Positions 1-25,592 of a DNA stretch of 25,592 nt are shown here, in pieces. Below the pieces are notes generated by a model. The model did not search any database and had not been told where the DNA came from. It saw only the letters and a program-made list of their open reading frames with translations. How positions within the stretch are numbered: the first letter of the stretch is position 1; each line of letters opens with the position of its first letter. A program made the position numbers and the translations under genes. The stretch comes from a virus: the IMG/VR virus record IMGVR_UViG_3300017742_000104, positions 1-25,592 of that record. One strand, given 5' to 3'.

Positions 1-612
1 TATTTATTTTGTCCTAAAGCAGGTATTTACAATTATGTATTTGATGAAGATTTAACTTCACTATACCCTTCAATTATTATGACTATTAATATTGGTAAAG
101 AAACTATGGTTGGTAGAATTATAGATGCTGATGATAGAAATAATAGATTAGGATTAAATGATTTATTAAATAGAGATCCTGAAGAAGAGCTTATTATTGA
201 AAATGTTAAACGAAATAGAACTAAAGTTAATGTTGGTCGATTAACATCAATGATTAAACAAAATGAATTATCTATTTCTGCTAATGGTGTAATGTTTGCT
301 ACTAATAGAGAATCAGTTTTATCAACTATACTTAAAAAATGGTTTGATGAAAGAGTTTTATATAAAAATGAAATGAAAACAGCATATAAATCGGGTAATA
401 AAGAATTAGGTGCAGCATTTCATATGAAACAATATACAATGAAAATTTTGCTAAATAGTTTGTATGGTGCAACTGCCCTTGGTAGTTTCCGTTATGGTAA
501 TGTTATTTTATCTGAAGCTATTACTTTAAGTGGTCAACGCATTATTCAAGAAAGTGCATTAACAGCAAATAGACATATTAATAAAGTTATGAAAGGAGAA
601 ACTACATTATGA
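1..612 (+). CDS. 43A: Family B DNA polymerase, N-terminal part of a split gene (gp43A-like), 5' end outside window
   Basis: This is the replicative phage DNA polymerase, cut by the left window edge; the frame is open from base 1. Motif A (DLTSLYPSII) is at visible residues 17-26 with the metal-binding Asp at 17. Motif B (KILLNSLYG) is at 148-156, followed by FRYG as in T4-type enzymes. The frame then ends in TGA before motif C, which lies in the next gene. The exonuclease and N-terminal domains must lie upstream. The stop overlaps the next start as ATGA, and AAAGGAG (592-598) sits 10 bases before that start. The protein cannot polymerise alone, because the second catalytic carboxylate is on the other polypeptide. 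A single-base assembly error is the alternative explanation for the split. Confidence 0.9.
   Translation, partial: YLFCPKAGIYNYVFDEDLTSLYPSIIMTINIGKETMVGRIIDADDRNNRLGLNDLLNRDPEEELIIENVKRNRTKVNVGRLTSMIKQNELSISANGVMFATNRESVLSTILKKWFDERVLYKNEMKTAYKSGNKELGAAFHMKQYTMKILLNSLYGATALGSFRYGNVILSEAITLSGQRIIQESALTANRHINKVMKGETTL
592..598 (+). promoter_or_regulatory. Shine-Dalgarno-like AAAGGAG before the second polymerase gene
   Basis: AAAGGAG lies 10 bases before the ATG at 609, inside the end of the first polymerase gene. Most starts in this window have only A-rich leaders, so a site of this quality at the polymerase junction supports true reinitiation or independent initiation of the second part. It could also be chance, since the codons ATG AAA GGA GAA encode ordinary residues. 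Confidence 0.5.
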
Positions 613-1541
613 AACACATAGAAGATACTCCTTGGTGGATTTGTGATCCTGAAGATATTAATTATGTAGCATATTCTGACACTGATTCTATTTATATTCA
701 TGCAGAACCTTTACTTAGACACCTCTACCCAGATTTTAATGAGATGTCTAGTGAAGATAAAGATGATAAGTTAGAGAGTATTGCTTTAAAATATCAAGAT
801 ATTATTACTGATTCTTACAGTGAACTAGCCACAGACTGTTTCAATGCTAAAGGAAAGCATAGATTAGAAATGAAAACTGAATGTGTTATCCGTTCAGCTT
901 ATTTTAGAGCTACAAGACGTTATGCTCAATGGATTACGAAACAAGAAGGTATTGTAAAAGAATCACTTGATGTTAAAGGTCTTGAATTTAAAAAAGCAAA
1001 TTTCCCACCTGTATTAGGTAAATTCTTCCATAAAACCTTAGTTGACGTGTTAAAAGGTACAGAACAACCTGAAATTGATGCTCGTGTTAAAGACTTTAGA
1101 CAGCAAATATTAGATGGTAGTATATCGCTAACTGAGTTAGGTAATCCAACATCAGTTAAAACATTAAATAAATACACTGAACGAAAAGCTAGGGCAGGTG
1201 AAATGTTTACTACTGTAGCTAAAGGTGCTCCTGCAGCTGTAAGAGCAGTTATTAGACATAATGATTTGTTAAAATTTTGGGGTTTAAATAGAGAACATAG
1301 TCAAATAACTCAAGGTGAAAAAGTTAAATGGATCTATTTAAAACCAAACCCATATCAAATTGATGCTATTGCTTTTTTAGATTGGGATCTTGCACCTAAA
1401 ATTCGTACATTTATAGAAGAGTATGCAGATAGGAAAAAAATATTTGAGTCTATTTTGCTTAATAAATTAGAAGGATTTTATAATGATTTAGGGTGGACAT
1501 TAAATTTAAACCCTTATAAAGATATGTTTTTTAAATTTTAA
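609..1541 (+). CDS. 43B: Family B DNA polymerase, C-terminal part of a split gene (gp43B-like)
   Basis: This 310-residue protein is the palm/thumb remainder of the replicative polymerase. Motif C (YSDTDS) is at residues 22-27 with catalytic Asp24 and Asp26. Downstream, ATRRYAQW and DVKGLEFKK match the T4/RB69 region containing KKRYALN and IMGLETQK. GEKVKWIYLKPNP aligns with the thumb segment GEKVYVLPLREGNP. The C-terminus PYKDMFFKF (302-310) resembles the T4 gp43 tail SLFDMFDF, which binds the sliding clamp. It must join the upstream fragment to make a working enzyme. The start overlaps the preceding stop as ATGA and has an upstream AAAGGAG, unusual in this window, which favours separate translation of the second part. 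Confidence 0.9.
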   Translation: MKHIEDTPWWICDPEDINYVAYSDTDSIYIHAEPLLRHLYPDFNEMSSEDKDDKLESIALKYQDIITDSYSELATDCFNAKGKHRLEMKTECVIRSAYFRATRRYAQWITKQEGIVKESLDVKGLEFKKANFPPVLGKFFHKTLVDVLKGTEQPEIDARVKDFRQQILDGSISLTELGNPTSVKTLNKYTERKARAGEMFTTVAKGAPAAVRAVIRHNDLLKFWGLNREHSQITQGEKVKWIYLKPNPYQIDAIAFLDWDLAPKIRTFIEEYADRKKIFESILLNKLEGFYNDLGWTLNLNPYKDMFFKF

Positions 1542-1545
1542 ATAA

Positions 1546-2280
1546 ATGATAAATAAATTAAAAGTACAATCAATAATTAATAAGTATTACTTAGGTACTA
1601 ATGAATCAGTAAAGTGGGAAATTAAAGATAATTCACTAAATATTGATTTTATGACCCCAACTAAGGATGTTATTGGGAATGTTACATGCACGGACTTTAA
1701 ACTGGAAGATAGTAAATTAGCCATTTATGATACTAAAAAATTACAGAATTTAATTAGTATTTGTAATGGTGATTTATTACTAGAATTTGAAAAAAATAAT
1801 GCAATTTATACCAAATTAAAAATATCAGACCTTAATTTTAACCTTAACTATGCTCTATCAGATCCCTTATTAATAGGTAAAGTTGGTGAAGTAACGGAAG
1901 CTGAATGGGTAGTAGAATTAGATCTAACACAAGAAGATATTAATAATATTATCAAAGCAAAAAGTGCATTAGCATTAGTAGATAATATGTTAGTAACAAC
2001 TACTACTAATTTAGATAACGAAAATGTAGTTGAATTTGTTTTTGGTGATGAATCTGGACATAATAATAAAATTACATACCAGGTATCAGGTAATATTAAA
2101 GAACAAGATATGAAATTACCATTTAATTCTGATACTTTTAAAACCATACTTCAAGCAAATAAAGATATGGAAGGTGGAAAATTAAAATTAAGTAGCATGG
2201 GACTAATGAGGTTAGATTTTAACTTAGATGATATTTCCTCAAAATATTTTATGGTAAGAAAAGCAGAAACAGAATTTTAA
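1546..2280 (+). CDS. 45: Sliding clamp (T4 gp45-like)
   Basis: This 244-residue protein fits the trimeric phage sliding clamp that tethers polymerase to DNA and, in T4, also activates late transcription. T4 gp45 has 228 residues. The segment AIYDTKKLQNLISICNGD aligns with T4 AIYDLNGFLGILSLVNDD. The end, YFMVRKAETEF, aligns with the T4 end YVVALEADSTHDF. The rest has the alternating beta-strand character of clamp folds and no Cys-rich or catalytic motif. It follows the polymerase by four bases, so the two are probably co-transcribed. The likely clients are the polymerase tail PYKDMFFKF and the loader encoded at 5489-7303. Overall similarity to T4 is weak, so the call rests on these anchors and on context. 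Confidence 0.8.
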   Translation: MINKLKVQSIINKYYLGTNESVKWEIKDNSLNIDFMTPTKDVIGNVTCTDFKLEDSKLAIYDTKKLQNLISICNGDLLLEFEKNNAIYTKLKISDLNFNLNYALSDPLLIGKVGEVTEAEWVVELDLTQEDINNIIKAKSALALVDNMLVTTTTNLDNENVVEFVFGDESGHNNKITYQVSGNIKEQDMKLPFNSDTFKTILQANKDMEGGKLKLSSMGLMRLDFNLDDISSKYFMVRKAETEF

Positions 2281-2290
2281 TATACGTATA
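2281..2290. repeat. Short perfect palindrome TATACGTATA
   Basis: A 10-base perfect palindrome directly follows the clamp stop codon. The rest of the 92-base gap before the hsp20 gene holds a GC-rich patch (GCTTGGGCGCG, 2307-2317) and a T-run (TTTTATTTTTTT). A weak hairpin before the T-run could terminate transcription, but the stem is short. No TTTG-N20-TATATT promoter is visible here, although a promoter for the heat-shock gene would be expected. Confidence 0.3.
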
Positions 2291-2372
2291 ACAAAATATA
2301 ATCGCAGCTTGGGCGCGTAAGTTTTATTTTTTTAACCCGCTGATCGAAAGACAGCACAAATATATAAATGAT

Positions 2373-2798
2373 ATGAGTACATTATTCAACGAACACCCGT
2401 TAACACCCTTCGATATTTTATATCGAAATTTTTTCAAAGCAGATGAGCAATTCGCTCCTGCATTAAATTCCAAACAACCACATCCTTTAGACATTTATCA
2501 CGATCCCGAAGGTCTTTACTTTGAGATTGCGTGTACTGGTCTTACTAAAGAAGATATCTCAATTGAGGTAGAATCTGATGTATTAAGGATATCCTATGAT
2601 AAACCAAAAGAAGAAACCCCAACAGATTTGTCAGGGTATATTTATCATGGTTTAAGTAGAAAATCATTCAGTTTAGGATATAAAATTGCACCTAAATTTG
2701 ATTTAACAAAAATTGATGCTGAAATGGAAAATGGATTATTAAAAATCTCAATCCCACTTACCAAAGAAGCTAAACCAAAAGCAATTAAAATTAAGTAA
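2373..2798 (+). CDS. hsp20: Small heat-shock protein, Hsp20/alpha-crystallin family
   Basis: This 141-residue ATP-independent holdase would keep unfolded proteins soluble for later refolding. The alpha-crystallin domain spans about residues 46-132: LDIYHDPEGLYFEIACTGL, the strand VLRISYDKP, the dimerisation-loop region YIYHGLSRKSFSLGY, and the hallmark MENGLLKISIP. The C-terminal IKIK supplies the I-x-I anchor that docks into neighbouring subunits. The N-terminal region SPF/TPFDILYRNFF type (TPFDILYRNFF at 11-21) is typical of IbpA/HspA proteins. Hsp20 genes also occur in T4-like cyanophages. Here it sits just before GroES and GroEL, making a phage chaperone block inside the replication module. 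Confidence 0.93.
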   Translation: MSTLFNEHPLTPFDILYRNFFKADEQFAPALNSKQPHPLDIYHDPEGLYFEIACTGLTKEDISIEVESDVLRISYDKPKEETPTDLSGYIYHGLSRKSFSLGYKIAPKFDLTKIDAEMENGLLKISIPLTKEAKPKAIKIK

Positions 2799-2839
2799 TA
2801 GTTTTAAAAGAAAAACGTGTCCAAGCGCGATTTTATTCG

Positions 2840-2847
2840 TATATTAC
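2840..2847 (+). promoter_or_regulatory. Promoter-like -7 element TATATTAC (P1), before the 106-aa gene and groES-groEL
   Basis: TTCGTATATTAC at 2837-2847 matches the core shared by the stronger promoters in this window. The bases 20 upstream (2816-2819, CGTG) match TTTG poorly, so the call rests on the -7 region and the shared downstream GTTATAAATAA also seen at the site near 5459. A GC-rich patch (CCAAGCGCG) lies in the spacer. It would drive the unknown gene at 2874 together with groES and groEL. Confidence 0.55.
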
Positions 2848-2873
2848 AGTTATAAATAATAAAGAAAAGTTAT

Positions 2874-3194
2874 ATGAGAAACACAATTATTAAGGATCCA
2901 ATCCTAGAGCCTTATCACCTTTCAAAAGATCAATATTGCTATACTTTGATTGAAACTATCACTCCTGATGAGAAAAATATTGGGAAGTTTGGTAAAAAAG
3001 ATAATGGTAATCAAGGTAAAGATTATGAAAAACCTATTGGGTATTACACTAATTTAGCATCAGCACTTAAAAAAATAGCTACCCTTAAATTACACAACCA
3101 ACAGTCTTACCCCACTGTAAAAGAATATATTAAAGAGTGGGAATATCAAAAAGAAGAAATAGCAAAATTATTAACACAATTAGAATTAGTATGA
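2874..3194 (+). CDS. Hypothetical 106-residue phage protein
   Basis: Function unknown. The N-terminal half includes a short strand-rich segment around YCYTLIETITPDEKNIGKFG. The middle holds YYTNLASALKKIATLKL, and the end is a helix (EYIKEWEYQKEEIAKLLTQLEL). This pattern, a query residue pair followed by a helix of the form yyt-l-alkki, recurs in small phage proteins of unknown role, but I cannot name the family with confidence. It begins an operon of this gene, groES and groEL: its stop overlaps the groES start as ATGA and the promoter-like P1 lies just upstream. No transmembrane segment, signal peptide or Cys cluster is visible. Confidence 0.75.
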   Translation: MRNTIIKDPILEPYHLSKDQYCYTLIETITPDEKNIGKFGKKDNGNQGKDYEKPIGYYTNLASALKKIATLKLHNQQSYPTVKEYIKEWEYQKEEIAKLLTQLELV

Positions 3195-3535
3195 ATTTAG
3201 AAGCACTATTTGATGCGGTTATTGTTAAACCGTTAGAAGTAGAGGAAACAATGTATGGAAATATTGTTGTACCTGATCTTGGAAAAGATAAAAATGAAAA
3301 AGGAACAGTTGTAGCTGTAGGCCCTGGTAGACCATCTGTTACAGGTGATCATTTCTTTGAAACTAAAGTTAAAGTTGGAGATGTAGTAGTTTTACCTACT
3401 ATGGGATTCACAAAATTAGAACATGAAGGAGAAGAATATTTTGTAGGACCTGAACAACAAATTTTAGCTAAAATAATAGTTGAATCAACAATTGAAGAAG
3501 TATTAGAACAAACAGAACCATTTAACGAAGATTAA
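3191..3535 (+). CDS. groES: Co-chaperonin GroES
   Basis: This 114-residue protein is the heptameric lid of the chaperonin. The N-terminus LFDAVIVKPLEVEETMYG matches LHDRVIVKRKEVETKSAG of E. coli GroES. Then come the mobile-loop/roof region NIVVPDLGKDKNEKGTVVAVGPG, KVGDVVVLPTMG, and the closing strands EEYFVGPEQQILAKI. The IVL tripeptide that contacts GroEL is represented by IVV. An acidic extension (about 17 residues after AKIIVES) makes it longer than the usual 97 residues. I chose the ATG at 3191, overlapping the previous stop as ATGA, over an in-frame ATG at 3137, because homology begins at MNLEALFD. groEL starts two bases after its stop. Confidence 0.93.
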   Translation: MNLEALFDAVIVKPLEVEETMYGNIVVPDLGKDKNEKGTVVAVGPGRPSVTGDHFFETKVKVGDVVVLPTMGFTKLEHEGEEYFVGPEQQILAKIIVESTIEEVLEQTEPFNED

Positions 3536-3536
3536 A

Positions 3537-5159
3537 ATGCCAGTAGATTTAAGAAAACAAATAGAATTCGGGACTGACGCCCGAAATGAATTAATGGAAG
3601 GAATAAATATCCTTGCAGACTCAGTAGTAAGTACATTAGGACCAAATGGTAGAAATGTATTAATCAGTAATTTCCCAGGAAAACCTATGAGCACAAAAGA
3701 TGGTGTTACAGTAGCTAAAAGTGTTTGTGTGGATGGGAATGTTAAAGAGTTAGGTGTTAGAACAGTAAAGGAAGCAGCTATCAAAACAGCAGATAAGGCT
3801 GGAGATGGTACCACAACCTCTACTCTATTAGCTCGAGAAATGATTAATGCTGGTCTATCTAGTTTACATAATGGAGAAAATGCAGTAGAGATTAAAAGAG
3901 GAATTGACAAAGCAGTTAAAGAAGTTATTAATTGTCTTAGAAAGAATATTTCAGAAGACATTTCTTCTGAAGAACAACTCCAACAAGTAGCAACCATTTC
4001 AGCTAATAATGATATTGAGATTGGTAAATTAATTGCTACTGCAATTGAAAAAGTAGGATCCGATGGAGTAGTTCATATTGAAGAATCAAAATCAGGTGAC
4101 ACATACCTTGAAACAGTAGAAGGTATGCAGTTTGACAGAGGTTATAAATCACACTTTTTTGTTACTGATAATAATACTATGTCATGTAAATTAGATGATT
4201 GTTACGTTTTAGTTGCTAATCATAAATTTACCCAAGTAAAAGAATTACTTCCAATTTTAGAACAAGTTTCAGCAACAAATAAATCATTACTAATTATTGC
4301 TGAAGATATTGATAATGAAGCTCTTGCAACTTTAATTGTAAATAAATCAAGAGGAATTCTAAAAGTAGCTGCTGTTAAAGCTCCTGATTTTGGAGATAGA
4401 AGAAAACTTATTTTAGAAGATATTGCTACTATGACTGGTGGTCAAGTATTTGATACTAGTAAAGGTATGAAACTTGATAAATTTACTTGGGACTGGTTTG
4501 GACAATCCAGAGCAGTAACAGTAACTAAAGAACAAACCACTATTATTGATGGTAAAGGAAATGAAGATGCAATTAATACTAGAATAGAAGAATTGCAAAC
4601 TCAAATTGAAAAATCAACTACCCCATTTGAAACTGAACAACTTCAGAATAGATTAGCTAAAATGGTAGGAGGTGTTTCAATTATTCATGTTGGTGGTTTA
4701 ACAGAAACTGAGTTAAGAGAAAAGAAGGATAGAGTAGATGATGCATTACATGCAACACAAGCTGCATTGGAAGAAGGTATTGTACCTGGAGGTGGAGCTG
4801 CTTTACTTTATGCTAGAAATAAAATTGATGTTTCTACTACTGGTGGGGAAATTGTGTATCAAGCTTGTGGTAAACCATTTGAACAAATCCTCATTAATGC
4901 TGGTTATGACTCTACAGACGCTCAAATGATCGGTAAATACCAATTAGTAGAATCAGGTAATAGTGAATGGGCAGGTTTTAACCTTAAGACAGAAAAAGTA
5001 GTAGATATGAAAAAAGCAGGTATTATTGATCCAACTAAAGTAACACGAACAGCACTTGAAAATGCAGCTGCAGTTGCGGGAACAATACTTCTTACAGAAT
5101 GTGTTATTGTAGAACATCCTGAAAAAAAAGATCCAACACCTGATGAAATACACTATTAA
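3537..5159 (+). CDS. groEL: Chaperonin GroEL, phage-encoded
   Basis: A full-length 540-residue chaperonin that folds proteins in an ATP-driven double ring. The equatorial ATP site is intact: TLGPNGRNV (33-41), KDG with Asp55 (E. coli Asp52) and AGDGTTT with Asp90 (E. coli Asp87). RVDDALHAT in the second equatorial half keeps the catalytic Asp matching E. coli Asp398, followed by GIVPGGGAAL. The apical domain has EGMQFDRGYKSHFF and KELLPILE, so hydrophobic substrate and GroES contacts are kept. The region after LLYARNK is shorter than in E. coli, and the C-terminus (EKKDPTPDEIHY) lacks the GGM repeat tail. It is adjacent to groES, so a complete phage chaperonin system is likely. Phage GroELs are known, for example in Pseudomonas phage EL. 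Confidence 0.97.
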   Translation: MPVDLRKQIEFGTDARNELMEGINILADSVVSTLGPNGRNVLISNFPGKPMSTKDGVTVAKSVCVDGNVKELGVRTVKEAAIKTADKAGDGTTTSTLLAREMINAGLSSLHNGENAVEIKRGIDKAVKEVINCLRKNISEDISSEEQLQQVATISANNDIEIGKLIATAIEKVGSDGVVHIEESKSGDTYLETVEGMQFDRGYKSHFFVTDNNTMSCKLDDCYVLVANHKFTQVKELLPILEQVSATNKSLLIIAEDIDNEALATLIVNKSRGILKVAAVKAPDFGDRRKLILEDIATMTGGQVFDTSKGMKLDKFTWDWFGQSRAVTVTKEQTTIIDGKGNEDAINTRIEELQTQIEKSTTPFETEQLQNRLAKMVGGVSIIHVGGLTETELREKKDRVDDALHATQAALEEGIVPGGGAALLYARNKIDVSTTGGEIVYQACGKPFEQILINAGYDSTDAQMIGKYQLVESGNSEWAGFNLKTEKVVDMKKAGIIDPTKVTRTALENAAAVAGTILLTECVIVEHPEKKDPTPDEIHY

Positions 5160-5161
5160 TT

Positions 5162-5434
5162 ATGGCTAAAAAAATAGAAGAACATAATGAATTGATTGCA
5201 ACTAGAGTCCCACCTGGAGATAGGTGGGTTCTAGTTGGTGATCCTAAGAAGGAAGTATTTACTACTTTAACTGATGCTTTAGAAGCATTTTTACATCAAA
5301 CAGGATTTAAAGGGTCTTATAGATTAGACCCTATGGATAGTAAATTGTATGCTATTCAAACAAATGAGGTTGAAGTTAAAAAAGAAGAACCTAAAATGTT
5401 TAGTTTGTATGGAGAATTTAAACAAGGCATTTAA
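5162..5434 (+). CDS. Hypothetical 90-residue protein downstream of groEL
   Basis: Function unknown. The gene starts three bases after the groEL stop and is probably the last gene of the groES-groEL transcript, because a strong promoter (5435-5466) follows directly. The protein is soluble, with a possible alpha/beta segment VPPGDRWVLVGDPKKEVFTT, a helix TDALEAFLHQTG and a charged C-terminal stretch EVEVKKEEPKMF. There is no Cys cluster, membrane segment or catalytic motif I recognise. Its position could suggest a role linked to the chaperonin, but that is context only. Confidence 0.75.
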   Translation: MAKKIEEHNELIATRVPPGDRWVLVGDPKKEVFTTLTDALEAFLHQTGFKGSYRLDPMDSKLYAIQTNEVEVKKEEPKMFSLYGEFKQGI

Positions 5435-5466
5435 TTTGGATATATTAAATATTATTCGTATATTTA
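5435..5466 (+). promoter_or_regulatory. Promoter P2, TTTG-N20-TATATTTA, before the clamp loader genes
   Basis: TTTG at 5435-5438, a 20-base spacer and TATATTTA at 5459-5466 match the repeated promoter of this window and resemble the Bacteroidota housekeeping consensus. The -7 region is part of TTCGTATATTTAC. The first downstream start is 5489, giving a short leader with A-rich GTTATAAATAAAAAG. It probably drives the gp44-gp62 group. Confidence 0.8.
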
Positions 5467-5488
5467 CGTTATAAATAAAAAGTTATAA

Positions 5489-6397
5489 ATGAAAGATCAC
5501 GGGTTATTAGTTGAGCGTTATAGACCAATTGAATTAGAAAATTATGTTGGTAATGAGCATATTAAAAAAACTATTAAACAATATTTAGGTCAAAATGATA
5601 TTCAAAATCTTGTATTTTATGGACCTGCAGGAACGGGAAAAACAACTCTTGCTAAACTCATTGTTAAAAATCTTGATTGTGAGCATCTTTATATTAATGC
5701 CTCAGATGAACGTGGTATTGAAACGATTAGAGATAAAGTATCAGGATTTGCGTCATCAGCTAGTTTTAAACCACTTAAAGTGGTCATTTTGGATGAAGCT
5801 GATTTTCTTACTATTCAGGCGCAGGCTTCTCTCCGTAATGTCATTGAAACATTTTCGCGTACTACTAGGTTTATCTTAACTTGTAATTATATAGAACGTA
5901 TTATTGATCCATTACAATCTAGATGTCAAACACTTAAAGTTGTTCCTCCATCAAAGCAAGATATTGCTTACCATCTTATGGATGTGTTTAAAAGTGAAGA
6001 AGTTGATTGTAGTGCTGATGATTTAAAAATTATTGTAAATCAATATTACCCTGATATTCGTAAAATGCTTAATACTATCCAACTATCAATTCAAGATAGT
6101 GAAGTAGTAATAGATAAATCAGTACTTGTATCATCTAATTATATGGTTCAAGTATTAAAAGAATTAAAAAATGCTAAACCGAATTGGAGAACTATTAGAC
6201 AAATTATCGCTAATGCGAATGTTAATGATTTTGAGGAATTTTATCGTTATTTGTATGATAATGCTTCTATATACGCAAATGGAAATGAAGGAATGGTTGC
6301 TATTTATATCAACGAGTATAGTTATCAGTCTAATTTCCGTATTGATAAAGAAATTAACATAATGGCTCTTATAGCAAAATTAATAGAATTAAAATGA
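5489..6397 (+). CDS. 44: Clamp loader large subunit, AAA+ ATPase (T4 gp44-like)
   Basis: This 302-residue protein (T4 gp44 has 319) is the ATPase that opens the sliding clamp and loads it on primer-template DNA. It begins with the RFC-type box VERYRPIELENYVGNEHI. Walker A is GPAGTGKT (45-52), Walker B is VVILDEAD (98-105), sensor 1 is in FILTCNYI (128-135) and the arginine-finger motif SRC is at 144-146. The last 100 or so residues form the helical collar. T4 uses four copies with one gp62; the gp62-like partner is two small genes downstream at 6863. The end overlaps the next start as ATGA. Confidence 0.95.
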   Translation: MKDHGLLVERYRPIELENYVGNEHIKKTIKQYLGQNDIQNLVFYGPAGTGKTTLAKLIVKNLDCEHLYINASDERGIETIRDKVSGFASSASFKPLKVVILDEADFLTIQAQASLRNVIETFSRTTRFILTCNYIERIIDPLQSRCQTLKVVPPSKQDIAYHLMDVFKSEEVDCSADDLKIIVNQYYPDIRKMLNTIQLSIQDSEVVIDKSVLVSSNYMVQVLKELKNAKPNWRTIRQIIANANVNDFEEFYRYLYDNASIYANGNEGMVAIYINEYSYQSNFRIDKEINIMALIAKLIELK

Positions 6398-6606
6398 AAT
6401 TTAAATCATTTAATATGAAAGAGTTTTTAATATTCCTTGTAATTTGGATTAGTCAAAATTTGGCAATACCATTCTGGATGTTAGGACATATTCATTTAAG
6501 TTTAAATGTATATAAAGATCTACATGAAATAATCGCTAGTGTAGGTATGAATATTTTAGTAGCGATTGGATTTTATCTTGATTATAAACAAAACAGTAAC
6601 AATTAA
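6394..6606 (+). CDS. Small membrane protein, 70 residues
   Basis: Two hydrophobic segments are visible: about residues 10-30 (EFLIFLVIWISQNLAIPFW) and about 45-62 (IIASVGMNILVAIGFYL), joined by a short loop with HIHLSLNVYKDLHE. It should sit in the inner membrane with both ends on the same side. Its start overlaps the gp44 stop as ATGA, so it is translated from the clamp loader message. Placing a membrane protein between the two clamp loader subunits is odd and I cannot give it a function. Confidence 0.75.
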   Translation: MKFKSFNMKEFLIFLVIWISQNLAIPFWMLGHIHLSLNVYKDLHEIIASVGMNILVAIGFYLDYKQNSNN

Positions 6607-6617
6607 ATTAAATTAAA

Positions 6618-6863
6618 ATGAGTGAAAAACAAAACATGCAAATGAATGTTGATTTGAAATCAACAACAGCAATTGAGGGAACTGATGGTAATCATATCTT
6701 TCAACAAGGTGTATTACTTAGAAAGGTATCTAAGTTTGTAGTAGGAGCGGATGAAGACGCTGTAATGCCTATCCCAGTATTTTTTGATACAGTATCTGGT
6801 AAGGTATTAGAATCAACAGTACCTGTAGAGCTTAGAGAAGAATACAAAGATATTACTCTTTAA
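6618..6863 (+). CDS. Hypothetical 81-residue protein between clamp loader genes
   Basis: Function unknown. The N-terminus is polar (MSEKQNMQMNVDLKSTTAIEG) and probably flexible. A strand-rich segment follows (HIFQQGVLLRKVSKFVVG, then MPIPVFFDTVSGKVLES). No membrane segment or metal site is visible. Its stop overlaps the start of the gp62-like gene as TAATG, so the two are likely translationally coupled. Confidence 0.72.
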   Translation: MSEKQNMQMNVDLKSTTAIEGTDGNHIFQQGVLLRKVSKFVVGADEDAVMPIPVFFDTVSGKVLESTVPVELREEYKDITL

Positions 6864-7303
6864 TGTCTCAAATCGAGGTAAAAAACATATTTGATTGGTT
6901 GGAGGAGATAACTTACAAGAAATCTCCTCCATCAAATTTCTCACAAGCTTCGTGGGATAAGTGGAATTCTTACATGATACATAGATACGTATCAATGTAT
7001 ATAGGTTACATTGATGTTGCAAACTATGTACAAAAAATTAACCCACAAAATAAACAACAAATATATTCAATTTACCGAGAAATGATTCCAAAAAAGAAAA
7101 CCTGGCTTAAATACATTAAAAATCAAAATAAAAGAAATTATCAAGAATTAGCTGAATACGTAGCTGAATATTTCCATTGTTCGCTTGGAGAAGCAGATCA
7201 TTATATTGATATTTTAAGACGTGTTGGAGTAGAGAATATCTTATGGGATATGGGAGTTGAACAAAAAGAAATAGATAAATTATTTAAAAAAGCAGAATTA
7301 TGA
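6863..7303 (+). CDS. 62: Clamp loader small subunit (gp62-like)
   Basis: This 146-residue protein would complete the clamp loader with the gp44-like ATPase. It resembles the short gp62 proteins of cyanophages rather than T4 gp62 (187 residues). The shared pattern is an N-terminal FDWLEEITYKK, WNSYMIHRYVSMY (compare FMVNRGLSYF), then IPKKKTWLKYIK (compare IPKRKRFSKW) and AEYFHCSLGEADHYIDIL (compare AKYYGYSNEKAKQVKDL). No Walker motif is present, as expected for this subunit. The start overlaps the previous stop as TAATG, and its own stop overlaps the next gene as ATGA. The family call is from remembered sequence patterns and position. Confidence 0.72.
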   Translation: MSQIEVKNIFDWLEEITYKKSPPSNFSQASWDKWNSYMIHRYVSMYIGYIDVANYVQKINPQNKQQIYSIYREMIPKKKTWLKYIKNQNKRNYQELAEYVAEYFHCSLGEADHYIDILRRVGVENILWDMGVEQKEIDKLFKKAEL

Positions 7304-7518
7304 GTAAATTAAGAGATATGCTCTATACCTCAGCAATAGCTGATAAAGCAAAGGCATTATTATCCTTAGAATTACTAGAACAAAACCCGGCAGGAATTGG
7401 AGATCATTCAACAGAAGATTTCTACAAAAATGCTGAAGAAGCACTTGCTATGTTAGCCGATGCTGATGAGAGGTTAGAAACAATAGAAAAATATTTAGAT
7501 CAAAAAGAAGTTATTTAA
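7300..7518 (+). CDS. Hypothetical 72-residue helical protein
   Basis: Function unknown. It is predicted by eye to be nearly all helix: KLRDMLYTSAIADKAKALLSLELLEQ, a short loop NPAGIGDHST, then EDFYKNAEEALAMLADADERLETIEKYLDQ. Such two-helix proteins often form dimeric bundles. The start overlaps the gp62-like stop as ATGA, so it belongs to the same transcript. Confidence 0.72.
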   Translation: MSKLRDMLYTSAIADKAKALLSLELLEQNPAGIGDHSTEDFYKNAEEALAMLADADERLETIEKYLDQKEVI

Positions 7519-7522
7519 TAAT

Positions 7523-7891
7523 ATGAAGAAAGCAAGTTATGATGAAATTATAGGGTCAACAGTTGGTGACTTTGAAAAAATGTATCCTGAATTAGCAAAA
7601 GAATTTAAAGTAATTCAAAAAGAACAATATGAATTGTTTGCTGGTAAAATGTTAGACTATGGTTTAGGTAATATTGCTTTAGGGTCTACACTCGAGGAAG
7701 AAGAAGATGTGCAACTATCATTGACTGGGATTTGGTTGCGTTGTAATGACAAGATAAACCGCCTAAAAAACATGCTTAAACGTAAAGGTAAGAGTTATGT
7801 TACTGATGAACCTATGATAGATAGTTTTATAGATATTTCTAATTATGGAGTCATAGCTCAATTAGTAATGAGGAATAAATGGAAAAAATAA
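7523..7891 (+). CDS. DUF1599-like (nucleotide-modification-associated domain 1) protein
   Basis: This 122-residue protein fits the DUF1599/Nmad1 pattern: LFAGKMLDYGLGNIALG (residues about 38-54), SLTGIWLRCNDKINRLKNML (about 66-85) and DEPMIDSFIDISNYGVIAQLV (about 96-116). In that family a conserved dYG, a KinRl helix and a final eiDiaNYgvi helix form an all-alpha fold with conserved acidic residues. The family is linked by others to modified phage nucleotides or nucleotide handling; its exact reaction is not clear to me. A nuclease gene follows after three bases. With several glycosyltransferases nearby, DNA base modification is possible, but no hydroxymethylase is visible in the window. Confidence 0.6.
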   Translation: MKKASYDEIIGSTVGDFEKMYPELAKEFKVIQKEQYELFAGKMLDYGLGNIALGSTLEEEEDVQLSLTGIWLRCNDKINRLKNMLKRKGKSYVTDEPMIDSFIDISNYGVIAQLVMRNKWKK

Positions 7892-7894
7892 GTT

Positions 7895-8842
7895 GTGGGA
7901 AAAAAGAAAAAATTACCTCAAATTGTAAAAGAAATAAGAGCATATAAACCTGATGAGATAAATTACTCATATCAGAAAAATGTATCATATTCTCAATTCT
8001 CTATGTATAGAAGTTGTCCTCATAAATGGGCTCTCCAATATAAAGACGGACATAAGATATTTTCATCTACAGTTCACACTGTATTTGGAACAGCTTTACA
8101 TGAAGCACTCCAACATTATTTAGATGTAATGTATGAAGAAAGTGGTGCGGCAGCTGATAGATTAGATATTTACACAATCTTTGAGGATGCTTTAAGAGAA
8201 GAATATAAAGTTCAATATAAAAAAAATAAAGGCCAACATTTTAGTTCATCTGAAGAATTAAGAGAATTTTACGAAGATGGTGTTGAAATTTTAAAAACTT
8301 TTAAAAAGAAAAAAGGACAATACTTTACAAAAAGAGGATGGTATTTAGTAGGTTGTGAAATTCCTGTTATGGTTACTCCGAATAAGTTTTATAATAATGT
8401 TATATATCAGGGTTATTTAGACATTGTAATGTATCATGAACCTACCCAAACCTTTAAAATCATAGATATTAAAACATCTACTCGTGGTTGGAATGATAAA
8501 ACTAAAAAAGATGAAGATAAACAATTTCAACTAGTATTATACAAAAAATTCTTCTCAGAACAATTTAATATTCCAATTGAAAATATTGATGTAGAATTCT
8601 TTATTGTAAAACGTAAGGTATATGATCACCCAGATTTCATAATACCAAGAATACAGACATTTAAACCTGCTTCTGGTAAAGTAAAATTAAATAAAGCTAC
8701 TAAGTCTTTAAATAGTTTTATTGAAGAAGTATTTAATAAACAAGGATATAAAGATAAAAATTACACTCCAACTCCATCAAAATGGAATTGCACTTTTTGT
8801 CCTTTTAAAGATAACCCAGAATTGTGTGGAGTGGCGCAGTAA
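7895..8842 (+). CDS. RecB/Cas4-like PD-(D/E)XK nuclease with probable Fe-S cluster
   Basis: This 315-residue protein has the RecB-family nuclease core: SYSQFSMYRSCPHKWALQY near the N-terminus, GYLD with Asp176, IDIKTS with Asp191 and Lys193, and the QxxxY motif (Q212-Y216). Cys41, Cys299, Cys302 and Cys311 bracket the nuclease domain as in AddB and Cas4, where four cysteines hold a 4Fe-4S cluster. It could act as an exonuclease in recombination or host DNA degradation. I accept the GTG start at 7895, because the first in-frame ATG lies inside the N-terminal motif and would remove conserved residues. It follows the DUF1599-like gene by three bases. Confidence 0.85.
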   Translation: MGKKKKLPQIVKEIRAYKPDEINYSYQKNVSYSQFSMYRSCPHKWALQYKDGHKIFSSTVHTVFGTALHEALQHYLDVMYEESGAAADRLDIYTIFEDALREEYKVQYKKNKGQHFSSSEELREFYEDGVEILKTFKKKKGQYFTKRGWYLVGCEIPVMVTPNKFYNNVIYQGYLDIVMYHEPTQTFKIIDIKTSTRGWNDKTKKDEDKQFQLVLYKKFFSEQFNIPIENIDVEFFIVKRKVYDHPDFIIPRIQTFKPASGKVKLNKATKSLNSFIEEVFNKQGYKDKNYTPTPSKWNCTFCPFKDNPELCGVAQ

Positions 8843-8848
8843 AAATTG

Positions 8849-8856
8849 TATATTAT
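8849..8856 (+). promoter_or_regulatory. Promoter-like -7 element TATATTAT (P9), before the RHH gene
   Basis: ATTGTATATTATAAATAATAA follows the nuclease stop and resembles the other -7 regions of the window. The -33 position (8825-8828, TGTG) matches TTTG only partly. It would drive the ribbon-helix-helix gene and then the glycan cassette. Confidence is lower than for sites with a full TTTG. Confidence 0.45.
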
Positions 8857-8875
8857 AAATAATAAATTAAAAATT

Positions 8876-9070
8876 ATGAGTAACAAAGAAATGACCTTAA
8901 CAAGTGTAAAAGTCCAAAGTGACTTGTTTGAGAATTTCAAAATTGAATGTGTAAAACGTAAATTTTCATTTCAAAAACTTTCAGATAGAGCAATTCATTT
9001 GTTCTTAACAGATGAAGATTTTAGGAAAAAAATTACTAACCATACAAATTTGGAGTTAACAGAAAAATAA
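8876..9070 (+). CDS. Ribbon-helix-helix DNA-binding protein, 64 residues
   Basis: The protein matches the Arc/MetJ-type fold: an N-terminal strand TLTSVKVQSDLF (residues 7-18), helix ENFKIECVKRKFS and helix QKLSDRAIHLFLTDEDFRKKI. RHH proteins bind DNA as dimers through the paired strands and often repress their own operon. I chose the ATG at 8876; an in-frame TTG at 8846 would place the promoter-like TATATTAT inside the gene. It sits between that element and the glycan cassette, so it could regulate either, which is inference from position. Confidence 0.7.
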   Translation: MSNKEMTLTSVKVQSDLFENFKIECVKRKFSFQKLSDRAIHLFLTDEDFRKKITNHTNLELTEK

Positions 9071-9078
9071 ATCACATT

Positions 9079-10509
9079 ATGAAAGAAGGTTATATTAAAC
9101 AATCAGATAGGAAAAAAATATTACTCCTAACTGATGATATTAGAGTACATTCAGGTGTTGCTCAAATTGGTAGAGAAATGGTTTTACACACTTCTCATAG
9201 ATATAATTGGGTACAATTAGCAGGTGCTGTAAAACATCCTGATAAAGGTAAAAGAATTGATCTATCAGCTGATAATGATAAAATTGCTGGTATTGATGAT
9301 TCTTCTATTATCTTATACCCAACGGATGGTTATGGAAACCCAGATTTACTAAGAAGTGTTATAGAAACTGAAAAACCAGATGCTATTTTCTTAATTACAG
9401 ATCCAAGATATTTTCAATGGGTGTTTGCAATGGAAAATCAAATAAGAAAAAACATTCCTATTGTTTATCTTAATATTTGGGATAGTATGCCTGCTCCTAT
9501 GTACAATAAAGAATTCTATGAATCATGTGATGCTTTATTTGGGATATCAAAACAAACAAAAGCAATTAATGAAATTGTTTTAGGTGATAAAGCTAAAGAT
9601 AAAGTTATTAAATATGTTCCTCATGGTTTAAATAATAAAATGTTCCGTCCTTTAGATAGAACAGATGAACAATTACAAAAATTTAGAAAGCATTTATCTA
9701 AAGGCAAAGATTGTGATTTTATGTTATTATTTAACTCAAGAAATATTAGGAGAAAATCAATCTCAGATACTATTTTAGCTTGGAAATTATTTTTAGATGA
9801 ATTACCTAAAGAAAAAAGAGAAAAATGTACACTAGTTCTTCATACAGAACCTGTAAGTGAACATGGAACTGATTTAGGAGCAGTTATTGAATATTTCTTT
9901 CCTAATGGTGATGGTAATGTTGTAATATCCGCAGATAAACTTTCAACAGAACAGATGAATATGTTGTATAATTGCGCTGATAGTGTTATTTTGATTTCAT
10001 CAGCTGAAGGATGGGGATTAGCATTAACTGAATCATTATTAACTGGTACTCCGTTTATTGCTAATGTGACAGGTGGAATGCAAGACCAAATGCGTTTTGA
10101 AGATGAAAATGGTGATTGGATTAATTTAGATAAAAATGTTCCTTCAAATCATAGAGGTACCTATACAAAACATGGGAAATGGGTATTACCAACATTCCCA
10201 ACTAATTTATCAATTGTTGGATCCCCAGTTACACCTTACATTTATGATGATAGATGTTCTTTTGAAGATGCTTCTGAGAAAATTATGGAAATGTATAAGA
10301 TGGGAGATGAAGAAAGAAGAGAAAGAGGTAAAGCAGGTATGGAATGGGCTTTATCAGATGAAGCAGGATTTACATCAGAAAAAATGTCTAATCGAATTAT
10401 AGAAGGATTAGATGAGTTATTTGATACATGGACACCTAGAGAAAAATTTGAATTTCTAAAGGATACTGACTTTGAATCAAGAGTTTTAAAACATGAAATA
10501 ATTTATTAA
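9079..10509 (+). CDS. GT-B fold glycosyltransferase (GT4-like), 476 residues
   Basis: It would transfer a sugar from a nucleotide donor to an acceptor that I cannot identify. The N-terminal Rossmann half opens with KKILLLTDDIRVHSGVAQIGREM, where the SGVAQ loop resembles acceptor-side loops of GT4 enzymes. The C-terminal half has the E-x7-E donor motif AEGWGLALTE (Glu310, Glu318) followed by SLLTGTPFIA. VPHGLNNKMFRPL is the usual inter-domain phrase of this class. A C-terminal helical tail follows. The next glycosyltransferase starts immediately after the stop (10510), so the two are tightly linked. It is the first enzyme of the glycan cassette, behind the ribbon-helix-helix gene. Confidence 0.88.
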   Translation: MKEGYIKQSDRKKILLLTDDIRVHSGVAQIGREMVLHTSHRYNWVQLAGAVKHPDKGKRIDLSADNDKIAGIDDSSIILYPTDGYGNPDLLRSVIETEKPDAIFLITDPRYFQWVFAMENQIRKNIPIVYLNIWDSMPAPMYNKEFYESCDALFGISKQTKAINEIVLGDKAKDKVIKYVPHGLNNKMFRPLDRTDEQLQKFRKHLSKGKDCDFMLLFNSRNIRRKSISDTILAWKLFLDELPKEKREKCTLVLHTEPVSEHGTDLGAVIEYFFPNGDGNVVISADKLSTEQMNMLYNCADSVILISSAEGWGLALTESLLTGTPFIANVTGGMQDQMRFEDENGDWINLDKNVPSNHRGTYTKHGKWVLPTFPTNLSIVGSPVTPYIYDDRCSFEDASEKIMEMYKMGDEERRERGKAGMEWALSDEAGFTSEKMSNRIIEGLDELFDTWTPREKFEFLKDTDFESRVLKHEIIY

Positions 10510-11829
10510 ATGAAAAATACATTTTACATAAGTTGCCCTATTGACACATATTCAGGATATGGAGCACGTTCTAGAGATTTTGTTAAAGCTTTAATCAAAA
10601 GCGAAAAATATGATGTTAAAATCTTACCACAAAGATGGGGAGGTACTCCATTTGGTTTTATTAAAGATCATCACAAAGAATGGGGATTTTTAAATTCACA
10701 TATTTTAAATTTACCTAATAACCAATTAGATCAACAACCTGATATTTGGTGTCAAGTAACAGTACCTAATGAATTTCAAAAAGTTGGAAAGTATAACATT
10801 GGGCTTACAGCAGGAATTGAAACTACAGCATGTGCTCATCAATGGATTGAAGGTTGTAATAGAATGGATTTAATTTTAACTTCATCCAATCACAGTAAAG
10901 AAGTTTTTGAAAGAACATCTTATAATGGTAAAAATCAACAAACAGGTCAAGAAGTTACAATTAAATTAACCACACCATGTAAAGTTTTAATTGAAGGTGC
11001 TGATTTAGATGTTTATAAAGATATTAATACAAAAGATATCCAAAACCAAGAATTATTTAATAAGATTAATTCTATCCCTGAATCATTTGCATATTTGTTT
11101 GTAGGTCATTGGATGAAAGGTCAATTAGGGGAAGATAGAAAAAATGTTGGGTTGCTTATTAAAGCATTTTATGAATTATTTAAAAACAAGAAAAAGAAAC
11201 CAGCATTAATTTTAAAAATGAGTGGTGCTGGATCTAGTTATATGGATAGATATGAAATGCAAAAAAGAATACAATCTATTCGTAATAGTGTTCCTGCATC
11301 TCAATTACCTAGTATTTATCTACTTCATGGTGAGTTTAATGATTCTGAAATAAATGAATTATACAATCACCCAAAGGTTAAATCTATGGTAAGTTTAACT
11401 AAAGGTGAAGGATTTGGTAGACCATTACTTGAATTTAGTTTAACTAATAAACCTGTAATTGCTACAAATTGGTCAGGTCATACCGATTTTCTTAAAAAAG
11501 ATTTTACACAATTGATGGGAGGTAAATTAACTAAAATCCACCAATCAGCACAACAAAAGGATATGCTAATAGAAGGTTCAGAATGGTTTAGTGTTGATCA
11601 TTCAGAAATAGGACGTTGCTTAGTTGATGTATTTAAAAATTATAAAGAATATAAAGTAAAAGGTAAACGTCAAGGGTATTATAGTAGATCTAACTTCAGC
11701 TTTTCTAAAATGGAAGAACAATTAGATGAAATTCTAACTAATAATCTCCCAAACTTCCCAGAACAAGTTACTTTATCTTTACCTCAATTTGATAGTAAAC
11801 CAGCACTCCCAAAATTAAAAAAAGTATAA
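10510..11829 (+). CDS. GT-B fold glycosyltransferase (GT4-like), 439 residues
   Basis: A second retaining-type GT-B enzyme. It begins FYISCPIDTYSGYGARSRDFVKAL, with SGYGA as the N-terminal loop. The middle has GADLDVYKD and YLFVGHWMKGQLGEDRKNVGLLIKAF, typical of the inter-domain region. The donor motif KGEGFGRPLLE places Glu300 and Glu308 seven residues apart. The segment TNKPVIATNWSGHTDFL is the standard continuation. The gene starts at the base after the previous stop and the next gene follows in the same way, so this is one transcript. It shares its plan with the upstream enzyme but differs clearly in sequence, so a recent tandem duplication is unlikely. Confidence 0.88.
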   Translation: MKNTFYISCPIDTYSGYGARSRDFVKALIKSEKYDVKILPQRWGGTPFGFIKDHHKEWGFLNSHILNLPNNQLDQQPDIWCQVTVPNEFQKVGKYNIGLTAGIETTACAHQWIEGCNRMDLILTSSNHSKEVFERTSYNGKNQQTGQEVTIKLTTPCKVLIEGADLDVYKDINTKDIQNQELFNKINSIPESFAYLFVGHWMKGQLGEDRKNVGLLIKAFYELFKNKKKKPALILKMSGAGSSYMDRYEMQKRIQSIRNSVPASQLPSIYLLHGEFNDSEINELYNHPKVKSMVSLTKGEGFGRPLLEFSLTNKPVIATNWSGHTDFLKKDFTQLMGGKLTKIHQSAQQKDMLIEGSEWFSVDHSEIGRCLVDVFKNYKEYKVKGKRQGYYSRSNFSFSKMEEQLDEILTNNLPNFPEQVTLSLPQFDSKPALPKLKKV

Positions 11830-12288
11830 ATGGATAATATGATAACGTGCCCTAGATGTGGGTCAGATGCTTGCTATGTTCAAGAAGTAAACCATGAAAT
11901 TAAAAACTATCAATGTTATGGTTGTGGGTTTATTACAAATAGTTTATTGAAAAAAGGTTCTCAATTTTTTGAAGAACAAATGGAACTTCTTCCTAATTTG
12001 TATAAAGAATTAATGGGTGAAGATGATGAAGGAATGATTTGGATGCCTTCAACTGTTAATATGCCTGAAAAAGGAATGATATTTGCTAATGGAACTGATG
12101 GGGAAAATTGGAAATGGGGAGCAGTTAAAGCAATACCAGTAAATGAAGAAGAAAAAGAAAAATATCCAATACCAGGTAAAGAAGGAGAATTCTATAAACA
12201 TAGAATGGATATGGAAACCATTAAAGAATTTGAAGAAAGAGATTATATAGAAGCTCTAGATTATATAGGAATTTTTAATAAAAACTAA
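11830..12288 (+). CDS. Zinc-ribbon protein of unknown function, 152 residues
   Basis: The N-terminus is a zinc ribbon: CPRC (Cys7, Cys10) and CYGC (Cys29, Cys32) within MDNMITCPRCGSDACYVQEV. The remaining 110 residues are acidic and have a run of WMPSTVNMPEKGMIFANG and WKWGAVKAIPV that looks strand-rich. Similar zinc-ribbon plus acidic-tail proteins occur in T4-like phages without a known role. Its location inside a run of sugar enzymes is the only functional clue. It starts directly after the previous stop. Confidence 0.75.
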   Translation: MDNMITCPRCGSDACYVQEVNHEIKNYQCYGCGFITNSLLKKGSQFFEEQMELLPNLYKELMGEDDEGMIWMPSTVNMPEKGMIFANGTDGENWKWGAVKAIPVNEEEKEKYPIPGKEGEFYKHRMDMETIKEFEERDYIEALDYIGIFNKN

Positions 12289-12291
12289 AAT

Positions 12292-12918
12292 ATGAAAATA
12301 AGTTATGCTATCACAGTTTGTAATGAATTAGTAGAAATTCAAAAACTACTCCCCTATCTTCAAAATATAATAAGAAAAGAAGATGAAATTATTATCTTAT
12401 ATGATAAAAAGAATGGTGATAAAAAAGTAGAAGAATACTTAAGAGGAAATTCTGTTGATAATAAGAAATTTAGTTGGGTAAGTAAAAATTTTAAAGGACA
12501 TTTTGCAGATTGGAAAAATCAACTAACTAAATTATGTAAGGGAGATTATATATTTCAAATTGATGCTGATGAAATTCCAAATGAAATATTAATTCAAAAC
12601 CTCCCAGCTATTTTAGAAGCTAATTCTAATGTAGAAGTTTATCATGTGCCTAGAGTAAACACTGTTAAAGGATTAACTGATGAACATATTAAAAAATGGA
12701 GATGGAGAGTAGATGATAAAGGTTGGGTTAATTGGCCTGATTATCAGATGAGGATTTACAAAAATAAAACTGAAATTAAATGGAGAAATAAAGTCCATGA
12801 AGTACTAGAAGGTCATACACAATTTTCAGCTTTACCACCTCAAGAAGAATTAGCTCTATATCATCATAAGAATATAGAAAAACAAGAAAAACAAAACTCA
12901 TACTACGATACTCTATAA
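12292..12918 (+). CDS. GT2-type (GT-A fold) glycosyltransferase, 208 residues
   Basis: The start MKISYAITVCNELVEIQKLLPYL is the usual nucleotide-binding opening of GT2 enzymes. IFQIDADEIPNE carries the DXD-type metal/donor motif (Asp91, Asp93). WPDYQMRIYKNKTEIKWRNKVHEVLEG is the acceptor-side signature seen in GT2 proteins of the WaaE/KdtX (lipopolysaccharide core) type, with HEVLEG. It is short because it lacks membrane or C-terminal extensions, so it is probably cytosolic or peripheral. The following deacetylase gene starts immediately after the stop. Confidence 0.85.
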   Translation: MKISYAITVCNELVEIQKLLPYLQNIIRKEDEIIILYDKKNGDKKVEEYLRGNSVDNKKFSWVSKNFKGHFADWKNQLTKLCKGDYIFQIDADEIPNEILIQNLPAILEANSNVEVYHVPRVNTVKGLTDEHIKKWRWRVDDKGWVNWPDYQMRIYKNKTEIKWRNKVHEVLEGHTQFSALPPQEELALYHHKNIEKQEKQNSYYDTL

Positions 12919-13602
12919 ATGGAATCTAAACCAACATATAATTTAACAATATCAATAGATGATATTCATCCTGGAGAAGGTTGGGGTAAACCTGAAGATG
13001 TTCAAATGGGTTATCTTGAAGAATTAAATAAATTGTTTGGTGCTAAATTTACATTATTTATTCCTTCAAATTACCACAATCAAGCTCCTTTATCTGAGCA
13101 TAAGGATTGGATAGATTGGTTAAAATCTAAGGATTATTTTGAATTAGCTGCTCACGGCCATTACCACCAATGTGAAAGGAATGATATTGGAGAATGTGAA
13201 TTTTTTGAATTAGACACAACTGAAAAAGCAAAAGAAAGAGTTCAATTAATGTTAAATGAATGGGAAGCTGTAGATCACAAACCTTTAGGATGGAGAAATC
13301 CTGGTTGGTTAGGTCACCCTTTAGCCATTAAAGAATTAGAGAAACATTTTAAATATTCAGCTGTCCATTATCAACATAACCATAATATAGAATGGGATTG
13401 TAAGATGTTTTTTGGTGCTGATGGCATTAATACTAATGATATTAAAATTCATAATGGAGATGTTATTATGTTTCAGTCTCATATAGCTGGTGATTGGAAT
13501 GATAATATTTGGAATGAAAGAAATTTTAACCAAATGAGATTATCTTTAGACCATCTTGTTAAAAATGCAAATATTAAATTTAAAACTTTAGGTGAATTAT
13601 GA
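12919..13602 (+). CDS. NodB-like polysaccharide deacetylase
   Basis: A 227-residue protein of the carbohydrate esterase 4 / NodB fold, which removes N-acetyl groups from sugars using a metal ion. Motif 1 is SIDDIHPG (Asp14, Asp15); motif 2 is AHGHYHQ (His79, His83 as metal ligands); motif 3 is GWRNPGW (Arg126, Trp130). There is no signal peptide, so it acts in the cytosol, on a precursor or nucleotide/lipid-linked sugar rather than on secreted polymer. It lies between glycosyltransferases and its stop overlaps the next gene as ATGA. The sequence is divergent, so the substrate cannot be read from it. Confidence 0.8.
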   Translation: MESKPTYNLTISIDDIHPGEGWGKPEDVQMGYLEELNKLFGAKFTLFIPSNYHNQAPLSEHKDWIDWLKSKDYFELAAHGHYHQCERNDIGECEFFELDTTEKAKERVQLMLNEWEAVDHKPLGWRNPGWLGHPLAIKELEKHFKYSAVHYQHNHNIEWDCKMFFGADGINTNDIKIHNGDVIMFQSHIAGDWNDNIWNERNFNQMRLSLDHLVKNANIKFKTLGEL

Positions 13603-14507
13603 AAGTAGCATTCTTTTCAGAAATGGAATCGTTCCCTAAAGAAGCTCTAAATAGAGAATATAAAAATATGAGGACAGAATTTGCATGGATGGTAGCCCTA
13701 AATGCAGATCACTATAATCTCAACGATAATAATATTTCCAAACATTATGACTTAGGCATAGCTATTAATTCCAAGAAAAACCCAGAATGGGTTAATGTTA
13801 ACAATATAAAAAAACATTGTGATAAAGTTGCTGTAATGCAAGAAGGTCCATTTTGGTATTTTCAAGATTACCCACTAAAAAACCAAATCCATTATTTTAA
13901 TAACTTAGTTGATGCTGATATTATCTATGCTCATAATGAACAAGATAGAGAATATTATAAAGGATTAACAAACCATAAAGATGTAAGAGTATTAAGATCA
14001 CTTATGTATCCTGATCCAATCAAAAATGTAACCCATCCTGAAAGTAGAAGTGGGGTTATGGTTGGTGGTAATATGAAAAGTTGGTATGGAGGGTTTGATT
14101 CATTTATATTAGCATCTTCAATTACAGATGAAATATATTCACCTCAGATGGGTAGACGTCAAGAAGGAGAAGAAGAATTAGGATTAACCCAATTACCTTA
14201 TATGATGTGGGATGAATGGATGTCTGAGTTAAGTAAAAGAAAAATTGGTATTCATATGATGCGTACGCATGCTGCCGGTACTTTTGCGTTAAATTGTTCA
14301 TATTTAGGAATTCCATGTATAGGTTATAATGGCTTAGATACCCAACGAATACTACACCCAGATCTTACAGTTAAAGATGGTGATTTAGACTCAGCTAGGA
14401 AATTAATTTTAAGGTTGGATAGTGATAAGGATTTTTATACATTATGTAGTGAAACAACATTGGCAATGTATAATGAACATTACCATGAATCTAAATTTAA
14501 AATATGA
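13599..14507 (+). CDS. Probable GT-B type glycosyltransferase, 302 residues
   Basis: The protein has a GT-B-like plan: MKVAFFSEMESFPKEALNREY opens the first domain, IIYAHNEQDREYY the end of it, and GVMVGGNMKSWYGGFDSF starts the second. The donor-side region reads HMMRTHAAGTFALNCSYLGIPCIGYNGLDTQRILHPDLTV, which resembles GT-B enzymes where a Gly-Thr loop replaces the E-x7-E motif. A specific family cannot be named. It begins overlapping the deacetylase stop as ATGA and ends overlapping a small membrane gene in the same way, so it is translated from the cassette message. Confidence 0.65.
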   Translation: MKVAFFSEMESFPKEALNREYKNMRTEFAWMVALNADHYNLNDNNISKHYDLGIAINSKKNPEWVNVNNIKKHCDKVAVMQEGPFWYFQDYPLKNQIHYFNNLVDADIIYAHNEQDREYYKGLTNHKDVRVLRSLMYPDPIKNVTHPESRSGVMVGGNMKSWYGGFDSFILASSITDEIYSPQMGRRQEGEEELGLTQLPYMMWDEWMSELSKRKIGIHMMRTHAAGTFALNCSYLGIPCIGYNGLDTQRILHPDLTVKDGDLDSARKLILRLDSDKDFYTLCSETTLAMYNEHYHESKFKI

Positions 14508-14674
14508 AAAATAAAATATTAAAGTGGTATCCAGTTGGGATAGCATTTATTTGTATGTGTTATTCTATTGGATTAGGATTAGCAGGACATACAGCTGAAG
14601 CTCAATACTCAGCTCATTGGGCTGGTACAATATTACTGTTTAGTATATCTATTAACCAAATTAATAAGCAATGA
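14504..14674 (+). CDS. Tiny membrane protein, 56 residues
   Basis: Translation from the ATG overlapping the previous stop gives 56 residues with two hydrophobic stretches: about 9-28 (YPVGIAFICMCYSIGLGLAG) and about 39-50 (HWAGTILLFSIS). The loop between them holds HTAEAQYSA. Its stop overlaps the next start as ATGA. A hydrophobic, phase-consistent frame with both overlaps makes it a likely real gene despite its size. Function unknown. Confidence 0.65.
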   Translation: MKNKILKWYPVGIAFICMCYSIGLGLAGHTAEAQYSAHWAGTILLFSISINQINKQ

Positions 14675-14853
14675 GTTTAATTATGTTTGGAGTTGGGTTT
14701 GTAATCTTTTCATTATATCTAACTCTTTTAATATGGAATATTGTTTTTAATGGTAAAAAACAAAAAGAGGAAAATTATCCTGATTTAGATATTAGTAGAT
14801 TTGATGATGTGGATATGGATGGGATTGGTAATCAGGGTAGAGTAAAAAAATAA
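14671..14853 (+). CDS. Small single-span membrane protein, 60 residues
   Basis: Residues 4-27 (IMFGVGFVIFSLYLTLLIWNIVF) form one strong transmembrane segment. After it comes a positive patch NGKKQK and then an acidic tail (ENYPDLDISRFDDVDMDG). By the positive-inside rule the C-terminal half is cytosolic. It overlaps the previous membrane gene as ATGA. An anchor or adaptor for glycan enzymes is possible but unsupported. Confidence 0.72.
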   Translation: MSLIMFGVGFVIFSLYLTLLIWNIVFNGKKQKEENYPDLDISRFDDVDMDGIGNQGRVKK

Positions 14854-14864
14854 AAACAGTAATT

Positions 14865-15032
14865 ATGAAAAAATTAGCAATAATAGGTGGTTTAAGTATG
14901 ATGGCAATGGGTGGTGGTTATATGATTCATCACAAACAGTCAATTACACCTAAATTTGAAATGAATCCAAATACATTAGCTATAGCTACTGGTGGGTTTT
15001 TTGTAACATTAGGCTTAACATATAGATTTTAA
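14865..15032 (+). CDS. Tiny membrane protein, 55 residues
   Basis: The protein starts MKKLAIIGGLSMMAMGGGYM, a glycine-rich hydrophobic segment, and ends TLAIATGGFFVTLGLTYRF, a second one. The middle is polar (HHKQSITPKFEMNP). The first segment could be read as a signal peptide, but no cleavage site is clear. It is the third small membrane gene in a row; the epimerase gene follows after one base. Function unknown. Confidence 0.65.
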   Translation: MKKLAIIGGLSMMAMGGGYMIHHKQSITPKFEMNPNTLAIATGGFFVTLGLTYRF

Positions 15033-15033
15033 A

Positions 15034-15876
15034 ATGAAAATATTAGTAACAGGTGGAGCAGGGTTTGTAGGGACTAATCTTATTAAGAGATTCTTAAAAG
15101 ACAAACATGAAGTAACATCAATAGATAATTACAACACAGGGTTAGAATTAAATCATCAAGAAGGTTGTACTTATTTAAATTATGATATCCGAAATATAAA
15201 GGATTATTCACCTTGGGGTAACTTTGATGTTGTATTTCATATGGCAGCTATTGCTAGAATCCAACCATCATTTGATAATCCAAAAGATTATTTTACGGTA
15301 AATGCTAATGGTACTATGAATATTGCAGAGTGGTGTGCTAAAACTAGTACTCCATTAATATACGCTGGTTCATCGTCAAAACACAGTGGTAAATATAAAA
15401 ACCCATATACTTTTAGTAAAGATATTGGTGAGGAAATACTTGAATTATATAATAAACATTATGGTTTAAAATCCTCAATTACTCGTTTTTATAATGTATA
15501 TGGCCCTCACCAGTTAGTAGAAGGTGGGTATACTACTTTGATAGGAAGATGGTTAAATAATATTAAAAAAGATATTCAATGTGAAATATATGGAGATGGT
15601 GAGCAACGAAGAGATTTTACTCATGTAGATGATATTGTAGATGCTTTAATTTTAATCATGGAAAAAGAAGCCTATGGGTTAGAATTTGAACTAGGAAGAG
15701 GAGAAAACCATTCAGTAAATGAAGTAGCTAAAATGATGAATATAGATCCAATTTATAAAGATGGGAAAAAAGGTGAAGCAAGAAATACTCTTAATACTGA
15801 CCCTACAGCTTTTACAGTATTAGGTTGGGTCCCTAAAATAGATTTAGTAAATTATTTAAAAACACAAATAAAATGA
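15034..15876 (+). CDS. NAD-dependent sugar-nucleotide epimerase/dehydratase (extended SDR)
   Basis: A 280-residue extended short-chain dehydrogenase that would interconvert nucleotide sugars and supply donors to the nearby glycosyltransferases. The NAD-binding motif is TGGAGFVG (6-13), then SIDNYNTG with the Asp that selects NAD. FHMAAIARIQPSFDNP matches the FHLAA strand of UDP-glucose 4-epimerases. The catalytic set is Ser114 with Tyr125-x3-Lys129 in PYTFSKDIGEE. RFYNVYGPHQ and GDGEQRRDFTHVDDIVDAL are the usual substrate-side motifs. UDP-sugar 4-epimerase is the best guess; a GDP- or dTDP-sugar enzyme cannot be excluded. The stop overlaps the methyltransferase start as ATGA. Confidence 0.93.
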   Translation: MKILVTGGAGFVGTNLIKRFLKDKHEVTSIDNYNTGLELNHQEGCTYLNYDIRNIKDYSPWGNFDVVFHMAAIARIQPSFDNPKDYFTVNANGTMNIAEWCAKTSTPLIYAGSSSKHSGKYKNPYTFSKDIGEEILELYNKHYGLKSSITRFYNVYGPHQLVEGGYTTLIGRWLNNIKKDIQCEIYGDGEQRRDFTHVDDIVDALILIMEKEAYGLEFELGRGENHSVNEVAKMMNIDPIYKDGKKGEARNTLNTDPTAFTVLGWVPKIDLVNYLKTQIK

Positions 15877-16529
15877 AAGAATCAGATAATACCCACATTG
15901 ATGAGTTTGATAGGTTTAAATATCCTGCATCTTCTACCTCAGTAGATAGATACATATTTGCAAACAGTTATACAAAAGGTAAAACAGTATTAGATGCTGC
16001 TACTGGATATGGATATGGAGCTGGAATATTATTATCTTTAGGGGCTAAAAGTGTAGTTGGAATTGATATTGATGAAGATGCAGTTAATGATGCTAATGAG
16101 AGATTTGAATCCCCCAAAGCAGTATTTCAAACTTGTGATATTTACAACTTAACAGATTCTTTTAAAGAAGATGAATTTGAAGTATGTACTTCTATTGAAA
16201 CCTTTGAACACCTCCCTCCAGAAAGATTAGATGAATATTTACAATCTTTAAGAAAAGTTACTTCTGAGTTAATTTTTATTACAACACCTAAACGTAAAAC
16301 TGAAAAATGGGTTTACGATGGGGGAACTCATTTATATGAATACGATCCTCAAGAATTTGTAGATGCCCTAAATAGAAATTTCCCAAATGATACTGTTGGT
16401 GGGTTTGGTATAGTTGAAATTCCTTTAAAATCATCAGTCCCTGGAGTTGAAAGACAATGGGGGTCAGCTATTACTAGTAACCTAAATGAAGCATGGGTTA
16501 TGGTTGGAATTATACAATTGAATAAATAA
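15873..16529 (+). CDS. Class I SAM-dependent methyltransferase, 218 residues
   Basis: Motif I is VLDAATGYGYGAGILL (about 39-54), where Gly45 and neighbours bind S-adenosylmethionine. The acidic residue after strand 2 is in VVGIDIDEDAV. Motif IV-like CTSIETFEHLPPERLDEYL is the signature of the UbiE/SAM-MT class, with EHL. HLYEYDPQEFVDAL follows, as in sugar O-methyltransferases and small-molecule enzymes. DNA-methylase motifs (DPPY, PC) are absent. Its place between an epimerase and a GT2 enzyme suggests methylation of a sugar or glycan end. It starts overlapping the epimerase stop as ATGA; the next gene follows after one base. Confidence 0.85.
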   Translation: MKESDNTHIDEFDRFKYPASSTSVDRYIFANSYTKGKTVLDAATGYGYGAGILLSLGAKSVVGIDIDEDAVNDANERFESPKAVFQTCDIYNLTDSFKEDEFEVCTSIETFEHLPPERLDEYLQSLRKVTSELIFITTPKRKTEKWVYDGGTHLYEYDPQEFVDALNRNFPNDTVGGFGIVEIPLKSSVPGVERQWGSAITSNLNEAWVMVGIIQLNK

Positions 16530-16530
16530 A

Positions 16531-17598
16531 ATGGAAAAAATAACATTTGTAATACCAAGTAGAAATAATTTAGAATTTTTACAATTAGCTTATAAATCAA
16601 TTCGTAATTTAAATACTAAACATGAAATATTAGTATTAAATGATGCTAGTACAGATGGTACTGAAGAATGGATTAATAACCAAGATGATGAAGATCTGAT
16701 AGTACATCACAATCCAGGTCCTGAAAGAATAGGTATTGTGGGTATGTTTGATAAAGGTATTGAAATGGCTCGTACTGATATTATTATGGCTTATCATGCT
16801 GATATGGTTGCAGGTCCTAATTTAGATGAACATATACTAAAACACCTAAAAAAAGGTACAGTTGTAAGTGCAACTAGAGTAGAACCTCCATTACACCCAG
16901 ATGGTCCTGAAAAAATGTTAGTTGACTTTGGGATTGAAGTAGAAGATTTTAATATAGATAAATTTAATGAATGGGTATTAAATGAATATAAACCCAAACA
17001 TAATAAATTAGTCACTGAAGGTATATTTGCACCCTGGTGTATGTATAAAGAAGATTTTTTAGCAATTGGGGGACATGATGAATTATTTGCCCCACAATCA
17101 AAAGAAGATTCAGATATATTTAATAGGTTTGTTTTAAATGGTTATAAAGTATTGCAGACATGGGAAGGTTTAGTTTACCACTTTACAAGTAGAGGTAGTA
17201 GATTTAATAAACATGCTGGGGGTGCAGCTGGAAAAAATTCAGACGAGTGGTTGCAAACAACTACTACTAATATGAAAAAATTTATTAAAAAATGGGGCAC
17301 ACCTGTACAACATGATGCCTTTATGAAACCTATTATCACCCCAGTATATAATAAATGTCTTGTTATTAATAATACAAACCCACAATTAGAGGAAGCTTTA
17401 GAATGTTGGTTTAATAATGGAGTCGATGTTGAGGTAGAAATAGATGGAAATACATTTACCCAACAGGATTTTCAAATCATTCAACAGCTAAATGCTATTA
17501 TTAAAGATAGTGGTGAAGTTGGTGAATTTAAAATAGGAAATATATTTGTTAGAATCAATAAACTTCAAGAACGTCAAAACGATTTAATTAAAGTCTAA
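16531..17598 (+). CDS. GT2-type glycosyltransferase, 355 residues
   Basis: The opening MEKITFVIPSRNNLEFLQLAYKSI with LVLNDASTDGTEEW is diagnostic of GT2 (GT-A fold) enzymes, DAS being the nucleotide-binding site. The DXD position reads AYHADMV (His89, Ala90, Asp91), an accepted variant. PWCMYKEDFLAIGGHDELFAPQSKEDSDIFNRF is the acceptor/catalytic region with GGHDE and EDSD. About 100 C-terminal residues (YNKCLVINNTNPQLEEALECW onward) form an extra domain of unknown role. It ends the glycan cassette; TAATATTTATAAT begins at its stop codon. Confidence 0.9.
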   Translation: MEKITFVIPSRNNLEFLQLAYKSIRNLNTKHEILVLNDASTDGTEEWINNQDDEDLIVHHNPGPERIGIVGMFDKGIEMARTDIIMAYHADMVAGPNLDEHILKHLKKGTVVSATRVEPPLHPDGPEKMLVDFGIEVEDFNIDKFNEWVLNEYKPKHNKLVTEGIFAPWCMYKEDFLAIGGHDELFAPQSKEDSDIFNRFVLNGYKVLQTWEGLVYHFTSRGSRFNKHAGGAAGKNSDEWLQTTTTNMKKFIKKWGTPVQHDAFMKPIITPVYNKCLVINNTNPQLEEALECWFNNGVDVEVEIDGNTFTQQDFQIIQQLNAIIKDSGEVGEFKIGNIFVRINKLQERQNDLIKV

Positions 17599-17608
17599 TA
17601 TTTATAAT
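17596..17608 (+). promoter_or_regulatory. Motif TAATATTTATAAT (copy 1), candidate phage-specific promoter
   Basis: This 13-base sequence is identical at three intergenic positions of the window, each time starting with the stop codon of the previous gene and followed by a gene start. Here it precedes the gene at 17607/17634. It resembles neither the TTTG-N20-TATATT promoter nor a Shine-Dalgarno site. A role in late or middle transcription is inferred from repetition and position. Confidence 0.5.
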
Positions 17609-17633
17609 GGAACCCCCAAAAACATTGTATATT

Positions 17634-17972
17634 ATGAATAAAGACTTGAAAGTTAATAAAAAAAAACAAGACCCAACATTCATAGAACTGGTTTGGGACG
17701 ATAAACAAGATTTAGTCTCATTAAAAAATGAAATAAAATTCACTGATTTTATATTAAGGGAATCTTACAAATCTGTAAAAAGAGCAATTGAAAATAATCT
17801 TCCCAAAGTTGAATTATTTAACATATATAATTTATGCATCTTAATAGAAGTTAAAAAATCTAATTATGTTTCAATATTAGAAAAAGTAATGGAGTTATAT
17901 GTACTAGAAGAAGATTATGAAGAATGTTCTAAAATTAAAAACCTTATAAAACAATCTAATGAAAAAGTATAA
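17634..17972 (+). CDS. Hypothetical protein with a UVR-motif-like C-terminus, 112 residues
   Basis: Function unknown. The body is helical, and the last stretch EKVMELYVLEEDYEECSKIKNLIKQ resembles the UVR motif of UvrB/UvrC and related proteins (EEDYExAakiRD-I), a short helical hairpin for protein contacts. An in-frame ATG at 17607 would add nine residues, but it lies inside the repeated motif TAATATTTATAAT. If that motif is a promoter, the ATG at 17634 is the better start. Helical content and an internal KKKQDPTFIELVWDDK segment are visible; no membrane segment or metal site is seen. Confidence 0.68.
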   Translation: MNKDLKVNKKKQDPTFIELVWDDKQDLVSLKNEIKFTDFILRESYKSVKRAIENNLPKVELFNIYNLCILIEVKKSNYVSILEKVMELYVLEEDYEECSKIKNLIKQSNEKV

Positions 17973-18117
17973 ATATTTTAATATTAACGACCCAAAAGAA
18001 GAAGCATGTGGTACTTTATATGCCGAAAATATTAATGAAGCTTTTACTATTGCTTGTAGAATGAAAGAACTTACTTTGGATTCTTTTTCAAAAATATTTG
18101 ATGTAAAATTATTATAA
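17959..18117 (+). CDS. Small hypothetical protein, 52 residues
   Basis: The frame starts at the ATG overlapping the end of the previous gene by 14 bases and ends with TAA that overlaps the next ATG as TAATG. The product begins MKKYKYFNINDPKEEACG and ends SKIFDVKLL, with a helix NEAFTIACRMKEL in the middle. The pattern of a strand, then aNINEAFtIA-like helix resembles short phage beta-beta-alpha proteins, but I cannot name a family. Coverage of an otherwise empty 144-base gap and the coupled stop/start favour a real gene. Confidence 0.62.
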   Translation: MKKYKYFNINDPKEEACGTLYAENINEAFTIACRMKELTLDSFSKIFDVKLL

Positions 18118-18515
18118 TGGAAGATTTTGAGGGAAAAAAAGAAATTATTAATCTCTTTAATAGTATTTTAGGTTCTAAGGTATCTATTAAAGATAATATG
18201 GATAAAACTGAAGAAAGTATATTTGTTCATTTTGTAAATGAACTAGATAAAGCTCAAACCGCAGAACATAAATTATTTGAAAATTCAAAAATAGAAATAA
18301 ACCACTATACAGATCCTTTATGGAATGTAATAGAAAATATCTTAAAGTTATTATATGGTGAAGAGCAAGCAGAATTAATTCAATGGTACATTTATGATAG
18401 ATTTAATGCTGATGGGTCAATTGTACCCATAGAAGATGAATCAGGAAAAAAATATATTTTTACAAACCCAGAAGATCTTTGGAGTTATATGAATTACAGG
18501 TATAGTAAAAAATAA
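18117..18515 (+). CDS. Hypothetical protein, 132 residues
   Basis: Function unknown. The product is acidic and mostly helical, with KKEIINLFNSILGSKVSIKDN at the start, then WNVIENILKLLYGEEQAELIQWYIYDRF (about 74-102), and a C-terminal strand-like YIFTNPEDLWSYMNYRYSKK. A leading Glu/Lys-rich helix and WYIYDRF suggest a compact fold rather than a linker. Similar proteins occur in T4-type phage genomes, judging by the EEQAELIqWYiYdR phrase, but no role is known to me. It ends at promoter P3. Confidence 0.72.
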   Translation: MEDFEGKKEIINLFNSILGSKVSIKDNMDKTEESIFVHFVNELDKAQTAEHKLFENSKIEINHYTDPLWNVIENILKLLYGEEQAELIQWYIYDRFNADGSIVPIEDESGKKYIFTNPEDLWSYMNYRYSKK

Positions 18516-18547
18516 TTTGTAATTTTTAATTCTTTTCTGTATATTTA
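18516..18547 (+). promoter_or_regulatory. Promoter P3, TTTG-N20-TATATTTA, before the DksA/TraR-type gene
   Basis: TTTG at 18516-18519, 20 bases, TATATTTA at 18540-18547 (within TTCTGTATATTTAC). The start codon at 18573 lies 25 bases downstream, after an AT-rich leader. Spacing is identical to the other strong sites in the window. Confidence 0.8.
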
Positions 18548-18572
18548 CATTAGTATATAATAATTATAGAAT

Positions 18573-18827
18573 ATGAAATGTGTTAAATGTAACATAGAAA
18601 TACACCCCCTTAGAATAAAAGCACTACCAAATACTAAAGTATGTGTAGATTGTTCTACTGCTGGGGCATACAGAGCTGTAACTACAACTCATGGAACTGG
18701 AGATCATACTTGGAATGATATTAAAGTTATGACACCAGAACAATTCTCCCAATATCAAAATACAAACACGAGTGATGATGAAGACACTCATACAATTACT
18801 TTTGGTATAGAAAATACAAAAAAGTAA
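18573..18827 (+). CDS. DksA/TraR-type zinc finger protein, 84 residues
   Basis: The first 27 residues carry a four-cysteine zinc site, CVKC (Cys3, Cys6) and CVDC (Cys24, Cys27), with the family phrase IEIHPLRIKALPNTKVCVDC. This matches the C-terminal zinc finger of DksA and TraR, which act in the RNA polymerase secondary channel. Here the finger is at the very N-terminus and the long coiled coil of DksA is missing, so a direct DksA function is doubtful. The rest is a polar, acidic tail (NTNTSDDEDTHTITFG). Possible roles are RNA polymerase modulation or general protein contact. Confidence 0.72.
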   Translation: MKCVKCNIEIHPLRIKALPNTKVCVDCSTAGAYRAVTTTHGTGDHTWNDIKVMTPEQFSQYQNTNTSDDEDTHTITFGIENTKK

Positions 18828-18831
18828 TTAT

Positions 18832-19467
18832 ATGCCTAAAGCAAAACCACTTAGTAAAGAACAAATATTAGCAGCTATATCTCAAACAAGATCAAATAGA
18901 GCAGCTGCTAGGTATTTAAATGTATCTTATCCCCATTATAAAAAATGGGCTGAATTATATGATTCAGCAGAACCAGGTTATAAAAGTTTATTTGAACAGC
19001 ATTTAAACCCTTCAGGTAAAGGTATACCTAAGTTTTTAAGCAATAAAGGTAAAGAACCCGCATTATTAGATATAATTGAGGGTAGAGTAGATGCTTCTTC
19101 TTTTTCTCCTGATAAAATTAAGTATAGACTTGTAAGTGAGGGATATTTATTAGAAGAATGCTCATCATGTGGTTTCCACGAACGCAGGGTAATTGATTAT
19201 AAAATCCCTCTATTGTTACATTTTAAGGATAAAAATAAAAAAAATTATCGTAAAGATAATATTGAATTTTTATGTTACAATTGTTATTATCTTTCAGTTG
19301 GAGATATTTTTAATGAAAAACAAATTGAAGGTATAGAAGATCATAAACCTGTAAGTTCAGGTGAAGTAGATTGGGAATTAGATCCTTATACAGAACAACG
19401 GTTAAAGGAATTAGGATTAGGAGATAATGACAAGGATGATGATATGGATATTGTAGCTTATTTATGA
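18832..19467 (+). CDS. HTH plus degenerate HNH-like zinc domain protein, 211 residues
   Basis: Residues 8-32 look like a helix-turn-helix (KEQILAAISQTRSNRAAARYL, then NVSYPHYKKW). Residues 110-152 hold CSSC (Cys110, Cys113), LLLHF (His130), NYRKDNIEF and CYNC (Cys148, Cys151), which parallels the CxxC...LHH.dg..nnr.eNL..LCpNCH pattern of HNH endonucleases. The second His of the HH pair is Phe and the final zinc-ligand His is Tyr152, so nuclease activity is doubtful. It could be a DNA-binding regulator derived from a homing-type endonuclease. The acidic, hydrophobic C-terminus DDDMDIVAYL is also notable. The stop overlaps the next gene as ATGA. Confidence 0.65.
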   Translation: MPKAKPLSKEQILAAISQTRSNRAAARYLNVSYPHYKKWAELYDSAEPGYKSLFEQHLNPSGKGIPKFLSNKGKEPALLDIIEGRVDASSFSPDKIKYRLVSEGYLLEECSSCGFHERRVIDYKIPLLLHFKDKNKKNYRKDNIEFLCYNCYYLSVGDIFNEKQIEGIEDHKPVSSGEVDWELDPYTEQRLKELGLGDNDKDDDMDIVAYL

Positions 19468-19640
19468 AAAAGAAAACAAGAAATATAAAACGTTCTAAGC
19501 ATGATAAGCTTGTTAAAGATTATGACAAGCAAAAAGAAAAGCATTTAGAAAGATTAGCTACTAAGATGTTAAAAAATGAAGAACAATCTCAAAAGCTAAA
19601 AAATAAAAACATCAATTCTGATTTTTTAGATTTATTTTGA
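19464..19640 (+). CDS. Small basic helical protein with clamp-binding-like tail, 58 residues
   Basis: The product begins MKKKTRNIKRSKHDKLVKDY, a strongly basic helix, continues as a coiled-coil-like helix (EKHLERLATKMLKNEEQSQK), and ends NSDFLDLF. From memory, T4 late transcription factors end similarly, gp33 with NTLDFLL and gp55 with SLDFLYE near its end; those tails bind the sliding clamp. The protein is shorter than T4 gp33 (about 112 residues), and no other similarity is evident. The start overlaps the previous stop as ATGA. A role as a clamp-bound transcription co-activator is a hypothesis only. Confidence 0.65.
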   Translation: MKKKTRNIKRSKHDKLVKDYDKQKEKHLERLATKMLKNEEQSQKLKNKNINSDFLDLF

Positions 19641-19645
19641 ATTTT

Positions 19646-19660
19646 ATTGGGAATCCCAAT
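19646..19660. repeat. Perfect inverted repeat ATTGGGAATCCCAAT
   Basis: A 15-base sequence whose 7-base arms are perfect reverse complements around one central A. It lies between the 58-residue gene and the transglycosylase gene and covers the -33 position of the P4 promoter. It may be a regulator site or a terminator stem; the following T content (AGTTGTTTTG) is interrupted, so termination is uncertain. Confidence 0.5.
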
Positions 19661-19670
19661 AGTTGTTTTG

Positions 19671-19678
19671 TATATTAC
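19671..19678 (+). promoter_or_regulatory. Promoter-like -7 element TATATTAC (P4), before the transglycosylase gene
   Basis: TTTTGTATATTACTAAC matches the -7 core of the window's promoters. The bases 20 upstream are TTGG, one register off TTTG (ATTG with a 21-base spacer). The start codon at 19700 is 21 bases downstream. The palindrome at 19646-19660 overlaps the upstream element. Confidence 0.6.
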
Positions 19679-19699
19679 TAACATATAAAATAATAAACA

Positions 19700-20221
19700 A
19701 TGAAACATTTATTACTATTATTAATGGTACCTTTTACATTTAGTGGTGAAGCCGAATTAATCCATTATTCACCATCATTGGATTTAACCACACTTCCTGA
19801 TGAACAACCTAAAATAGAAGTTATTGAAGAAAAAGACCACACAGATTATTTACTAGAAGCTTTAATACAAGTTGAGAGTCAAGGAAATGAAAATGCTGTG
19901 GGGGATAAACATTTATCTCGACCTTCAATTGGTGTACTACAAATTAGACCCATTATGGTTAGAGAAGTAAATCGCATACTTAAAAAACATAAAGTAGAGA
20001 AAAAATATACTTTAGAAGATAGATATAGTAGAGAAAAAAGTATTGAAATGTTTTATATTTGGCAAGCATTCCATCATGCAGATGATAGTGATGAAGTAAT
20101 TGCTAGATGTTGGAATGGAGGATCAAAAGGATGGAAAAGAAAATCAACACTATATTACTGGAGTAAAGTACAAATAGAAATCAATAATTTAAAATTACAA
20201 AAATTAGCTAATAATGAGTAA
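19700..20221 (+). CDS. Secreted lytic transglycosylase-like (SLT/lysozyme fold) protein
   Basis: Residues 1-16 (MKHLLLLLMVPFTFSG) form a signal peptide, so the protein should reach the periplasm. The catalytic domain starts near residue 50: LLEALIQVESQGNENAVGD with Glu59 as the probable catalytic acid, then SIGVLQIRPIMVREVNRIL and CWNGGSKGW. These match the E-S-x-G-N, G-x-x-Q-I and R-x-N-G-G motifs of SLT-type enzymes, which cleave peptidoglycan. The usual GLMQ phrase is GVLQ. It could be an export-dependent endolysin or help virion assembly or DNA entry. No holin-like gene is adjacent. The stop overlaps a 47-residue gene by eight bases. Confidence 0.82.
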   Translation: MKHLLLLLMVPFTFSGEAELIHYSPSLDLTTLPDEQPKIEVIEEKDHTDYLLEALIQVESQGNENAVGDKHLSRPSIGVLQIRPIMVREVNRILKKHKVEKKYTLEDRYSREKSIEMFYIWQAFHHADDSDEVIARCWNGGSKGWKRKSTLYYWSKVQIEINNLKLQKLANNE

Positions 20222-20357
20222 AAATTCAAGTAAGCAAACAGTACAAGCATCTCAAGAATGGGTTGTATGGATGACTAAAAGAGGGGTAATTAAAAAGAAA
20301 AAACAAAAAGTTAATCCTTTTGCTTTTGATATAAACCAGCATGACTATAGAAGGTAA
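20214..20357 (+). CDS. Small hypothetical protein, 47 residues
   Basis: The frame starts overlapping the end of the transglycosylase gene and ends inside the next small gene. The product begins MSKNSSKQTVQASQEWVVWM and has a basic stretch RGVIKKKKQKVNPFAFD. Such short, Lys-rich proteins are common between phage genes. Its reality rests on the tight overlaps and the lack of any other reading for this stretch. Confidence 0.5.
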   Translation: MSKNSSKQTVQASQEWVVWMTKRGVIKKKKQKVNPFAFDINQHDYRR

Positions 20358-20502
20358 ACCATCTCCATATGATATTTTAGATACGTTTGACGAGGATTTA
20401 TGGGTAGAACTCATATTAAAAAGCCCCAATACTATTAAAATTATATGTCTTATGTTAAGTTTAGATTTACAAATAGAAAAAGAATATAATGAAAAACAAT
20501 AA
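20341..20502 (+). CDS. Small hypothetical protein, 53 residues
   Basis: The frame overlaps the previous small gene by 17 bases and the kinase gene by 14. The product begins MTIEGKPSPYDILDTFDEDL, with an acidic helical region and a hydrophobic segment PNTIKIICLMLSLDL. That segment is too short to be a secure membrane span. Function unknown. Confidence 0.55.
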   Translation: MTIEGKPSPYDILDTFDEDLWVELILKSPNTIKIICLMLSLDLQIEKEYNEKQ

Positions 20503-21262
20503 CATACTAATCATTGGAGAACATTGTATAGACAAATTTGAATATTGCATTTCAAATCGTTTATCTCCTGAAGCACCCGTCCCAGTACTTAATCCTTATT
20601 CTGTTAGAATAAATGAAGGTATGGCTGGAAATACCAAACAAAATGTTAAGGCATTAGTTGAAACTAAATTTTGGGATATTAATTCTATTTTCCCTAAAGA
20701 TAAAAATACAGGGTATGATTTAACAATAACTAAAACACGTTATATAGAAGAAAAATCAAACCATATGTTTTTTAGGGTTGATGAAGGAGAAGATGATATT
20801 GAACCTTTTAAATGGGGAATAGATACTGATGTATTAATTGGTCAAGCTGATATAGTAATTGTAAGTGATTATGATAAAGGATTTTTAAGAAATCTAGATT
20901 TAATAGAAATTGCTAATAAATCAACTTTATCTATTTTGGATAGTAAACGTAAACTTACTAATGATATTATTAAGAACTTTGACTTTGTAAAATTAAATAA
21001 ATCAGAAAGTAATAATAATCCTAATCTAACAACTGATAATATTATAACAACCTTAGGTTCATTAGGTGCTGAATACCAAGACACAATTTACCCATCTCCA
21101 AACCCTCAACAAACAATAGATGTAAGTGGAGCTGGGGATACATTCACAGCTGCTTTTATAATAAAATATTATGAAACTAAAGATGTAGATTTATCTATTG
21201 AATTTGCTAATGAGAAATCTGCAGAAGTAGTAAGTAAACGTGGAGTAGTGGTTCCTTCTTAA
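20489..21262 (+). CDS. PfkB-family sugar kinase resembling the HldE/RfaE heptose kinase domain
   Basis: A 257-residue kinase resembling the N-terminal D-beta-D-heptose-7-phosphate kinase domain of E. coli HldE. Matches are ILIIGEHCIDKFEYCISNRLSP (compare GDVMLDRY) with SPEAPVPV, NEGMAGNTKQNVKAL (compare GGAANVAMN), FFRVDEG (compare LIRLDFEEG), SDYDKGFL (compare SDYAKGAL), ILDSKRK, and the catalytic IDVSGAGDTF (Gly214-Asp217). It is shorter than the 318-residue HldE kinase domain and lacks the nucleotidyltransferase half. Heptose-1-phosphate or another sugar phosphate may be the product. It sits 3 kb from the glycan cassette, so it may feed that pathway. Confidence 0.85.
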   Translation: MKNNNILIIGEHCIDKFEYCISNRLSPEAPVPVLNPYSVRINEGMAGNTKQNVKALVETKFWDINSIFPKDKNTGYDLTITKTRYIEEKSNHMFFRVDEGEDDIEPFKWGIDTDVLIGQADIVIVSDYDKGFLRNLDLIEIANKSTLSILDSKRKLTNDIIKNFDFVKLNKSESNNNPNLTTDNIITTLGSLGAEYQDTIYPSPNPQQTIDVSGAGDTFTAAFIIKYYETKDVDLSIEFANEKSAEVVSKRGVVVPS

Positions 21263-21272
21263 TATTTATAAT
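21260..21272 (+). promoter_or_regulatory. Motif TAATATTTATAAT (copy 2), candidate phage-specific promoter
   Basis: Identical to the copies at 17596 and 23482. It begins at the stop codon of the kinase gene and ends 11 bases before the ATG at 21284. The gene downstream looks like a virion protein, which would fit a late promoter. Confidence 0.5.
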
Positions 21273-21283
21273 AAAATCATAAA

Positions 21284-21640
21284 ATGGCGTCATACACAGC
21301 AGATCAATTATACGGAGCAGGAACACCAATAGAAGCATTAACTGCTGCAACTACTTATACATTTACACTCAGCACACCAGTATCATCGGGTTCTGCTTAT
21401 TTTACTATAGAAACAGTTAGAAATGCTAATGGGTTTTATGATACACAACCTTCAAATTCATTAGGTTCATATGCTTCATTTACTAGTATAGATGAGGATA
21501 CATTAATAACATCTTCATTTATATCTTCAGTGGTGGTTCCCCAAGGTGGAGGTTCATATACATTTACTCCAACAGCTAATGTTGCAATTAGTTCTTCATT
21601 TCTGAAAACAACAGGAGGAGTTACTTTAACAATTTCATAG
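21284..21640 (+). CDS. Ser/Thr-rich beta-strand protein, possible virion component, 118 residues
   Basis: Function unknown. The product is rich in Ser, Thr, Gly, Ala and aromatic residues and almost free of Lys and Arg: MASYTADQLYGAGTP, TYTFTLSTPVSSGSAYFTIE, PQGGGSYTFTPTANVAISSS. Alternating small and aromatic residues suggest a beta-sandwich such as a head decoration or tail fibre-related protein. Its composition differs from the Lys/Glu-rich proteins around it. It is preceded by TAATATTTATAAT and followed by the strong promoter P5. No signal peptide or metal site is seen. Confidence 0.72.
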   Translation: MASYTADQLYGAGTPIEALTAATTYTFTLSTPVSSGSAYFTIETVRNANGFYDTQPSNSLGSYASFTSIDEDTLITSSFISSVVVPQGGGSYTFTPTANVAISSSFLKTTGGVTLTIS

Positions 21641-21646
21641 TAAATA

Positions 21647-21678
21647 TTTGGTTTCCTAAGGGAGTGTTCGTATATTCA
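21647..21678 (+). promoter_or_regulatory. Promoter P5, TTTG-N20-TATATTCA, before the SWIM-nuclease group
   Basis: TTTG at 21647-21650, 20 bases, TATATTCA at 21671-21678 within GTTCGTATATTCA. The spacer contains a weak 5-base stem (TTTCC-TAA-GGGAG). The leader ends ATAAATAAAGGTTATG at the start codon. It closely resembles P7 (TAAATATTTGG...GTTCGTATATTCA). Confidence 0.85.
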
Positions 21679-21695
21679 AGGTATAAATAAAGGTT

Positions 21696-22139
21696 ATGTT
21701 ATATAAATTTCAAAATTTAAATAAGTACGGTACATTAAGAACCCGTATTATTCACTCCCCTGAAGGTACTCCATTTAGTTTTAATCCTAAAGGGTTTGGT
21801 AAATTTGTTAATGTTCAAACATTTAAGTATGAATATAAACACCAAGTATTACCTCCTTCACTTTTCACAGATCAAGATGGTCAAAAATGGATTGTACCTA
21901 CTTGGCAAAAAGTTCACTCAGAAACAACATTAAAAGATATTAATTGGATTAAACCAAAACCTAAAAAAGTAAATGTTGAAAAACATGAATTCAAATTTGA
22001 ATCAAAATCAGACCCAGGTCATTTTTATAATGTTACTGTAAAAGATAATAAAGTCGATTGTACGTGTTCGGGAAAATGGAGAGCTAAGGATAGACAGTGT
22101 CGTCATATGAAAGATGTTAAAAAACAATTAGGTATATGA
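21696..22139 (+). CDS. SWIM zinc-finger-like protein, 147 residues
   Basis: The C-terminus has the SWIM pattern CxC-xn-CxH: Cys122, Cys124, Cys135 and His137, in VDCTCSGKWRAKDRQCRHM, preceded by the strand-rich FYNVTVKDNK. SWIM domains bind DNA or proteins in MuDR transposases, Rad51 accessory complexes and bacterial SNF2 helicase partners. The rest of the protein has aromatic-rich strands (PEGTPFSFNPKGFGKF, WIVPTWQKVHSETT) and no known catalytic motif. The stop overlaps the nuclease-like gene as ATGA. A DNA-binding role is likely, its purpose unknown. Confidence 0.78.
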   Translation: MLYKFQNLNKYGTLRTRIIHSPEGTPFSFNPKGFGKFVNVQTFKYEYKHQVLPPSLFTDQDGQKWIVPTWQKVHSETTLKDINWIKPKPKKVNVEKHEFKFESKSDPGHFYNVTVKDNKVDCTCSGKWRAKDRQCRHMKDVKKQLGI

Positions 22140-22651
22140 GTAAAATAACATATGAGTTAACAATTAAAGGATTACCTTACGCTATTAGTAAAGAAAGACA
22201 AGAAGATCCTGAATTTAAAAGAAATATATTATTAGCGTTATTCCCGGAGTGTGCTGAATCTCAAGCTATAGTTATTGCTGAGAAAAAATTTGGCCAAAAA
22301 TTTTATCCCATGCCCTATAATTGGAAAGGTTGGGATATAATCTCGGAAGATAAAAGTATAAAAATTGAAGTAAAACAAACTTCAGTTATGGGGACATCAT
22401 CAGATTTATCAATTAATGCTACGTGGTCTAAAAAAGATTTATGTACTCATATTATGATATTTGATTTCTTCAATCCTACAATATCCATATCAATAATACC
22501 ACATGATGAGTTTTTTGCTAGTAAATTTCATGGTAATGCAAAATTATGGAGGTGGAATTCAGATTATAAAGAAAAAACATATTCAACCAGATATGGATGG
22601 AATAAAAAAGAAAATGTGGTATTGTTTTTAAAACATAAATTTGAAGAATGA
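22136..22651 (+). CDS. PD-(D/E)XK nuclease-like protein, 171 residues
   Basis: The core reads GWDIISEDKSIKIEVKQTS, which places Asp67, Glu78 and Lys80 in the D-x10-E-x-K order of restriction-type nucleases. The preceding helix (AIVIAEKKFGQKFYPMP) and the following strand THIMIFDFFNPTISISIIP also fit. The protein has a long basic C-terminal end (KEKTYSTRYGWNKKEN) likely to touch DNA. It lies between a SWIM protein and a HExxH protein with ATGA overlaps on both sides. It could cut host or competing phage DNA; a structural or repair role is also possible. Confidence 0.7.
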   Translation: MSKITYELTIKGLPYAISKERQEDPEFKRNILLALFPECAESQAIVIAEKKFGQKFYPMPYNWKGWDIISEDKSIKIEVKQTSVMGTSSDLSINATWSKKDLCTHIMIFDFFNPTISISIIPHDEFFASKFHGNAKLWRWNSDYKEKTYSTRYGWNKKENVVLFLKHKFEE

Positions 22652-23055
22652 ATAAAAAAGAAGTAAAACAAATAATAAATAAAATTTATCCTAAAATAAA
22701 AAATTATTATGGTAAATCTGAATATAGTGACCATTTTCCATCAATAAAATACCATCATAATATCTATGCTAGAATTACTGGAGAAGAGAAGATGGATGGT
22801 GAAGTATCACCTGCAGCAGAATTTGAAAGAGAAACTAATACCATTTGGATTTATTATCCTGAAGCAATAGATGAAAAATGGGTTATCCAAACTCTACTCC
22901 ACGAATATACTCATTATCTTCAAGATGCAAATGAGATGAAAAGGTTGTATGATGAAGAAGGATATGAATATGATAATCATCCTTTTGAATTAGAAGCAAT
23001 TGAAGAAGAATCAAATTGGGAAAAGTTTAAAAATTTTAAATTAATATTACAATAA
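22648..23055 (+). CDS. HExxH zincin-like protein, 135 residues
   Basis: LLHEYTHYLQDANEM holds the HExxH zinc motif (His85, Glu86, His89), and HPFELEAIEEESNW downstream offers a candidate third ligand (Glu114 or Glu116) in an ELEA helix, as in ImmA/IrrE and SprT-like small metallopeptidases. The short size suggests a minimal peptidase domain. Possible substrates include a phage regulator or host protein. It forms a coupled row with the SWIM and nuclease genes through ATGA overlap and is followed by a new gene with an A-rich GTTATG start context. Confidence 0.72.
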   Translation: MNKKEVKQIINKIYPKIKNYYGKSEYSDHFPSIKYHHNIYARITGEEKMDGEVSPAAEFERETNTIWIYYPEAIDEKWVIQTLLHEYTHYLQDANEMKRLYDEEGYEYDNHPFELEAIEEESNWEKFKNFKLILQ

Positions 23056-23064
23056 ATAAAAGTT

Positions 23065-23484
23065 ATGGCAGAAAATAGAGGTAGACCAAAAGAAACACCA
23101 ATTGAAATTAAACAAAAATGGGTTGAAGAACACCATGAAGTTCCATCTAAACCAGAATTAGGATGGTCATCTAAATGGTATTATGATAGAAGTAAAACCC
23201 AATTTGGTCCTTATAAAGTAGAAAACACACCTCCTAAAGGATGGAAGGCACCTAAAATTAAACCTGAAAAAGGTAAAGCATATGCCAAACAACCTGTAGT
23301 AATGGTTTGGAAAACGTCTAATCGTTCGAATGCTAAAGTAAAAATGAAAGTTTGGAAGAATGAAAATATTGATTACATCCTATCAGCTGATAAATTACCT
23401 GGTGTTCCATCTACAGCAATAGTGCTAGAAATTGGGGTAGGTGCAAGTTTTATTGAAAAATATCAATCTAAGTATAATCTGTAA
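23065..23484 (+). CDS. Hypothetical protein, 139 residues, basic
   Basis: Function unknown. The sequence is Lys/Pro/Trp-rich: RGRPKETPIEIKQKWVEEHH, GWSSKWYYDRSKTQFGPYKV, NTPPKGWKAPKIKPEKGKA. A GRPK segment near the start recalls AT-hook-like minor groove binders but is single and so weak evidence. The C-terminal half (VVMVWKTSNRSNAKVKMKVW, then TAIVLEIGVGASFIE) is strand-rich. The start sits in the AAAAGTTATG context typical of this region. Confidence 0.7.
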   Translation: MAENRGRPKETPIEIKQKWVEEHHEVPSKPELGWSSKWYYDRSKTQFGPYKVENTPPKGWKAPKIKPEKGKAYAKQPVVMVWKTSNRSNAKVKMKVWKNENIDYILSADKLPGVPSTAIVLEIGVGASFIEKYQSKYNL

Positions 23485-23494
23485 TATTTATAAT
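23482..23494 (+). promoter_or_regulatory. Motif TAATATTTATAAT (copy 3), candidate phage-specific promoter
   Basis: Third identical copy, beginning at the stop codon of the preceding gene. The next start is at 23517, 22 bases downstream. See copies at 17596 and 21260. Confidence 0.5.
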
Positions 23495-23516
23495 TAAAGA
23501 ATAAAAATTTTAAATT

Positions 23517-24161
23517 ATGGCAACAAGAGCACAAGTAGCATATATTGATGAAGACATGAGTGAAATCATCACTACTTATAACCATTATGATGGCTACCCA
23601 GAAAATTTAGGTAAAGCATTATTAAACCATTATGATAGTGATGAAAAAGCAAAATATATAGCTAGTTCAGGTTATATTTCATATATTGATCCTGAAACTG
23701 GAGATGTAGATGCAACACATAATGAATCACCAACTATCATTAGAGATGGAGATGTAGATACATTATTAAGAAAATTTTATGATCACAGTAATGGATCAGG
23801 AGCTGATTATGTTTATCTATATGCAGGTCAATGGATTGATTCTTCAATGTACCCAATGACACAAGATAAATTTGTGGCTATGATGATGGATGAGTTAAGA
23901 ATGACAACTCCTATGTATGATGAAGAAGAAATGATGGAAGAAGGATATGAAGCTAAATGGCAAAAATATCTTTCTGAAGCAAAAATTAATGTAGTGGCAG
24001 TAGCTAAAGATGCTTTAAAAGATAAGCCTAATTTAAGCATTTATTTAGATTCTTTAGAAAATGATGTTCGTTTAAATGGTAGTGAATCATATGAAACTTA
24101 CACATCTGATGATTGGGAAGAAGATTTTGAAAATTACATGGCTGATAAAATGGATATGTAA
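23517..24161 (+). CDS. Conserved phage/bacterial protein of unknown function, 214 residues
   Basis: The N-terminus MATRAQVAYIDEDMSEIITT and YNHYDGYPENLGKALLNHY matches a recurring phage and bacterial family with the pattern RAtI.v....g.....Y.H.DGYP...G..L. followed by a GYiSyI segment. No function is established to my knowledge. The C-terminal half is acidic with Met-rich helices (MMMDELRMTTPMYDEEEMMEEGY) and a final acidic helix (DDWEEDFENYMADKMDM). No membrane or metal site is evident. Its stop overlaps the next gene as TAATG. It lies behind a TAATATTTATAAT motif. Confidence 0.75.
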   Translation: MATRAQVAYIDEDMSEIITTYNHYDGYPENLGKALLNHYDSDEKAKYIASSGYISYIDPETGDVDATHNESPTIIRDGDVDTLLRKFYDHSNGSGADYVYLYAGQWIDSSMYPMTQDKFVAMMMDELRMTTPMYDEEEMMEEGYEAKWQKYLSEAKINVVAVAKDALKDKPNLSIYLDSLENDVRLNGSESYETYTSDDWEEDFENYMADKMDM

Positions 24162-24328
24162 TGGCTCATTCACTTAGATATATCTTACAAAATGTTTCTA
24201 CTGGAGAATATATGACCTCAACTGGTTGGAGTTCTGATGTAGCAGATGCTAAACGATTTACTCCTGATGATTTAGGCACACTTTCACCAGGTGAATACAT
24301 TCAATATACAGTTTATACAATTACCTAA
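24161..24328 (+). CDS. Small hypothetical protein, 55 residues
   Basis: The frame overlaps the previous stop as TAATG and its own stop overlaps the next ATG in the same way. The product begins MAHSLRYILQNVSTGEYMTS, with SDVADAKRFTPDDLGTL in the middle and ends EYIQYTVYTIT. It looks like a small beta-alpha-beta protein. The coupled ends make it a likely gene. Function unknown. Confidence 0.65.
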   Translation: MAHSLRYILQNVSTGEYMTSTGWSSDVADAKRFTPDDLGTLSPGEYIQYTVYTIT

Positions 24329-24462
24329 TGGCACGTCAAACCGTAACCTTACATACCTCTAAAACTAAAAAGAAAAGACCAGGAGTACATGCTAAAACTA
24401 GAACTTCTGTTTCTAAAAATGCTAAGCATTATAAGAAAAGATACAAAGGTCAAGGTAAATAA
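24328..24462 (+). CDS. Very basic small protein, 44 residues
   Basis: Translation gives a highly basic protein beginning MARQTVTLHTSKTKKKRPGV and ending KHYKKRYKGQGK. The phrase RPGVHAKTRTS, with SKNxKxYKKxYKGQG at the end, recurs in small proteins of T4-type phages, from memory. It probably binds nucleic acid or a negatively charged partner. It starts overlapping the previous stop as TAATG; no other gene fits this gap. Confidence 0.65.
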   Translation: MARQTVTLHTSKTKKKRPGVHAKTRTSVSKNAKHYKKRYKGQGK

Positions 24463-24488
24463 TCAAAAAACATCTTAAAGACTTCCAC

Positions 24489-24518
24489 GAAGGGATTTGG
24501 CTTAGCCAGATCCCTTTC
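24489..24518 (+). terminator. Hairpin overlapping promoter P6, terminator-like
   Basis: The arm at 24489-24501 (GAAGGGATTTGGC) and the arm at 24505-24518 (GCCAGATCCCTTTC) pair around a TTA loop with one G-U wobble and one bulge. TTTC and an AT-rich stretch follow, so it could end transcription of the upstream genes. The TTTG of promoter P6 lies inside the left arm, so terminator and promoter overlap. Confidence 0.6.
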
Positions 24519-24527
24519 ATATATTCA
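24496..24527 (+). promoter_or_regulatory. Promoter P6, TTTG-N20-TATATTCA
   Basis: TTTG at 24496-24499, 20 bases, TATATTCA at 24520-24527. The upstream 29 bases (24472-24500) match those of P8 at 25 of 29 positions. The start at 24546 follows in a TTAAGGTTATG context. Confidence 0.82.
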
Positions 24528-24545
24528 TGGGGTAAAATTAAGGTT

Positions 24546-24713
24546 ATGACAAATTTAGAAAAAGCTCAAAATATATTTAATAGTTTTAAAAGTAAAAACT
24601 ATACTAGTGAATTAAAAGCAGATACTGCTATTCAATTAGCTCAAAAGGAAGCTAATGAAGTAGGTGTTGGTGTAGAATTTAAAAAATTAGTTATTCAAGA
24701 TTTATTAAAATAA
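24546..24713 (+). CDS. Small hypothetical protein, 55 residues
   Basis: The frame starts at an ATG in the AAGGTTATG context behind promoter P6. The product begins MTNLEKAQNIFNSFKSKNYT and is largely helical (ELKADTAIQLAQKEANEVG), ending FKKLVIQDLLK. It resembles a small two-helix adaptor. The next start follows five bases after the stop. Function unknown. Confidence 0.68.
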   Translation: MTNLEKAQNIFNSFKSKNYTSELKADTAIQLAQKEANEVGVGVEFKKLVIQDLLK

Positions 24714-24718
24714 AGGTT

Positions 24719-24883
24719 ATGATAAAAGTAAATGATTTAGTAGGTGTTTTTCAGTGGGGAACTGATACATTTAAAGTTAAAAGAATTCAAGGTAATAATG
24801 TTTTAATTCAGGGTGCTAATAAAGCAACTACTACAGTTCATATTGATGATTGTATTAAAAAAACTTTTAAAGTAATTGCGTAA
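24719..24883 (+). CDS. Small hypothetical protein, 54 residues
   Basis: The frame follows an AAAGGTTATG context. The product begins MIKVNDLVGVFQWGTDTFKV and has strands KRIQGNNVLIQGANKATT and HIDDCIKKTFKVIA. It looks like a small beta-barrel (SH3-like) fold, but this is only a visual impression. Promoter P7 begins at its stop. Function unknown. Confidence 0.68.
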   Translation: MIKVNDLVGVFQWGTDTFKVKRIQGNNVLIQGANKATTTVHIDDCIKKTFKVIA

Positions 24884-24886
24884 ATA

Positions 24887-24918
24887 TTTGGATACCTGAG
24901 ATAGGGTTCGTATATTCA
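24887..24918 (+). promoter_or_regulatory. Promoter P7, TTTG-N20-TATATTCA
   Basis: TTTG at 24887-24890, 20 bases, TATATTCA at 24911-24918 within GTTCGTATATTCA. Sequence before and after is similar to P5 (TAAATATTTGG, then CCTGAG). The start at 24945 has the AAAGGTTATG context. Confidence 0.85.
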
Positions 24919-24944
24919 CATCGTAAGTTAAAAAAATAAAGGTT

Positions 24945-25211
24945 ATGCAAAGAATAAGTTTCAAACAGTTAGAAAAAATTAAAGAATTTTATGGATCTGA
25001 TGATTTCGAAGTAGGTCATGGTGGTGAAGTTAAAGATGGTAGAGGTGATTATAAATTTGCCGAAACACATTTAACACTCAGATTTGGATACTGGTCAGCA
25101 ATTAATACTAAAGAGCTTGAGAAAGCATTAGGTGGAAGAGTCAAAGTTGAATTAGATTTTGAAGACTTTGATGATGATTGTGGTTGGAAATATTCATACA
25201 AAATATCTTAA
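24945..25211 (+). CDS. Hypothetical protein, 88 residues
   Basis: Function unknown. It begins MQRISFKQLEKIKEFYGSDD, a helix-rich start, followed by VGHGGEVKDGRGDYKF, THLTLRFGYWSAINTKELEK and an acidic end with ELDFEDFDDDCGWKYSYKIS. No catalytic motif is recognised. It is a single gene between promoters P7 and P8. Confidence 0.72.
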   Translation: MQRISFKQLEKIKEFYGSDDFEVGHGGEVKDGRGDYKFAETHLTLRFGYWSAINTKELEKALGGRVKVELDFEDFDDDCGWKYSYKIS

Positions 25212-25228
25212 AGACTCCCGCGCAAGGA

Positions 25229-25260
25229 TTTGGTTCCCCGAGGAATCGTTCGTATATTTA
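25229..25260 (+). promoter_or_regulatory. Promoter P8, TTTG-N20-TATATTTA
   Basis: TTTG at 25229-25232, 20 bases, TATATTTA at 25253-25260 within GTTCGTATATTTAC. The spacer holds a 6-base stem (GGTTCC, loop CCGA, GGAATC; one G-U pair). The 29 bases ending here are nearly the same as those of P6. A 39-base leader leads to the start at 25300. Confidence 0.85.
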
Positions 25261-25299
25261 CCCTGTAAATGAGGTGAGAGCCTAAAATTAATAAAAGTT

Positions 25300-25482
25300 A
25301 TGTTTAAAAATATCGATTTCAAGTATTTAGTAGGAGCAGTAGGTGCTCTAGGTTTAGGATTATTAACAATGGCAGGTATTGTTCAACAGTATGTTCATTT
25401 TGCTGGTGTTGCTAATGAGATGGGATTTGCATTAATGGCAATTTTCATGAGTATTATTTGTATGTTTGGTATTAAAAAATAA
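25300..25482 (+). CDS. Small membrane protein, 60 residues
   Basis: Two hydrophobic segments are visible: residues about 9-27 (YLVGAVGALGLGLLTMAGI) and about 41-57 (MGFALMAIFMSIICMFG). The loop between holds QQYVHFAGVANE. The N-terminus (MFKNIDFK) and C-terminus (IKK) are positive, which suggests both face the cytosol. It could be holin-like by size and shape, but no lysis partner is adjacent. It starts in the AAAAGTTATG context, behind P8. Confidence 0.72.
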   Translation: MFKNIDFKYLVGAVGALGLGLLTMAGIVQQYVHFAGVANEMGFALMAIFMSIICMFGIKK

Positions 25483-25485
25483 GTT

Positions 25486-25592
25486 ATGGAAAATATAAAT
25501 GCAATTCGCTTAATTAAAGCGCTAGTTCAAGATCTCCCAGCATCAAGATTGATGAGTGAGGATGATAAAAAAGAGTTAATGGAGTTCATTGA
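25486..25592 (+). CDS. Partial gene at the right window edge
   Basis: An open frame begins at the ATG at 25486, in a AATAAGTTATG context, three bases after the previous stop, and runs to the window edge (35 complete codons). The product starts MENINAIRLIKALVQDLPAS and continues with MSEDDKKELMEFI, a helical, charged sequence. It cannot be identified from this fragment. Confidence 0.6.
   Translation, partial: MENINAIRLIKALVQDLPASRLMSEDDKKELMEFI

Follow-up and report, generated by a model that had tools for sequence, protein, structure and literature searches.

Within the 25,592-nucleotide stretch of viral DNA analyzed here (the window; positions 1 to 25,592 of IMG/VR record IMGVR_UViG_3300017742_000104), positions 9079-17598 carry a glycan cassette that is built of two parts, a constant core and, behind it, a block of genes that are exchanged between phages. 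On balance, we think that this locus glycosylates a phage-encoded protein, probably one of the virion, and provides it with a variable outer chain that resembles an O-antigen in its variability. All genes of the cassette lie on the plus strand and nearly without gaps, in the row that a sequence-only reading of this DNA had noted. The same reading treated the row as a single cassette and missed the division into core and exchangeable block. The setting consists of replication and chaperone genes, not of structural genes. Sigma-70-like promoter sites are no more numerous than expected by chance, and the terminator signal does not rise above chance either.

The core comprises two GT4-like glycosyltransferases, GT4a (9079-10509; PF00534, 1.8e-6) and GT4b (10510-11829; PF00534, 1.6e-8), a small Zn-ribbon protein, ZnR (11830-12288; Cys-x2-Cys / Cys-x2-Cys in the alignment), and a small GT-A enzyme, GT2a (12292-12918; PF00535, 6e-7). 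Its constant left neighbor is a PD-(D/E)XK nuclease gene (7895-8842, plus strand), which is syntenic in Flavobacterium phage vB_FspM_immuto (Immutovirus; hereafter immuto), in Microcystis phage Mel-JY01 and in all relatives. The constant right neighbor of the cassette encodes an HNH-type protein (18832-19467, plus strand) and is syntenic in immuto and in the 32 loci that span the cassette. Both neighbors serve as independent markers. A small conserved open reading frame (ORF) labeled RHH, which has no Pfam match (8846-9070, plus strand), adjoins the cassette on the left in 48 of the 55 independently found loci. The sequence-only reading had overlooked ZnR as well as a heptose-7-phosphate-kinase-like gene (20489-21262) just outside the cassette.

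For a census among T4-like phage contigs, loci were fetched by neighboring marker genes and never by the cassette enzymes; a first census of 73 loci had included some fetched with GT4b, and the counts were redone on independently fetched loci only. GT4a, GT4b and GT2a lie directly after the same nuclease gene in all 55 distinct marker-fetched loci, and the core is also found in 37 of 37 loci when HNH or clamp-loader markers alone are used. ZnR is present in 55/55 loci, whereas the more distantly related group L029-L042 and Mel-JY01 lack it; it belongs to the fixed core within the Bacteroidota-phage group. Fifteen of 16 large records contain GT4b. The carriers are widespread marine and freshwater phages of the T4-like (gp23-type) kind, with the locus at a constant genome position. 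Because none of the related loci that were tested lacks the core, the gene array is far beyond chance, and the cassette is not a random collection of morons. Pairwise identities of GT4a are closely correlated with those of GT4b (r=0.94) and of the clamp loader (r=0.79); the corresponding values are 0.33 for the epimerase of the cassette and 0.15 for c17. The fixed core GT4a-GT4b-ZnR-GT2a therefore evolves in step with the backbone of the phage. Since this core is fixed in the lineage, and its GT4a-GT4b-GT2a part is shared by Flavobacterium phages and the phage Mel-JY01 of a cyanobacterium, the acceptor is most simply explained as phage-encoded.

The glycosyltransferase families named by the sequence-only reading, two GT4-like and two GT2 enzymes, were confirmed, with the invariant residues of the catalytic motifs intact. 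The best solved relative of the GT4a family profile is chlorovirus B736L (3oy2, 4.6e-14), and the AlphaFold2 model of GT4b (pLDDT 88) has its best fold match in the same entry (E 3.8e-16), a crystal structure. In chlorovirus capsid glycosylation, the virus likewise has its own set of cytoplasmic glycosyltransferases, although chlorovirus is a eukaryotic giant virus and lacks a homologous operon. For GT2a, the family profile identifies GmaR, the flagellin O-GlcNAc transferase of Listeria, as the best solved relative (2.3e-10, 43.7 bits), followed by SunS, the enzyme of sublancin (28.7 bits); both are protein or peptide glycosyltransferases. The alignment runs end to end with the GT domain of GmaR, spanning DADE and the R-I-Y-K-N...VHE segment, and thus includes the DxD motif and the HE segment of the GmaR/SunS-like class. 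GmaR has additional TPR and antirepressor domains, whereas GT2a is a stand-alone enzyme of 208 amino acids. The GmaR match derives from the family profile only, as a single-sequence phmmer search of GT2a against the PDB returned nothing. GT2 and GT4 are both broad families, and GmaR is a remote match for GT2a. Unlike GT2a, the second GT2 enzyme (GT2b) ranks GmaR far down. These similarities make GT2a a candidate for the step that attaches sugar to protein.

The exchangeable module of the window begins with a NodB-like (DUF2334) deacetylase (12919-13602; PF10096, 2e-12), predicted to be cytosolic as the sequence-only reading proposed: it has no signal peptide, and the metal-binding D-H-H residues D14/D15 and H79-x3-H83 are at conserved positions. 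It is followed by a GT-B-like enzyme (13599-14507), for which the earlier assignment is borne out by fold and stays weaker than the others, since there is no Pfam match and the AlphaFold2 model (pLDDT 73) matches BshA, Gtf3 and PglA with a best E of 3e-9 and TM values of 0.3-0.47. Farther along are an extended-SDR nucleotide-sugar epimerase/dehydratase (15034-15876; PF01370, 5e-46) that retains TGGAGFVG and YxxxK, a small-molecule-type SAM methyltransferase (15873-16529; PF13649, 2e-13), both as previously described, and finally the long-type GT-A enzyme GT2b (16531-17598; PF00535, about 1.2e-15). A gene set of this kind fits the earlier view that it suffices for the synthesis and modification of an oligosaccharide.

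Genes behind the core are exchanged between phages. The 32 spanning loci exhibit 30 gene arrangements, and at the extreme (L199 and L147) there is almost no center, with only one ORF of about 100 amino acids accompanying the core. The NodB-GTB-epimerase-methyltransferase-GT2 block of the window is found again in divergent phages, while the close relatives of the window phage itself do not carry it. Epimerase identity is 62% with immuto and 72-75% with L153, L165, L169 and L174, as opposed to 27-44% with the window's own close relatives. The methyltransferase is 70-75% identical in the same four loci and absent from those close relatives. Similarly, GT2b shares 61% identity with immuto and 81-84% with L139 and L141-L143, compared with about 25% with the short type in the close relatives. 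NodB also occurs in L004, L005, L043-L046, L153, L165, L169 and L174, and the GT-B-like gene adjoins it in most NodB loci; a search for NodB in annotated phage records gave no match. Some cassette variants include a UDP-glucose dehydrogenase. In immuto, the order of the locus is the same and the core, epimerase and GT2b are homologous, whereas aminotransferases and acetyltransferases occupy the center in place of the window's NodB and methyltransferase; immuto also differs in its DNA polymerase, which is A rather than B.

Three tiny hydrophobic ORFs lie inside the module (14504-14674, 14671-14853 and 14865-15032, all plus strand), and hydropathy indicates a clear transmembrane segment in two of the three. 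The earlier reading counted them as membrane proteins of the cassette; the ORFs exist, but they are probably incidental, and they were rejected as parts of the system because other cassettes at the same position lack them. Weak-to-moderate relatives of two of them occur at other places in two phage contigs: the first has weak relatives outside the cassette in L168 and L185, the second has a single weak relative in L185, and none were found for the third.

Among the 364 genes of 32 cassettes, none encodes a polytopic protein (at least three transmembrane segments). The initiating phosphoglycosyl transferase family PF02397 is missing from 21 records, while 9 of 14 control genomes gave a match. 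Thus, as the sequence-only reading had already observed for flippase and polymerase, none of these two or an initiator was found in the window cassette or any variant, and assembly should therefore be cytosolic. Bacterial O-antigen and capsule loci likewise have conserved edges and an exchangeable, sugar-specific center, but they carry Wzx, Wzy, an initiator and export genes, and the cassette accordingly does not match an O-antigen/Wzx-Wzy locus. It does not match serotype conversion of the prophage gtrABC type either, given that GT2b, which matches the GtrB PHROG in its GT domain only, has no transmembrane segments and there is no multi-TM partner.

These observations bear on whether the enzymes instead remodel the lipopolysaccharide core or O-chain of the host during infection and so block superinfection, with the core glycosyltransferases acting as WaaG-like peripheral enzymes on host-made lipid-linked acceptors. 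WaaG is indeed among the fold matches of GT4b (ranks 37 and 42), the heptose-7-phosphate-kinase-like gene lies nearby at 20489, some variants have the UDP-glucose dehydrogenase, and a host-surface role has been proposed in print for similar glycosyltransferase islands of pelagimyophages and cyanomyophages (PMC7029224). The latter, the host recognition cluster, is a hypervariable island in T4-like phages that is located among structural genes with tail fibers, whereas the window locus is among replication genes and has a constant core. We regard host-surface remodeling as unlikely, since an initiator, a flippase, a polymerase and any other polytopic membrane protein are missing from all variants, since core and phage backbone evolve together, and since Bacteroidota phages share the core with a cyanobacterial phage although their hosts should have different surface acceptors. 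The kinase-like gene, moreover, is separate from the cassette and rare in these loci.

Glycosylation of modified bases in phage DNA as protection from restriction, in the manner of T4 glucosyltransferases and TET/JBP-coupled glycosyltransferases, appears very unlikely. Phages that hypermodify their DNA with multiple glycosyltransferases are known (Pyle et al. 2024, cited in PMC12619734). QueC is encoded by immuto and by 6 of 11 long viral contigs, and a modified guanine is therefore likely in part of the lineage. The cassette also adjoins replication genes; the DNA glucosyltransferases of T4 are themselves not late. However, no base-modification route is common to all carriers: QueC is absent from Mel-JY01, which is complete, and likewise from the GT4b carriers G025 and G027; relatives of thymidylate synthase/dCMP hydroxymethylase (PF00303) are absent from the three 164-kb contigs; and C5-methyltransferase (PF00145) occurs in Mel-JY01 only. 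A long, variable oligosaccharide also exceeds what DNA protection needs. Searches of the carriers for Tet/JBP gave no match, with the Tet/JBP control likewise silent, and the PF01702 (TGT/DpdA) search missed even the annotated DpdA of immuto. L033/L034 contain a thymidylate synthase-like ORF of 232 amino acids. The literature searched contained nothing on glycosylated RM378 or immuto, nor 7-deazaguanine nucleoside data for immuto.

The cytosolic location of all enzymes would also suit a free or nucleotide-linked oligosaccharide, or the modification of a cytosolic non-virion protein of phage or host, such as a regulator or defense protein. GmaR itself is bifunctional, serving as flagellin glycosyltransferase and antirepressor (PMC9638930), and ZnR bears a very weak resemblance to Zn-ribbon transcription factors. 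Nonetheless, an internal target would not readily account for serotype-like outer variability, and we consider products of this kind distinctly improbable. The sequence-only reading had listed virion proteins, the host surface and DNA as targets among which the sequence does not choose. They can now be ranked: the fixed core, the lack of a membrane step, the proximity of GT2a to protein-modifying glycosyltransferases and the lack of shared DNA-modification genes make a phage protein, of the virion or otherwise, a likelier target than the host surface or DNA.

Observed here are the genes themselves, the constancy of the core, the exchange of the block and the lack of an encoded membrane step; for virion glycosylation, we infer what the acceptor is, which enzyme acts when, which sugars are involved and what the benefit would be. 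The core proteins GT4a, GT4b, ZnR and GT2a would initiate and elongate a glycan in the cytoplasm of the host. Its acceptor would be inherited along with the phage and is most likely a protein of the virion. GT2a might place the first sugar on the protein, after which GT4a and GT4b would build the inner chain. The exchangeable block would then make and add the outer part, in the window by means of the SDR epimerase, the deacetylase, which could expose an amino group, the methyltransferase, and the GT-B-like and GT2b transferases. A block swap would alter the outer sugars, much as in bacterial O-antigen types, and virions of related phages would therefore differ in their coats. The benefit is probably escape from adsorption-blocking or particle-recognizing factors, or tuning of adsorption. 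The location of the cassette among replication and chaperone genes rather than structural ones, the breadth of the GT2 and GT4 families and the remoteness of the GmaR match count against this interpretation.

Mycobacteriophages Che8, Corndog and Myrna (Freeman et al. 2023, as described in PMC12363180 and PMC12619734) carry glycan on capsid and tail-tube proteins and, like the window phage, encode cytosolic glycosyltransferases. Those phages use one or a few glycosyltransferases, whereas the present locus has a fixed core of three plus an exchangeable block for sugar synthesis, belongs to phages of other hosts, and has a presumed acceptor. More tentatively, and with some doubt, we suggest that a whole lineage of abundant aquatic T4-like phages might have "serotypes", in which the virion glycan core is constant and phages trade complete blocks of outer-chain genes without regard to the taxonomy of their hosts. 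Particles would then vary in the manner of antigens, as a defense against bacterial or environmental recognition.

A few mycobacteriophages have been shown to encode glycosylation of their virions. Immuto and Mel-JY01, both of them cultured, have the locus, and its target can thus be settled directly. If our interpretation is true, all members of a large T4-like lineage, most of it uncultured, would glycosylate their virions and exchange the outer sugars in the manner of O-antigens, which raises the question of what recognizes the particles so strongly that a change of coat is favored by selection.

The window, recorded in IMG/VR as a linear virus fragment of 25.6 kb, encodes on a single strand a split family-B DNA polymerase, a sliding-clamp-like protein, Hsp20, GroES, GroEL, a clamp loader, a PD-(D/E)XK nuclease (7895–8842), the sugar cassette (9079–17598), an HNH-type protein (18832–19467) and later genes. 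The polymerase (1–1541) consists of two ORFs with an ATGA overlap at 609–612, a split that is kept in close relatives; several relatives (L067, L091, L118, L127, L212) carry 0.2–0.9 kb of other DNA inside the gap, and distant relatives L033, L085 and L050 have one intact ORF. Among 50,697 phage records searched, only those of Flavobacterium phage vB_FspM_immuto match the window at the DNA level, and they do so where the cassette closes with epimerase and GT2b. The immuto locus shares the window-like order of nuclease, small ORF, two glycosyltransferases, Zn-ribbon protein, GT2, variable genes, epimerase and GT2, and its neighbors past the closing GT2 are those of the window.

Profile searches confirmed the cassette enzymes named by the sequence-only reading, with the exception of a GT-B-like protein (13599–14507) whose one line of support is a predicted fold match (pLDDT 73, low TM scores). 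Alignment added ZnR (11830–12288), a Zn-ribbon protein that shows close linkage with GT4b in the Bacteroidota-phage group and is missing from a more distant phage group. Also added was a PfkB-family kinase at 20489–21262, outside the cassette interval, which matches the heptose-7-phosphate kinase domain (rfaE domain I, 6e-28) below the curated cut-off and is 33–43% identical to cyanophage carbohydrate kinases. A heptose-7-phosphate-kinase-like gene was found in 13 fetched loci.

A search with GT4b (10510–11829) yielded 39 viral contigs. To avoid circularity, more contigs were fetched by the left-hand nuclease, the right-hand HNH gene and the clamp loader. GT4a (9079–10509), GT4b, ZnR and GT2a (12292–12918) are present in all 55 distinct neighbor-fetched loci that extend 5 kb or more beyond the nuclease, and in 37 of 37 when only HNH- or clamp-loader-fetched loci are counted. 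Because such searches mostly return members of the lineage to which the window belongs, we claim universality of this core for that lineage only. Among 16 large records, including immuto and the Microcystis cyanophage Mel-JY01, GT4b is lacking only in G024 (locus L152), a contig that starts inside the cassette. Mel-JY01 carries GT4a, GT4b, GT2a and GT2b after the nuclease, positioned as in the window, its GT4a homologue being split into two annotated genes (L050 13480–14971); in Rhodothermus phage RM378, a distant GT4b-like protein comes after a homologue of GT4a. GT4b-like domains also occur far from the cassette in very long ORFs of Mel-JY01 (1234 aa; W02 5212–5991) and G026 (1244 aa; 9368–9778). 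Pairwise identities correlate at r=0.79 for clamp loader and GT4a, and at r=0.76 for GT4a and HNH.

For window genes through GT2a, nearly all close relatives carry homologues, mostly with 50–97% identity. Almost none exist there for 12919–16529, which encodes the NodB-like deacetylase (12919–13602), the GT-B-like protein, the epimerase (15034–15876) and the methyltransferase (15873–16529), and identity of GT2b (16531–17598) drops to ~25%. The window epimerase and GT2b share 61–62% identity with their immuto counterparts. Against loci L153, L165, L169 and L174, identity is 62–75% for NodB, epimerase, methyltransferase and GT2b, but only 51–58% for the core GT4s. These comparisons show that the block has moved between phage lineages. 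GT4a identities correlate with those of the epimerase at r=0.33, versus 0.94 for GT4a and GT4b, and with those of c17 at r=0.15. The 32 cassette-spanning loci display 30 different gene arrangements, with alternative center genes for aminotransferases, hexapeptide acetyltransferases, a WbqC-like protein, UDP-glucose dehydrogenase, a cytidylyltransferase-like protein and several methyltransferases; two loci (L199, L147) hold the core plus little else. Mycobacteriophages are reported to encode glycosyltransferases that modify capsid and tail tube (PMC12363180, PMC12619734). Variable glycosyltransferase islands of T4-like marine phages have been interpreted as host-surface modifiers (PMC7029224). 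The literature searched, with partial coverage, contained no report of a fixed core and swappable O-antigen-like block among replication genes.

None of 364 genes across 32 cassettes encodes a protein with at least three hydrophobic segments; the only hydrophobic-segment matches are two tiny window ORFs and one in L192. A search of 21 records for polyprenyl-phosphate sugar-1-phosphate transferase (PF02397) found none, whereas 9 of 14 control genomes gave a match. Given these two results, the system looks purely cytosolic in every variant.

For the GT2a family profile, the single standout solved relative is the glycosyltransferase domain of Listeria GmaR, an enzyme that adds GlcNAc to flagellin (PMC9638930). 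The alignment runs end to end and covers both the DADE motif and the R-I-Y-K-N...VHE segment. The peptide glycosyltransferase SunS ranks second, and neither protein ranks high for GT2b. Both core GT4s have a chlorovirus glycosyltransferase as their best match, GT4a in sequence and GT4b in its predicted fold (pLDDT 88). That the core stays with the phage across hosts of different phyla points to an acceptor encoded by the phage. The other acceptor that the phage itself brings is its DNA, but cassette carriers have no base-modification route in common. Immuto has an annotated 7-deazaguanine DNA-modification gene set (L047 18607–36093), with DpdA and a formyltransferase-like gene among its members; QueC occurs also in contigs of 6 of 11 long relatives (G019–G021, G023, G026, G028) and is absent from Mel-JY01. 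Upstream of the cassette, a freshwater group (L052 1210–1908; L279; G015, G001) carries a divergent thymidylate-synthase-like ORF of 232 aa that could be a dCMP hydroxymethylase-type enzyme. As to a phage-encoded protein acceptor, a gp23-type capsid gene is present in 11 of 13 large records. A virion protein would be the best remaining candidate for the acceptor of the core.

Follow-up and report, generated by a model that had tools for sequence, protein, structure and literature searches.

A candidate late promoter of divergent sequence in T4-like phages of Flavobacterium-type bacteria

A late promoter of T4 consists of one TATAAATA box, with no conservation at -35; gp55 reads it, and gp33 together with the gp45 clamp activates it (PMC2988020, PMC7892883). 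The late promoters of KVP40, 44RR and S-PM2 are like those of T4, and Aeh1 has a/gC at positions -13/-12 (PMC2988020). Promoters of the Bacteroidetes hosts follow another consensus, TTTG/TAnnTTTG (PMC6847099, PMC9723704). For flavobacteriophages, a literature search found no transcriptome with early and late genes, and among the top-ranked results no paper described TATTTATA as a promoter of a phage, other than as the template strand of the T4 box.

Here we describe a motif that very probably serves as late promoter in one clade of T4-like Bacteroidetes phages: a single -10-type box, TATTTAT followed by AWWAAA, with no -35 element, placed before late (mostly virion) genes and read towards the gene. 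Like the T4 late promoter, it is a single A/T-only box of the -10 type that lacks a -35 region and, in a T4-like phage, stands ahead of genes for head and tail; the coding-strand consensus, however, is TATTTAT-AWWAAA and not TATAAATA. The late promoters of other T4-like phages are likewise single boxes defined in silico, but they are reported to be the same as the T4 consensus or close to it, whereas here the middle of the box differs. The element resembles a T4 late promoter in layout but departs from it in the sequence of the box.

A repeated motif at gene starts

The window (the whole stretch of DNA analysed) is a 25.6-kb virus record with polymerase ORFs that are split, with chaperonins and with a cluster of glycosylation genes. 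Among annotated relatives, Flavobacterium phage immuto, with a 160-kb genome and T4-like gp20 and gp23, is the nearest.

The 13-mer TAATATTTATAAT occurs exactly three times in the window, always on the + strand, at 17596-17608, 21260-21272 and 23482-23494 (cores TATTTAT at 17599-17605, 21263-21269 and 23485-23491), and the - strand of the whole window has no copy. The first three bases of every copy are the TAA stop codon of the preceding ORF, these ORFs being a glycosyltransferase gene (16531-17598), 20489-21262 and 23065-23484. The exact count agrees with a sequence-only reading of this DNA, which had described identical copies at 17596, 21260 and 23482 that begin with a stop codon and lie just ahead of a start codon. 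Copy 2 lies 11 nt before ATG 21284, which opens a + strand gene (21284..21640, 118 aa) of no known family; its homologues, 61-63% identical, are found on three contigs, and searches gave no PHROG match and, from Pfam, only Cadherin_5 below the cut-off. The sequence-only reading had seen in it a putative virion protein. Copy 3 lies 22 nt before ATG 23517 of the + strand gene 23517..24161 (214 aa), a member of a phage family of unknown function (phrog_1987, E 1.7e-14); a search of IMG/VR found no relatives of this gene.

For copy 1, the start given by mechanical ORF calling (ATG 17607) is partly inside the motif, and the distance is 25 nt if ATG 17634 is the start. With T4-like spacing, transcription would start near 17611, 21275 and 23497, giving predicted leaders of about 9 nt for copy 2 and about 20 nt for copy 3. 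ATG 17607 lies upstream of the predicted start at ~17611, and ATG 17634 would therefore begin the first gene (17634..17972, + strand). In the related contigs L007, L011 and L012 the upstream ATG is absent and an ATG lies about 33-35 nt past the core.

How readily would such a repeat arise by chance? In 300 simulated windows that preserve the trinucleotide make-up, TAATATTTATAAT averaged 0.013 copies and reached three copies in 0/300. Some 13-mer, however, occurs at least three times in 17% of the simulations, and the window itself has five other such 13-mers. Since repetition of this kind is not rare, the window alone is suggestive, not conclusive. The motif with up to two mismatches is mildly enriched (23 observed vs 15 expected), and the bare core TATTTATA is distributed 5:5 between the strands of the window, with no bias. 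At the level of sequence, the decisive support for the motif is the comparison with relatives.

Conservation in relatives and association with late genes

Ahead of the homologues of gene 21284, TATATTTATAATAAAA is conserved in three contigs (L004, L005 and L006); the upstream sequence of L006 and of the window is unrelated to that of L004 and L005, and TATATTTATAATAAAA is kept nonetheless. TATTTAT is also found within 70 nt after the glycosyltransferase homologues in 25 of 58 distinct relatives, and the element follows this gene in L007, L008, L011, L012 and immuto. Many of these relatives retain TATTTATAATAAA though the next gene differs, and the element is usually missing where the next gene begins right at the glycosyltransferase stop codon. 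The exact 12-mer TATTTATAATAA has seven coding-strand copies and one reverse copy in immuto (reversed-letter control, 0) and 14 against none in contig G001, with no exact copy in contigs G011, G012, G014, G017 and G018, although G017 has degenerate forms. A position matrix trained on 18 immuto sites, which gives copy 3 of the window 13.9 bits, was then scanned over other contigs. Its intergenic matches on the same and the opposite strand numbered 19:1 in G001, 11:2 in G009, 28:3 in G015, 5:0 in G004 and 10:1 in G017, and in the pooled intergenic matches 99 are oriented with the downstream gene and 13 against it.

Which genes lie behind the element? In immuto and related contigs, the core TATTTAT(A)AWWAAA is intergenic and on the coding strand. 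In immuto it sits before the genes for TerL, the gp20 portal, PhoH, sheath, tube/tail completion, baseplate hub, tape measure and tail spike, among others, with no copy directly upstream of the major capsid gene. The genes behind the G001 and G009 matches include tail tube, head-tail adaptor and tail fibre families. In an unbiased count, TATTTAT is the top 7-mer of the immuto late-region gaps (23 of 50 forward, 5 reverse) and appears in 1 of 33 early-cluster gaps (late vs early, Fisher p 1.2e-5), the 'early' and 'late' classes being set by map position and annotation and not by measured expression. Conversely, TATATTTAG with an upstream GTTG, a host-type promoter, occupies 15 of 33 early-cluster gaps vs none of the 50 late gaps (Fisher p 8.5e-8). 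The specificity for gene class is not absolute, since TATTTAT is also present in 10 of 52 gaps of the middle region of immuto (below 62 kb), where 5 reverse occurrences leave the strand bias unclear. The window, too, holds mostly genes of replication and glycosylation. Applied to the late genes of T4 as a positive control, the same word count recovers TATAAAT and TATAAATA, so the method finds known late promoters.

The sequence-only reading had suggested a promoter specific to the phage, divergent in form and perhaps late, an idea that would fall if the motif were absent before structural genes elsewhere. The comparative evidence favours that suggestion, as the motif precedes head and tail genes in the relatives and is oriented towards them.

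When 107 sites are aligned, nothing is conserved at -35. Conservation is confined to (A)TATTTAT and the A/T-rich AWWAAA after it, although the core letters in this alignment are fixed by the search pattern, so that the unbiased evidence for the core is the 7-mer count. The conserved unit is TATTTAT plus AWWAAA and not the whole 13-mer, whose leading TAA is the stop codon of the previous gene.

A candidate late sigma factor

Which protein could read such a box? The candidate is immuto26A_153 (78174-78872, 232 aa), a protein annotated as 'hypothetical' whose family has at least 600 matching stretches and is present in 8 of 10 related records. Its sequence similarity to gp55 is marginal. The match to the gp55 profile phrog_234 is weak, as is the profile comparison with gp55 (E 0.006, probability 6%), and there was no match to phrog_12791 (gp55 family), none in direct PHROG and Pfam scans and no sigma match in an HMM search against PDB sequences. 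The structural comparison started from an AlphaFold model (pLDDT 80.7) of a homologue with 91% identity. Foldseek alone ranked sigma factors first, none of them significant. With VIA-align, sigma factors make up nearly all of the 50 matches listed, and T4 gp55 from the open complex (7d7c_F) is among the tied top matches (Z 9.8 over 114 residues, 3.3 A), a Z score lower than what VIA regards as safe for a helical domain. The family is thus predicted to have the sigma region 2 fold.

This predicted sigma-2-fold protein, with its match to the gp55 structure, and the T4-type clamp loaders encoded in the window are features shared with the T4 late system. Unlike gp55, the candidate is larger, at 232 aa, and has an extra C-terminal domain as well as its marginal sequence similarity. 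The C-terminal 95 residues, considered as a possible sigma region 4, take a confident helical fold when predicted alone but give only weak, mixed helix-turn-helix matches. It is possible, though rather doubtful, that the protein is a fused late sigma factor in which a gp55-like sigma-2 domain and a C-terminal helix-turn-helix do the jobs of gp55 and gp33, paired with the TATTTAT box. A review of T4 asks why no fused late sigma exists (PMC2988020), and a fused sigma, if true, would answer that question.

Does the box follow the sigma? Beyond immuto, relatives of the sigma were found in only two records of the phage collection. Microcystis phage Mel-JY01, whose host is a cyanobacterium and whose genes have clear Shine-Dalgarno sites, encodes a sigma 36% identical to immuto26A_153; TATTTAT again ranks first among the 7-mers ahead of the structural-region genes of this phage (12 forward vs 3 reverse), which connects the box with the sigma family and not with the host. 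In the 484-kb jumbo phage LR756508, with a 40% identical sigma, no such motif was seen in the 40 kb around the sigma gene, and this limits the claim that the box follows the sigma. The protein immuto26A_153 is probably the late sigma that reads the motif, a pairing that we infer.

In the mechanism proposed, the host RNA polymerase would carry a phage sigma, most likely a divergent sigma-2 protein of gp55 type from the immuto26A_153 family. The sigma-bearing polymerase would melt the box and, by analogy with T4, begin transcription some 12 nt past the first T of the box. The phage sliding clamp may assist late initiation, also by analogy with T4. The window encodes, on the + strand, the clamp loader large subunit of the T4 gp44 type (5489..6397; phrog_168, E 4e-76) and the small subunit of the gp62 type (6863..7303; phrog_225, E 1.9e-12). 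A probable gp45-like sliding clamp (1546..2280, + strand) matches just an unknown phrog, weakly, so its identity is taken from its position in the replication cassette, beside the DNA polymerase ORFs. Promoter activity, late timing, the start site, recognition by immuto26A_153 and clamp dependence are properties that we infer.

Competing readings and significance

Could the element act in translation instead? As an A/U-rich stretch before the start codon, it might be a translation-initiation or mRNA-leader signal for Bacteroidetes ribosomes, which do not use Shine-Dalgarno pairing. The element is always near a start codon, and in Flavobacterium initiation is favoured when the sequence about the start is rich in A (PMC6847099). 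The distance from core to ATG, however, ranges from about 2 to more than 40 nt, and the early-cluster genes lack the element yet are served by the same ribosomes. In Mel-JY01 the box is upstream of a separate GGAG, some 30-45 nt before the ATG in several genes, and this separation from the Shine-Dalgarno site argues against a translation signal. Such a role is very unlikely.

The late promoter reading also has to be set against a host-type promoter used by the unmodified Bacteroidetes primary sigma. Some elements read TATATTTAT, which is near TAnnTTTG, and the phages do use host-type promoters elsewhere, both in the early cluster and ahead of several genes of the window. Six promoters of this type (TTTG...TATATTYA) precede genes 5489, 18573, 21696, 24547, 24945 and 25300 of the window. 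The one before gp44 reads TTTGG...TATATTTA (5435..5467, + strand), a second lies at 21647..21679 (+ strand) before gene 21696, and further ones are at 18516, 24496, 24887 and 25229; with the late elements also present, two promoter classes stand side by side in the window. The late element differs from the host sigma-A promoter, in which a TAnnTTTG -7 box is combined with a -33 TTG: it has neither the -33 TTG nor the TTTG of the -7 box, and the TA two bases ahead of the core is not conserved. Moreover, the host-type boxes of the same genomes are different (TATATTTAG and TATATTCA plus TTG) and serve another gene class, and the element also occurs in a Microcystis phage. Recognition by the host sigma alone is very unlikely.

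A further reading places a T4-type late promoter on the minus strand, with TATAAATA giving rise to leftward antisense transcripts. It was the sequence-only reading that had noticed the T4 late sequence on the complement, and the reverse complement ATTATAAATATTA does include TATAAATA, the T4 late box. The presence of that box is incidental, as forward TATAAATA is found in just 3 of the 50 late gaps of immuto against 16 for TATTTATA; this rarity, together with the orientation of the element with its genes, indicates that it is not a T4 promoter facing backwards. The 99 vs 13 pooled matches follow the downstream gene, the conserved AWWAAA tail lies past TATTTATA on the gene-facing side, and leftward RNA would be antisense to the upstream genes. 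The same reading had set out leftward transcription as a challenge to its proposal; by sequence orientation, the element goes with the downstream gene. A minus-strand promoter is most improbable. Finally, chance repetition in AT-rich DNA has a negligible probability and is refuted by the comparative data: some 13-mer does recur in simulated windows and the enrichment of mismatched copies is mild, but this 13-mer never reached three copies there, and its position, strand and gene class are conserved across independent phages.

The late promoter reading is therefore retained: in a large group of T4-like phages of Flavobacterium-type bacteria, the motif very probably switches on the late genes, with a sequence unlike that of textbook T4. 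It would provide an early/late promoter code for phages that are widespread and experimentally little studied, and would mean that along this branch the late box has departed from the T4 sequence. A conserved 'hypothetical' protein, immuto26A_153, can be named as a probable late sigma. For many metagenomic phage genomes, sequence may become enough to predict the temporal classes of genes, and these phages, whose hosts belong to another phylum, would offer a second system in which to ask how late transcription coupled to the clamp evolved.

The replication cassette

In the window, the DNA polymerase appears to be divided between two ORFs (1-612 and 609-1541) with a four-base overlap; the gene may be split or frameshifted, or the assembly may be wrong at this point. 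The T4-like cassette of the window also contains Hsp20-like, GroES-like and GroEL-like chaperone genes (2373-5159), with GroES and GroEL also present in Flavobacterium phage immuto, the nearest annotated relative.

Host-type promoters and leaders

Six promoters of the host sigma-A type are found in the window (5435, 18516, 21647, 24496, 24887 and 25229), each with TTTG or TTTGG and then TATATTYA, in most cases with TTCG in front. Three of them, at 21647, 24887 and 25229, belong to long repeats that resemble one another at about 70%. A leader, A(A)AGGTTATG / AAAAGTTATG / ATAAGTTATG, recurs immediately at start codons (21690, 24540, 24713, 24939 and 23058, 25293, 25479) and may be the sequence context in which this phage initiates translation. 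In the early cluster of immuto (67665-74200, 28868-35400 in L087), many small genes have a near-identical promoter and leader upstream, GTTG...TATATTTAGGTATCAATAATTAAAAC.

The linker of the putative sigma family

In the putative gp55-like sigma family of immuto26A_153, residues 119-128 (alignment A1) form a conserved acidic-hydrophobic stretch, GSFxDMEESYE, located in the linker joining the two domains. The homologue in the related contig L004 (9471-10164) is split across two frames, with the break at approximately 9540. The linker stretch is possibly a motif for binding the sliding clamp, like the one that T4 gp55, the late sigma factor, has at its C-terminus.
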